NCBI GenBank assembly: GCA_021307315.1
Contig: JAJSPD010000065.1
Coordinates: forward strand, 186,001 to 250,000
DNA: 64,000 nt
Direction: 5' to 3'
From: Bisporella sp. PMI_857
Lineage: Eukaryota > Ascomycota > Leotiomycetes > Helotiales > Helotiaceae
Made by a program: the position numbers and the translations under genes. Shown piece by piece: positions 1-64,000 of this stretch. The notes under the pieces are model-generated. The model saw nothing but the letters and a program-made list of their open reading frames with translations, did not search any database and had not been told where the DNA came from. Numbering within the stretch: position 1 is the stretch's first letter; every line of letters starts with the position of its first letter.

Positions 1-372
1 TGAACCGTCCCCTCCCTTGACCAGCAGACTCGCTAGAAATATCTGGCCGAGCACGCCGTTCTTCCCCTCCTTCGCTCTCGCCTTCTTGCCCAGTCCCGCG
101 GCGGCAGCGGAGCCCGGGATTCCGCTGTAGCTGTGCATGACGAGTATGACATCATGCTGCTCGATGTCCAGGATGGGTAGAATGAGGCTGTTGCGGATAT
201 AATCGGCGTCATCTTGCGCCGTAGCGTTAATGCCGCCCATGGATGGGAGGAGCGCGGAGCATGTGGGATGGCCGGCCACTTGAAGGAGGTGCAGGAGGTA
301 TGCGTAGTGCGAGGGGTTTTGGGATCCGCCGGGCAGGATGAGGAAGGTGGGGCGCGATGGTGGGCGGGGCAT
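1..372 (-). CDS. alpha/beta hydrolase, N-terminal part (runs off the left edge)
   Basis: Reading the minus strand from the ATG at 372 gives 124 open codons with no stop up to the window edge, so the C-terminal part lies outside. The N-terminus has the first beta strand and oxyanion motif of small alpha/beta hydrolases (PTFLILPGGSQNP, about residues 9-21), a central acidic stretch (AQDDADYIRN) and a nucleophile-elbow-like motif VMHSYSGIPG near residue 84, matching the GHSYGG pattern of fungal single-domain hydrolases. No signal peptide is seen. The catalytic Asp and His would lie beyond the edge, so intactness cannot be judged. Family membership is clear from the motifs; the substrate is unknown. 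It could be a detoxifying or secondary-metabolite esterase, but nothing here decides that. Confidence 0.8.
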   Translation of the reverse strand, partial: MPRPPSRPTFLILPGGSQNPSHYAYLLHLLQVAGHPTCSALLPSMGGINATAQDDADYIRNSLILPILDIEQHDVILVMHSYSGIPGSAAAAGLGKKARAKEGKNGVLGQIFLASLLVKGGDGS

Positions 373-1202
373 TGCTACAGCTCGCAGTTTGGATCGGGAG
401 GATAGTTGTAAGTGACGGATGTCTTGTCAGCTTTGATTTGGAGATCTACTTGGAAACTTTCATCCTTTTTATATTCTTGACCTCTGATGCGTACGTGAAA
501 GGCGCTGCCACACTCACGGCTAGATTCATTATATTTTCGTAAGCACTTGACTTGTTGTAGATATCTGCTCCTTGACAGATGAACCATCCATGTACAAGCA
601 TTGGCCAGTGATTACGAAGAATCACTTGGTACAGATTTTTGGGCTAAAAGAGGCGGAATTAACCCAGATCGTGGCATAAGACAGACGAGAGGTTTTTGAA
701 CGAGCTTAAAGATAAGAGATTGTGCCGCATTGGATAGCACAACAGATACAGAATCCATCCTATAAGTGTGTACCAGAGAGACAGACACATGTAAAGCCAG
801 GAGGCATATGTCAACCATCTCCAACTTTGGCTGCGACCAGGGCAAAATTTTAAAGGAAAAACTGATAGAACGATGAGTCTGATACTTATCCATCTCACAA
901 AAGTAATGTTAGTCGATGTTGTACAGCTTCACATCGAAAGGGAAAACTTGGTGATTGGGGATGTTGCTAGCTTACCTAATGTGCAAGGTTCACAACCACA
1001 GGACAGGCCGCAAGCCAATTTCAATACCAAGAAAACAAGCGAACAAGGAAAACCCTCTTCCCCCAAAAAAGAGTATTACATACATAGTATTTCGATTCGT
1101 TTTTAAACACGCGGTCTCTTTAGTGTTCTCACAATATAGTAGGATAAAGAAAATAAAAATCACCCAAAAAGAAAAAAGACTTAAGCCAAAAATTAAGTTG
1201 AA
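373..1202. other. intergenic, promoter side of the hydrolase
   Basis: About 830 bases between the hydrolase start and the tRNA-Ser 3' end. Only short unsupported ORFs occur on both strands. I see A-rich tracts around 1130-1190, which belong to the tRNA 3' flank. Nothing else is recognisable. Confidence 0.5.
1188..1192 (-). terminator. RNA polymerase III terminator of tRNA-Ser
   Basis: Five T residues on the minus strand start 11 nt past the tRNA discriminator base. A run of T4-5 just after a tRNA is the standard Pol III stop. A second T6 run follows about 15 nt further on. Confidence 0.75.
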
Positions 1203-1303
1203 CGACACCTGTGTGATTCGAACACACGCTCCCGAAGGAAATGCCTAACAGGCTTGTTTTACAACATAGCAGGGCATCGCGTTAACCTCTCCGCCAAAGT
1301 GCC
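1203..1303 (-). tRNA. tRNA-Ser(GCT) with a 20-nt intron
   Basis: The minus strand folds as a class II tRNA. The 7-bp acceptor is GGCACTT/AGGTGTC with discriminator G. The D stem is GCG/CGC, the anticodon stem ATGCC/GGCAT, and there is a long variable arm (TTCCTTCGGGAGC). The T arm is GTGTG-TTCGAAT-CACAC. The anticodon GCT is at 1270-1268, reading AGC/AGT serine codons. The loop is interrupted after position 37 by a 20-nt intron (1247-1266), the canonical eukaryotic site removed by the tRNA splicing endonuclease. The long variable arm and discriminator G agree with serine identity. A B-box (GTTCGAATC) and downstream T-runs support a functional Pol III gene. Confidence 0.95.
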
Positions 1304-1896
1304 AAATTGCCAAATTGTGATTGCCAGCGCGCATATAATAATTTATAATGTTTAAAAGATTTTCGCCAAGATCGCTTAGCTCATCCCTAGCTTCGATTCC
1401 AATGCCTACCATACTTTAACGTGCCTATAATGCCATAGAAGGCATTGTGCATATTTATGCAATTATACAAGGACATAATATAGTCCGGCTAGCGCATTAA
1501 ATGATTCTCCGTTCACAATAATACTCTTGTATCACGATTTTTTATATGATTCTTTGGGTTCTCCGCAACTGTAGCCGGGTATTCTGGTGTGCCTGTAGCA
1601 ATACGTTACAACAAGCCCTGCAGTGGACTTTTTGGCCAAATGGTGGTTGGGAGTGACTGTGGGGACTTTCAGCAATCCCACCTTTTGCTATTCACGGCCA
1701 TTCACCGGTCTTTCTTGCGTTACATCTCTGTCTTCTTCTCCACTGCAACTCGTGTTCACTGTCGTGTTATGGTAATATTGTTTTGCTGTTCATTGATCCA
1801 TTTTATCCTGTTTTGAAATTTCTAGTCCTTGCTAGTTGTGATCTTTACCATTCACACCTCTCCCGTATCTCCAAGTCATCGCACGTGCACCCTGAG
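1304..1896. other. intergenic, upstream of the SDR gene
   Basis: About 590 bases. The last 150 bases before the SDR start are pyrimidine-rich (CTTCTTCTCC around 1728-1742), a common fungal core-promoter feature, but no TATA box or transcription start can be fixed. An upstream ATG at about 1819 in a different context was not used because the SDR fold begins at 1897. Confidence 0.4.
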
Positions 1897-2637
1897 ATGG
1901 CAAGGTCCTTCAATCACAAAGTCATTGTGGTCACGGGAGCAGCATCTGGTATTGGAAGAGCAACAAGTATCAAGTTATCTCAATTAGGTGCCAACCTTGC
2001 GCTATGCGATATTAACCAGGAAGGCCTCATTCAAACACTCAGTCAGCTTGAAAAAGTATATCACACTTTCTCCATTGTTGATGTCGGATCTACAGAAGCA
2101 GTGAACAACTTCATTGCGTCCGTAGTCAGGAAGCACGGCCACATCGACCACATCTTCAATTGTGCCGGCGTGAATCCCACCACCATCCCCACAGCCGAGA
2201 TCACTGACGCCTACTGGGACAAGCTCATCAACACCAACCTAAAAGGCACGTTCAACATTACCCGAGCCTGCATCCCTCATCTCCAATCCGGCTCTTCGTT
2301 CGTGAATGTCTCATCAACCTGTGGCCTTCAGCCCAATGCCAAGTTTCCTGTATATTGCGCGACCAAGTATGCAGTGATTGGCTTCTCGAAATCTATTGCG
2401 CTGGAGCTTGGTCCAAAGGGCATCAGGACGAATATCTTAGCGCCGGGATATATCGACACCCCAACCAACGCTTCAGTGGTGGAGGGCCCGGAGAGTGTGG
2501 CAAGGGCGGCGGACGGAGTTAGCTTAGGTAGGGTTGGGACGCCGGAGGAGATTGCTGATGTTGTTGCTTTCTTGTTTAGCGAGGACAGTCGGTATATGAA
2601 CGGAAGCGTGGTTGAGGTATCTGGGGGCTTGATATAA
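1897..2637 (+). CDS. short-chain dehydrogenase/reductase (classical SDR), 246 aa
   Basis: A single-exon classical SDR, an NAD(P)-dependent oxidoreductase. The cofactor motif TGAASGIG is at residues 13-20 and NCAG at 88-91. The active site has Asn114, Ser140 (NVSST) and the YCATK motif (Tyr153, Lys157), so the Asn-Ser-Tyr-Lys tetrad is complete. PGYIDTP (183-189) and the C-terminal NGSVVEVSGG are also typical. An acidic residue after the second strand (CDIN, Asp38) suggests NAD preference, which is inference. The reading frame stays open upstream to 1783, but I start at 1897: the context is good (G at -3, G at +4) and the preceding 38 residues do not belong to the fold. Length is normal for the family (about 250 aa). 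The substrate is unknown and no linked pathway genes lie nearby. Confidence 0.9.
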   Translation: MARSFNHKVIVVTGAASGIGRATSIKLSQLGANLALCDINQEGLIQTLSQLEKVYHTFSIVDVGSTEAVNNFIASVVRKHGHIDHIFNCAGVNPTTIPTAEITDAYWDKLINTNLKGTFNITRACIPHLQSGSSFVNVSSTCGLQPNAKFPVYCATKYAVIGFSKSIALELGPKGIRTNILAPGYIDTPTNASVVEGPESVARAADGVSLGRVGTPEEIADVVAFLFSEDSRYMNGSVVEVSGGLI

Positions 2638-3154
2638 TGGTCAAATGATGAGAATCGGTTCTGCCAAGAGACTCATTTTCAAACCTTCTTGTCTGTTCTG
2701 TTTCAAAGCCCGGATACCTTCATACCAATCCTGCTCCAGATCTTTCTTGTTCTACTATCTCAGCACAGCAATGCCTTCCTTGTAAGGGTGTCACCAGCCA
2801 ATCAGTCGAGCAATAGGACGAAACAATACGGGTAGTCGTTCGGGCCATCCACCCCCTTTTTCCTTACTACTTTACAAAAAGAAAGTGGATGACCCGGAGG
2901 ACTAATTGCCGCCAGCAATGACGAGAAAATAGATTAATACGTAAACCAGGCAGAGATTCCCTAAAGGAACCTGCTCGGGTCAAACATAGCCGAGCCTATG
3001 GTGAAAACTGATTGCGCTTGTGCAGGGAAAAGTTGACCAGCGAGACGTGGTGAGTATTACAGGCATTTGGGCCATGGACAGCGACTATTATAATAAACCC
3101 CAATCTGGAGCAACCATAAACACAATCCCCTTTACATAATTTCTTTGGAAAAGC
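2638..3154. other. intergenic
   Basis: About 520 bases downstream of the SDR. I see no RNA gene, repeat or convincing ORF. Confidence 0.4.
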
Positions 3155-4012
3155 TTGCAGAGATTGGGACCTAATGCCCAGTCGCAAACTCTTTACCTCG
3201 ATACTTCCCAAAAAACCAAGCAAGTGATCAATTCTTTGCTCATCAATTCGAGGACTAGCGTTTATGATGCATCTGAAAATGACCGCGATATCATTTCTGA
3301 GGATGCGAACGCGTTTGCTCTACTGGCTGGGCTTCCCGATTCTACTGAGCAACACTCTTCAATCCTTGGAAGGCTGCGCCAGGTATACTCTCCTGCGGGC
3401 TGTCTGTCTGTCCTTCGATGCAGATTTGGGCAACATAAGAACCCCGGTAGTCTCTCCCACTGTGAATTGCTGGCATGCAGAGGGTGCAATTCAAACGCCA
3501 GACCATTTCAAAGACGCACTAGAGATCTGGAGTCCCTGCTGGGCCCCATGGTTGATGTCACCACGGACTTCTACTCAGGAGCACGTTGGGAGTCCTCAAC
3601 CCCCAAGGTAAACCTCGTATGGGCCGCTTTTGCTCGCTGGCGTATCCATTCCCAACCCTGCCGGTCTACCAGCTTAGCAAGCCGCGCTAGTGATATTTCC
3701 GGAACAGATTGGTTGGAATTTTGTTTACAATGCGGCCTCCGTGGGACCTCCCCATCTATCTTGATTACGCTAAGGAACGAGTCCCAACTAGTGGCGCTAT
3801 ATCTGTATATTAGACTAAGATTACCGGTCCTGAGGGCTTCAAGTTTAGCTGGAACTCTCTGCTCCGCTTGGGACGAAGGCTATTATAAAAATTTCCCTAT
3901 CATATGCGGAATGATGCCCAAGTATCAGAGAGGAGATGGCATTTCGGAAAGTGGAGTCGATTGTGAGGGGTGTTACAACTGTGGAAATGGTAACCTTGTA
4001 CAACAAGCGTGA
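3155..4012 (+). pseudogene. unrecognised ORF region, probably a relic
   Basis: A 285-codon open frame covers this stretch, but it does not look like a coherent protein. The two other plus frames carry protein-like pieces in turn: about 3390-3608 in one, including NIRTPVVSPTVNCWHAEG, and about 3740-3880 in another, including DLPIYLDYAKERVP and GPEGFKFSWNSLLRLG. These pieces are separated by in-frame stops. That pattern suggests an old gene broken by frameshifts, not a live 285-aa protein. I recognise no family, signal peptide or catalytic motif. It lies directly upstream of the DUF1593 relic, so the whole 3.2-5.8 kb stretch may be one eroding block. A live fast-evolving gene with unseen introns remains possible. 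Confidence 0.25.
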
Positions 4013-4459
4013 ACATCTTGCACCTAGCCAACACTGAATACTTACGAAGCCTCAACTACCCACTGTGTTCAATAGCTTACTGTGAAAGGTAACTGGTTCG
4101 TTACGATGCCACGGTCGAATCGCTGCAAGGAAACGTGATTAATTTTCCAAAGTGAAACTTGAAACCTGTTGGTTAATGGTAACGCGCTTTGATCGCCTAT
4201 GTGTTATAGCCTTGTGGTAGAATCGAAAGTGTACGGGTAGACAGCAGCCTAGAGAGAGGGTCGAAGATAAGAGTAGGATAGGGTCGATCAGATGGGCCAT
4301 CTGCTTTATATATATACAACTAACTCTTAAGAGATAGAGAAAGCTCACTTCCAGGCGCCAAGTCATGCTTGGGAATATCGACGGTATCGAGGGGTACGGA
4401 CAACAGAGGAAAACAGGGGCTATCGGGGGCATAGGCGAAGACAAGAATGGGGAAACTCG
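4013..4459. other. spacer, may hold the lost N-terminus of the DUF1593 relic
   Basis: About 450 bases. Intact DUF1593 proteins begin with roughly 50 residues before the first recognisable block at 4460. I could not align this stretch to that part, so it is either deleted or diverged beyond recognition. Nothing else is visible. Confidence 0.35.
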
Positions 4460-5792
4460 ACATGGCTAAAGCACAGGGTGTGCCCAGAGGATATGAAGAC
4501 AATAGTCAGAGCCTATGGCCGGGTTGTCGACAGCCTCAACACCAACCTAAACCCTTTTAATCAGTATCCATGCCCAGACGGCCCCCTTGAGTTGATAAAT
4601 TCCGGACCAACAGTGTACGGAAAACAGGCACTAGATCCTAGCATGCCTCAGTGAAGGTGCATCGCTCTTAATTGACCAACTCGATGCGAGTAGTAAACTT
4701 CTATAAGTTGTCTGCAGAGCAGTATAAACACTCTCGCCCAAGCACTTCATCACATGGATAAGACCAGAGGGCCACCAGAGAGCGCGATTGCCTGCCACAA
4801 ACTCGAGTCTACACCATCTCAGACCAGGATGATTCGGGACTCTGGATTCGCCTCACCTACCTGAACGCTTTTTGTTTCTGCTCCATACGCAGCTGGAATC
4901 AATACACCTTGGCCACCTGGTTCGGTATCTCCGGTGATGCAGTCTTTAACAGCGACCCCGGCGGCCCAGATCCCACCAAAGTCACAAAAGAGTAGGCAAG
5001 AGCAAATATTCAGCATGGCGCCTTTGGCCAAGTGTACCCTGACCCAGACTTTATTCTCGAAGGCGACACGCCAGCCTTCCTTTATTTAATCCAAAAATGG
5101 CCTTGGATCCTCTGAGCATCCAGAATATAGCAGCTGGGGTGGCCGATATAACGCCATCGACTTCCCTCCGTCAGGGCGCCATTATTCGGACGCCTTTGAT
5201 CGAGTAATCGGAATGGATGGCCGAGCTCGGTATTCTAACCACGCTACAATCTAGCGCTGGTGAGACGCTTACCAGAACGATTTTGCTGCTCGTATGAGGT
5301 GGACATCGCCAATGACGGACTAAACCATGCCCCAGTTGTGGTTGTTAATGATAGCACACCTGGTCCTGAACTCCTCAAACTAGAAACCGAAGCCGGCGAT
5401 GAAGCTACGCTTGATGCATCTCGATCCTGTGATCCGGATGGCGATGAGCTGGCCTTTAACTAGTTCAATACAAGGAGCCCACTGCTGCTTCTAAGGGGCT
5501 GATAGATATTGCAGTGCCTAATATCGACATCCGGAACGCCGACGGCGAGACATCAGGAAGGCAAGTCAAGATCCAGCTTCCACCGCCAGAAAAATGTGCT
5601 ATCGATTTCATTAGCGGCAAGCCAGCGGAACTCGGCCAGGCTTATCGTTTTATTTTTGGGGTCAAAGATAACGGAACCCCGAGTTTGACGACCTATAAAC
5701 GCCTTATTACCCAGATCACAAATCGTGATCTAAGGGGCAGGAGAGAGCACGCAGTGCCAAGGTTCATGGACTATTTGGCACTAGTGGTTTGA
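4460..5792 (+). pseudogene. DUF1593 (cellulose-binding-like secreted) protein, pseudogene
   Basis: Conserved DUF1593 blocks appear in order but in different frames. At 4460-4660 come TWLKHRVCPEDMKTIVRAYG and SGPTVYG. Near 4815-4990 come VYTISDQDDSG and GISGDAVFNSDPGGP. Near 5015-5090 comes GAFGQVYPDPDFILEGDTP. At 5260-5460 comes NHAPVVVVN followed by the Ig-like DASRSCDPDGDEL. At 5540-5720 come IQLPPPEKC and VKDNGTPSLTTYKR. At least four in-frame stops or frameshifts separate them: TGA after QALDPSMPQ, TAG after DPTKVTKE, stops around 5100-5260, and TAG at 5461. DUF1593 proteins are secreted fungal or bacterial proteins with an N-terminal nucleoside-hydrolase-like fold, annotated as cellulose-binding. 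Damage includes indels, so it is not explained by C-to-T mutation alone. No function can be expected. Confidence 0.88.
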
Positions 5793-6496
5793 GCTATGAG
5801 GATATAAATGCGTTGCCACGCCTTTGGAGTTGATTCAGCTTTTATAAATTACCATCATATCTTGTCAGTCTAATTGCTCGCCTGTAGTTTACATGACGGG
5901 TCATTAGCATAGAAACAACCACTCCTTGCTCAATATTTGTCCACTTTGCATAAATATCAACAAATGTTGAGCGCTGATGATCCAAGTGAGTGAGTGAGAC
6001 ATGGTTTGTGCTTAAAAATTCGAGTCTTCATCGCAAAATGCATATGTAAATGTGTAATATATCAAGTTAAATATCACGTGATATTACGGAGTCTAAAAGA
6101 TGGGAAACAGGGTGCTGACCCCGTTGGCCTGAAATCTTAATATCATCAAATTATACATCTTGAAATAAGTTGACATCTACAGTGATAGGGACAGAAACCA
6201 AAGGTCGAAGCGAGATCAATGATGCTCGAGCAGGTATTGGCGCTTGAGCCTTTTGCTGGTATGGCCTCCCATTGTCAAGAGCTACTACACGCCTTCATTT
6301 TCACCATCTCCATATGCGCAAAAAGCATGAAAAAAAAGATGAAAAAAGATGAAAAAAGCCTATCTGTTTGATGACGCTAACCAACAGTTCACACATCCTG
6401 GAAGCAGATCATTTTAGGCACCAACAATTAAATATATCCTAAAATTTATGCTCAAGCCCACTCATTCACAGAATAGTATCAATAGCGGCCAAAATC
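5793..6496. promoter_or_regulatory. upstream region of the TAP-like hydrolase
   Basis: About 700 bases. At 6327-6359 there is a purine tract made of three imperfect GATGAAAAAA repeats. A short GTGAGTGAGTGAG run lies near 5987. An AT-rich TATA-like element (AAATATATCC) at about 6429-6438 sits some 60 bases before the start codon. Binding sites cannot be assigned from sequence alone. Confidence 0.35.
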
Positions 6497-8863
6497 ATGA
6501 AATGCCATTTCGTCCTCGCTAGTGTGGCATTAGTTGGCCTAGCTTCAGCTTCAGGCTCAGGCTCCCAACATCCCCTGCAAAGCAAGTCGATATGGGAGAA
6601 CTGTGGAGAGATCAATGGGCACGCGCTTGAGTGTGCTCGAATTGATGTTCCTATGGACCATTTTAATCAGACTTCAGGTGCGAGGATGAATAGTTTCATT
6701 AAGAAATGTTTGAAAGAACTAAGTTGCGTATCTAGACAAGACATTCTCCATCCCTCTTATTCGAATGCTGGCAACGAATGCTACTGCGAATGGGGGAAAG
6801 ACTATTCTTTTGAACCCTGGTGGACCTGGAGGCATGTGATTGGATTCTCTGCTTCAAATATATAATTCTTCCTCGATATAGACAACCGCCCTTGCAAGAC
6901 GTCATATTTCTTCAGTAGAATTAGGCATTCATGAGGATCATCACCTCGGACCAATTATCCTCACATCTGCTATGACTGGGACACTAATGTATTATAGGTA
7001 GTGGCATAAGCTTTCTCTTTCGAATTGGGCAGCAACTCAACAAGGTAATTGGCGAAGGGTTCCACCTCCTCAGTTTCGATCCTCGCGGTGTCAATGGCTC
7101 TATACCACAAGCAGTTTGCTACATCGACTCAGAACAGAGGTCCCAAAAAATGACTAATTTGCCATGGGAAGTCGAGTATGAGGCTGGTGAGATGTTCGTT
7201 GAGGCAGAGAACAAAGCCAACGCATGCGCCGAGTTAATGGGCGAGCATGGGATGTATATAAATACACCCCAAACAGCCTCAGATATGAATTCCATTCTTA
7301 AAGCCATCGGCCAAGATGAACTTTATTATTGGGGCTTCAGTTGTAAGTATTGTTCTTGAGTTGAAATTTCTCTAATGCTAAAGATCTTAGATGGGACGAC
7401 CCTTGGACAGACTTATGCTCAGATGTTTCCAGACAGGATTGGAAGATTGATCATTGATGGCATTTCTAACAACGATGACTGGTATAATGGCTTTCACGAT
7501 AGGGAGTGGCTTACCGACACAGATAAGGTTGTTTCAGGATTTGCTGATGAATGCTTCAGAGCAAAGGACCATTGTCCACTAAATGGTCTCTCTGGTGTGT
7601 CTCTTAAATCTCACTTCGAGCTGAGGAAACTTGTCTGGGACCTGCTTGAGACTTTGGAAGAAGAACCTATTCCTGTCTATGTGAACATAAGCAACTATGG
7701 GTCCGTTACGCGACGGAAAGTTGCTACGAATGGTAAGAATGCCCTCCATGTCTTTTGCCTACTGACAGAAGCATATTTCCGTCAATTAATAGCGAGATCT
7801 CAAGTCGACAAAGTGTTGGGAACTGACATTAGTAGGCATTTTCCCTGCGTTGTACAAACCTACAGGATGGCCCGCCTTAGCACATACTCTAGCTGAGCTC
7901 ATCAAAGGCAACCCAATACCAGCATACGCATTCTCAGATAATTGGTTCGCGAACATCACCCGAGATGAAAGTGGTGATTTCGTTATTAGGAACGACAATT
8001 GGAATAGTGGTGTAAGTTTGCTCTGATCCATGCCAAACATGATTTCTCCAGCCGTCATTCATGTATAATGTATATTAATACACATGTTTTCTGATCTACC
8101 GCGCATGTAGCTCAATTCCTCTTTACACGGCGTAAAAGCCATAAGAGAGTATTTGCTGGGTATACCACGACCTTCAAAGTTGATCTCCAAATACTCGGAT
8201 GCAGATAGACTGTTCAATCTCGCTTCCTGGTCAGTTCCAACAACACATGATTTCCACCCGCAATACTACCCTAACTCGCCACCTATCAAGACAGCAAACC
8301 CAAGTGAGTCATTGCGAGCCTTTAAAATTCGAATCCAGAAAGTTTTGATATTTACATATTTAGTACTGATACTTTCCACAACATATGATCCGGTTTGTCC
8401 ATTGATCTCGGCCCAAAAGGCACAAAAGAGCTTCGAAGGCTCTTCGCTCGTTGAGCAGAAATCATACGGTGCGTTGCTTGTACAGCTTTTGAATTACCGT
8501 AGCCCACCGGAGGAAGTTCTTCCTTCAAACCTCTTTGTATTCCTTGTCAATAACCAGACATGGAACTGACACGATTTCTATACAAACAGGCCACTGCACT
8601 GTCAGTATGCCTTCAGTCTGTATGGCCAAACATGTCCAGCGGTACCTTTATGAGTAAGTCCTTTTAACCTAGAGGATTAGCTGATCAGTAAAAATCAGGT
8701 ACTAACTCTGAGCTTTAGAGGACATCTCCCAGAGCCTGGAGCAACGTGTGAAATTGACGCTGAATACTTTCCTGGGCCAGAGAAGAAGATGAAAGTTTTG
8801 AACCAGGAGGATGCAGAACTATTGACAGCTCTTGAAGATCTGGCACTGGTCCCAATAGTTTAG
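6497..8863 (+). CDS. secreted TAP-like alpha/beta hydrolase (tripeptidyl aminopeptidase family), 548 aa, 9 exons
   Basis: Exons: 6497-6677, 6736-6831, 6998-7342, 7391-7732, 7836-8011, 8111-8303, 8364-8468, 8590-8653 and 8719-8863; they sum to 1647 nt with phase kept throughout. Residues 1-20 form a signal peptide (MKCHFVLASVALVGLASASG). The N-terminal block NCGEINGHALECARIDVPMD and the oxyanion motif LNPGGPGGSG are typical of SCO7095/TAP-type S33 hydrolases. The catalytic triad is visible: Ser207 in GFSYGT (split by intron 3), Asp453 in TTYDPVCP, and His481 in SYGHCTV. The C-terminal TAP-like domain holds conserved cysteines (GATCEID). It likely cleaves short peptides or esters outside the cell. 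Intron 2 (6832-6997) starts with GC in the context GAG|GCATGT and ends ATAG, a GC-AG intron. All other introns are GT-AG. The gene looks intact despite sitting between decayed genes. The substrate is not known. Confidence 0.9.
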
Positions 8864-9079
8864 ATTGATGAAGCTCGTCACTCGATACGTTTATTCTCTC
8901 AGTCTAGTTACAGAAAAGGGCAAAAGCAACACCTCCTTGACTCTTTTTTTTTATGCGTTCCTCTACTATCACTATCACGATCAGTTGCCCATATAAATTA
9001 CTATGTATCTCCACTTTTTCGGCTCTTTAATTCCGTTCCCTTGTGTGTCCAGCGACTTTCCGTGCTGCAAAACTTTCCT

Positions 9080-10160
9080 TCAATACATGTGCATCCGGTT
9101 ATTCTGTGTCTCAATCCCGATAGTTTCCCAATCGTAAATTAGCATCTCCTTCGGCTTGACGACATCGCCGACTTTCTCTATATCGAAGACTCTGCTCAAT
9201 AATTTCTTCGGTACCATCCTCGAAGAAAAGTAGATTAGAGACGGCATCTTGGCGGATCCGCGCCTAACCACTCACCCATTAACATCAGGCATTTCTTCAC
9301 ATCACCGCAAGACTCCTCGGGATTAGCAGCGAAGGCGTCATGTTTATAGTTGTACCAGAATGTGAGCGTCTTGGATGGATTACTGCCGAGGTGTGCGAGA
9401 CAGTGTAGCGCTTCGGCAAAGAAAGGCTTCCAAAATGGGCATACCAAATCTCCACCCCAGATATCATTTTCTCTCATAACATCTGCGCCGATAGCCTCAT
9501 CTAAGTAGAAAATGATATCGCACTTGGATTCGCCTTTGAGCTCAACGATTTATTCATCATGCTCCCTCTCCAGGGCACCACCGCGGCTCATGATCAGGAA
9601 ATTTGCGATCTGGGGTAGGGTCATGACGAGGTTCGGAAGGAGAGCTGGGAATAGCAAATGCAGAGATGGGCTTATTAGTGGCTATATTGAGCCTGCTTAG
9701 CATCTCGGTGCTGGTAGCCATAAAGGCTAAGCTGAAGTCTCCGCTGCTGAATGTCTCCGCAAAAGCTCCAACTTATGTCAGGAGAAAGAGACGACCGGGA
9801 TCCAGCATCTTACGACAAAACACTCTTACCCATTCCCGTCATCTCACCAACTCCATAGTAGTTATCCTCGGGCTGTAGCATATCATATTCAAATTCCGTC
9901 TTATGCTTGAGCATGTATTGCCCGCCCGAATTTTTGTACGCAATCTCCTTGCCCGCCTTACTCTCCATCTTAGCCCACTGGAGCAATCTGTCCTTGATAG
10001 CCACTCTCTCTCCGAAGTCCTCGCTCGTCGCATCCTCTTCCAGTTTGATCCAATTCAGTGTCTCCATCAATCATTCAACGTCGTCTGCCAAGGCTGTTGT
10101 AGTGGTTGTGGTTGAACTTCCTCTAGAAGGTGCCTCCGCCGTGAGAAGACCAGGGTGCAT
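9080..10160 (-). pseudogene. unrecognised gene, apparently decayed
   Basis: Protein-like pieces run along the minus strand: from an ATG at 10160 (29 codons, Thr-rich), then 10070-9830 (LMETLNWIKLEEDATSED), 9560-9240 (EAIGADVMRENDIWGGDLVC, HLGSNPSKTLTFWYNYK) and 9240-9080 (VFDIEKVGDVVKPKEMLIYD). An intron may begin at about 9831 (GGTAAGAG). Two in-frame stops fall inside otherwise coherent sequence: TGA before LMETL, where TGG would restore reading, and TAA in EHDE*IVEL near 9550. The last two pieces are in different frames. I do not recognise the family; the pieces are acidic, with no signal peptide or membrane segment. Unseen introns could rescue part of it, but the stops argue for a relic. 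Confidence 0.4.
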
Positions 10161-11694
10161 ATTCTTTTCCTTGCACGCAATGGCTCTGGCGTTTTAAACC
10201 ACTTGCATTCTTTGGTGCTCAGTCTCGGCACCTTACTGATGTCTTCAAAGATCTAAATCTTGTGGCATTTTGTGGATTGGCAGTTGAAGTTGTATAGTGT
10301 TTCATTGAGGTTTTAATCTTGAAGTGCTGGAAGGGAAATAAATGCAGGCGGTGAAAATAATTGCTGTGGGTTAATGATAATATCACAAACAAGCAACTAA
10401 AATACTTTTCCTAGAGTGATTCACTCATTTAAGAACTAGCGCATGCTGCTGTCGATGCTGCTGTCGATGCTCAATAACCAACAAGGAGATTCAAGCTGTG
10501 CAAAAGTCCAGAAAAATCGGAATTCTTCCAAACTATGATGCTATTCTGTTATTGAATGCTTAGGAAATTGTGATAAATATAATTTCCTGTGAAACATCTT
10601 GCTAAAAAAAGAATTTCAATTTTGTTTACCTTAGTGAATACACAGTCGACAGCCATGCTTCCTCGCTTATTTTCAGAAGCGAGCCCCCTTTTTTCATTAC
10701 ATCTCTCATACCTTAAATATTTCTTTGAGCAAATTAAGTTTGCTTGTCAGCCAAACTAGATACTAAATTTTCCAATGTCTAGCGCGGTTGACAACAGATC
10801 ATATGGATATACCGGAGAGTTAGGAACCTACCTCGAAGACCCGATGCTGGGTCCTGGCAAGCTATTATTACAACTTCGAGGGCGCGGCCAGAGGTACCTG
10901 GTATATTACCCCATAGTGGGCTTGTATCTCACCAATGTTCCTACCCGATACAATAAGGAGAACGAAGCCTCTGTAGTAATTGCATTACCCAAGCTGCGAA
11001 ACCTCCTGTCCCTAGTGCTATAGTTCACAGGAACGTATGTTCTAACCGTCGTAAGTTAGTTCCTGACTTGTGTATGGCCCTGCATCTACTTGTAGAGTTG
11101 GAAATGGCTTGGTTACTTGAGGGTCCTTGGCGCTTGAGGTGTGTTAAGTGTATCTAAACCCTCGGCCCCCGGCCCCCTCTTTTTTTTCTCTTGTCTATCC
11201 TTCCGCTAAGTTCTATGTCAGAATACCACTCAGAGTACAACAAAGTTGTTATCGCATAATTAAATAATACCTCCCAAAGAGTGACAGCTTGGAAGGAACC
11301 ATGGCGAACATCCATCCCCTTACGCTATTGCAGATAACAAGTTGGATTCTATAGTTGTCGGATGCGTGAAGTTTAGGAGGGAAAGCATACATCAGAGATA
11401 TAAATCTTGGGAAATTAGAGGCATATTGGGAGGTCCTGACTTAAAAAAAATTTGACGCTCTCTCCCTCTCGCACCTCAAAACCCGGGTAACGCCTAACCC
11501 CCCAGCAACCCTCTCACCATGTCCTATCATCACATTGCTTTCAGCAAGAAGCTAAAAATGCTGTTTAATTATCATCCTTTACTTCGGCGGAGGGCCTTTG
11601 TCCTACTAGCTGTCGATGGTAATCCTGTTACTCAATGCCGAATTTGTCCCTATTTTTTCCAGTGCCCTAAGTCCAGAACCTCTTCCGCACCCGT
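10161..11694. other. intergenic with a small direct repeat and weak ORFs
   Basis: The stretch is gene-poor. A perfect 12-bp tandem duplication (GCTGCTGTCGAT twice) lies at 10445-10468. ORFs of 82 codons (10775-11023) and 64 codons (11519-11713) have no recognisable motifs, and I do not support them as genes. A T-rich tract (TTTTTTTTCTC) occurs at about 11181-11191. Confidence 0.4.
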
Positions 11695-12141
11695 ATGTTC
11701 AAATTTTGGGTGAATTCCATAGGCCCATGGGGAAAACGCGTTGTGCAATACTGGATACTGACAACCATAGTCTTTCTAGGCATTTACGGCCTGATTAGGG
11801 AGACAAGTATCGCCTATTCTCCTGTTTGCATTGGGGAAGGAGACGTAGGAGCAAATGGAAGTTTGAAATCGCACGTTGGTTACCAGGACCGTCGGAACAG
11901 TTACGATACAGAAACTCTTAGCTCCCGAGTAAGGGATGGGGAAACGATATGGAATATTTTGTCTTGTGATAAGGAATGGCTTAAATGCGGTTGCCAAGTC
12001 ACTACAGCCTCACTCCCTGAAATTGACGGCTGCTCTGGTGTGAATAGTGATTATTTCTCAAGGTATCTTGCGGCACGGAGTGGATCTATCCTCGCAAATG
12101 GTTGTTCCCAACGCTCAAAAGGTTTGATAGGGGATGTGTAA
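11695..12141 (+). CDS. hypothetical protein with one N-terminal membrane segment, 148 aa
   Basis: The open frame begins with a short basic stretch and a hydrophobic segment at about residues 20-35 (YWILTTIVFLGIYGLI), followed by a hydrophilic Ser/Gly-rich tail with five cysteines (including CDKEWLKCGC). A small signal-anchored or secreted protein is possible. There is no family recognition, no intron and no strong start context, and the neighbourhood contains decayed genes. It may be a chance ORF. Confidence 0.25.
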   Translation: MFKFWVNSIGPWGKRVVQYWILTTIVFLGIYGLIRETSIAYSPVCIGEGDVGANGSLKSHVGYQDRRNSYDTETLSSRVRDGETIWNILSCDKEWLKCGCQVTTASLPEIDGCSGVNSDYFSRYLAARSGSILANGCSQRSKGLIGDV

Positions 12142-12516
12142 CGTGGTGAAGTTGGAATACATTTGCGGTTATGCTTAGATCTATATTGACAACATTATCT
12201 TTTGATAAGTCTTCAATGAATGATAGATGAGCATGCGACGTTCAGAAAAACCTTCACACCTCTCTCTATCTTAATCGCAGCATCTTGTCCGTCTCGCCTC
12301 AGTTGAGTCTTGGAATGGGCAGTAACCTATTGAATACAAGAATGCCATGAGCGAAATAACATACAAATATCAAGGGTTCATCAGATAGAGGCTAGAAAAG
12401 CTCTTGCAGGTGGTGTTTTAAAGAAATCATCTAAATTTGGGTATTGAAAATAGAATAAATATCCATCCAACAATGCAATGCCATCTCCAAACTCCTGGAA
12501 ACCCATAAGAAGCCCC
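12142..12516. other. intergenic, 3' flank of the acyltransferase
   Basis: About 375 bases. Apart from AT-rich sequence that could include the acyltransferase 3' UTR, I see nothing. Confidence 0.4.
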
Positions 12517-13592
12517 CTACCTCTTTTTCTTTGACCAAGCCTCGATGAACTGGGACTTGTCTTTCAGCGTCAGGCCGACTCTCTTGACCCGTCCCAGCCG
12601 AGCCAATGCCTCACCAACTTTATCTAGGACCCTCCGCTCCTCGGGAGCCAAATCCTGCTCGTTCAAGCTTGTTAGTGTGTCGCTGCTACCCGAGACAGGC
12701 GAGTCTTCGTCTAGTGAGTCGAGAATATTGTTGAGAAATTGATCTTTCTTCTCCAAGTCCGCTGGCCTGGAGGTGTTATAAACGACCTCGGCAATTCGAA
12801 CTCGAATGCAGTGCGTTGGGTGGCTGAGGAGATTCCAGATAAAGGACCAGTATTGGCCTGGAATAGGTGTGGTAATATCTGCAGAGGTGTAGCGCAGACT
12901 GATTGGGAATATCTTTGTCCCTGGTGGTGTCGTAAGGAGGCTCGGGCTGAACGGCAAGATACCTCTCCCATTTGTGGTCGTACATTCTGGGAACACCACA
13001 ATAGCTCTTTGTGGATGCTCTGCGAGCAGAGATTTCAAGTCTACCAGCTTGGCTCCTTTGGACGGGAATTCCTTTGGCTTAGATAAAGCCCGAAGCATTG
13101 CCCCGAACAGAGATATGGACTCAACCTGACGAGTATGTGGATACGATACTGTGAAGATGGGATCGAATATTGCTGCCAGATATAGAGAGTCGATAGGGGA
13201 TGTAAATGAAGATGCTATAATGGTCGATGGTATAGGCACTCTGCCTTCGTGTTTCTTGGCCAGCGAGCCTTTCTTCACTCCATCAATTTGTAGATCAATC
13301 CACCATACACCTGGTATCCCAAGTATCATCCATAGTATAGCCTTCTTGAGCAGCGATCCGAGAGGTAGCCATTGCAGGAATAAGAAATAACCCGCAGATA
13401 CTGTAAAAAAGAACGGCAATTTGAAGAAGAACAGGAAGATGTAGAAGGGTAGATAGATTCCCGCAGGCTCCGGAGAGATTGGAAAAAATGGAGCTATTCC
13501 AGAGCCTACATGCTTTGTTAGCTGCAGACGCGCGTGTCGAGATTTGAATCTGAGTACAGACCACGGTCACGGAATTGTGAATACTTCTCCAT
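12517..13592 (-). CDS. loa1: LOA1/Vps66-type lysophosphatidic acid acyltransferase, 339 aa, 2 exons
   Basis: Exon 1 is 13592-13562 (MEKYSQFRDR plus one base) and exon 2 is 13505-12517; the intron has a CTAAC branch site and a TAG end. The N-terminus MEKYSQFRDRGSGIAPFFP and the following hydrophobic segments (residues about 24-70, ending ILGIPGVWWIDLQIDG) match the fungal Vps66/Loa1 group of PlsC-like acyltransferases. That group is tied in yeast to lipid-droplet triacylglycerol and to vacuolar sorting. Block I reads SSFTSPIDSLYLA, so the usual NHxxxxD has lost its His but keeps the Asp. Block III reads FPECTTTNGRG in place of the common PEGTRS. Length is normal (about 300-340 aa). It shares a 537-bp divergent region with the kinesin gene. 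The assignment is confident from motif order; enzyme activity is inferred from the family. Confidence 0.9.
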
Positions 13593-14129
13593 GGTTGTCA
13601 CTTTTTGGCTTTAAGGGCAGTTTTTGGGCATCTGACGTTGATGATAGTGGCGGAAGCTTGACGAAGAGCGAACCTATCGTGGCATGTCTCGTCTAGGAGT
13701 TGTAGACGGCTGCAAATTCTAGCAGTCTGATGATCCTGTGGTTCAAATTAGAATATACGAAATCCTTATATTCGCCTGAGCTTCATCTTTCACACTGTCA
13801 CCCGTTCGTCGTTGGTATCAAAAATCCTGAACATCTTTTAACAGCTTGTGATCCTTGGCAGCATGGTGGTGTCCCGGTATCGAATTTGGAAGGGTGCGAC
13901 TAGCATGTTTATTTTCCGCTCCCGGGTCCGTTTTTGTTTACCCAGCAACGAGCAACGGATACAGAGATTCTTGTCATCCACGCGGGCATTATTGGCAGCG
14001 TCACAATTTGGACGGCACTCTCGCGACCAGTGCCGGGCTTCTTTTACATTTGGACTTCTATTAAACCAAAAATTTATGCGTGCTATAGCTTGCCTGCGCG
14101 TGTAGCAATCGCTGCAACTCAGATTCAAG
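13593..14129. promoter_or_regulatory. divergent intergenic region between loa1 and klpA
   Basis: 537 bases hold both promoters. Short ORFs here are on both strands and unsupported. A GGGTCCG-type GC-rich patch near 13920-13930 stands out against AT-rich flanks. No clear TATA box is seen. Confidence 0.4.
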
Positions 14130-17100
14130 ATGGACTCCTCAGAAGAGAACCAGGTACATGATACAACTCCAGCACCCGCTATGCCATGGATGCGTTCTAG
14201 AGCTGACTGCTTTATATTTTAGTATGCGCGCCCTTCTCAATTGCGCCCTCCAAGTCGAATTCCATCGCCTGGAAAGGGCGGCCTCTCAGAAATCACCGAA
14301 TCGCAAGGCAACGCGCGCTCGAAACCTCCCTCCAAAATGCAGCCTCCAACTTCAGTGAAACATAAATTAAGTGCGCCATGTATGTTGAGTGGAATTATAT
14401 AGGAGCGCCAGTGCTGATTTTTCCCATAGACAACGAACCCGAACCAAAACGAAAAACGCTGGCGGAAAGGGCGGGAGAGCCTAGGTCCATGATCGTTCCT
14501 CCTGCCCAAACGTCGCGGCCGGTCATGAAGGGCACAACTCTGCTTAATGCAAGTGTAAGTCTCGATCTTTATTCGCATTCATACCCACGGCCGCATACCA
14601 GGACACGGCACGCCTGTCATTGGCGCTTTCTACTGCCTACATGCCTTGGAATATCCTTCAGAACAAACGGGAGCGGGAGAGTTTGGACTACCGCAAAATG
14701 GTGCTCAGTCGACTCGCAATGATTCATGTGAGTGGCAATTGACCTGGAAGTGCTTCACGCAGTTCATGTGATCCTCGTCTTGAATTGCCGACAAACCGGG
14801 AAAGGATCGCATAGGCTCCCATAACTCCAGGACCTTCGGCGAACCATATTGATGGTGTCTGTCCAGCTCTCTACGGCTAGTGGCTTCTTGTGTTCCCTCC
14901 GGCATGGAAACAGACCTGCGATGGTCGTCCCTGGCATTTCGTGCTTCATGGTAATCATGTTGGACTGTATGGGTTGCTGATATCCATCAAGTCAATGCTT
15001 TCTGTGGCGAAAGCTGCATTTATCTGAGCCTACCCACTTAATCTTCTACAGAATGCAATCATCTAGGATCAGGCCATTCGAACCTTTTGTAATAATTGTC
15101 ATGGCTCGATTTATGCTGACATGTTTTCAGAATATTGGCTCATCTGTATCTCGAAACACATCATTTTCTTCCTCAACATCGACACGACCATCACGAACTC
15201 CTTCGGTCTCATCTAGAAACACGTCCCATGGCAGTTTCTCTAGTAGTGTTGGTCCTGGAGGACGACCTGCTTCTGCCTATGGCCATCGGCCACAAACCTC
15301 CTTCAGCCAGTCCACAACTTCTCGGACTATAAATAAATCTCGGCCTAAAACATCAATGGATATGCACAATGAGGAAGATGAGCCCGTATCGGGGAGAAGA
15401 ATGGGTAGGATACCTTTACCTGCTGTCACTTATCCTTCCGTGACCCTTTCAAACAGAAAGTTGCGAGGTGCTCGATCAATATCCCAAGCGGGGATGGGTA
15501 ATACCTGGGAATTATCCCCTAGCTCAGCCATGAGTAAGCTGAAGCTGCGTGAGGAAGTATCTCCCGATCATACAAGAGCAAATCAAGCAAGCTCCGAAGC
15601 AATGAAACCCCTTTCCACTCCATCGTTCTCCCATGAAGCGTCCGCCAGTACTAGCTTGCGCGATTTGAGTATAAACAGCTGCAAGAATACTGTTGTACTG
15701 TGCGAGGCAATTGGAGATAGCTTAGTAGCTCCAAAAACGCCAGCCTCATCCATTCCGGTTCTGCGCAAGTCAAAGATGAAACTCGACGTAGCCAATGCTG
15801 CTCTGGTAACTCCTTGCAAGACTCCGAAATCTCCTTCCAAAAAAAATCAATTTTTATCAAAAGATTCTAACGTTACTTCTTTTACAGCTTGGGACGTAGA
15901 CAGCCGTCTCGGAAATGTTGAGGCAATGTTTGCCGACCTCCAACAGAAAGTCAACAGCAGTGGTCAAGAACGTGCTGGTCTTGAGGAGGCAGTTGGAATC
16001 TATAAATTAAAGAGTAGGCTTTGTTATAACACTCACGAAGTATGCTAACTCGATAACCAGTTGCACAGCTTGAGGCTATTGAGTCACAACTAAAGATGTC
16101 AAACCAAGATCTTCAAGGGAACTTGGAACTAATGAGACAGAAATCTAGGGCAATTGAGGAAAGGCTACTTAGTGCAACGACCTCACTTGATGATCAGCTA
16201 AGGGCTCACCGGATAGAAATGGATGATGCGAGAAGAGAATATCAGAATGAAATCACGCAACTACGCCGAGAATATGCTGATGAGACGGATCGAGTGCATA
16301 GGCTTCACCGCGATGAGGTGCGAGAACTTGAGCGGCGAAATAGTGGCGAGCTAGAAGACAGATTGAAAGATGTAGAGCGCCGTTATGAAAGCAAGCTTGA
16401 TGAAGAAAGAAGTCGACGACTCCGTGAAGTTCAAGAATTAGAGGCTCGTGTTGCATCTGAGAACCAGAACTTAGGTATGGCACTTCAAAAGAAGGATTTC
16501 GAAATTCAGAGCATGCGAGGGGAATTGGAGAGTCTTCGGGGAGAAGTTGATCGCCAGCAAACTTTGAAAGTCAATACACAAGCAAGCTTGTCGGAATTGA
16601 GGGAAACTCTTCAAAAGACGGGAACCCAGAATGCGTCTACCATACAATCGCTGGAGAGCGAGCTCTCTAGTCTTCGTGCCAAGATAGTTTTCCTTGAATC
16701 TGGGAGCAAAGCCCAGTCAGATAGCTATGCAGAGATGGAGGCTAGATTACAAGAAGCAATCCGGTCAGCCGAAACATCAAAACAGAAGCTTATTAAGGAA
16801 GAAACCCTTCGCAGGATTCTGTTCAACCAAGTCCAGGAACTCAAGGGAAACATCAGAGTGATGTGCAGAGTTCGGCCAATATTTGGAAACGTAGAGGGAG
16901 AGGCTGCAAAACTCACATACCCCGATGTTGACAAGGAGTCCAAAGAACTTGTCGTTCTTGGAAAGGAACAAAAGAGCAACCTGGGTACTGTCACCAGACA
17001 GACCAATCCTTTCACCTTTGATCGTGTATTTGGACCTGAAGCGACGAACCAAGAAGTCTTCGAAGAAATATCACAGCTTGTCCAAAGTGCTCTAGACGGC

Positions 17101-17991
17101 TATAACGTTTGCATCTTCTGTTATGGCCAGACCGGTGCCGGAAAAACGCATACCATGTCATCAGCAGATGGAATGATCCCGAGGGCAACACACCAGATAT
17201 ACGAGACTGCAACCAGCCTACAAGACAAGGGTTGGACTTACACAATGGAAGGTAGCTTTGTGGAGGTGTATAACGAAGAAATCCATGACCTTCTCGGTAG
17301 CTCGAAAGACTTTGACAAGAAGAAACATGAAATTCGTCATGACGAACAGAAGAAGCAGACAACTGTGACGGGATTGAAGACCGTTACTCTAGACTCCGCG
17401 AATGCCGTTGAATCAATACTAAAGCAGGCAGACGCGAACAGAAGTGTTGCTGCAACCAAATCAAACGAACGATCATCGCGATCTCATTCCGTGTTCATTC
17501 TCAAGCTGGTTGGACGCAATAGTGTCACGAATGAAACCTCCGAAGGAACCCTCAATTTGGTTGATCTGGCTGGTTCGGAGCGACTTAAGTCATCTGGAGC
17601 TGAAGGAGAACGAATGAAGGAGACGCAGAATATCAACAAGAGTCTGAGTTGCTTGGGAGATGTCATTGGAGCTCTAGGTCAGAACAAAGAGGGTGGTCAT
17701 ATTCCATACCGTAATTCCAAGGTATGTTCTTACTCAATCAGTTTGATATAGGGATCTAACATTGACTTAGTTAACCTATCTGCTGCAATACTCATTGGGA
17801 GGCAACTCAAAGACGCTCATGTTCGTGATGGCCAGCCCACTGGAAGCGCACCTGCAGGAAACGATAACGAGCTTAAAATTTGCGACAAAGGTATGTTTTA
17901 TCTCCTTATCCTTCTGTAAGACCCTAAATTAATATCTTAGGTCCATAATACACATATCGGCACAGCAAAAAAATCAACGAGAGTTCACTAG
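14130..17991 (+). CDS. klpA: kinesin-14 (C-terminal motor, KlpA/Kar3-like), 1006 aa, 7 exons
   Basis: Exons: 14130-14153, 14223-14379, 14430-14554, 15131-16013, 16061-17721, 17771-17890 and 17941-17991; they sum to 3021 nt. The order is an N-terminal Ser/Pro/Arg-rich microtubule-binding tail (to about residue 380), a coiled coil (about 390-650, dense E/R/Q/L heptads), the kinesin-14 neck and a C-terminal motor (from VMCRVRP, about residue 660). Motor motifs are intact: P-loop [10 protein letters not shown] near residue 751, switch [12 protein letters not shown] and switch [10 protein letters not shown]. The protein ends [17 protein letters not shown], a typical kinesin-14 terminus. Such motors walk to microtubule minus ends and act in spindle assembly and nuclear positioning, opposing kinesin-5. 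Intron 3 (14555-15130) is 576 nt, several times longer than any other intron in the window. Confidence 0.95.
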
Positions 17992-20900
17992 CGATTCATG
18001 GCGGCACAGGCAGCGAGGAGTTTATTTTTGAATTGTACGGCAGATCATCTCACGGCGTCACAGTATTAGGAGCATCTCTCCCTCGCCATTGCCAGATGGA
18101 AGAGTCTTTTTACATCATCGTTTGACGCAAACGGTCTGATTGAGTGTAACTTTGTATAAAGCTGGTGTTTGGGGATGGGCTGGTAGGGATGTAATTTCCA
18201 ATTATCCAGGAATTGAATACTTTCAAGAGCCGAGAGTGTCTGTGTGTTCGTCGAGCGTGATAGTGACAACGAATTCACTCTGTGTGTGTTGCGATGTGAG
18301 TCACTGGTATGAACTATATTGGGAAAGGAGGTGATGGCACATCATGTTCATGATATCTGCTTGAGGTATTAATAAGCGCTTCACATTAGATGAAGGTTTT
18401 TATATGAAGCTATCTATGGTCATGGAGATAGCTCTAGCTATTTTGCTTTCCATTTGGCTCTTTGCTTTCTGTGACCTCTGTTTGTGGTCAGGACAGAGGG
18501 ACAAGTATATCATCTAGAGGACTAAAGACTATAGAGTTGTTGTGGACCATGTAATTATCTTTGCCGTACTCGCAGTGATGGCTGCTGTGAGTACAGCATG
18601 GCCTTGCGAAGGATTTCGTATGATCTTATATCGTACATAGCTATTGGTGATAAGGTTTGATCTTTATTGCAGCCACGTCTGAGGAGGGTGGCCTTCACGA
18701 AATGCTTGACATTTGGTGGTGGCGGAGATTTATGAAAGGGGATTGGAATGAAATTGCATTTGGAAGTGGTGCGTTATTGTCAATATCCTTCATATTTGGG
18801 CATGTCAAAAGTGAATAGACATTTGAGCGCGGTTTGAATGGGCCAAGTCTCGCTCCCCGACAGCGAGTTCGACCATGTTGCCGGACTTCCAGACTTACAC
18901 CGAAATGTTTCGTCTCTACTGCTTAGACGCCACTCAAGATGAGAATTACGAGAAGAGGTAGCCGAAAGGAAGATGTGGCAAGACGAGACGGTGATGGCTT
19001 GACTGAGTTTGTGGGGTCTTGGATAACCGGAAGGATAACTTCGCTGGGTACCGTATGCTCAGTGGCATATTCTAGCCCGTATTTTCTATTGTAGAAAGCG
19101 CCAACGACCATGTATGTAGCCTAAGTCTAGGTGGATTTCGAATTCTTGGATGAGTTTCCAGAGCAACATTCCAAGTAGGTGTCAATATGGCCCATCTTCA
19201 ACAGCTTCTAACCGTTTGGGCTGATGTCACTTACTGTTCGAGCGTGGGGATTCATGGCTCTAGTTTTCAGGGAGCAATCACTCATCCACTTCAACTATGT
19301 TTGAGGCTGGCCTTCTCACAATCATCTCTCATGCATGAAGCAGATTCCGAATGGCGGAATACCCTTTTCTTGGCAGAGAATTGATGCATATATATTGCCT
19401 TTTGGAAGGAGAGGGTAGCACAAAAGATCTCGTGAAATCGAGACAAGAAGACAAATTCTTGAGGCATTGAGCCAGGTAAGAGCTTTCATCAACTTGTCCA
19501 TGTATGACATTCAATTTGCAAGTTGGAAACACGGCCGTTCGTTCCCACTTTAGAACGCCAGAAACTTCAACCAAATTCTTGATAAATATACAGACATGAC
19601 ATAGCTTGCAAGCCTCTCATTCGAGCTTTTGTGCCTCTAAGAGCCATTGGACCGACAATCTCGTCAATATAAATGAGGCTTGTGGCTTGAGTACGGATAA
19701 CCCAAAGTCGTTGGGACGTTTTGGTATCAGGATGTCATTCCCTGTGACCTTGCCTCAACAATCACTTTGTCTCCCATATGACATTTACACCGCATCATAT
19801 GCTAAGCCAATAGATCTTCGTTGTACATTGACATCTCTTATAGTGTGTAGTACAAACTCGAGCCTTCAGGGTACACTCATTTAGGGATGTCTTGGAAAGC
19901 GGGAAATGGGTTTATGGATATTGCTGCTGAAGAAGCCTGGATACCAGGTCCCGTTAAACCTGCATGCATATATGCATCCAACCATACCCCATGTTTGTGT
20001 CAGATGTCACTCTGGAGTACTTGGGATATCCGCGAAGAGAATATGATCCTCATGTTCCACCAATGATGGCGGTATGCTGGTAATTGATCAAGTGGTGGGT
20101 CGTATTGGAGATCAGCCATATTCCCGTCTACATACACAAACCTCTTTATTCAGAGCTCGAAAATTTGCACACACAATCAACAATGCAATGCGCTTCAGGT
20201 TCGTAGGTCATAGCTTGTCATCAGTTCTTGCGGTAATGATGACGTTTCCAAAACCGTTGGGATCTGCCGCTGTCATGCCTGCGGCTAATGTCAGTCTGAC
20301 GATGACCCTGACTCATGAGACGAAAGACATACATCTGGGTCTGGGAATGGATCCGCCGGCCTGGAAAACGAGAGAGGATCGTATGCAAACGGATCCCTGA
20401 CTTGCGACTGGGAGCACCCTACAACCTTGGATAGGAGTCGGTCCTACCGTCCCAGACATACAAGAGCCTCCCGACAGCAATATGCGGACAGCCAATGCTC
20501 ATGTTCAATCGGGAGCCTTGCGCATGGTACTTGAAATTTAATATAGCTTCCATTCTCGAGGCGATCGAAGAGACAGGGAGTGGTCATTGTGTCCTACATG
20601 CAGGAAGCTTGGACTGCTATATGTAAAGCATGGCTGTGTACGTGCATGGAATGCAGTTTCCCGTTCGTAAGACTTTGGAGCTGTGGGAGCGATAGCCCCA
20701 ATCACTCGACAAGTCGTTTCAATCACGGCCATCGAGCGTCACTACGTGATTTTTTAGGGAAATATTAAAGTCACAGATCACAGACTCAAGATCAGCTACA
20801 GAATACTCATACTGTTGTTTCATTTTCCTGACGAGAAATGCAATACGACTTTGACTTGCCAAGGGCCGACAAGCCATGGTCCGTGGAATGGCTTAGGGGT

Positions 20901-23900
20901 CAAGACGATGGTATCCCCTATTGAGTTAGCCTTGCGAACGCAGCCCTGAGGGAGAACCTGGAATGCTCTTCCGCTCCCTGTTGATCGACAAGAGGATCCC
21001 ATCTCGATTTGACAGCTTTGAACCCATGCTCTCATTGATGTGGTGGAGGCAGCTCAAAGAACCACTCACCACGCTGCATCTCACTACCAAGGCGGCTGGA
21101 ACACAGGGCCTGCCCTCGTTAATCTACGAGTCCCTGTATCTTGAATCTCAACGTCAGCATCCCACGTCGACCGCAAGGAGGTTGGAGGAAAGACCCAGCA
21201 CGAAGCAAAAGTGATTGCAGGTATCACAAACCAGGTACATGGAAGGATACCCGGTGTGCGCCTGCATACATGATTGGATGCGCGTTTGAATTGCAGTGTA
21301 GGATTTACCCGTTCGTTGGATTCAATAGTTCTCACGGGTTGTCATTTCACCAGTAGTTCCGAAGGATGCATGACAAGTGACTGGTCAGTGACAACCCAGC
21401 AAGCCCGCTTGATTTTAGAGCTTATGTGTTGTCGTTTCAGGCTCATGTTGGCTAAGTTTTGAGACATGACATCCTCAAGGTCCATGTTTTTAAACGAGGA
21501 AAACAATAACACAGGCATGCATTCTCGGTACCGACATCTGGAGATGGGTGACAGCAGAGGAGCACCAGTGTCTCGGAATGGGTGGTTGAGCAGAAACTCT
21601 TTCCATGCATCACCAAGCTGATAAAAAAATACATAAAATTCCCGCACAATAAATAGCACGTTCAAGTTCAGCTGCTCAAGCAAGCACGGTAGCGAATGAA
21701 TGGATAGCTGCATCGTGTTGATCACATGTGGTATGTCTCAACTATTTTCTCTCGTGATATGAGATTGCAGCCTTCCACAGCGACGATCGCTACCAGATTC
21801 CTATTCGCGTTACTAGATAATCGATTATATGCAAGCTTTCTGTGTTGGCAAAGGCAGACAAGAGCGGCAGAATACTTCCGAGCGGATACCTAAAGGCTTC
21901 CTAAGCGATTTTGTCCATCAATCACTAACGACTACATTGCGCAACAACCACCAAGAATCATAACATCCGATAGATAGGGATGTATCAAAATGAACCAATC
22001 TCTTTGGTATCATTACCGCACGTAGAAACAAAACAGACGTCCAGATGCAGGACGAAGTGGGAATGTTCGATGCCCCTCTAAACCTAGTCGTACTCTACTG
22101 TGTTACCATCTAACTTTCCACATGCACGGTAGGCCCGTGCATGATGCTTCGATTTTCCGACGACGACTTCTGTTTGTCGAAGGAATGTCGTGGTTGATTC
22201 TCGGCCTCCGATTCACACAAAACACTTCTTATCGGGTCCTAAAGTCACTTCTAGACTACAGGCCTGCGTTATGTAATTAATTGCTCAATGTCGTTCACGA
22301 TGAATTTTTATCCACTTTCTTGGCTTGTTCAGTAGGCCATTAAAGGCTAATCTTAAAAATCGATTGACTGATGGTTGACATTAAGGTTGGCGCCAGTTGC
22401 AAGTAGTTACTACTCTCCGGTAGAGTGAATTGTCTGCGAGATGATTCCCCTGTTACCGTTACAAGGAGATCCCTCGAATTTGGCGCCATGATCCCCCACT
22501 AGGAACTCTTTGACACCGGCCCACAAGGATCATATAAAACCCCCGGCGTCGATCATTCTGCTGCGCCTTATGGTCCTCCTTATGATCGCCATAGCCATGT
22601 TTATCTTCTGTTAAGAAACGCCATAAAACAAACACTGCAAATGGGTTCAAGATCTAGAATTCATCCACTATAAGAAACCATGGTGCTGGAATAATTAGAC
22701 TTTATCCCGATGTGGAGGTTTTGGATAAGGCCAGTTCTCGTTATTGGCCTTCCGCACATATTTTCCGCCAGTTCAAAGCACTAATATGCAATCTTGCAAG
22801 CTAAACGATTTTGTGCAAACCCTCATCCGTGTACCAGGATAGGTCCTGTTCTGTTCTGCTCAACCTTCCACACGCTTTGGTCTTGCCAGATGAAATTGTT
22901 ACAGAGGCACAAATAGAAACGAGCCTCACACTAGAAACAAGGCTTCGTATTGTAAGGGCTCGGGGGCTGCCTGCCATTACTACCCGACCATTATAGCATT
23001 GCTTACTTAGTCATAACATGCGAACAGCCGTTTCAGAGTATTTGCACATTCCGGTGTCAGAGCCTCCAGCTCTTCGTACTTGTAACAGCCTCCGTGCAGC
23101 CGCCTCTTGTACCAGGCAAATGTAATCCTTTCCGTAAACAAACCTAAAGAGAAGCCTTATTATACCGCCATCTATGGTGGAAGCTGGTCTGTAGATGGGT
23201 GTAGCTCGGGTTCGAGGATACGTTACAGGATTAGGTAAGTATTCCCGCAAGTTCAGCTTTATGCTTTGATGGGCAAATCTTCGGAATTCTCGAATATCAA
23301 TATTCGGGAAATTTATAGCTTTACAGTATTATCTGACCAAAATGCATAGCAGATATTCACATTATAGTACTAATCTCATAGAGAAATCCTATAGACTTCT
23401 CTCCCGTCCTTGATATAACTTGCTATCACTCCACCGCCGTCGGTGCTGTTCAACCGTCATTGTCAAACTGGCTACGACAAATTTAAAGTGCTCCCCAATC
23501 CGAAAGGGTACTTCGACGAGACCCATTCGGCAGAGTGCATTTTAACAAGGAACTGCTGCGTTTAGTGTTGCGATCGGGCATTTATTTATCTGCACCGGAG
23601 GGCGTGCAGCGAGTTTGCCCACAGAAATTCCATTTAAACACAACTCCCACAATATCGGATCAAGTCTTGTAACACAGAAGGAGTACTTTATTATCCTGAT
23701 CACATCCGATATTTTCTTTTCAAACGTCCCGATGCTCACCAACTACTTCTGATCAGATCTGCACAGTTTGCACGATTACGACAACGTACCACTAGCTTGA
23801 CTTCTGCTGGAAGAAGATATAGCCTCGCCTCTTCATCAGGGCCGAACGTGCTGACGAGTCAACGGCAAATTGTATCATAAAACACCTGACTGCGCACAGC

Positions 23901-24638
23901 TTCTGCCCCAGCCGCTACGTTAGTAAAGCCGAGTTTATGGTAGAGGAACAAGGCGCTCCACATTGACGCCAATCCCACACACTACATTCGAGCCGGACAT
24001 CCCTGCAACCTTGTAACCTGTCCTCATTCTTTGCATCCACTGGGAAACTTCCAAGGCTCACACTTTTGCCCACCGGCCCGCTTTAATAGTCCAAGCATAG
24101 TCCACCATACATAAGACTAAACACTTCGCCTCGCAAGGAACCTCCTGTTGCCAGACCCAATTTGGTGCACTAAAATACAGCTTCGAGACTACGGATCACT
24201 AGATAAACTCTATTGCCTACGGATCCGTCCATTAAGTGCCGAAAACGAAACGGCCCCAAAAGAATCCCGCGCCGTATGACTTGACACTTCTTTATATATC
24301 AACCAAATCGCGTACTATTGTACTGAGGATCTACAAAACGGTACCTCTTATTTTAACGAGGGAATTTGCAACTTCAAATCTATACCGAATCCGCAAAGCT
24401 GGCTGCCATAATCTCACAGCCGGTGTCCTTAATGGGCCTAAGCCCAAAATTGACTGGAAGGGGTAGATCTTGGGAAGGTACGTAGAATCTCTGATCAACA
24501 CCCTTGGCACTCTTCGCAAGTGGCCCTTTATCAGTCTTCCGGCCCCATTACTCTATTCAGCATGCCATTCATTATTTCTACGCAACCCTATAATTTCCAC
24601 TTCCGAGTTCGATGCGCATCTTATATGAGAAGTAACGA
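17992..24638. other. 6.6 kb gene-free stretch upstream of the homeobox gene
   Basis: Only short ORFs (60-127 codons, scattered over all frames) occur and none has recognisable motifs or a plausible splice chain. I saw no tRNA, rRNA, transposon ORF or long repeat. Base composition is ordinary, not strongly AT-rich, so a heavily mutated transposon is not obvious. The first few hundred bases hold the kinesin 3' UTR. The remainder may be extended regulatory DNA or long 5' UTR for the homeobox factor, or noncoding transcripts, but the sequence alone does not show which. Confidence 0.45.
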
Positions 24639-26141
24639 ATGTCTGCTAACCATAATGATCCAGATCTCAAGTACTCTGGTCAGCCCTCAGGTCCGTTGAC
24701 ATACGAACATAGGAACCCGGGGGGTAATTCTGGGATCGGATATAACCTATCCCAATCTTCGCTTCCCCTTAGAAATTATTTAAATGATGAGGAAACCCAT
24801 GCAATGGCCGTACAAACGTATTCATCTCTGAAGCCCCATGGAAGCACCAAGGAGAGGTTTTCTCGCAACAAAGATGCAATGGAAAATTCGTCTAGGCTAC
24901 GTTCTGAGTCCTTGCCACCGGAGAGAATAGAGCTGCCTTCTATCCGTAAGGTATGTCAACCTTCGAAGTACATCGAATAATCTTATAACTATTCTACAGC
25001 TCTTAGAAGAAGTAGAACCACCCAGTGTCCATCCTGGTAGTCAGCCTAGTAAGCTGGGCATAAGTCCACTGATCAAAAATGAACATCCCCCATCATCACC
25101 ACCATCTCACAAGCGCAGAAAGGTATTCGATGAGGACGAAAGTACTTTGGACACGGCGAGCTCGACGGAGCTTCTTACAAAAGTAGAACCGAACAGACTC
25201 AGCCCTTTAACATTTCGAAACACGCATACTTTAGAGTCATCACCGATACGACGAGCAAGTGTGTTATCTACAGGAGGATCGTATCCAGGAACTGCCACGA
25301 GTAGTCCTTTTTCTCGAGCATCAGTCATGCCTCAGACGCTGGCATCTCCCTCTTCCTTTGACTCAATGAATAGAGCAGAATGGAAGCCTAAGCTCCCCAA
25401 TCTCCCACCATTGTCATTTGTAGAACGAGGACCTCCACAAGGATCGCAGGTTCGCAATAGCTGGAGTGAGTTTGTGCTTGAATCTCGATCCGGCGCTCAC
25501 ACATTCCCTCAAACAGCCGTTTCTGCCTTCAATCCGCCAAATCCGTCTTACCAAGCTCCGCCTTATTCGTATGGATACCAACCACCACGCAATCAAATCC
25601 TCTCAGGGCCTACAACAGCGAGCCCCATGAAGCCTGAACGGAGTCCGTTCTCAGCCACGAGCTATCATGCGACAACCCCAGGGGTTGTAATTCCATATCC
25701 AGGGGAAACAAACGACAACGTGGTCGACAACAAGCAAAGAAAGCGGCGAGGAAATCTTCCCAAGGAAACAACAGACCAGCTCAGGTCCTGGTTTGTAACT
25801 CATATACAGCATCCTTACCCGACAGAGGATGAGAAACAGGAACTAATGCGAATCACTGGTTTGGCAATGAGTATGTAGATGGCTGCATAGATATGTCCAT
25901 TAGAATTCTTCTAATCTATGTCATAGATCAAATATCAAACTGGTTCATCAACGCACGTCGGCGACAGCTCCCTGCAATGATCAATAACGCAAGAGCAGAA
26001 TCAGACGCAAGGTCTTCTGGAGGTGGAGAGGCACGAAATAATGATTATCGTCTTAGTGACGAGGAGTATGAAGAGGACTACGATAGGGTGAGGGCAAAAC
26101 CCGGACCTGTGAGGGAGTTGGCGGAGAACAAAAGTATATGA
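24639..26141 (+). CDS. TALE-class homeobox transcription factor, 465 aa, 3 exons
   Basis: Exons: 24639-24950, 25000-25870 and 25927-26141; they sum to 1398 nt. The N-terminal 340 residues are Ser/Pro-rich and probably disordered, with a likely nuclear signal SHKRRKVFDED. The homeodomain starts near residue 349 (KQRKRRGNLPKETTDQL). Its helix 1-2 loop has the three-residue TALE extension with the hallmark PYP (HIQHPYPTEDEK). Helix 3 reads NWFINARRRQLP and is joined across intron 2. The acidic C-terminus (SDEEYEEDYDR) could be an activation patch. Fungal TALE factors of this kind (Cup9/Tos8/Hoy1-like) control development, conidiation or metal and stress responses; the exact ortholog is not determined. 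The very long upstream stretch without genes suggests complex control. No damage is seen. Confidence 0.92.
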
Positions 26142-29100
26142 GTGGATTTGCTACTATAGAGAAAGTGATTGAGCTATGACGTCTGGCCAGAGCCTGTGAA
26201 GGGTCGAGATCGGCGCAACAGAAGAAGAAACGTGCATGGAACGAAACCGAACTTCCCGACCTCCTATTAAGCAGCTCAAGAGAAGAAAATATAAGGGGAA
26301 ATGTTCGGACACTATGAGGAACGATCAAGCCTGGCTGGACTCGACTGATGATTCAGCATAGTGCCTGATGCCCGAGTGGCTTTCATATGGCCAAGGGTGT
26401 GGTTATAGGTGTAAGTCTATTATGTTACAGACTTCTGGTACTTGAACAACATCCGAACGAGGGAACTAATGAGAAAAATATATCTGGCACTTAGACATCG
26501 ATAATTAAGATGGATTAGGCTCTCCACGTATTTTGCCTGGAAAGACTATCAGGGATTTGTTCTCTGCGAGACATCATCAAAGTTTTGCGTGAATACATTG
26601 AAAGCATCCCGCTGTTAACGCCACACTCACAAACAAGCAAGTGCTTTACAAACGCTCACCTCCCTCGGTGGCCAAGAAAGGGCACAGAAAGTACCAAGTT
26701 AGAAGTATCCACACAAATTAAGATCTGCAGTACCTAAACCTGAGTAACTAAGGTTTCCATTACCCTAGAGAGAATCTTTACCCAAGATACTGAAATCCGC
26801 GATCAGTAATCGTGTTTACAATCTAATTTGACGGGATTTGTTCTAGAAAACGCCACCCAAGTGAAGGAGAACCTTAATTCTCAGCCCGAAGAACCACTGC
26901 CTGGTCCCCGTGGCGACTCAATCAAAGCATTTACTAGTATTTGTCATGATAGGACACTTTATGACATCTTCCAAATTTCCATTTTGAGTTTCTGACAAGT
27001 CCAATACCACATGTGCCGCGCTATACCCACCGAGTCTATAAGCCTCAAGACGCCTCTGCTTAGCAGTCATCAAAGTGAACTCACTTAGAGGGACCTTCTT
27101 ATATTGCCTTTCTGTAAATCAAGAAACATCAAAGCGCACTGATCGACCCTCGGTATTTCGATTCGAGATCGTATTTTGTTCCAAGCTTCTTCGATAGGTC
27201 TGGGCTTCCTTCAGTCTGCAAGCGACTTTAGAAAAAGCATCATGATCGACACGCCTTGGGGCGTGAGCCGCTAGATCTTTGAGTACCAACTTGGCGTTCT
27301 GACCAGTGGCTGACATTCGAAGAATAAGAAAACATGGTGACGTGACCTCTTGGCTGTTGAGAGATTATAGTCTGAAACAGTAGGCATCTTGAAGAGAAGG
27401 TTAAGACTAGCAGTTCTCTCCAATAAGTATGTGTTATTAGAAAATTTGAGGTTCATATTTTCAGAGAGGTATTGAGGAGAGTCATCCAATTTGAGATATC
27501 ACTTCTTATTTTATTTTCCATACGGACGTCTGGTATACTTTCTTTTGCTCATTGATGATGAGCGATGAGCCGATGACAGACTTCCAGATTCAAAGGCGAA
27601 AAGATGCTAAAACATCCTTTCCCTCACGAAGTGAAACCTTGACTCAAGCAAATTCCTCACCCAAAGTTCCCACAAAAGATGTCAGCGACCACCAACCCCA
27701 CCAGTCGCGTCATATATTCCTCCGTACAAGTATCTGTCAACATCGAGTCATGACACATCGTCTGGCTCTAGCTGAAAACTAGGACTCGGCAATTCTTTTT
27801 AGCTTCAAATAGAAAGACATTAATATTCCGGTACACGGCTTCCCAGCCCCGTGTCTAGACCCTCATATTCCTATTCCAAGAAACAATTAGAATTTACCAA
27901 GCACATTCCTGCTGCGGAGATCTAAGTGGACGATGTGGTATTAATCAAACTTTATTTCGAGCCCTCCACACCCATACCGCTCACATAGATTGAAGCAACC
28001 TCAGAAAGGTCACATATCCGGCCCTCCGTAGATTAAAACCGGCATGTCATCTAACTATTCAGCTGGCGCACCAATCACCAGTATCTGAACATTCCTAGTT
28101 CTCTCGGTATGAAAGCTGCCGGTATTAGTAGTTCTCCCACCCAATCATGGGCGGAAACAATTCTCACATGTTGAGGCTCAACTACATAGGTTCGTAAGCC
28201 TGACGCCGATCATTGAGACTTCGTGAACCTTCTCATCTTTGATCGGCAGCGATCAAGATTGGCGAAGCAGCCCGTGCTAACCCCTATGATCCACGTTTAC
28301 CGATCTTCCGAATAATCAGAGCTCACGAGGCTACAGCATGGCGATGATCTCGGGGATCTCTAAGCCCTGAGAGGTACGCTTAGGCGTTGTCAGATGATCG
28401 GTATTATGATCCCCGTGCCGTCTTTATGCTTTTATGCTGCGAACTCCAACAAGGGTTTGGATCGAAAGTCAGAACTTGGGATGATGTGGAAATAAGCACA
28501 TGTCCTGGAGATAATAACTCATGCCAAGCATGTGCTATGACCTGAAGCAATTTTCCCGGTGTTATTTTACCGTTACCAGAAATCAAATTGACAGCACACC
28601 AACACATTTTGACTTTGACTAGGCGCGAAATTGCTTTGTAAGTGCTACCATAGGGATCTTACATGCGGGATAAAGTTCGCACATGGAAAGCAAACGGCAC
28701 GCATGCGGGGGGGAGAGAAGCAAGGAGCATAAGCTGCCCAGCACATGCGCACCTGCTGAAAGACTATGATGTACGAAGGTACTGTACTTCTTCGCTGCGC
28801 CTAGTCAGAGAGGAGAAGGATCACAGACCAACAGATCATAAATCACGTGTTCTCGCTAAATTGATTATATGAGCAAGGGGCTAATACCCCTAAAGCAGCG
28901 ATTCAGACCAGTACCTGGCAGCCACAGGTAAGAATTTTGGTGACATGATCTTTGTATTTTGTGCAATTTTTACACCAGCATAATTGGGCTCGGTTTTCTT
29001 ATTTGTCAAGTTTATAATATCCACAATGTTTCCCAATTCAAAATGTGATTCGTGGGTTTGTTACGGTATAGCGCAGCCTTCCTCAGCCTCGTCAGAAAAG

Positions 29101-29294
29101 CAGCGGCATTCTGCTTAGGTTTGTCTTACGCAACCCCAAATTGGAACCATCCTTGATGCAATTTGATATGCGATGAATTGCACTGCACCAAGAAATAATA
29201 TGGTTTACAGGATATGCTCTCCTCTTCAAATGAAGCTTTAAAACTCCGGACTCGCAAGCTTAAACCACTGCTTGACAGCTGACAGCTCGCGGAA
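26142..29294. other. 3.2 kb intergenic
   Basis: This stretch lies between the homeobox gene and the GT69 gene. I saw only short unsupported ORFs and no RNA gene or long repeat. The last 100 bases before 29295 contain paired GACAGCT copies (29274-29287) just before the start codon. Confidence 0.4.
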
Positions 29295-30797
29295 ATGGCG
29301 CCCGCACATCAATATCGCGTCGTACCCCATAGCCCTGACGACCTCGACGACAATGAATTCAAAGACAAACCGGCGCTGCGACGAAGAGGCTTGATTTCTC
29401 TGCTCTTGAGGAAGCTCCGGAAATTCTGCAGGCCGGCATATCTATTCGTAGCGTTTGTGGTATTCCTGCTGTTGCAGGTTACTTTCAATGCGAGTTATAT
29501 CCAAGGTCCACCATTCGAACTCAATCGCAATGAGACGGTGTTCATCGCAGCAAATATCATAGACCAACACCTAATTGATGGCATATGGGGTAATAGGATA
29601 CTGGAACTCGTCGATTTGATAGGACCGGAGCGGACGTTCGTCTCCATATATGGCGGGCCGAAGGAAGCTTTGCAGAGCCTCGAAGCAAAACTCCCAAAAA
29701 ATTGTGGGAGGAGTATTATCTCTGAGAAGGACTCCCCAATCAAGCTGAAAGATATTCCGCACACGACCCTACCAACCGGCGAAGAGCGCATTAAACGCAT
29801 TGCATTCCTGGCGGAAGTTAGAAACAAAGCCCTCGAACCGCTCAAAGCCACGAAAACACGATTTGATAGAGTTCTTTTCATAAACGATGTGGTTTTTGAG
29901 GCCAAGGATGCGACACGGCTATTATGGGGAACAAACCTAGATGCGGAAGGCAATGCACATTACAAGGCTGCTTGCGGAACAGATTTTGTCACAAGCTGGA
30001 AGTATTACGATACATATGCCACGCGCGATCTTGAAGGATACAGCATTGGTGTTCCAATCTTTCCCTGGTTCGCAAATGTGGGCAATGACGCACAATCCAG
30101 ACGAGACGTCCTTGCGGGCAGGGACGCAGTTAGGGTGAAAAGTTGCTGGGGCGGAATAGTAGCTTTTGATGGTCGATATTTCCAGGATGCAGAGCAACTT
30201 AGTGTGTTCAGTGCGAGCGAAAATCCGAAGTTGCCTTTACGGTTCAGAAGTGAGCCTGATCCATTCTGGGATGCGAGCGAATGTTGCTTGATTCATGCGG
30301 ATATCATGGCACTTCCACCTCTATCCAACTCGCAGCGTATGGATTCCGTGACGAGAGACAAGCCCTTTGGGTGGGAAGATGGGATTTTTATGAATCCATA
30401 CGTCCGTGTATCCTATGACGAGGCAACATTCAAGTGGATTCCAGTGGCGAAGAGATTCGAGCGGCTCTTCGCCGTTCCCCAAGATATCATCAACCGTTTC
30501 GCGAGCATGCCGCGGTTTAACTACCGCAGGTCTGAGAGAGAAGGAGACAAGATTAAGGATCGCAAATGGGTTTCGGCTCACAAAAAGGGTTCTAAGAAAC
30601 GAGCAACTCTTGGAGGAGGCGACATGAAAGGCAAGGAGTACTGGGCCCATGAGGGGCACTATGAGGAGTATGAACGCACTGCCACCCGAGGTGGATATTG
30701 TGGTGTGAGACAACTGCTTGTGTTGAAGAAAGAAGATGACAAGAGCGAAGGCAATTGGGATAATCTACTCAACCAGGTGCCTCCGCTCGACGTGTGA
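29295..30797 (+). CDS. GT69 (CAP59/CMT1-like) alpha-1,3-mannosyltransferase, 500 aa
   Basis: A single-exon type II membrane protein. It has a basic cytosolic tail (LRRRG, LLLRKLRKFCRP), one membrane segment at about residues 48-64 (AYLFVAFVVFLLLQVTF), and then a lumenal catalytic region. The CAP59_mtransfer pattern is clear: ETVFIAANIIDQHLIDG near the start of the domain, RVLFINDVVF in the centre, and YYDTYATRDLEGY followed by FPWFANVG, KSCWGGIVAFDGRYF and ECCLIHADI. Named members (Cryptococcus Cmt1, Cap59) act in Golgi mannosylation and capsule or glycan synthesis; in ascomycetes they are thought to modify cell-wall or secreted glycans. The Lys/Arg-rich tail at about residues 415-455 is less conserved. 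The single exon is unusual beside multi-exon neighbours. Family is certain; linkage specificity is inferred. Confidence 0.93.
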   Translation: MAPAHQYRVVPHSPDDLDDNEFKDKPALRRRGLISLLLRKLRKFCRPAYLFVAFVVFLLLQVTFNASYIQGPPFELNRNETVFIAANIIDQHLIDGIWGNRILELVDLIGPERTFVSIYGGPKEALQSLEAKLPKNCGRSIISEKDSPIKLKDIPHTTLPTGEERIKRIAFLAEVRNKALEPLKATKTRFDRVLFINDVVFEAKDATRLLWGTNLDAEGNAHYKAACGTDFVTSWKYYDTYATRDLEGYSIGVPIFPWFANVGNDAQSRRDVLAGRDAVRVKSCWGGIVAFDGRYFQDAEQLSVFSASENPKLPLRFRSEPDPFWDASECCLIHADIMALPPLSNSQRMDSVTRDKPFGWEDGIFMNPYVRVSYDEATFKWIPVAKRFERLFAVPQDIINRFASMPRFNYRRSEREGDKIKDRKWVSAHKKGSKKRATLGGGDMKGKEYWAHEGHYEEYERTATRGGYCGVRQLLVLKKEDDKSEGNWDNLLNQVPPLDV

Positions 30798-31820
30798 ATA
30801 TCTATGTATATTTGTATGACTAGTGAGCATATTCATGGCAAGGCGTTGAACGGCAAGAAACTTGAACGACTGTAACAGTAAATAGCGCATACACTGAGCA
30901 GCATAACTGGGCAGCATATTTGGAGATAGAATGGATGACTGACATTCAAAATACTCATACATGTGTGGTTAACTTGTTTTTACTGTTGAATATGGTGAAT
31001 GTGCGTCCGTCTGTTTACCCTCTTTTGCGCAAAACAGGGACCTTATTCCATGTAGTACAAGTGTACCACCACATGTCTTCAAACTGTATGGGATATTTGT
31101 TAATTTCTTCTAAGCCTTCAATATTGTTACGTCTACACAGAGGTCAGGTCAAATACTTTGACCTGTATTATTGGGCTGGTCTGTGATGATTGGCAACGCC
31201 TCCCAAGTCCACAGCCAGTATTGGCCATTTCTGACGTGTCTTAACAATTTCTTGTCCGCGTTCCCAAATTTTCATGCATGTTTCGCCTACAAGTGGATTG
31301 CTCGGATGCTGCGACAGCTTTCAAGTTAGCTGCCCGAAGATTCGTCTTCTTCGAAGGGTCCAAGATATGCTGCAGTGTCTTAGTTTCCTGCCCGGGTTGT
31401 GATACTCCAGCCACTTGATCATGATTGCAGCACATTCTTAAAAATTACCAGATGAATTGACGTACATAGAAAATTTCCTGTTTTCATCTTATTGACGCAT
31501 CATAGTCTTGTAATCACACAACATCTAGCTCCTACATGATAGGAGATAACAACCAAGTCAACATAATGGTCTGGTATAATTGTGATACACCGTGTTGACC
31601 TACGGCTGTGATACCCCTTTCGGAAGACCACGCCAATCACAGCTACCTTTTCATGTACCTTTATATACAATTCTGAATTTCACCTGGCTGCTCGACGCTA
31701 TGCAGGAGAGCTACGAGTCTTGGTCATACCGGAGAATAACCCTTCTTCTCCATTCTGAAACTTTTAAGACATCACCACTTAAAACATTTCCCGGGTAGCA
31801 TATGTAAAGCATAACCTAAA
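30798..31820. other. intergenic between GT69 and the P450 relic
   Basis: About 1 kb with short ORFs only. Nothing recognisable on either strand. Confidence 0.4.
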
Positions 31821-33689
31821 ATGGTTATTGAAGTTGCGTATTACGAAACCCTTTCTAAGGATATTCTCGCAGCATCTTTAGTGTTAACAACGATTGTTTC
31901 CTCGCGCACTATTAATTGCCTTTTCTTCCATCCGCTCCGCATTTTTCCAAGCCCATGGTACGCAGCATGCCCATCGCTCCCCCTTGCTCTGTCATCCTTC
32001 CTGAACAAAGAGCCAGACTGGCTCATGTTCCTTGTGAACCAATATGGCGGTAAGCACCTCCCCATGTGTCACATAACTCTTGGAGGTAACAGAGAACAGA
32101 CAAAGACGGTGTGCCAATTCGCATCACTCCAAATATCGTGTTCTTTTACAGGGCGGCATCACTTCGTGGCATTTACTGGGATCCACAGTGCAATACAAAG
32201 TCGCGTATGTACGGCCATGAAACGCTTGGTGCACCATCTATGTTCCAAGCTCTAGATGGGCAGGACCATAGGGCTCTCAGAAAGGTCTTGGGTGGCTCTG
32301 CGGTAGGCGGCGATTCATCTTAATCAAGAAGATCATAAATTATATTATGGAGAAGAGCTCATGGCCTAACGGTGACAGTGGAGCATTGGCTCTTTGAAGA
32401 ACGCATGGGAGTCTCGATTCGATTCGCAGATACGGATTTTCGTCTCGAAAGAGACGGTTCGGGCGAAGAACAAGGAGCCTATTGTTCTGAGTGACAAGGT
32501 TTCGTAGGTCCTCGCAAAAAAACAACTGTGCATGCTATATTGTACTGAAGTTATTCTGATAGAGAATTTGCAGCCGACATCATGACAATGGTTTCTTTCA
32601 CAAAACCTTGGGGCTTTGTCCAGAATGACCGAGATGAGCGGAGCTGTAAGTGCATTGTGGAATTAAGGTCGCTTTAGGTTGCTTCCTTTTTGCCATCTTG
32701 GTCATATGAAGATCACCACTAATGTATTGAGGAGTGCTAGCGCGTGGCGCGAAAGTCTGCTATTATTTGGGACCGCTCAACGATGGCGCTTCTTCCATGA
32801 AGTCATCCTAACATCACAGCTGCGATACTTTCTACTTCCTAAGTCCTCTGATACATATAGAAATGGCTAGTTGTGGTGGCAATCAGCCAGTGAGATCGCA
32901 AGGCGCGAGTGCTGCATCTCAGATGAGAATTTCTCGCTGGAGCAGCCTGACTCCCTCCAACTTACGCTCGAAGCAAAGTTAGACGGCGAACCTCTGACAC
33001 CTACACAGAAGATTGCGCCCATGGCCCTTCGAATCCAAGCCGGGGCCGACACTACAGGTACAGCGCTTGGTTGTACACTTCTACTCTTGACTACGCATCC
33101 GAGGAAGTTGGCGAAGGTCCGCCACGAGATAGAAGCAGCAGACGTTGAGGGCTATCTTAGAGAGGTTGTGCAATATGACGAGACACGAGAGCACCTATCT
33201 TATATATGCGCGTGTATTCGTGAGAGTCTATGTCTAAATCCACCGATACCAATCTCTTCGCACGTGTTGCGCCAAGGGAGGGCAAGTTGATGAATGGTGT
33301 GTTCATACAAGGCGGAACGGATATGACAACCGAGGCACGGGTCGTGCAGCAAGATCCTGATACGCTTGACAAGCACCCGGATGATTTCTCCCCTGAGAGG
33401 TGGCTACATGGAGAGGGAAAAGCTGCGAAGATGGAGGCGGGGATGTTTGTGTTCGGGATGGCTCCCAGAGCTTGTTTGGGGAAAGAGATTGCGCTTTTAG
33501 AGACACACAAGCCGATTCCAGAGGTCTGTATTTCTCGTTTAGTCAAAGGATCAAGCATTTACAATATTACAGATTATCTGTCGCTTTGATATTGAGCTTC
33601 TGAGTCCAGGCAGGTATTATGTTAGGGGAGGCGTCGCCGTTAACGAAGGATTCACGGTTCAGCTCAGTCCACGAAAAGAAACCATCTAA
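31821..33689 (+). pseudogene. cytochrome P450 pseudogene
   Basis: P450 sequence runs in order from the ATG at 31821. It has an N-terminal hydrophobic segment, FFHPLRIFPSPWYAACPSLP, a spliced block PIRITPNIVFF, helix C-type DGQDHRALRKV, helix I AGADTTGTALG, the ExxR block (RESLCLNPP) and the heme loop FGMAPRACLGKE. It ends VQLSPRKETI at 33689. Introns at about 32048-32108, 32302-32379 and 33523-33572 are still visible. Breaks: an in-frame TAG at 32867-32869 before LWWQSASE, a 1-nt deletion near 33245 between LNPP and TNLFARV, and a phase mismatch between the exons ending near 32502 and resuming near 32573. The heme loop also has Ala where the family has Gly (FGMGPR). This was a microsomal P450 of the type found near fungal secondary-metabolite genes, but no cluster partners are present here. 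Confidence 0.88.
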
Positions 33690-35388
33690 GCTCAGAGGCT
33701 AACGGGCGGCTCATCAGGTATCCAAATGGGTCCTATTCCTATACAGATTAGTTCATGACGATTAGAGCGGGCACGTGGTCTATATCCCTAAAACAGTACG
33801 GGCAAATACCGCCTTGTCTGCTGCATTTTGCAGTTTTCTGAAAATGGAGTGCATTTACTTGTTTAAAATACAGCATACTCAAAATCTCCTATAATATACT
33901 CGCTTATCCCAATTCGATCAAGTATTTGACAGAAAGTGTGGAGAATGTAGTTCACACGTCCTCAGATTGGGGATATAAAGCCCTGTTCTTTCGCCAATAC
34001 TTGATGGTGGAAATATTTACACTTAGGAGCATAGATACATATAAATATCATCGGGGGGTAAACTGGAGTTGAAGGGTTTGTTAGTCTTAAGATTAAAAAT
34101 GCTGATGCACGCCTGACTAGCATATACTCACTCATCTTTCCAGCTCTCACAACGATTCAATTTCAGGCATGCTCCTCAACATAGTATCCATTTTCTAAAT
34201 TGCAGCACCAGTTGGATGTTTCGTTCCAAAGCCAACACAGAGTCTGCCTCACAACTCAATACATACAATTTGATAGGAGCCTGCCAATGGCCAAAGCCGG
34301 CCTCTCCTTCGAGATTTTCATGGCAATTCTCTTTCCAAGAATTTATTTCCGAATTGGCTTTGATGCCTGGAGCTTGGAACCTTTGCAATGTAGTCTTCAA
34401 AATTGTGCAGTTGTCCTCGTTGGTGGTATGTATGGCGGTCAGAAAGTGAAGATGTGGCTCAGGGATACAGGTAAGCTTGGACAGCGATCATTCCTCTCCT
34501 TTAATCCTAAACCAGGGGCTGTTCCGAAACCCAAGTTTATCGAACCTGAAGATTTCAAAACCAGGGATCGCTTACCATGTGTGTCTCTCAAAGGTGGTCA
34601 TATAGATTTCAGTCTATGAAACCAGATCCTTCATGTCATTTTAAGCTCTCTTAGACATGGACGGACGCATAGAGTCTGATAGGGCTCTAGGTCTTCCTTA
34701 AGCTAAAGCTAATTCAAGGCTTTTATTATGAGATTTTAAGCTCAAATTACTGTTCGGCGGCTACTCATACTTTCAATCACCACAACCAGAGGGGGAGGGG
34801 GGGTTGCTTGGTTTTACATAGCCACCCAAAAGCCAGACCAGGGAAACCATGATTGAAAACCACCATGTGTTTGATTTGTCCCTCCTTGGTTCTCCAAGCA
34901 GATAGTCTATAGTAGTCAAAGATCAGTGCTGGCTGTTAGTTCGCGACCTTGAAACCATTAAGGACAGATATAAGTCCCTATCCTACGCTTTTTCGATTGT
35001 CAGATATTTGTGCTGAAGCTTTTCTAGAAGTGAGTAAGTTAGTATTCAAATCCTCATTTCGTTGTGCTACTCGTATCGCTTTTCGCCCGGTACGTCGGCG
35101 GAGCCTTGGCCATGAGGACAGAAAGAATTTTGTTATTAGCCAGGGGAGCATAGTTATAGTAACAGCAATGACAGCCCCGAGTGGGTGCCAAAAAGCGTCC
35201 AGCTTAAATGCCGTCATGCCAAATATCACCTATGGTACTGGTAAGTGTTTGTATATATTTAAGAAAATTTCAATCTCTTACAGCCATGAATGAGAGAGGT
35301 AGGCAGATGAAAGCGAGAATATTTAGTCGCTGTATCGCACCACCTTACCGTATGCTTTCGATGTTGAATGACTAGAATGGCCAATTTA
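33690..35388. other. intergenic, possibly the tail of the relic on the minus strand
   Basis: Short ORFs only. On the minus strand near 35215-35060 there is a hydrophobic stretch (LGAVIAVTITMLPWLITKFF) that could be a membrane segment of the relic at 35389-37746, but I could not connect it in frame. A run of G (GAGGGGGAGGGGGGG) lies at about 34789-34804. Nothing else is seen. Confidence 0.35.
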
Positions 35389-37746
35389 TCAGTCCAGTGC
35401 CCCTAAAATACAAAAGCTGGCAACTTGCCAAGATGTCGAAAACATATTGTTTTGTTGAATTGTATTGAAAGCAGTTTGATGATGATTACAGTGGCGATGG
35501 ATCGAATATAAGCGTATCAAGAGCATAGTTTCCGCCATAATTACTCGACTAGTCCAGTTTCTTCTTAACCTACGGTTATTTCCGAGACGAACTAAGGTTA
35601 CTTTATGTTGAGGTTCCCTTAGGTTTCGCCACCAATATTCAGGGATAGACTGTTGGAATGTGACTCCTTTATCATGTATAGAATCACGATGGCTAGGCTC
35701 AAAAGGCTCGCAAAGATTGCTAAATTGAATCAAGCTTTCAATTGTGCTGTATGGGTTTCGCGAAAGGCAATATGTGTTTTCCTGAATGCATGCCTAAGTC
35801 GTGTAAATGTAAGGATGTCGACTTCTGGCCTGTCGCACATAAATGTTTTATCTAAATGGGCCATTTCTTGGTGCATTAGGCTAATGACTAGTAACCAGTC
35901 GTTGAATGCACACACGAAGTCCGGGAAGATCCACCAAGGCAATGTGTCTAGTCGAGCCAAACGTTTTCGAGCTTGTTTACTCTCCCAATTTATATTGGAG
36001 AATCTTTCTGGTACACAAGAGCTGACATCTGCTAATAGAACAAAGAGAGGCTGTGAAAATAGCTTGTGGTACGGTAGAGTCTCATACCGAACTGAAATAG
36101 CGGATCGATGGATCTCAGACTTGCTGAGTTTGTGGATGATGCATTGATGACATCTCGCTTTTCTTTCTGGACCCCCGGAAGGACATTGACAGTTCCGTAC
36201 CAAAATTGAAGCTCGGGTCTTGTGTTGTAACAAACAGCTGCGCCCTATCTATTGGGTGGTATTTCCTCTTGCTTTTCCCGTTATTGATTAACTTTTCCAG
36301 AGGTCGATCTCGATCATAGCGGAAGGAGAGAATAATTATGCTTGGTCTGAACTTTGACATGGCGAACTTATGAAGTATTGAGGGAATCGTGGTAGTGATT
36401 CTCGGAGTATAAGACCCAGCCACCGTGGGTTCCCCTCGACTATCCTACGGATGCGATCAATGAATGTAGAATTAGGAAGGGTAGGGTTGATTACATGATA
36501 CAAGGTGCTCCTCCTCTCTTCATTGGTTCGTGAAAAAGATTCGGCGAGCCCTGGATAAGCGGGCTGTGATAGCCACCAAATTCATTGCGGATAGTTTTAA
36601 TAAACTCTTTGAAGTCATTTGCTATCTTTTTCAATCCTAGTCTTCCATTAATCAATACTTGTGGTGGTCTGAAACTCCTCTTCGCAAAAAAAGGGCTCTT
36701 CGCCCGAAACGGAAAGGTCTTCTTCTGGTCCAGTGTTGGGATGATAGCGACTGCCACCAAGGTATATATGGTCACAGTCTCTTGATCCTCACTAGAACGC
36801 AATCTATAACCGTGAGCTCGAATGCCAACACGAGGAAGACTCTCGAACGCAGCCCCATTTGCTCTTACTCTTTCATTTAAGCCTGAAATAGTATCTTTAC
36901 GCGGCGTTGACGAGGGCAACATGAGAGCCTCCTCCATCGTAGCACGCACCCCGAGGGTGGCGCGAGGAGGACCGTATCTGTATGGTCTAGAAACTCTATC
37001 ATTTCTACGCATTGGCCATGGAGCATTAAAATCTTCAGTGTCTGAGCTAGTGCTATCTTCTATGGTGAAGCTGCGAGGAATATGAGCCCTTCGAGGCGGA
37101 TCTGGTAGGCTCCTTTTTCTAGGTTCATAAATTGTTACTGTAGGAGGATATGCATCTGCAGTTGGCTCCTGGAGCCTTGTCTCTATTGCGCTTGTTGACT
37201 TTTGGCGGAGCCCGTTAGTATTAGACGACTCTTGTTCTGATTCGTCCGCTCTATGAAGATTAGGCTGGTCTTGTCACGGTTCATATCTCTATTCTGGTAT
37301 ATTTATTTCTGGAAGGGTAATTTTTCAGAAGGACTAGTTCGAACATCGTATTCAGTTACCTCAGTGCATACTTCATTCTCACTTGACTGTTCTCCGGCCA
37401 TGGAAGACGTTGTTGTATCATTGGATTGGGCCTTAATCGTGTACATCGGTTCTCTGGGTTTTAAATTCGGAGACTCCCATTGCCTTACATCTAGTTCATT
37501 GCATTTGGGGAAGATGATTTGTGTTTTGCTAATATTAAGACATCCATTTCCTGTTCCTCTGGTTTCGCCAGGCTCCTCGTTCTCGTCCATTACTTCAGGA
37601 CGATTCGGTATATGTGAAGTCTCTGTACTTATGAGTTTGGATATTTTAAATTGCCCATTTCAACTTACACCGTCAAATGACCCAGTATTCGTAGCTGTGC
37701 CATCTTTGATAGGGGCATTCGAACTTGTTTTCTTTTGCGAATCCAT
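35389..37746 (-). pseudogene. unrecognised minus-strand multi-exon gene or relic
   Basis: From an ATG at 37746, a readable chain can be built: 25 codons to 37671, an intron 37670-37623 (GTGTAAGT..CAG), then an open frame to about 37351. A second intron (GTAACT..CCAG, to about 37264) joins it in phase to a frame that stays open to 36491. The joined product is Ser/Pro/Asp-rich at first (EDSTSSDTEDFNAPWP) and then has basic blocks (YRYGPPRATLGV, KKIANDFKEFIKTIRNEFGG). Beyond 36491, protein-like pieces continue in changing frames: FIDRIRRIVEGNPRWLG near 36450, PELQFWYGTVNVLPGV near 36190, and ERFSNINWESKQARKRLARL near 35990. A weak hydrophobic segment lies near 35700. I know no matching family. 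It may be a live gene with several more introns or an eroding one. Confidence 0.35.
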
Positions 37747-38169
37747 TGCTCATATTCACAAACAGACAGGCTTACAAAAAATGAGGATAGAGTTATGAAA
37801 TTTAGTTGAGTAATGCTCCTAGATTTAACTACCTTGAGAAGAAGGCGAGGCACACCTTATGCAGGCGGACTTGCCTTGCCATCGCCACAATTTAAGGCAG
37901 AGTGCAGGGCTCTGCGAAGCACAAAATGACAGGCATCTAGACTGCCAGTAACACAGCCGGACGATCAAACTTGTTTTGAGGCTGTTATGCAGTTATAACG
38001 GCTATCCCGCGCTTGAGGTTGCCTATTTGAGGAAATAGAAAGGTATTCCAAGGTATGCAGTTGAATCTAACGGAGTATGCGTTGCAATGTGGAAATTTGA
38101 ATTATCGCGTCTTAACTGGAATGCAAATAGCCTGTGGAGACTGGATAGCCTCAATATCAATCACTTAGT
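37747..38169. other. intergenic
   Basis: About 420 bases between the relic start and the Ras-like gene's stop. Nothing recognisable. Confidence 0.4.
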
Positions 38170-38919
38170 TTAGCCGAATATCCATGCTTTGCTTGCGACC
38201 ACGTCCAGCTGGTCTTTGACCTCCTTCCAGACGCCTTTCCTACTCTTCTTCATTTCGCTCTCAAAGGACGTATCAATAGCCTTCTCTTCATCCATTCTCT
38301 GCGCCTTCACAATTCTCAACAGCCCAATAATAAGCTCTTCCACCTTGCCATCCATGTTAAACTTGGCCGAGCACTCTCCGAACAAACACCTCAGCTCAGC
38401 AGCAATCGCCTCCACCTTTTCGATATCTATAACTCTTTCTGCCACATGGTCTTTTTTCGTGCCAAGAATCAAGATGGGGAATTCTGTAGAATCTAGACCT
38501 TGCCTCTTCTTGATCTCCTTCACTAGGTTATAACGCATTCTGATACGCTCTTGTATTGAAGCTCGCCATGGGTCCTCGCATATACTATAGACGATGATCA
38601 CGGCATCACATTCTTCTATCCCAGCAAAGGAGCCGCTGTCCTCCACTTTCGAGATAGTTGTTTCCAGGAACTGGAGTATACATGGCGACCCATCGATCTC
38701 AATCTCTTTGGAATAACTCTTTTGTTCACCCGGATGCTCCGCTTCGTCTGTAAACACATCATATAGAAACTAGAACAATTTTAGCCAAGTCAGCTTGCTA
38801 GAGGATAACGAGCCGAGTACCCTCATTAACAAACTCGTTTTCCCGCTACGTGGTCCACCAATAACTGCTATTTTGTACATCTCCACAAATGCCTGCGAAT
38901 TTTCTGGAGGAGACAGCAT
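38170..38919 (-). CDS. atypical Ras-like small GTPase, 232 aa, 2 exons
   Basis: Exon 1 is 38919-38821 and exon 2 is 38769-38170; the 51-nt intron is GTACTC..CTAG and the frame is kept. The nucleotide-binding loop GGPRSGKT (residues 21-28) is perfect. The guanine-specificity motif appears as LGTKKD (135-140), the G5 motif as CSAK, and the central strand DAVIIVYSI is Ras-like. The switches are degenerate. In switch I, HPGEQKSYSKEIEIDG aligns with the Ras PTIEDSYRKQ block but has Gly for the Mg-binding Thr35. In switch II, LQFLETTISK replaces LDILDTAGQE, so the DxxG Asp and Gly are gone. There is no C-terminal CAAX box (it ends AWIFG). It may bind nucleotide but hydrolyse poorly. The start could be Met14 instead of Met1. 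The role is unknown. Confidence 0.8.
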
Positions 38920-39432
38920 ATTACCACGATGATCTAGGCTGTTAATGTAGGTAACAAATAAATAGGGCTGAGGTTGAGGGCTTGACAACCTAAGTAAGCG
39001 GGCGGATATACTTCCCGTCTTCTCCGAGGCTTAATCCAAGCTAACTGACTGCTCGAGTACCAGGTACAGTCGTAAGACCTGATGCCCTTGAAACGTTAAC
39101 AGATGTGATAAAAGCGTTATATAAATCAAGTGCCATGAATATGTGGTTTGGTTCTCTCTTAGCATACACATTTTGTGCACTAATCGCTCTATGCCTGTAA
39201 AGTAACACGAGTTTGCGCCTCCGAATCTAAACCTGAAGAACAAAAATTAGATAACACAAGGAGAAAGAAGTAAATTGCAGAAGAGAGTATATAATAATTC
39301 ATTGCGACAAGATATAAAGTAGTAATTTTTTACAATCCATGTCCTATCTATTGGTATTCCCGTGTCCCAGTCCGTTGTATCATACACTTCTGTACATATC
39401 ATACATATCTTCTATATCTTGAGATGAAGTGA
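38920..39432. other. intergenic between the Ras-like gene and mrh4
   Basis: About 510 bases. The Ras-like promoter and the mrh4 3' UTR must lie here. No RNA gene or repeat is seen. Confidence 0.4.
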
Positions 39433-41358
39433 TTAGATGAGGGCCTGTCCCTTGAACATGCCCTCCTTGACTTCAGCGACGACATCTCTTCTATCATGCT
39501 TACCAACCAATACAATACCTCTTCCACGTCTCCCCATTCTGCCTGTTCTCCCCAGTCGATGAATGAAGTCAACCGTGGAGTGCGGGACATCATATAAAAT
39601 GACATGGCGAACAGCCAATGTATCGATACCTCTCGATCCCAAGTCCGTAGTGACAAGGACCTTCACGTTTGGCAATTTCTTCCGTGACGGCGGTGCAACC
39701 TGTCCAAATGGCACGTAATTGGGTTGATTGTCCGCAAGGCCTCCAGGAAGCTCCTCAGGCTTAGGCGCTGTGAGTGGGTTTGCAGTCGTAAAAGAAGCCA
39801 GCATTTCCGACTGACGTTCCTCAGGTGTATCTCTATTCAGCGCAATAGCATCCACACCTTTCGATACTAAATACTCCGCTACTTCCTTCGTCGTTTCTCT
39901 CTCATTCACAAAAACAAGAACGCGCTTGACATCCATGATGTCCTTTACAGGCCCGTCATGTTCGGAGGCGGCTTTACCAATCGACCATATGGTATCTGCG
40001 CATGCAAGGTTCTTGTTCCCTTGATATGGCTCGCGTTCACACTCAACGACGCCTAATTGTACACGCCTAGGGATTGCATGCAGATTTGGTGTTACAATGC
40101 GGCGAATACTAGGGAAGCGAGTGCGGAGGAAAGAATCCATGCTTCGAGGAATAGTTGCTGAGCAAAGAACTAGTTGTTTAAGGGACGGGTTGCAACGGTC
40201 AATGATGTGCTGAGTGAGTGGTGAAAATCCACGATCAAGTAGAGAATCTGCTTCATCGATGATGAGATGAGTAACTCGAGAAAGAACATTAGGATCCGAT
40301 TCAGCTATGGAAGATAGTAGATGTGGTGTGGATACCAAGACATCGATTCCCTTGGGTGAAAAGAGTCGGTTTCGAATGACTTTTCCAGTGAAATTCGCAG
40401 ATATCATGGCGGAGCGAAACTTGACTGTATGTGAGAATGCTTTGACCAGAGCCCCAACCTGGACCACGAGTTCTGATGTAGGCACTAGTATAATCGCTCG
40501 TGGTCGACCAGTTGTAGGATGTGGTGTATTCGACAGGGGTGGCGAAGGTAAACTCAGATCATTCTGCCGTACTTTCTCCTCAGCCATCTCTTTCTCATAT
40601 TGTGCAACATCTTCATCCGCTGCTTCTGCAAGCTTGATCGCATTCACTGTCGGTATCAAATATGAGAGCGTTTTTCCTGAGCCTGTCTCTGCAGCTAACA
40701 AGAAATCTTGCCGTTCCTCCTTCACGAGTTGCTTTCGCCTCGAGCCTCCTTCAATTTCCATGCCAGTCAGAGCCGGAATGGCGAGCTTTTGTACAGGTGT
40801 AGGCTGTATATCTGTCATGCCGGCTAGCGCCTGCGTAGCGATCGAGCTCTGGACGGATGGCAGAAGAGAAAATTGTTCAAACGATTCGATGTTAGAAATA
40901 CGTTCCTTAATCATCGTTCTTTGATTGTATGACACCGGCGCCAATGCACGCTGCATCTTCAAAGCCTTGAATCCTTTCTCTTTTGTGCCCTTCTTGAAAG
41001 CTCTTGGATCTCCACCTGTCGACCTTAGTTCCTGCTGCCTCGAGCGGCGTTCTGGTAACCCTCTTATATTTGCCTCCCGCTGGTTCATCCCCCCGAATGG
41101 CCCATCTTGTTTTCTACGGCCTGGAGCGCCATCAAGTGCTCCATATTTGACTTCCTGTGCCTTTGCAAGACTCAGTCGGGATGGTCGATTGTCTGCCTCC
41201 GAATAGTTCGATTTGACCCTCAGGTGAGAGATACCTTTTGCACGCAAGGATGTCCGGAATGTGGAATTTGATTGCCATTGCGAAATGGCGCCAACTTGCC
41301 CTTGTCGTGCTGCTCTAAACGAACATAGCAGACATGTTGAGCTTGAGGATCGCAACAT
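39433..41358 (-). CDS. mrh4: mitochondrial DEAD-box RNA helicase Mrh4, 641 aa
   Basis: A single-exon DEAD-box helicase. An N-terminal basic, Ser/Arg-rich presequence (MLRSSSSTCLLCSFRAARQG) fits mitochondrial import. Motifs in order: Q-like TPVQKLAIPAL, motif I AAETGSGKT, Ia VPTSELVVQ, motif II DEAD (VTHLIIDEADSLLDRG), III CSAT, IV VLVFVNERET, V TDLGSRGID and VI HRLGRTGRMGRRG. The N-terminal extension and linker insertions (about 35 acidic residues after motif I) match fungal Mrh4, which helps assemble the mitochondrial large ribosomal subunit. The frame is open upstream to 41481, but I start at 41358: that Met opens a proper presequence and the 41 extra residues look unrelated. Intact, with no intron. 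Confidence 0.93.
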   Translation of the reverse strand: MLRSSSSTCLLCSFRAARQGQVGAISQWQSNSTFRTSLRAKGISHLRVKSNYSEADNRPSRLSLAKAQEVKYGALDGAPGRRKQDGPFGGMNQREANIRGLPERRSRQQELRSTGGDPRAFKKGTKEKGFKALKMQRALAPVSYNQRTMIKERISNIESFEQFSLLPSVQSSIATQALAGMTDIQPTPVQKLAIPALTGMEIEGGSRRKQLVKEERQDFLLAAETGSGKTLSYLIPTVNAIKLAEAADEDVAQYEKEMAEEKVRQNDLSLPSPPLSNTPHPTTGRPRAIILVPTSELVVQVGALVKAFSHTVKFRSAMISANFTGKVIRNRLFSPKGIDVLVSTPHLLSSIAESDPNVLSRVTHLIIDEADSLLDRGFSPLTQHIIDRCNPSLKQLVLCSATIPRSMDSFLRTRFPSIRRIVTPNLHAIPRRVQLGVVECEREPYQGNKNLACADTIWSIGKAASEHDGPVKDIMDVKRVLVFVNERETTKEVAEYLVSKGVDAIALNRDTPEERQSEMLASFTTANPLTAPKPEELPGGLADNQPNYVPFGQVAPPSRKKLPNVKVLVTTDLGSRGIDTLAVRHVILYDVPHSTVDFIHRLGRTGRMGRRGRGIVLVGKHDRRDVVAEVKEGMFKGQALI

Positions 41359-41743
41359 TGGGGAAGTATCTGTACGGGCTACCTCCTGTCGGAATGTCAC
41401 ATACACACAAGGTTGAGATCGTTTATTGTATCCAAAATTATTTTGGGCGGCAAAATGTTGTTCCGAGCGGTCTATCTTCATGTGACCACCATCTTCACCA
41501 AAGCACCAGTGTCAACATAAACTATAATCGAAACTTAAATAATTCAAAGAGAGTCCCATAATCACGTTATAGAATATAACAGGATAAGGAGAGCAATTGC
41601 CCGCAAATTTTGTGCGATTGGGTATTTGGATGTGCTCTGAGAAGGATCTGTTTCTCCTATCAGGACCCAAGTTTTTGCCAGAAAACGCCTGACCGCCTAT
41701 TCATAACGCCTTAAAAAGTCATACATTTCTTCCTCTGGGTATC
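41359..41743. other. intergenic between mrh4 and nip7
   Basis: About 385 bases. Promoter of mrh4 plus 3' flank of nip7; nothing specific is recognised. Confidence 0.4.
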
Positions 41744-42403
41744 TTAAGTCGTTGAGAAAAGGCTGTCCTCCTCTCTCAAATACTCTCCACAGTCGGCCTG
41801 TCTAAACACCGTGATTGCGGTTGGTTCCAGCTTCCGTGCTTCTTGTGTACTCCGTGCAGTAACACCGAATCCCAAGGGAGTATCCTGCATGTTGTACACC
41901 ACTACACCTTGGTGCTCGGGACAATCCTCCGACCACCGTCCAACATGTGCCTTAAGGATGTGTCCTCCATAGAGGAACGGCATTTCGCCATTCGCCTTGA
42001 CCCAGACCTTGTAACGAGCATGTTCAGCGAGGTAAGGAAGGGCAGTGATATGAAGACGGAATTTCCCTGTCTTAGTGAACTTGCCTACAGAGTCGTTAGT
42101 TGCTGCTTCCAGCAGAAATATAGAAGGTGCATACCTAGGCAGACTCCCAATGACAGTAGCTTATCCTTCGCTATCGATGTTGCAAGATTGGCAAGAGATA
42201 ATCTCACATAATAACATCGCTGATTCTGTAACCGGAACACATAGCGGTCGTCGTTGTCTAGCGGCGCAATAAGATTCTTCAGCGAGTTGCCAGTATAGTT
42301 AGCGAGCTTGGTAAAAAGCGTTTGTGTCTCCGTCTCTGTTAACTGCTCGAGATCAGCAAGTGAATTTGCACAGGATTGAGCTGTCTCTACTTACGGGCCG
42401 CAT
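41744..42403 (-). CDS. nip7: 60S ribosome biogenesis protein NIP7, 185 aa, 3 exons
   Basis: Exons: 42403-42395 (only Met-Arg-Pro), 42342-42135 and 42084-41744; introns of 52 and 50 nt, total 558 nt in frame. The protein has the NIP7 N-terminal domain ([40 protein letters not shown]) and a C-terminal PUA RNA-binding domain (about residues 95-175: [47 protein letters not shown]). NIP7 is a nucleolar factor for 27S pre-rRNA processing and 60S subunit maturation. The nine-base first exon is unusual but is forced by the MRPLTE start common to NIP7 proteins. It faces noc3 across 174 bp, and both act in 60S assembly, so shared control is likely. Confidence 0.96.
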
Positions 42404-42577
42404 GATGTCTGTTGTGGGCAAAATGTGAATGTTCTGATCAGGGCTGCAGCTTCTCGACTTTTTTTTTGCGGGGGAGGGACTTTTTGGTGGGGACGCGGCC
42501 GCCTTAGAGATAAAAAAAAAACTACCTGAACCTCTGAAAACACTGTACATCGTACGAAATCTTACGACGGAAAAAAA
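42404..42577. promoter_or_regulatory. bidirectional promoter between nip7 and noc3
   Basis: 174 bases separate the two start codons. The stretch holds an oligo-T run (about 42461-42469) followed by a G-rich patch, an oligo-A run (about 42516-42525), and an A8 run directly before the noc3 ATG. Poly(dA:dT) tracts of this kind keep promoters nucleosome-free in fungi. A near-palindrome TCGTACGA is at about 42550-42557. Confidence 0.6.
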
Positions 42578-44635
42578 ATGGCACGAGTCCCAGCTGTGAA
42601 GAGGCGCAGGCTGACTCCACCTGCCTCGGACGGAGAAGAATCGTCACCACCGACCTTAGAAAGCGAGCCCAGGACGACGGGTGGCAAGTCGAACCAGTTC
42701 TTCAATAATGCGTCGAGCTGGAATCTTGAGCAAGATTACGAAAACAGACCACGAAAGGGGAAGAAAAGGGAGAAAGAAAGCACCAGGCTTCCAATAAAAA
42801 CATCAGATGGGTTAATACAGCAGGTCGAAGTGCCAGAAGTCACAGAGGAGGAGAGTGACTTAGAATGGCTTGGTGCGGACGAGTCAATGGAGGAAGAGGT
42901 GGTAGAGGTCAAGAAGCCCGCAATACCAGTACGGCAGCAGATAATCGAGGCAAAGGAAGAACTGGCGAAAATTGCGTTGATGCTGAATGAGGATCCAGAG
43001 GAGAATATAGGGGCTTTCAAAGCCCTTGCAAAGTTCGGGCAATCACCAATTACCACGGTTAAGAAGCTTGCCCTAGCCACGCAATTGGCTGTATATAAGG
43101 ATGTTATTCCGGGATATAGGATACGACCTTTGAATGAGCAGGATATGGAAACCAAGGTCTCTAAGGAAGTTAAAAAGCTACGAGCATATGAACAGGCACT
43201 TGTGGGAGGTTACCAAGGATACATTCGAGAGCTAGCAAAACTTGCAGAATCTGGAAGAGATGGGCCATCTCAAGATGGAGGGCCCAGCCTAAGAAGTGTA
43301 GCAATTGCTTGTGCTTGCACTCTCTTGACAGCCGTCCCGCATTTCAATTTCCGAGGAGAGCTTTTAAAGATTTTGGTCAAGAAGTTGAGTCTTCGAAAGG
43401 TTGACGATGATTTTTTTAAGTGTAGAGAAACAATCGAAACACTCTTCCGCAATGACGATGACGGGACTTCATCCTTGGATGCTGTGGCTCTTCTTACAAA
43501 AATGATGAAGGCAAGAGGATACCGCGTTGATGAAAGCGTGCTAAACACCTTCTTGCACCTAAGACTATTGTCAGAATTCTCGTGGAAAGCTTCCACAAAT
43601 CATGTTGATCGACCGAGTAAAAAGGATGAACAGAAGATTGCGAAGAAACAAAGGGTATTCAGGACGAAGAAAGAGAGAAAGATGTTGAAGGAGCAGAAGG
43701 TTATTGAAAAAGAAATGGCACAGGCAGATGCTACCGTTAGTCACGAGGAAAGGGATAGGATGCAGTCGGAGACACTGAAGCTTGTGTTCGTCACCTACTT
43801 CCGGATTCTGAAGATTCGGTCGCCGAACTTAATGGGCGCCGTGCTGGAGGGTCTCGCCCGATATGCACATTTGATCAACCAAGACTTCTTTGGCGATCTG
43901 CTCGAAGCTCTGAAGGATCTCATCGGTCATGCCGAGACAGGAGACGACCTAGAGGGAAACGAATATACCGAAGAAGGAGACGAAGGAGACGAAGAAGCAA
44001 CACGGAATCTAACCCGGGAAGCATTACTTTGCATCATCACAGCCTTCGCTTTGCTAGAAGGCCAAGACGCAGCAAAAGCCCAAGCATCACTAAGTCTCGA
44101 CCTCAGCTTCTTCATCGCTCACCTATATCAGACCTTACATGCCCTCTCTTTGAACCCTGATATTGAGCTTAGTGCCAAATCTCTCCACCTTCCTGACCCC
44201 AACAACCTATCCGCTCCGCCACCCACAACCGCGAATAACAAAATCAATATCCAAACCACGACCGTCCTTCTCCTGCGCTCCTTGGCCTCCGTTCTTACGC
44301 CTCCTCTAGCTGCACGCGCTGTCCCACCTCTCCGCATCGCAGCATTTACGAAACAGCTCTTGACATGCTCCTTGCATCTGCCAGAGAAATCATGTATAGC
44401 CATGCTTGGACTGCTTGATCGAGTGACCAAAACTCACGAGAAGAAGGTCGCCGCACTATGGAACACCGAGGAGCGCCGAGGAGACGGGCAGTTCGATGCA
44501 TTGAGTAGAGAAGTAGAGGGCAGTAATCCGTTCGCGACGACAATATGGGAAGGCGAGATATTGAGGAAACACTACTGTCCTGCTGTACGGGATGGCGTCA
44601 AGACCATGGAGAAGAATATACTAGGATTAAGATAG
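42578..44635 (+). CDS. noc3: nucleolar complex protein NOC3, 685 aa
   Basis: A single exon. The basic N-terminus (AVKRRRLTPP, RPRKGKKREKE) carries nucleolar-type signals and an acidic stretch (TEEESDLEWLGADESMEEE). The NOC3p domain follows at about residues 110-310 (AKEELAKIALMLNEDPEENI, VIPGYRIRPL and the typical LRAYEQALVGGYQGYIREL). After a Lys-rich linker (KKQRVFRTKKERKMLKEQK) comes the CBF/Mak21-type C-terminal domain (about 400-640: LVFVTYFRILKIRSPNLMGA, ALEGQDAAK). NOC3 pairs with NOC2 to carry pre-60S particles from nucleolus to nucleoplasm, and in yeast also helps load the replication origin complex. The length and domain order are normal. The start at 42578 follows an A-rich leader and fits well. 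Confidence 0.95.
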   Translation: MARVPAVKRRRLTPPASDGEESSPPTLESEPRTTGGKSNQFFNNASSWNLEQDYENRPRKGKKREKESTRLPIKTSDGLIQQVEVPEVTEEESDLEWLGADESMEEEVVEVKKPAIPVRQQIIEAKEELAKIALMLNEDPEENIGAFKALAKFGQSPITTVKKLALATQLAVYKDVIPGYRIRPLNEQDMETKVSKEVKKLRAYEQALVGGYQGYIRELAKLAESGRDGPSQDGGPSLRSVAIACACTLLTAVPHFNFRGELLKILVKKLSLRKVDDDFFKCRETIETLFRNDDDGTSSLDAVALLTKMMKARGYRVDESVLNTFLHLRLLSEFSWKASTNHVDRPSKKDEQKIAKKQRVFRTKKERKMLKEQKVIEKEMAQADATVSHEERDRMQSETLKLVFVTYFRILKIRSPNLMGAVLEGLARYAHLINQDFFGDLLEALKDLIGHAETGDDLEGNEYTEEGDEGDEEATRNLTREALLCIITAFALLEGQDAAKAQASLSLDLSFFIAHLYQTLHALSLNPDIELSAKSLHLPDPNNLSAPPPTTANNKINIQTTTVLLLRSLASVLTPPLAARAVPPLRIAAFTKQLLTCSLHLPEKSCIAMLGLLDRVTKTHEKKVAALWNTEERRGDGQFDALSREVEGSNPFATTIWEGEILRKHYCPAVRDGVKTMEKNILGLR

Positions 44636-44815
44636 GAGAAACAAATATTCTTGTACATACTGCTACGTGTTCGTGATGAATAGGCATTAGTGCACGCTTC
44701 CATGTCCCAACACCAGCTCCTACATTAAAGCCAGATAAACCGCCATCTCATCGCTCATTATTTACTCATCCTTCTTTTAGTGCCCGTCCGTACCAGAACC
44801 AAGTTAGTATCCCAA

Positions 44816-45322
44816 TCAAAGGTCCGTACTCTCCCTTTTTACCCCAACCGCACCTCTCATCCTGATGCCCTCCTCCCCATCTTTCTTCGTCGCAACCAGT
44901 ACCTGATCGCCTTCGTGGATATGGGTCACGCTACAGAGCTGCCTGGCAAACTCGGCATTATGCGTGACTTGTTGCTTCCAGTCCAGGCTGGTCAACGCAC
45001 TCAGAGAGACTGAAATGGCGTTGATGATGATACCCGTAACTGTTAATGCTATATGATTATTCGTTCAGTGTTTGATCTTTTAAACGGGAGTGGGAGAGAT
45101 ACCGCGCAACTTCTCTGGGCCAGGATGAACGAGGCTCGCGTACGCGGAGACAATTAAGGAGGCGATAGAGAGAGCGATGGAGAAGAAGACGATGAAGCGC
45201 TTCCAAAAGCGGGCTGTCATATACCAAGGGTCCTATTTCTGGTCACCTCAGGTATATAGAGTGATTCCAAAGGCACTTACGGGATCAATATTGATGGCAA
45301 AAGCGATGGGTTTATGTGCCAT
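44816..45322 (-). CDS. small predicted membrane protein, 131 aa, 3 exons
   Basis: Exons: 45322-45281, 45232-45103 and 45039-44816; introns of 48 and 63 nt, phases consistent, total 396 nt. The start is MAHKPIAFAINIDP. A membrane segment spans about residues 24-45 (FIVFFSIALSIASLIVSAYA), and a second moderately hydrophobic stretch follows (TGIIINAISVSLSALTS). The C-terminal half is soluble (VTHIHEGDQVLVATKKDG). I do not recognise a named family, but clean splicing of three exons around a coherent protein supports a real, probably fungus-specific gene. It converges on noc3 with about 180 bases between stops. A further C-terminal intron changing the last residues cannot be excluded. Confidence 0.65.
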
Positions 45323-46147
45323 CTTCGATTGGTGTTTCAGTGGACAGTACGTGAGATGAGTATGATTTCGGGTTATGATTCCTTATTGAGTGCGGAGAGT
45401 TGTCTCCTGAAATTTGATACCTGACGAAAGGCAGTTGTAGTTGAGATGTGAATGACAGGTTCAAATGTGAAAAGTGACTCCATTTGCCGGGCTCGTCGTG
45501 GTTGTACATCATGATGAGTGAAACCCTGACAAGGCCCAGGGTAGAGGAATTATGCATGGTTATGCATGGTTATGCATGGTTATGCATGGTTTGTACAACC
45601 CTCATACAGGAATTGTGAAATTTATGTCAATCCCCTTTCTCATCCCCCATAAGCCACTGTTGACATCGCTTAAAATAGGGGTTTCAATACTTGTCAAGCA
45701 TGAGAAATCACCGGCAAAGAATATGATAGATTTAGTGGCTTTTCACTTCTTGTTCTGGGGCTTGCATCAAGTGTGTCTCGTGGTCAATGGCGCCTCTTAA
45801 TTAGCGAGAGCGTGAGAAGTGAACCAAGAGCTGGAATTTTCTAAATTGCAAAGCTCGAGGATTACAGTCCGTTCCCATAAATGCCATCAAATCTGGATTT
45901 GAGGAATAGCTAAAACGAGAAAACAAATCCATAAGCCACACAGTGTTTTCGGCACAAGTTCACCCCGCATGACTAATGGCATTCTCTTAGATTACTCGAT
46001 TCCGCCTAGCTCCTAGGTAAAGTAAAAAGATATATAGGCCATTTTTCGAATACCTATACTGTCAAAGCCGCCGCCGCTGCCAAGTCAAAAAGTCTCCAAT
46101 CGAGCCATAATAATTAGTGCCATTATACTTTCTCGCACCTTCAACCC
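45323..46147. other. intergenic with minisatellite
   Basis: About 825 bases between the small membrane protein start and the GNAT start, presumably holding both promoters. It contains the four-copy 10-bp repeat listed separately. No other structure is seen. Confidence 0.4.
45551..45590. repeat. four perfect copies of TATGCATGGT
   Basis: Four exact head-to-tail 10-bp units, each containing the palindrome ATGCAT. It lies about 230 bases upstream of the small membrane gene start. Perfect copies suggest recent slippage or expansion; copy number probably varies between strains. Confidence 0.95.
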
Positions 46148-47000
46148 ATGGGTTCAATCAAACCATCTATAACCCTCATCCCATGGGATCCTGAATCGCC
46201 TTCACATGTGGAACGGCTATATCAGCAACGCATCGCATGTCGATGGGACTCTAACTATGTGGAATCATGGCGGGGTCTCCAACGGCAAGGCAAGAAAACC
46301 ATCCAGTTCATCGTCCGTCCCACCTACTTCCCTCCGCCCCATTCCCACTCACAAATTCTCGCAGGTCTTGCCTTTGAGCGATCCCGCCACCGACTCTCAG
46401 CTAGCGAAACACATTGAGGCTTTCCCTCTGGAAAACCTACCAATCCAGGATACAGCTGTATTATTTGGTGGCAAGAGTCGCGATCCGTCCGGAGCGATGT
46501 TCACCCCTGTGGGACACATATCACTAGACCCACAGACCGATAACCCAGGGGAGTATGAGGTCGCAAGTTTTTATGTGTCAAGGGCATTGCAGGGAAGCGG
46601 GTTGGGGAGGGCGACAATGGATACTGTTGAAGGGATGGCGGCAAGCGAGCCGTTGAATGCAAAGACCCTCCTGATATTGACAGGTGCAAAAGAAAATTAT
46701 GTTATGGGGGAGAAATGGATTGCACTTGGGAGGGACCCGCCGACTGTGAGTTTGGTTCCCTCTTTTCTTGCCTTGGAGGAGCTTGTTACAAATGCATTAC
46801 GAGGTTGGATGCATCTATCTTTGGTTTTGATATAACGAAGGTCATGTGCTAATTATTTTACGCAGCTTTTGAACCAAGACTAGTATCAGAGGAGAGGATA
46901 TCATATATATGGCCGGATTGAGAAGCGTTGGGATGAGGCGGATAGCACAGGGAAGTTGTGGTACACGGATGCAGTCAAGATGCGGAAAGATATCAGATGA
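46148..47000 (+). pseudogene. GNAT-family N-acetyltransferase, one premature stop
   Basis: Exons: 46148-46312, 46365-46745 and 46866-47000. All three join in phase and would give 226 codons. The fungal GNAT pattern is present: MGSIKPSITLIPWDPES, YQQRIACRWDSNYVESW, the core strand VGHISLDPQTDNPGEYEV, ASFYVSRALQGSGLGRATMD (acetyl-CoA loop) and a C-terminal block GYHIYGRIEKRWDEADSTGK ending MRKDIR. A TAG at 46881-46883 (codon 188) falls where the family has Trp (DWYQRRGY), so a single TGG-to-TAG change explains it. The stop removes the last about 39 residues, including part of the fold. The first intron donor (GTCCGT) is weak. It may be a recent pseudogene, a strain-specific null or a base-call error; everything else is intact. 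Confidence 0.75.
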
Positions 47001-48752
47001 TTCCAAGAAGTATAGAGAATTGTCGCTAATGAGGCTATCCTCCATGTGCCAACGTTGGGTAGGTATTTAACAATTGATTAACATTTCCGAAACCGACTTC
47101 AACCTTTAATATCCCATGAGTCATCGAGCATCCCGATTCGGAAGAGATTTCACCCCCCAGTCTTCTTCTTACATGCACCAACTATTATGGTGCATTCAAA
47201 CGTGCTTTCAAACGTGCTATTCCTATCTACAACTCTTTTCTTCTTTCTGAAGTTTCTCTTTCCTCCTCCTAAAACTCGTTGCCTGGTGTCAGGCGCAGGA
47301 GTGGCAATAAAGGGTTCGGTAGAGCACTAGGTTTCAGCTTATCAATGGTTGGCTAGGGGTATGGAAGGCATAAGTAGAAGGCTTGGAGCGTAGTGGAAAG
47401 GGCAGATATTAGTCTTTGTATCGATAGGAGTTGATTTGTGTCATACTACTCTATCCGCCTTATACCGGGTATCCATACTTAGAACCCTGGGCTGCCTATC
47501 CATTTTAACGCGAAGCAGCAGCATTGCTCTCTAAAAAATTCTATTTAAGTATCTCTTTATTATTCCATATACAACCCTTGCCCTTTGCGCCTAAGCATGG
47601 ACCGCCAGCTGTACGAACATAGAGTACAGATGGAGATGAGAAAGGTGAATCGTAATCCCCTAATTTACAAAAGAAGGAGCGCTTCTGTTCCTCGGGTTCG
47701 AAGCCTGGTTTGCAAAGTATAGGTACACTACGAGAGACGTAATGTTGTGATAAATTGAGGGTTGGTGGAAATAGAAGGGGTAGAAAGATGACGAGAGTGT
47801 GAAGGATAAATGATATATAATAGGTGGAGCGAGACTGCTGAACCGGACCTAACTAATAAAAAGATCAACCCTTGTCTAATATGTTCCGGTTATGGATTTT
47901 ACTCCAGCATTTGAGTAATCGAGTTTTGAGTTTTGGACCTTCATACGGTAGAATGAACAGATCCTTTAGCATTGGCTACATACCTACAATACTTCTTGCT
48001 TCATAACTTCCGACACTATCATGCAGAGCCATTTTTTCACTTCACACTTTCAGATTATCATAATATAAAGTATTTTTGAAGAGATCCATTCATGCTGTCA
48101 CCAAGGTATTTCCACTTCTCCAGATAGTGTAGATACAAAAATGGTTATGGAAGAGCAGGCTGCCGCTTTCTGGTACATGAACAATCAGACACCATTTGAT
48201 GACATCCATGACCTGAGCCATTTCTCAATATTTTTTTCATACGACTTAGTGTAAATTTTGAGAAGGGTGTGAAGCTCTTGCCTTCATAGATCAAGAGAGG
48301 TTGAGTAGTGGTTGCCTTTTGCGTCAGAAGTACTAGCCAACACATCATAGTAGACTTCCTTTCCCTGACGTCTTCGTGTCACTTCCGTAGGCACGCATTT
48401 TTCAGCGTGGAAACGCCTGCCTGTAAGTACGCATTGCGTGGGACGAATTTCCTATGGGTCCATCAATATCTCACGAGAATTGGTGCAGATGCTTTGTGAA
48501 GAAGAGTATCAACTGCTCGGAGCGTGAGCTTCAGAGACTTCTGACCAGGACAATCATGTTAGTCATTTGTAGGCGCTTTCCAGATTCCAATTTAATCTGA
48601 CTTTCCAAATTAGAGCAAGGTATCACAAGCATATATACGACTCGGGACTCATCATGAATCCAATTGCAAGCAGAAAAGATTATGGGACAGTCGCACTGCT
48701 CCCGTTGGTAAAGGCGAGATTAATCTGACAATCTGTATATACAACATCGAGC
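47001..48752. other. intergenic
   Basis: About 1.75 kb with short ORFs only. A B-box-like GGGTTCGAAGCC at about 47695-47706 has no matching tRNA around it. Nothing else is seen. Confidence 0.4.
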
Positions 48753-49097
48753 ATGGTGATCATATCTGGCATCCGAACACTACCAAGTGTACAAATGCCG
48801 GGTCTGAAAAGCCACCGCATATTTCACGTTCAGCCATTCCACCGTTTTCGGCCCACTGCATCGCAGCAACCGCGCCAGATAGGTCAACGACATCCATATA
48901 AGCGTGGACAGCCACAAATCTCCAAAAGATCGGATCGTTTCAGATCATTCATTTCAGATCTCGGTGACCACTTGGTAGTCATCAGCTATGGCTTGTCTCT
49001 TTTGGCATTTGGAGCCGGATTCTATCTAGGATACTATGGGGATGTGTCAAAGTGTGATGTCTGTAAAGCAGACCAGAATTTCATTGCATCTGAATAA
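48753..49097 (+). CDS. hypothetical small protein with one membrane segment, 114 aa
   Basis: The ORF opens with ATG. The N-terminal 80 residues are basic and rich in Arg, Gln and Pro. One hydrophobic segment follows at about residues 73-95 (LVVISYGLSLLAFGAGFYLG), and a short tail holds a CDVC pair. This could be a tail-anchored or mitochondrial inner-membrane protein. No family is recognised and it stands alone in a gene-poor stretch, so it may be chance. Confidence 0.3.
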   Translation: MVIISGIRTLPSVQMPGLKSHRIFHVQPFHRFRPTASQQPRQIGQRHPYKRGQPQISKRSDRFRSFISDLGDHLVVISYGLSLLAFGAGFYLGYYGDVSKCDVCKADQNFIASE

Positions 49098-51938
49098 TAT
49101 AGGCAGAGGAATGGCTTTCTGTGGGACAGAGATCATTCATGAGAAGACAAGAACGAGAACCAAGGAGAAATAGCACCCAGCTGAGCCTTTATCAGCGAAG
49201 TGAACGCACCACATTTGAAAAACAAATGGAATTAAAAATACCGATATTCATACCCGTTTCGATGTATGAATCGAAACGATTCGAATTGGAACACTCAAGT
49301 AAAGTGGTCTCCTTAACTCCCCCACCTATATACAATTTCACTCTCCAGGCAAATTTTCAGCCCTTTTTGTTCTCTTCTACCAGATCTTTAATACTCCGGA
49401 CGTTGTCTTGAAAGCCGCAGAGTCCTGTCTCTAAATCCTCTAACCATGGAGTATGTGGCAAAGCTAACCATGAATCCTATGATGCCAGCTGTTCTAATTA
49501 GCCTCCGCCCCCACCTCCATATCAACAGTTTGTATAGGCATACCTAAAGGGTATACTTCTACTGGTAGAGACTTTAGCCATGTGCGGACTTTCCCTGGAG
49601 ATGAATTCTATATTTATTAGAAATGGACTCGGCTGCTGAGGGGGTTAGACATACGGAAGAGGAGGAAAAGAGCCGTTGTGTAGGACGCATTTGTAGGGCT
49701 TGTGTTGGACGTATCATGCTGGATTTGATATAGCTGTCTTTATGAATGATATACAGGACGTTTATTAAGCTCGTTAGGGAGGAGTTCAATAATCAGTGAG
49801 TGATATCTGGCGAGGTATATTCTTGAAAGGTGTTTGGGTAACCGAGAACGCATTATGTAGGAACTTCACTCAGAGATACATATACATTTTCCCCGGATAT
49901 AGAAGTGTAATCTTGATCGCGCCAAGTGACGTACCATAACGTGACAAACGTGTATTTTACATCCGATTGTGGACAGACAAAGCTGTAAGATGGGGTGATG
50001 TTGACAGGTGGGACGACTCCAAAATAGACATTGTATACGGGTTGGTCGCGCTTCGCCTCCTTTCAAGCTATGCAACTCTTTTCCCGACAATTTCAAAAGA
50101 AAAATACGGGTATTTTCGATACATACTTGCTTCTGATCTCCATCTTGACGACTTCGAAATAAACTTAGACAAATCTATTGTGTTGGAAGGAGGAGCGGTG
50201 CGAAAGCGGCGTAAGGGAAAATCACGCCACAAATCATCTTAGCTGGGACATCGAATCTCCAAGCAGTCGAAAACTGCCAAATCTAGATCAATTTATAATT
50301 CTCAAAACTCGAAGGTATCTCCTTCTTTGTCAAGATATCTTCCAGAGCATAAAGAACATTGGGCTCTCATGTTCCTTGTTGCGAGGGAGTTTAGGTTCGA
50401 TGTATTTAGAGGGTCCGCCGCAATCTCCAAGCAGCTGCCCACGGCTCTCGTTCTTTTCAATGCTCTTCATGCCGCCATACATACAGATCAAAGATCTGGT
50501 CTGCGGCTTGAGATTGTGTCAGGTCTGAAACTAGTCAAGATAATAAGTAGTCATGTGTTGCTCGTCTCTGCGCACTGGCATGACATGACTGCTTTGGTAC
50601 AAACAGCAGTTCACCCATTGCACCAACGTCAATCTGGAATTGGAAACTTGATCGGTAGTCTAGTGGCTATACATTCCAGCTCTACTCAGTGTATCGCATC
50701 TGCTACTGTAGAAATTATCCTTTAAATTGCAGCTTGCTTCGGACTTGACGAACTTCCACTTCTTCTTCATATAGAGTGACCAACTTCGAGGAAGGAATGG
50801 ACCAACACGAAAATATGTATCGATGACAAGTTGCTCGTGATTTCTTTCATTCGTATATTTCAGGGCTCAAATGGCCCGGTGCATATACAGGAAAAAGAAC
50901 CTGCTAAGGTCGAGCATTGTCTTGAAGTACGTGAAGGTTTCAGCAAGTGAGTCTGCGTTCTGATTTTAAGAGTCAACATATCCTTGGAAGCATCATACTA
51001 TTGTCCCAGACTGTACACTAATCTTTCATTTCTTACAGTGATTCAAGCTGTAGCTTAAGGAAATATGAAAGTTGGATGAGAGGCTCGGTTAAACTGTTTG
51101 CCGAGCGTTGAAGCTAGAGGCTCGGCAGGCTGTATAGGGCAAAAAAAAAGAGAAAGAATTGCTCAAAGGATTTCAAGACAAAAGCAGCAGCAGTGAAGTG
51201 AAGTGAAGTGAACTTAGGCTCGGAATGATCCAGGTCGAAACTCTTCTTATCAGTCTGACTGAAATGCAAAAATTATAGTCGTACTGAGGATCGACAGAAA
51301 ATAGGGTTCAAGCCATGTAGTTATTTAAAAGTCCTTTCCGTTTCTTGAAAAAGGAAAAGTTTATACAAGTCGATTTTAGATCGATTCATATGATTCTGTC
51401 ACACAAATCCTTAATCTTTACTTAAGCAAGAGTTCCATTACTTGTATACGTGACAACTCTCCAGAGGGACGTATTGACTTAGCACCAAAAGCGATTACTT
51501 CCGTAACGTTTACGACTCTCTAATACGCCGTTCATCAAGTTCAGTAGGGGAGCTCCATATTATGTGACCCCCACAGCTGGTTCCCCTAGAAGAAAGTAGT
51601 GGTGTCACCAAAGGGAAAAGACGGAAAATGAGGAGGGGAAGACTGCTGAATGGAATGGAAGGGTATTGTGTGTACAATATATACATACGTACACAGGTAG
51701 AGGTGCTTTTACTTTCTTAGCCTTCATCAATGTTAATATATCTCCCCTACACTCTAAAGGTCGGGTAACCATGAATACTTGTGGATCCATATATGTTTAC
51801 ATTTGAGATTGTGTCCCCTAAATATACTCAAACAACATTGCCTTGTGAAGGTAACAATTGAGTTGGTTACTTCTGACTGGCTAAAGTAGGGATTTATGGA
51901 TTATATCTATCATTTAAGTGAGAGATGAAACAAACACA
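49098..51938. other. 2.8 kb gene-poor stretch before tRNA-Val
   Basis: Overlapping plus-strand ORFs at 49967-50242, 50178-50528 and 50327-50725 are open but lack recognisable motifs and a clear splice chain; I do not call them genes. A short tandem run of GTGAA (three to four copies) lies at about 51194-51211. Nothing else is recognised. Confidence 0.4.
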
Positions 51939-52086
51939 AGTTGCATGGTCTAATGGTGTAAGTACATATCTACCAGAATATGGTCGGTTGCATGGATTAC
52001 TGACAATACTGTTATAGTATGATATCTCGTTCACAGTTGTTGAACTCTTTCCGAGATGGTTCTGAGTTCGATCCTCAGTGCAACTA
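51939..52086 (+). tRNA. tRNA-Val(CAC) with a normal intron and a second D-loop insertion
   Basis: With two insertions removed (51958-52017 and 52036-52050), 73 nt fold as a tRNA. The acceptor is AGTTGCA/TGCAACT (7 bp) with discriminator A. The D arm is GTCT-AATGGTTA-TGAT with T13-T22 unpaired, as I recall for yeast tRNA-Val. The anticodon stem is TCTCG/CGAGA and the loop TTCACAC gives anticodon CAC at 52032-52034. The variable loop is TGGTT and the T arm is CTGAG-TTCGATC-CTCAG. The 15-nt insertion sits after position 37, the standard eukaryotic intron site, and can pair with the anticodon side (GTTCA/TGAAC). The 60-nt insertion follows T20 in the D-loop. The A-box before it and the B-box are complete. 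It reads valine GTG codons if processed. Confidence 0.82.
51958..52017 (+). other. 60-nt spliceosomal-intron-like insertion in the tRNA-Val D-loop
   Basis: The insertion begins GTAAGT (a perfect 5' splice site) and ends TTATAG. TACTGAC at 51998-52004 puts a branch A 14 nt before the end, matching fungal spliceosomal introns seen elsewhere in this window. It carries a second copy of the tRNA 5'-end nonamer GTTGCATGG (51987-51995; original at 51940-51948) and a small ACCA/TGGT hairpin. Removing it exactly restores the D-arm. I see no obvious bulge-helix-bulge for the tRNA endonuclease, though I could not fold it by program. Confidence 0.75.
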
Positions 52087-52088
52087 AA

Positions 52089-52116
52089 TTTTTTCCAATT
52101 TTTTCAATTTTTTTTT
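52089..52116 (+). terminator. RNA polymerase III terminators after tRNA-Val
   Basis: Three T-runs of six, six and nine residues begin 3 nt past the discriminator base. This strong terminator array supports Pol III transcription of the interrupted tRNA gene. Confidence 0.85.
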
Positions 52117-52772
52117 AGCTCAGCTGGTTTTATCTCCAAATGCCGTATTTGAGATTTACCTGTGGCGAATTGAATAACTTTTGCTTCGATCTTTTACTGA
52201 GTGAAACCTTTGAGTTCTAACATAAAATATTATTAATTTCCATAATTTTCCATGATATCGTTAAGCAAACTATCCTGCATATTATGATCGTGTAAGCTAG
52301 GTATGACCGACTGTACGACTGAATTGTTAGGTTCATTGTTATTATATCAGAGGAAAATACGGCCGGAGACATCCGGATCCGCACCTTTGATGCTGCCATG
52401 TTGAAACGAATGAGATTGAGGACAGCAAAAGGCGTATCGATAAATATACCAAACGTTAAATTCAAAAAGATATAAGCGAGCTTCGAAGAAAAGTGTTTCA
52501 ATGGGGAAAAAAGGGAGGAATAGAACTATGGTCAAACTAAACTCCAAAGCATGTTCCAGATGCCAAGACCTGAAGGTGCGCAGCCACAGCGTTGAGTTTC
52601 AGGGTCTGAGGAGCAGCATTTGAAGCTGGATGGGAATACTCCTCCTGCATTTTGCTATCCAAAACCACTCTTGCTGCCAATCGCGAACTCACATCTTCGC
52701 TCTGCAGCTTCGCGCATCCACCATTTGCACTTCTTTGCACCAAGTATCCATATCTTTTCCTCTAATTTGGCG
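52117..52772. promoter_or_regulatory. intergenic, coronin promoter side
   Basis: About 650 bases between the tRNA terminators and the coronin start. The last 150 bases are pyrimidine-rich (TTTTCCTCTAATTTGG at about 52755-52770), as in many fungal leaders. Nothing specific beyond that. Confidence 0.4.
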
Positions 52773-54937
52773 ATGGCAGGCCGCTTCGTGCGCGCGTCGA
52801 AATACCGTAAGCCAGCCTCGTCACCCTCGAAAGACACACGATCAAGCTAACAATGTGCAAGGACACGTCTTTGGCAAGTCCACCAAGAAAGAATCATGCT
52901 ATGATAACTTGCACATCAGTCGCAATGCGTGGGACACAAATTTGGTCAAGGTATACAACGTGGATAAACCCTGATGGCATTGCAAGAGCTGATGGTTATT
53001 CCAGGCCAACCCAGAATATATTTCCGTGAATTGGGAGTCTGGTGGAGGAGGCGCATTTGCAGTGATACCGGTCAATGAGAAAGGACGGTTGCCTGAGCAG
53101 ATTCCCCTCTTCAGAGGCCACACATCTGCCGTGCTGGATACGGATTGGTAGGTGAGAGGGACTATAACCGAAGGTATTTGGCTGATACTCAACTAGGAAC
53201 CCATTCAACGACCGCATTATAGCCTCTGCATCTGACGATGGGAAGATCTTTATATGGGAAGTGCCGCAAGGCTTTTCTCTGTATAGTGACGCCGAGGAGC
53301 CTAACGATGTTTCGCCGGTTAGCAGGTTGGCTGGCCATTCGAGGTAGGCGCCAGAATTTAATGAACACATAAGTAGAGTCTGACAATATACAGGAAAGCT
53401 GGACACGTCCTTTTTAACCCTGCTGCCGAGAACATTCTGGCCTCCGCCTCCGGTGACTTCACAATTAAGCTCTGGGATATTGGGACAGGAAAATCGCACC
53501 TCACCCTAAAGCACAAGGACACCATACAAAGCTTATCTTGGAATGCCAACGGAACCTGCCTGGCTACCACTTCTCGGGACAAGGTCATACGTATATGGGA
53601 TGTTCGTCAAGAAAGGGCTGCGCATGAGGTTGCTGGGCATACTGGAGCAAAAGCTAGTAGAGTCGTTTGGATGGGAGAACATGATCGTTTAGCCACCACT
53701 GGCTTTTCTAAGATGAGCGACCGTCAATTAGCATTGTGGGATGCCGGTAGCCCGTCACAACCGATTGGGGGATTTACGACACTGGACTCTATATCTGGTG
53801 TTTGCATGCCGTTCTGGGGTTGGTTTATATACTCTACTCCAGTCTAGAGCTTGACTGACTTGAAATAGATGATGGGACTCAGATGTTATATCTAGCAGGC
53901 AAAGGGTAAGCTTCTTCTGAATCACTAGATAACTTAGGCTAATTGACAAGTGATGGAAACATTCGATACTTTGAATACGAAAACGACAAGTTTGAGTTCT
54001 TGTCTGAGTATAAGTCAGGAGATCCACAGAGAGGTCTTGCATTCGTCCCAAGACGCGGCATCAATGTGAGGGGCTCGATCTTAGAGCGTTGTGAAATGCT
54101 AATCCGTTGTAGGTCCACGAGAATGAGGTCATGAAAGCTTACAAGACCGTAAACGACAGTTATATCGAACCGATTTCGTTCACTGTCCCAAGAAGAGCAG
54201 AGGTATTCCAATCAGATATTTACCCGCCAGCCACTGGAACAAAGCCAGCAGTTTCAGCTGCGGAATGGCTATCTGGCAAGGATGGCGTTCCTTCTAAGAT
54301 CGATCTTGAGAGCATTTATGAAGGAAATGCTCCAGTCGAAGTACCATCAGGTTATAAACCGCCAACCCCAGCATCAGCTCCAACGCCCGCCAAGGCTTCT
54401 TCTCCAGTAAAGAAAGAGCCAGAACCTACACCGGTCCAAAGAGCACCACCGCCGTCCATCTCCGAGCAGAAGGGCTCAATTGCAGCTATGGCCTCCAAAT
54501 TCCAGGATGATGAAGAAGCCAACTCTGATGATGATGCATCTTCGTTTGAAGAGATTTCAAGACCAGCGCAACGCACTGCCCCTGTTGCCCCAAAAGCCGA
54601 TCCGAAGCCTGTCTCACCCATCAAGACTTCTCCTACCAAGGTCTCACCTCCAAAAGCTTCGCCAGGATCACAACCCACTCCTGCCTCTAGACAGAACGTT
54701 ACGTCTCCTGTAGCCACGTCAACTCCTGGTGTCTCTTCCTCGAGCAACGGATCCGTTGAGAGCTCTCTCGAGCAGATCAAGAGCCTTTTAGAGGCGCAGA
54801 CCAAGACGATTACGGCACAGAGCGAGAAGATCAGCAAGCTCGCTCAGGAGGTCGATAGTTTGAAGTCAAAAGTCAATGCAGATGCAGAGAAGAAGGTGAG
54901 AGAACTAGAACTGAAGCTTGAGGCCTATGAGTCTTAG
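52773..54937 (+). CDS. crn1: coronin (actin-binding WD40 protein), 604 aa, 8 exons
   Basis: Exons: 52773-52806, 52862-52950, 53005-53147, 53197-53343, 53394-53818, 53869-53905, 53951-54065 and 54113-54937; total 1815 nt with phases matching. The start MAGRFVRASKYRHVFG is the coronin signature. A beta-propeller of WD repeats follows (WDTNLVKANPEYISVNWESG, GHTSAVLDTDWNPF, ASASGDFTIKLWD, TSRDKVIRIWDVR, DRQLALWD). The conserved coronin extension (SFTVPRRAEVFQSDIYPP) comes after. A Pro/Ser/Lys-rich linker of about 200 residues leads to a C-terminal coiled coil (from SLEQIKSLLEAQTKTI) for oligomerisation and Arp2/3 contact. Coronin bundles actin and regulates Arp2/3 at cortical patches. The gene looks complete. 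Confidence 0.96.
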
Positions 54938-55477
54938 ACCTGGTTCACAGCTTTTTATGATTGAAAGCGAACGATGGAATTATGAATAAAGAAAAAGAAT
55001 GGCAGGATGGCGGCTATTGTTATGGATTAGTGTGTGGATAAGCGGCTTCTGTTGTAGCATACTACGCATGGAGTCAAATGAATGATTACCACGATGTTCT
55101 CGTCAAAGAAATGGCACAGCTTTTTATGCAGTAAGGTCAGCCTTCTCAAGTGAGAATTGTGCGTGAAGTTCAAATTTCCAGCATTCTCCACCCATAACCG
55201 TATCCGTACCCTATAAATCCGAAGGGGGATACTGTCTATCTAGGGTTTGAGAGCCGGGTGCCACCTTCCGAGTCGGGTACTGCCCTTCTCCGCTCCGAGA
55301 CTTGGCTTGTTGTTGATTTGATTTGAGCGCGTCTTGGGGCCATATATATGTATATATACTGCAATCTCTGGAGTATTTCATCGTAAGAGTATCTTTGTCT
55401 TGTATCTTGTGTCTTGCCTTGGTCGATTATTTCCAATTGCATGTTTTCCTGTGCCATTCATTCTGCGGATTTTGGAT
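54938..55477. promoter_or_regulatory. intergenic between coronin and the M28 peptidase
   Basis: 540 bases. A TATATATGTATATATA element at about 55342-55357 lies some 120 bases before the peptidase start and may serve as its TATA region. Nothing else is recognised. Confidence 0.45.
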
Positions 55478-57061
55478 ATGAAGTCTACTGCACTAAATAC
55501 TTGGGGATGGCTTTTGCTGTTGTATAGCAAGACGATTCTCGCCCAAGAACCAGCGTTAAGCTCATCATCTTTACAGGCGCAAATTAAACTGGAAAAGTAC
55601 ATCTCTTCTCAATTTCTTGGCTCCGCTTCTCACACCTACATTCAGTCTGTACTCTGATCTACAAGCTATTGCCGATATAGCAACCGCCAATGGCAATACC
55701 CGTGCTTTTGGCACCTCCGGGTATGCAGCATCCGTCGATTATATTCTATCCAGGGTCTCGTCACTCCCAGGCATGGTCTCCTCTACACAAGACTTCTCCG
55801 CCGTCTACGCCCGCTCCTATATCACAAACTTGACCACGACTGGCGGGATATCCTACCCGGCTTACCCGATCAGCAGCGCACCATCCACACCTTCTACTGG
55901 AATCACCGCTGAGCTGGTGCTTGGTTCACCAGGAACCACGGCATGCAATGCCTCCAGTTATGCAGGCCGCAATGTTCGTGGCAAGATCGTGCTAGTCGAG
56001 CATGCTGCATGTCCTCCGCTTCGTCCGGGGTTTCATGATGGTGTAATGGTCGCAGCTGCCGCGGTAGGGGCGGTCGCTGTTATAGTGTATAATGATATTG
56101 ATTTGGTATTGACAGCAGGGAGTTTGAGTCGTGCTAACAGTAGCGATGTACCAATGGGCTATATCAATCGAAAAGAGGGACTGGAACTCAAAGGACGGTT
56201 GGACAGAGATGAAGAGGTTTTGGCGACGTTGATAGCGTATGAAGTTTTGGATGAGAGGGTCACGCAGAACGTACTTGTGGAGACCGTGGGCGGTGATCCA
56301 GAGAATGTTGTTATGGTAATCCCCGTCTTTCTAGTAACGCCTTTCGCACAAGTACTAAGCGCTCTAGTTTGGTGCGCATCTAGATAGTGTCTCAGCCGGC
56401 CCAGGGATCAACGATAATGGTAGGTTCTCTTCGTTCCCCAATTCTTCTTCCATCAAACTCACTTGATAAACTCCAGCATCCGGTTGTGCCCTTCTCCTTT
56501 CCCTCATCACAGTCGTAACAAGGTACACTCACAATCTCAAACTCCGCTTTGCTTTTTGGGGTGCTGAAGAAAAGGGCATCCTCGGCTCGAGACACTACGT
56601 CAAGGCTCTTCCTTCATCCTCCGCTTCCTCAATCCTCGCATACATAAACTTCGACATGGTCTCTCGCGGCTATTTCGGAGTTTTTGACGGTGACGGGAGC
56701 ACTTTTGGCATCCGCGCTCCTCCTGGCTCAGATACTATCGAGAAATTGTTTGAAGAGGGTCTGAATGGTCAAGGTGTCAATGTCACGGCGGCGCCTTTTA
56801 CAAATGGAACCGATTATGCATCATTTTGGCAAGTGCTTGGTAAGCCAGTTGGAGGGCTATTTACAGGGACCGGAGGTGCTCAGGATCCGTGCTATCACCT
56901 GGCTTGTGATACATTGAGTAATGCGAATGTTACGACACTGACCATTAATGCGAAGGTATGAGTGTTGCTTTATGGAATGAAACTTGCATTAATGGTGCAC
57001 ATAGGCCGCTGCGCATGTTCTTGCCGTGCTGGCGATGGATGGGACGGATATCATACCATGA
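55478..57061 (+). CDS. secreted M28 aminopeptidase (with PA domain), 458 aa, 5 exons
   Basis: Exons: 55478-55596, 55646-56315, 56368-56419, 56477-56955 and 57005-57061; total 1377 nt. A signal peptide covers about residues 1-23 (NTWGWLLLLYSKTILAQ). A protease-associated domain follows (about 110-240, VRGKIVLVEHAACPPLRPGF), then the di-zinc catalytic domain. Metal ligands are all present: His267 (GAHLDS), bridging Asp279 (GINDN), Glu311/312 (WGAEEKG), Asp340 (NFDMVS) and His421 (CYHLACDT). Several N-glycosylation sites (NATS-type NxS/T) suit a secreted or vacuolar protein. The layout matches aminopeptidase Y/leucine aminopeptidase types that trim N-terminal residues from peptides. It is intact. 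Secretion versus vacuole cannot be settled here. Intron 4 is only confirmed by phase and the AAAHVLAVLAMD helix it restores. Confidence 0.93.
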
Positions 57062-58741
57062 CGATGCTGCACAAGTCTCATGCTGAGGACGATGGCCGAA
57101 CTCAAAGACTTGTCGTTGCTGAAAGTACTCGGTTCAGCAACTTCCACAACAAAAATTGATTGCTCAAAGGAAAACTGCCCGAGGCTATACAAGCATGAAA
57201 AATATGGTATCATGCGTTGTGGTAATTACTAATTCAAGTTCCAAAGTTAATAATATGAATAGGTTATGAAATAACTAGGAGACTTTATATTCCAAAACTT
57301 TAAGTACTTTGATTGTTTGCTAGAGGTTTAACTGCTTAATAAAAGAAAAAATAATTTATATATCACCCATTTTATTCCGTTTATCAATTAATTTTTAGAG
57401 AAGGTAAAATGTGGAGCCCGCCATTTTTCAAGGAAGTTAGTAGCACTGATCTTATCTAAACTCAGAACTATAGCGTAATGGTTGCAAATATGATGTGAGC
57501 AGCGGCACTCTTTTACACTAAATAACTAGCGCTGGCCTATCTAAACAAGCTAATTAGAAGGTCTTCTATTCGGTCTTATGAGCTAATATAGAGTTAGAGC
57601 GCCCTCTTCACAGTATAGTGTATAGTTTTAGCTTCTTCTATTATCTCTACAAAGCTTCTTACCTATCTGTACGATGTATACGTCGAGGACCTATAGATAA
57701 AAGATCTAGTCGAGTTTGGAAGTCTGGTAAGAAATAGGTGTGTCATGTATAGCTGAGGATCCCAATAGCAAGTATAAGGATGCTAGCTGAGTTGAGCACG
57801 AAGCTCCTATCCTAAGAAAACTGCCCATCCTTATATAGAACATTCGCACCCTAGGATCCTCGCGGAGTCCCCAAGGACTCTCATGGATCTCATCCTGCGA
57901 ACCCCAGGTTCTCTGTAAGCGAGCTTACCGAGCCTCTGGCGTAAGGTAGCACTGTCCTTGTCCTTCTTCATGCATCACACATTATAAAATAAACCCCTTG
58001 TTCGTTTCCGTGTTTCCTCTTTAATATCTTGTGATTTTTAATTGTATCTTATTGGAACTAAGCCTGTGTAAGGCGTTGGAAGCAACAGAGTACACGAGGA
58101 AGTAATAATTGCTTAGAATCTTTTTTCTGTAAAGCGGACCCTTGCCCAAGTTATGTAACATAGACATCTCTAGCCATATATGATTTCCTATGAACCACCT
58201 GTAGGACGCATATATCCCGTACATCGAAATATTTCCGTCACTGCTGTCAATTATAAACTCGCAATCTATAGATGTCCTAACTTTCTATGCCGAGAGAAGA
58301 AGTTTCTACGGTCTTGCAGCGGACCGTGCCAGCAATCAAGAGCCAAGTACAGTGAACCCTGCCAAGGAATTTTGTATTCGAACATCAATTTCAGGGTAGT
58401 TCTTAGCAATCAGACCTCTAGGTCCCGCTTCCAAAGAAAATTATGGGACAATGAACTCCATATTATGGCGTGTATAATTTGTTAGAAAGCAAATTGAATC
58501 ATGAGGTCAGCAAAAACAAAAGAATTTAAAAAATTTAAGGCGACCAGCTACCTGCCGCAGCAAGGGGGCTGAGTGTTGTAGCACACAAGGCCTTCGCAAT
58601 TAACAGAATATAATATAGAGTCTTGTCTCCCGGCTTGGGTGCATGAATGCTCGTCAAACAATTTACTATATAAAATACACCGACAGACAGTGAATCACTT
58701 GCCCTATCACTTTCAGTCGATCTTTTTCAATAAACAATACG
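57062..58741. other. 1.7 kb intergenic, partly AT-rich
   Basis: 57240-57800 is AT-rich with many TA steps and no coherent frame, which may be a mutated old repeat. Two short perfect inverted repeats follow (listed separately). The last 200 bases are the upstream region of the C2H2 gene, with a TATATAAAA box at about 58668-58676. Confidence 0.45.
57865..57928. repeat. two short perfect inverted repeats
   Basis: GAGTCC-CCAA-GGACTC at 57865-57880 and GTAAGC-GA-GCTTAC at 57915-57928. Both could form small hairpins. They sit next to AT-rich sequence without genes, perhaps in the remains of a mobile element or a structured transcript. Confidence 0.6.
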
Positions 58742-61700
58742 ATGGATGCCTATCCTGACTATGATCCATACGGCCCAGATGATGTCGGCTTGCGTTATAG
58801 CCCTCTTCTAGAACCTGTCAGACCAAATATGATACCGATTCCGTCGTCTCCACCCATGATCCTTTTACCGGATGTTGAAGATGAAATGGCCAATATCTAC
58901 GAAGATGAAGAGAAGGTCGGAGAGCCAGCTTCCCCTATTAAACCCTCCTCCTGTCCACCCTCCCCTTTCAACTACGAGAATTATCTCCACGATTATTCAT
59001 CTAATCCTAACTCTAGTCCTGTGGGAACACCGGACGTTGATCTCATGAGCATCAAGGGCATTGCGAATCCACGAATTAGTAGCTATCAATGCCCCTACCC
59101 CACTTGCAATGCTGCGCTGTTCCAGTCACAGCACCTGTTGGAATCCCATGTAAATGTGCACTATTTAGACCGACCACATTATTACCCAGTTAGAGGCAGC
59201 CCAAGATCTGAAGGTGGGAAAGGCTTCAAGCAGAAGGATGAAATGATAAGACACGGTTTAGTGCACGATTCGCCCGGCTATGTATGTCCATTTTGCCCTG
59301 ATCGAGAGCACATATATCCCAGACCCGATAATTTACAGAGGTCAGTTGCCCCCGAGCCGAAAATAAGCCGCAAAATTGCTCTATTCTGTTCTGGGAGCTT
59401 TTGTTCTGACGTACTTGAATAGACATGTGAGATTCCACCACGTTGATAAAGACAAGGATGATCTTACACTACGGAATGTATTACGGCAAAGGCCGAAAGC
59501 TTCTTCGGTGAACAGAGGCCAAACGTCTCAACAGAAGGATAACGTATATCTCGCTCTCATTCCGCCCTCAATATTAGATCAACTAGGGGGCATCAATGAT
59601 CTCCCGGACGCTCACACACCCCGAGATTCTTCTGCCTCTATGCCCGAAAAAAACCCAAACGAGACGACTGAGACGCCTAGTGGGATGCCATTGGCGGGTT
59701 GGGATAGGGACACCGTGCTTGACCCAAACAACAACCAGATGGTAATTACCGGCAAACGGAGTCCCTGCTTTGAAACATTTCGTAACCTGGAATTTCCCTC
59801 ATATAACCCTACTGGTTCCGGATACGCGTCTATGGGACGAAAGCAAGAGGTAGATGCCGATCGGATAGTAAAGGACTGGAATGATACCGAAACTGCTTTT
59901 ACCGATAATCAAGATCTTGATATTGGAGAAGACGTCAAGCAGCAGCTATGCTTAGCTCTGTCGCGTGATATCATCGAACATACTCAATCCTTTTCTAGCT
60001 CTGTACATGAAAATAGGTCATTGAGAAGACCTCTGGCAGATCTACTCAAAGATTTTGCGATCAAACTTCGTCGGACCGCCAGTCCTGGTCTACAGAAAGA
60101 CGCAACAGTATTTGTTCACCATTACAGACAGTACGTACACTCACTCTCATCCTTGTTCAATGTATAAAACCTACTCTGTGCAGTAAGGATTCTCCGCTCT
60201 TCAGAGCTAATTGCCATGGCCAGTCGTATCACCAGTCTACTCGAGGATTCTATACATATCCTTTCACACAAAGAGGATAAGGAGGATTTATTGGAAGCTG
60301 AAAACCAAAATGAGGCGGAAGATGAGGATAGTGCTCCGAAGCAGAACGAAGGTTTGTCAATAGCGGGGAAAATGGCACTGTGGAGTAACTCGCAAAGCAA
60401 CTCAACCAGAGAAGAGCGTTTCGAAATCCTAGCCGATGAAGAAGAGGAAGAATCAGATGGATATGCAATAGCTCACTTCCCTGAGTCCTGGAAATTCCTC
60501 GCTGAGAGCAATGCTTATCAATGGCTGCTAGGGAAAATCAAGGCCGAGATGACACTAACACGAAGCAAAGATACGGCGGCACAGAATATTAAGGATGAGA
60601 TTCAGGAAGGCATTAGGTCTAGAGCGGTAGATAGTAATTACAACAGCTTGGATCATAAAGCTAACCTTGTGATTTCCTGGCCCCTTCATGCGTTTCTTCA
60701 GCAGGAGTATACAAGAGGAAACGCACCACAGCTTGGTTCCATCATTACGATTACGGGATCTGGCATTGATGCACAAGCCTTGACTTGTTCTGAATATATG
60801 CATCAAGTTTGGCCTACTACGGGTCTCGAGACTTTGGCGATTGTACAAGAGGCTTCAGCTGAAGGGCAAGAGGAGGGCACTACATGTAAGAGATCGATAA
60901 CTCTAACAGCTCTTTTTGGCAACCACTAACTACCCAAAGTGCTTACAGTAGATGGGACTCATATTAGCTTGAACTTTCATGATTCTAAAGTATTTGCAAG
61001 AATCAGGGGAACCCAGCCGGCAGTGGCGGAGATCGGCCAACAGTTAGCGTGGCTCGCTGCTGCATTGCGCTCGTCTCCTTTCAAGAACAAAATGGCTTAC
61101 TCAACTCCAAACATTACAACCATAAGCACCGAAAATCAAACTCCAATTTTTAAGATTTCGTTTCAGGTTGACGAATTAGAGTCAGATGAGCTGGCGCCGC
61201 CAATTAACGGGGCATGTTGGCATGCTCTATTCAATTCTATGGTGACTGTCCAAGGATTCCCCATCTTAGCAAGATCTCAAGGAGAAAAAGGCCTGGAAAT
61301 TCCTATAAATATGATGGCTGGACTGGGCGAAGCGACTCGATTGACAAATTTCAACGGCGGTATTGTTGTAAAAGGGTTCTCGACTCTATTTTGTCCCATA
61401 GAGCGGATGAAGAATTCCATTTTATGGCATTACCTCTACGAAAGAGACGGGAGTCGAATATCATATCTAGCTACCGACCAGCGCTGTCCTAATAGAACTC
61501 TGATCCGAAACGTTGACACTGCTTGTCTCAGAACGGCGAGAAATTTCTTAGGCTGGGCTTCATCAGTTGAGATTCATGCTGGTGAGATTGCAGTCATGAT
61601 TTTGCCGTTAGGGCGTTAACTTATACAAGCACAGGAACTAAGGATGTTAAGTACCAAAATATTGAGTGGCCCAAACCAAACTTCGCATCTCCTGGGATTG

Positions 61701-63383
61701 CTTTTGAGAAAGGTTCCATTATAGCGGGGTATTATATCACTGGCGGCGCTTCATTCACTAAAGGCAACAAGGATACGCCGCTGTACCTTCGTCGAGAAGG
61801 ACCGTATGAGCAAGAGATTCACGCTGCGCGGAACATGAAAGTGGTTTTATATGATACTGGAACTCGTAGGGGATGGCTAGTATGTATATTCTCCCAGAAA
61901 ACACTTCACTCCATTCTTTTATACCCGGGCACCTCTCAAACGTTTAATTCAGTGTCGTTAACCCCGAGGACCTTAGGTAGATGGCACGATAGCACTCCTC
62001 CACCTCACACGCACTCAGCTCAGTTCAAGTCCATACTCAGAGAGCGAACTCTATACACTCGACGCGTTCAACCATGCTGACCCTACGGGCGGCGCCTGCG
62101 CAGCTAGAAATGCATTACTTGATCCCAAAAACAGAGGATTAGTAGTCTTCCAAGATACTGAAACCTACACTGAGACTAAAATAGCGACTGGACATGCCAA
62201 AAAGGAAGAAACCAGAACCACAACTAGAAACTGGACATATCAAGACCTCGTACAACAAGCATATCACATCCTCGAACAAATTTATGACCACGAAGTCAAA
62301 GCGCTGACTTCACCCTCAATCAGCCTCCGATTTACAGACCGAGAGAAACTTACTGGATTTGCTTTTATGGATATAGTAGATAGCCAACATGATATACGAC
62401 CACGTGTCGTGATCTTGAAATCGAGTGGGAAAGGATGGGTAGATTTCACGAGAAGTATTCGGGCTATCACTCTTATAGGAAGAGGATTCGGTGAATTTAT
62501 CAAGCCAGCGAGAGACGCGAATGCTCTCTGTAAGCAGTGGAGACAGGTACCGATTGGGAAAGATTATCTGGTAGCCTGTACGTCGACGTTGAAGGAGATA
62601 TGTCGAAAATATGGGGATCATGAATCTAGACCTATGGAGCTTGCGAATGGGATATTTTGGCATAGACCAGACAGACTGTTTGATGCTTGTGAGTGCAAGC
62701 TTTTGAAGTCTTGTGATAGGGTTCAGGTACTATTACCACCATCTCTAGGGACGAAGAATCATCCTCAGCCGTTTGGATATCTCAAAGGAGCGGTTATCTT
62801 TGGTCGAAGTAAGAGGCTTCCGTGGGTTTGGCCTAGCAAAGGCCCTCCAATTGAAGGAGGAGGAGGAGGGGAGTCAGATACAGAAATGGAAGGTTCGGCT
62901 GGGTTCTTTGATAATGGGGCTGGGGAGAGGAATCCGTCGAACTCAGATTATGCAACACTTGAGAGACAGGATTCTTCTCCTTCCTCGGGCCCGAGCGATG
63001 GCACGCCGAGTATAGAGATGTCGGATCTTGTTATGAGCGGTGCTTTGCACGGAGAGAGTACCCCACCATCGTCACTGGATGGTAGCGGCCGTGGAGGGTT
63101 TACAAGTCCAGGGAGTCTAGGAACCTCCCAGACTTCGGGATCGCCTATCAGGCAGGGGCAAGAATCTGCAATGACAAAGAGAGACGGTGAAATGGCAAGT
63201 ACGCTTGAGGTTTCCTCTCCATCAGAGGATATTATGATATTAGGTATGGGGCATGGACAGAGAGGCAAAGGCAAGGGTACAAAAAGGACGTGGGAGCAGA
63301 TAAAGGGGATTGCTCCTCAATTTTTTCCGAAAAAAAAGGACGAGGTGGCCTTACAAAACGAGGTCCAGGAAGAGATGGAATAA
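58742..63383 (+). CDS. large fungal C2H2 zinc-finger protein of unknown role, 1432 aa, 6 exons
   Basis: Exons: 58742-59340, 59423-60130, 60188-60885, 60940 (or 60949)-61581, 61635-61879 and 61977-63383. Phase is kept throughout and the total is 4299 nt with the first acceptor. The acidic, Pro-rich N-terminus leads to C2H2-like fingers at about residues 115-205 (YQCPYPTCNAALFQSQHLLESHVNVH; then CPFCPDRE..RHVRFHH joined across intron 1). The central and C-terminal blocks are those of a family common in filamentous ascomycetes: GEQLAWL-like IGQQLAWLAAALRSSP, GFSTLFCPIERMKNSILWHY, RRGWLVDG, LLHLTRTQLSSSPYSESELY, and RVQVLLPPSLGTKNHPQPFG followed by GAVIFGRSKRLPW. The C-terminus is Ser/Gly-rich and ends in basic residues (GKGKGTKRTWEQIKG). 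A nuclear or immunity-like (nonself recognition) role has been guessed for such proteins, but I know of no proof. It looks intact. Confidence 0.85.
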
Positions 63384-64000
63384 TCCAGGTTCTTTTGAAT
63401 AGTGAACTGATTCTACTGTCAATGAATGTATGTTTGAAGGATAGCTAGAAATTAACTCAAGATTGGGCTTGTCAAAACCCAGGCGAACATTATCGGGGTC
63501 CTAATTTCCCTCTGTACGGGCCTCCATATACAAAATGGACCTTAAGGTCTCCTTAATAATAGCAAGTAATTATTCGCTTTATCGTTGTTATAGTAGATAG
63601 GCTTGGTGCTATAGCCACTTAAAAAGGAAAGGAAAGCTAGAAATTAATTACCTTAAAGATAGGCTACACTACGTCAGGGAATTATGTGCTGTGCGGATCT
63701 CACGCCCACCGCAATGCGCTGGAGTCCGCAGCAAGCTATGCCTCTGGGGAATTTCACGAGTCTGTATACCTGCGCAGCCTGGGAACCCATTGAAGAGCGG
63801 AGTAAGGCACGAACTGTAGATCGGATCTTCGATAGGGGATACCTGGTGCATCCAGTCTGGGGGAGGCGTATACGGATGCGAATAGAGCAAGCTCTGAGAT
63901 AGCTGGTACAGTGCATGATGGCTTGGCAATTGTAGAATATCCGGGAGGGGCGAGTGAGGGATAGGTCCCATATCGTTGGAAGACTTATATCAAAGTATTT
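63384..64000. other. right-edge intergenic
   Basis: 63540-63660 is AT-rich with repeated TA and AAGG motifs. A minus-strand frame at 63971-63669 (100 codons, CHHALYQLSQS-like content) is open but has no recognisable motif and may be the edge of something outside the window. No RNA gene is seen. Confidence 0.35.

Follow-up and report, generated by a model that had tools for sequence, protein, structure and literature searches.

Putative spliceosomal introns in nuclear tRNA genes of the fungus Bisporella sp. PMI_857

In the taught view of eukaryotes, spliceosomal introns belong for the most part to Pol II transcripts, and the short introns found between positions 37 and 38 of tRNAs are left to a protein endonuclease. 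A tRNA-Val(CAC) gene of Bisporella sp. PMI_857 raises the question of whether this division always holds: it is interrupted twice, once at the 37/38 site and once in the D loop, by an insert that looks like an mRNA intron. The gene lies at 51939-52086 of a stretch of 64,000 nucleotides, referred to here as the window, which is located on contig C247 of a 55.6-Mb assembly of 284 contigs. An earlier note, made from the letters of the window, had hesitated between a spliceosomal intron and an insertion into a defunct tRNA gene. The first of these is favoured by our analysis on the strength of 11 further complete genes of the same kind, insert-free paralogues and introns in U6 genes, and the window gene thus appears as a member of a class and not as the lone case that had been described. 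We estimate at about 0.86 the probability that the D-loop insert is a U2-type spliceosomal intron in a functional nuclear tRNA-Val(CAC) gene that belongs to a group of 12 or more.

The tRNA-Val(CAC) gene of the window

Taking out 51958-52017 and 52036-52050 leaves a tRNA-Val(CAC) of 73 nt, assembled from exons of 19, 18 and 36 nt. The features of the gene are the following, all on the forward strand:

51939..51957 (+), exon 1 of tRNA-Val(CAC): 5' acceptor strand, A box, D stem and D loop to position 20
51946..51956 (+), A box TGGTCTAATGG, read from the sequence
51958..52017 (+), spliceosomal-type intron of 60 nt at D-loop position 20/21, GTAAGT...TAG (sequence, ARAGORN, cloverleaf)
51958..51963 (+), 5' splice site GTAAGT (sequence)
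51998..52004 (+), branch-site-like TACTGAC, with the branch A at 52003, 14 nt from the intron end (sequence)
52015..52017 (+), 3' splice site TAG (sequence)
52018..52035 (+), exon 2: remaining D arm, 5' anticodon stem, anticodon CAC and position 37 (ARAGORN, cloverleaf)
52036..52050 (+), canonical 37/38 intron of 15 nt, GTTGTT...TTT, not GT-AG (ARAGORN, sequence)
52051..52086 (+), exon 3: 3' anticodon stem, variable loop, T arm, 3' acceptor strand and discriminator A (ARAGORN, cloverleaf)
52066..52074 (+), B box GTTCGATCC, read from the sequence
52089..52116 (+), three T-runs, Pol III-type terminators, the first beginning 3 nt past the discriminator (sequence)

After splicing, the acceptor (7/7), anticodon (5/5) and T (5/5) stems are completely paired, as the earlier note had described, and its reading of the splice signals, of the discriminator A and of the terminators was likewise found to be accurate. 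The D stem consists of three pairs and a T-T at 13-22, by eye like that of the Asp genes of the same genome. The 60-nt insert lies outside the canonical 37/38 site and the 15-nt insert within it. What we take to be the A box (51946-51956) and the B box (52066-52074) were assigned on presumed consensus sequences; since the larger insert starts downstream of the A box, the latter is intact. The acceptor stem opens with an A-U pair, which is unusual in elongator tRNAs and which we count against our reading.

ARAGORN returned tRNA-Val(CAC) once the 60-nt D-loop segment had been removed, whether the 15-nt intron was kept or not. Applied to the unedited 221 nt with anticodon-loop introns allowed, the program proposed an anomalous Glu(TTC) tRNA containing an intron of 75 nt; at its bacterial default, it reported no tRNA anywhere in the window and overlooked even the Ser gene at 1203-1303. 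This tRNA-Ser(GCT) gene (minus strand) has an ordinary 37/38 intron and a 95% similar second copy at C79:595593. The window gene was also missed by Rfam RF00005, both at the gathering threshold and when 221 bases were scanned permissively. As the Rfam non-report and the ARAGORN misreading demonstrate, tRNA finders can miss such genes, and the phenomenon may therefore be overlooked in other genomes.

A search of the genome for a second copy of the window gene, at up to 3 mismatches over 34 nt of the 3' exon, found none. The 221-nt stretch containing the intron matched only itself in the genome, and no dispersed copies of the insert were found. At C57:681374 lies a further Val(CAC) gene (L014; labelled Lys by ARAGORN and read manually as Val), which has a 37/38 intron of 6 nt and no GT-AG insert, so the window gene could be dispensable. 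The earlier note had counted other intact Val(CAC) genes towards a pseudogene; the existence of L014 bears this concern out in part.

Structure alone does not set the intron boundaries in the window gene: 27 different removals of 40-70 nt restore the cloverleaf, exactly one of which is GT..AG. When the T arm and the 3' acceptor strand were held fixed and the upstream part was shuffled, a full cloverleaf was recovered in none of 15,000 Markov-shuffled sequences, with none or one GT-AG segment removed. The splice signals are a different matter: the window contains 53 GT-AG segments bearing a branch-like motif, compared with 24-41 for ten shuffled versions and 40 for the reversed control. Such segments being common by chance, the signals of a single 60-nt insert prove little, and the rest of the genome was therefore searched.

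Twelve interrupted tRNA genes and their sixteen introns

Genome searches were run with sequence patterns, with the Rfam tRNA model and with known genes as queries. An A-box pattern combined with GTANGT gave 6 matches (control 2), the window gene being the sole tRNA among them, and with GTAWGT 11 matches (control 7), two of which were tRNAs, namely the window gene and an Ala(CGC). The T-arm pattern GTYNNNGGTTCRANNCC matched 37 places (reversed control 57) and the T-arm pattern GTYNNNAGTTCRANNCT 38 places (control 70). Examination of all these places revealed 18 tRNA genes for the former, 6 of them with GT-AG introns outside 37/38, and 9 for the latter, 5 of them with such introns, including the window gene. 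Together, the two patterns yielded 27 tRNA genes by manual reading, 11 of which are interrupted (10 of 26 if the window gene is left out). Because the T-arm patterns match fewer places than their reversed controls, the identification as tRNA rests on structure and not on the pattern.

The pattern GTYNNNYGTTCRANNCR matched 74 places (control 134), and none of the eight examined (six read and two known Trp) has such an intron. A Pro anticodon-arm pattern gave 27 matches (control 13); the 23 that were examined (20 read and three known) added Pro(AGG)-2, with GT-AG introns, Pro(AGG)-1 (L151), with a 37/38 intron only, and the truncated Pro(TGG) L153 described below. The Rfam tRNA search, which is biased towards intact genes, scored 63 of 2170 candidates and returned 49 matches, all of which were fetched; the only interrupted ones were Pro(TGG)-1 (L072) and Lys(TTT)-2 (L074). 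No new interrupted gene appeared among the 40 of 71 candidates scored in a whole-genome search with joined tRNA genes as queries. Eleven of the 12 interrupted genes, all except the window gene, were found by searches that required no splice signal. The counts of interrupted genes are lower bounds, and copies with other T or anticodon arms could have escaped the patterns.

A D-arm pattern matched ten places in the genome (by eye five Asp, three Gly-like and two other, eight of them tRNA-like), with GT-AG introns in none. At three Gly(TCC)-like loci (L063, C252:1059517; L064, C256:104862; L056/L075, C230:974203), the acceptor strands beside the T arm are incompletely paired by eye, and one of these loci carries 27 additional nucleotides as well as a D-arm motif that is repeated. 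GT-AG introns were considered as the cause of these faulty acceptor stems and do not explain them.

In total, 12 complete tRNA genes on 11 different contigs carry 16 introns outside the 37/38 site. Their positions are given below as the number of mature-tRNA nucleotides that precede the intron:

Val(CAC), window: after 19
Ala(CGC)-1, C217: after 19
Ala(CGC)-2, C2: after 20
Pro(TGG)-1, C219: after 45
Pro(TGG)-2, C1: after 45
Ile(TAT), C1: after 13
Pro(CGG), C254: after 10 and 19
Asn(GTT)-2, C35: after 26
Val(TAC), C167: after 10
Lys(TTT)-2, C213: after 9
Pro(AGG)-2 (L150/L166), C200:27837-28209: after 9, 21 and 48, with introns of 54, 175 and 55 nt in addition to a 37/38 intron
Asn(GTT)-3, C208: after 16 and 25

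All 16 introns, that of the window gene included, are GT..AG, the exon ends having been placed by eye with GT-AG in mind and 9 of the 16 being able to slide by 1-3 positions with the mature sequence unchanged. The 5' sites are GTAAGT (8), GTAAGA (3), GTGAGT (2), GTAAGC (1), GTACGA (1) and GTACGC (1), the last two of which are weak and count against our reading, and the 3' ends are TAG (8), CAG (6) and AAG (2). Intron length is 48-60 nt in 15 cases and 175 nt in one. A strict CTRAY stands 10-14 nt from the intron end in 13 of the 16, and the other three, which have the near forms CTAAA, GTAAC and TTAAC, count against our reading. From composition, the branch motif would be expected by chance in about 4% of cases and all signals jointly in about 1 in 10,000.

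The spliced genes are 72-74 nt long and ARAGORN names all 12. Acceptor (7/7) and T (5/5) stems are complete in every one, the anticodon stem is likewise complete (5/5) in all but Val(TAC) and Ile(TAT), which have 4/5, and a T-run is found at most 25 nt downstream of each gene. Internal exons are as short as 9 nt in Pro(CGG) and Asn(GTT)-3. The third intron of Pro(AGG)-2 sits in the T-stem region. Six of the 16 introns fall inside what we presume to be the limits of the A box (in Lys(TTT)-2, Pro(AGG)-2, Pro(CGG), Val(TAC), Ile(TAT) and Asn(GTT)-3), another point against our reading. In some of these genes, the GTAAG of the 5' splice site, at A-box positions 11-15, may stand in for part of the A box. 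The removals of a segment permitted by structure number 2 for Ile(TAT) and 3 for Val(TAC), one being GT..AG in each, and 38 and 7 for the two Ala(CGC) genes, with two GT..AG in each. Our strict cloverleaf script, with strict D-arm rules, recognised 4 of 8 genes and was positive for none of 1,200 shuffles; with looser rules it recognised 5 of 7 and failed on Asn-2 and Lys-2.

Comparison of paralogues adds a second kind of evidence. Freed of its insert, Lys(TTT)-2 on C213 is identical letter for letter to Lys(TTT) L030, and the mature sequence of Asn(GTT)-2 on C35 is identical to that of Asn(GTT)-1 (L070), which has no such insert. Between the two complete Pro(TGG) genes, the exons are identical and the introns mostly different: the latter agree in 38 columns, little above the mean of 33.6 obtained with shuffled sequences and below the shuffled maximum of 40. 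A third Pro(TGG), L153, has an identical exon 1 and its contig ends just past GTAAG. Between the two Ala(CGC) genes there are 9 exon differences, all in the acceptor and anticodon stems (own numbering), and both genes keep 7, 5 and 5 pairs. Identical-exon paralogues without the insert, divergent introns and conserved stems together argue that the inserts are probably removed.

All recognised Pro(TGG) and Pro(CGG) genes, four including the truncated L153, are interrupted. The codon CCG is not known to be read by anticodons other than those with U34 or C34. In the window, three long frames running from stop to stop contain 104 Pro codons, 23 of which are CCG. One further locus, L049 (C24:174375-174460, minus strand), is labelled an unbroken Pro(CGG) by ARAGORN; its first acceptor pair is non-standard and manual reading gives the anticodon CCT. 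It was rejected and not counted as Pro(CGG) because the Rfam alignment, which puts the anticodon stem around a long loop, and the manual reading agree on that stem and on a long loop insertion.

Other introns of the genome and alternative explanations

The earlier note had drawn a parallel with the introns of fungal U6 genes, and the same genome proved to contain it. Three of the five U6 matches (L078, C124:560638; L079, C1:676873; L080, C213:221911) have identical cores and different GT-AG introns of 53-58 nt after GGTCAATTT, with the same splice signals as the tRNA introns; L076 and L077 are intronless and look diverged. A Pol III-type small RNA of this genome therefore carries mRNA-type introns. 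For comparison with protein-coding genes, three introns of the window are available:

17722-17770, 25871-25926 and 53148-53196, mRNA introns accepted by protein continuity

These are 3 of 18 translated candidates. Selection by coding score alone left three weak mRNA-intron candidates, and the motif scan hardly exceeded its controls (53 versus 24-41 and 40), so that only introns established by protein continuity were used. Their host genes are presumably kinesin-14, homeodomain and coronin-like genes, names that are partly assumed on our side. The best match of the kinesin fragment 16057-17751 among solved structures is Kar3, in keeping with a fungal genome. The three mRNA introns measure 49-56 nt with 11-12 nt from branch to end, compared with 48-60 nt (15 of 16) and 10-14 nt in the tRNA introns. 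Their 5' sites are GTATGT or GTAGGT and never GTAAGT, which in this sample of three counts against our reading.

The nature of the inserts also has to be considered in relation to the endonuclease. Canonical 37/38 introns occur in 8 of the 12 interrupted genes, the window gene included. Nine 37/38 introns were checked, eight in interrupted genes and one in the insert-free Asn paralogue, and none is GT..AG. The strict archaeal central helix (4 bp, intron nucleotides 2-5 with exon nucleotides 2-5, in what we take to be the proper register) is complete in none of the 16 GT-AG introns, and in none of the nine canonical introns used as control; the test concerns this strict archaeal form only. As canonical 37/38 introns fail it too, an incomplete helix would still be compatible with cutting by a eukaryotic endonuclease. 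The test does not separate canonical introns. The case for the spliceosome rests on GT..AG and branch signals.

One alternative is that we are dealing with ectopic introns like those of archaea or red algae, which the endonuclease would cut, with GT..AG arising by coincidence. Ectopic tRNA introns, in the D loop and elsewhere, are known in Cyanidioschyzon merolae and archaea; for the Guillardia theta nucleomorph, many are said to form no defined bulge-helix-bulge (PMC3978253 and PMC4090602, excerpts). The failure of the canonical introns in the helix test (0 of 9) also speaks for this alternative. The constancy of GT..AG among the 16 inserts, the strict branch sites of 13 of them, the lack of GT..AG in the nine 37/38 introns and the lack of a strict helix in any insert make this reading very unlikely. 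That the window gene is a pseudogene with a captured spliceosomal-type insert, while other members of the class may work, would fit the lack of a close paralogue in the genome, the presence of the Val(CAC) gene L014 and the A-U first pair. Against it, 17 of 17 acceptor, anticodon and T pairs are intact, the B box, the terminators and a separate 37/38 intron have been kept, and eleven other genes are in the same state; we regard a pseudogene as unlikely.

Recent spread of the introns by a mobile element (introner) concerns their origin and would be compatible with spliceosomal introns in functional tRNA genes. Presence or absence of the insert between identical-exon paralogues (Lys, Asn) testifies to recent gain or loss, and one of the 45 pairs formed by the first ten of the 16 introns, to which the similarity comparison was confined, stands above shuffles (Ala(CGC)-2 with Val(TAC), z 4.7; next 3.3). 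The shared branch site inflates such similarity scores, however, and the 221-nt window stretch matches itself only, so spread of this sort seems rather improbable. As for an assembly artefact or tRNA-derived repeats, nothing was found in their favour, and 12 genes over 11 contigs with differing introns and like architecture render them scarcely credible.

Proposed processing and relation to known systems

Under the spliceosomal reading, Pol III would transcribe the window gene and the spliceosome would take out the D-loop intron in the nucleus, thereby restoring the D arm. The tRNA-splicing endonuclease and a ligase would then remove the separate 37/38 intron, and after trimming of the ends the tRNA would be functional. 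We place the spliceosome before the endonuclease because the Sen54 subunit of the latter is reported to contact the D arm (PMC4090602, excerpt). The introns most likely originated when introns were reverse-spliced into small RNAs that were then copied back into DNA, a route that has been suggested for U6 introns (PMC10484740, excerpt).

On balance, we also lean towards a wider proposition, in which the spliceosome would be an essential tRNA-processing machine in this fungus. A large share of the nuclear tRNA genes would then carry mRNA-type introns, at many positions and up to three per gene, beside the endonuclease-type intron, and some codons, Pro CCG above all, would depend wholly on such tRNAs. 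If the introns are removed as their signals say, two splicing systems meet in one precursor, and do so in many genes. The spliceosome would have to cope with Pol III transcripts that are very short, structured and uncapped and whose internal exons can measure 9 nt; this could be tested, as could the order of the two splicing systems and the gain of introns in non-coding RNA genes.

No title or abstract among the matches listed reports spliceosomal introns in nuclear tRNA genes, in a body of literature that leaves aside most subscription papers and all of bioRxiv. The kind of intron is already known, since mRNA-type introns occur in small structured RNAs (U6, U3); what is new is the tRNA host, for which we found no precedent. 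The canonical eukaryotic 37/38 introns are short, have a fixed position, are GT..AG in none of the nine checked here and belong to a separate splicing system, and they coexist with the GT-AG introns in eight interrupted genes. Ribosomal RNA is a Pol I product. Spliceosomal introns are named in fungal nuclear rDNA (PMC11782384, excerpt), and these resemble the present ones in being spliceosomal and in interrupting a structural RNA gene, although rRNA is long, unlike tRNA.

In Cyanidioschyzon merolae and Crenarchaeota, ectopic or multiple tRNA introns occupy the D arm, the variable arm and other sites (PMC3978253 and PMC4090602, excerpts). Several introns per gene, in the D arm and elsewhere, are thus common to those genes and to ours, but according to these excerpts their introns form a bulge-helix-bulge and are cut by the endonuclease, whereas the full helix is found in none of our 16 and all of ours are GT..AG. 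According to a 2017 paper, no small structured RNAs other than U3 and U6 were known until then to contain introns often (PMC5832005, excerpt). The U3 snoRNA introns of fungi are likewise spliceosomal and lie in a small structured RNA, the difference being the tRNA host, which the excerpt of PMC5832005 does not name as interrupted. The U6 snRNA genes of fission yeast have mRNA-type introns (Tani and Ohshima 1989, cited in PMC10484740, excerpt). Fungal U6 introns, those in the three U6 copies found here included, are alike in being mRNA-type introns in a small structured Pol III RNA; in contrast to them, the introns described here reside in tRNA, interrupt many genes at many positions, number up to three per gene and stand alongside an endonuclease-type intron.
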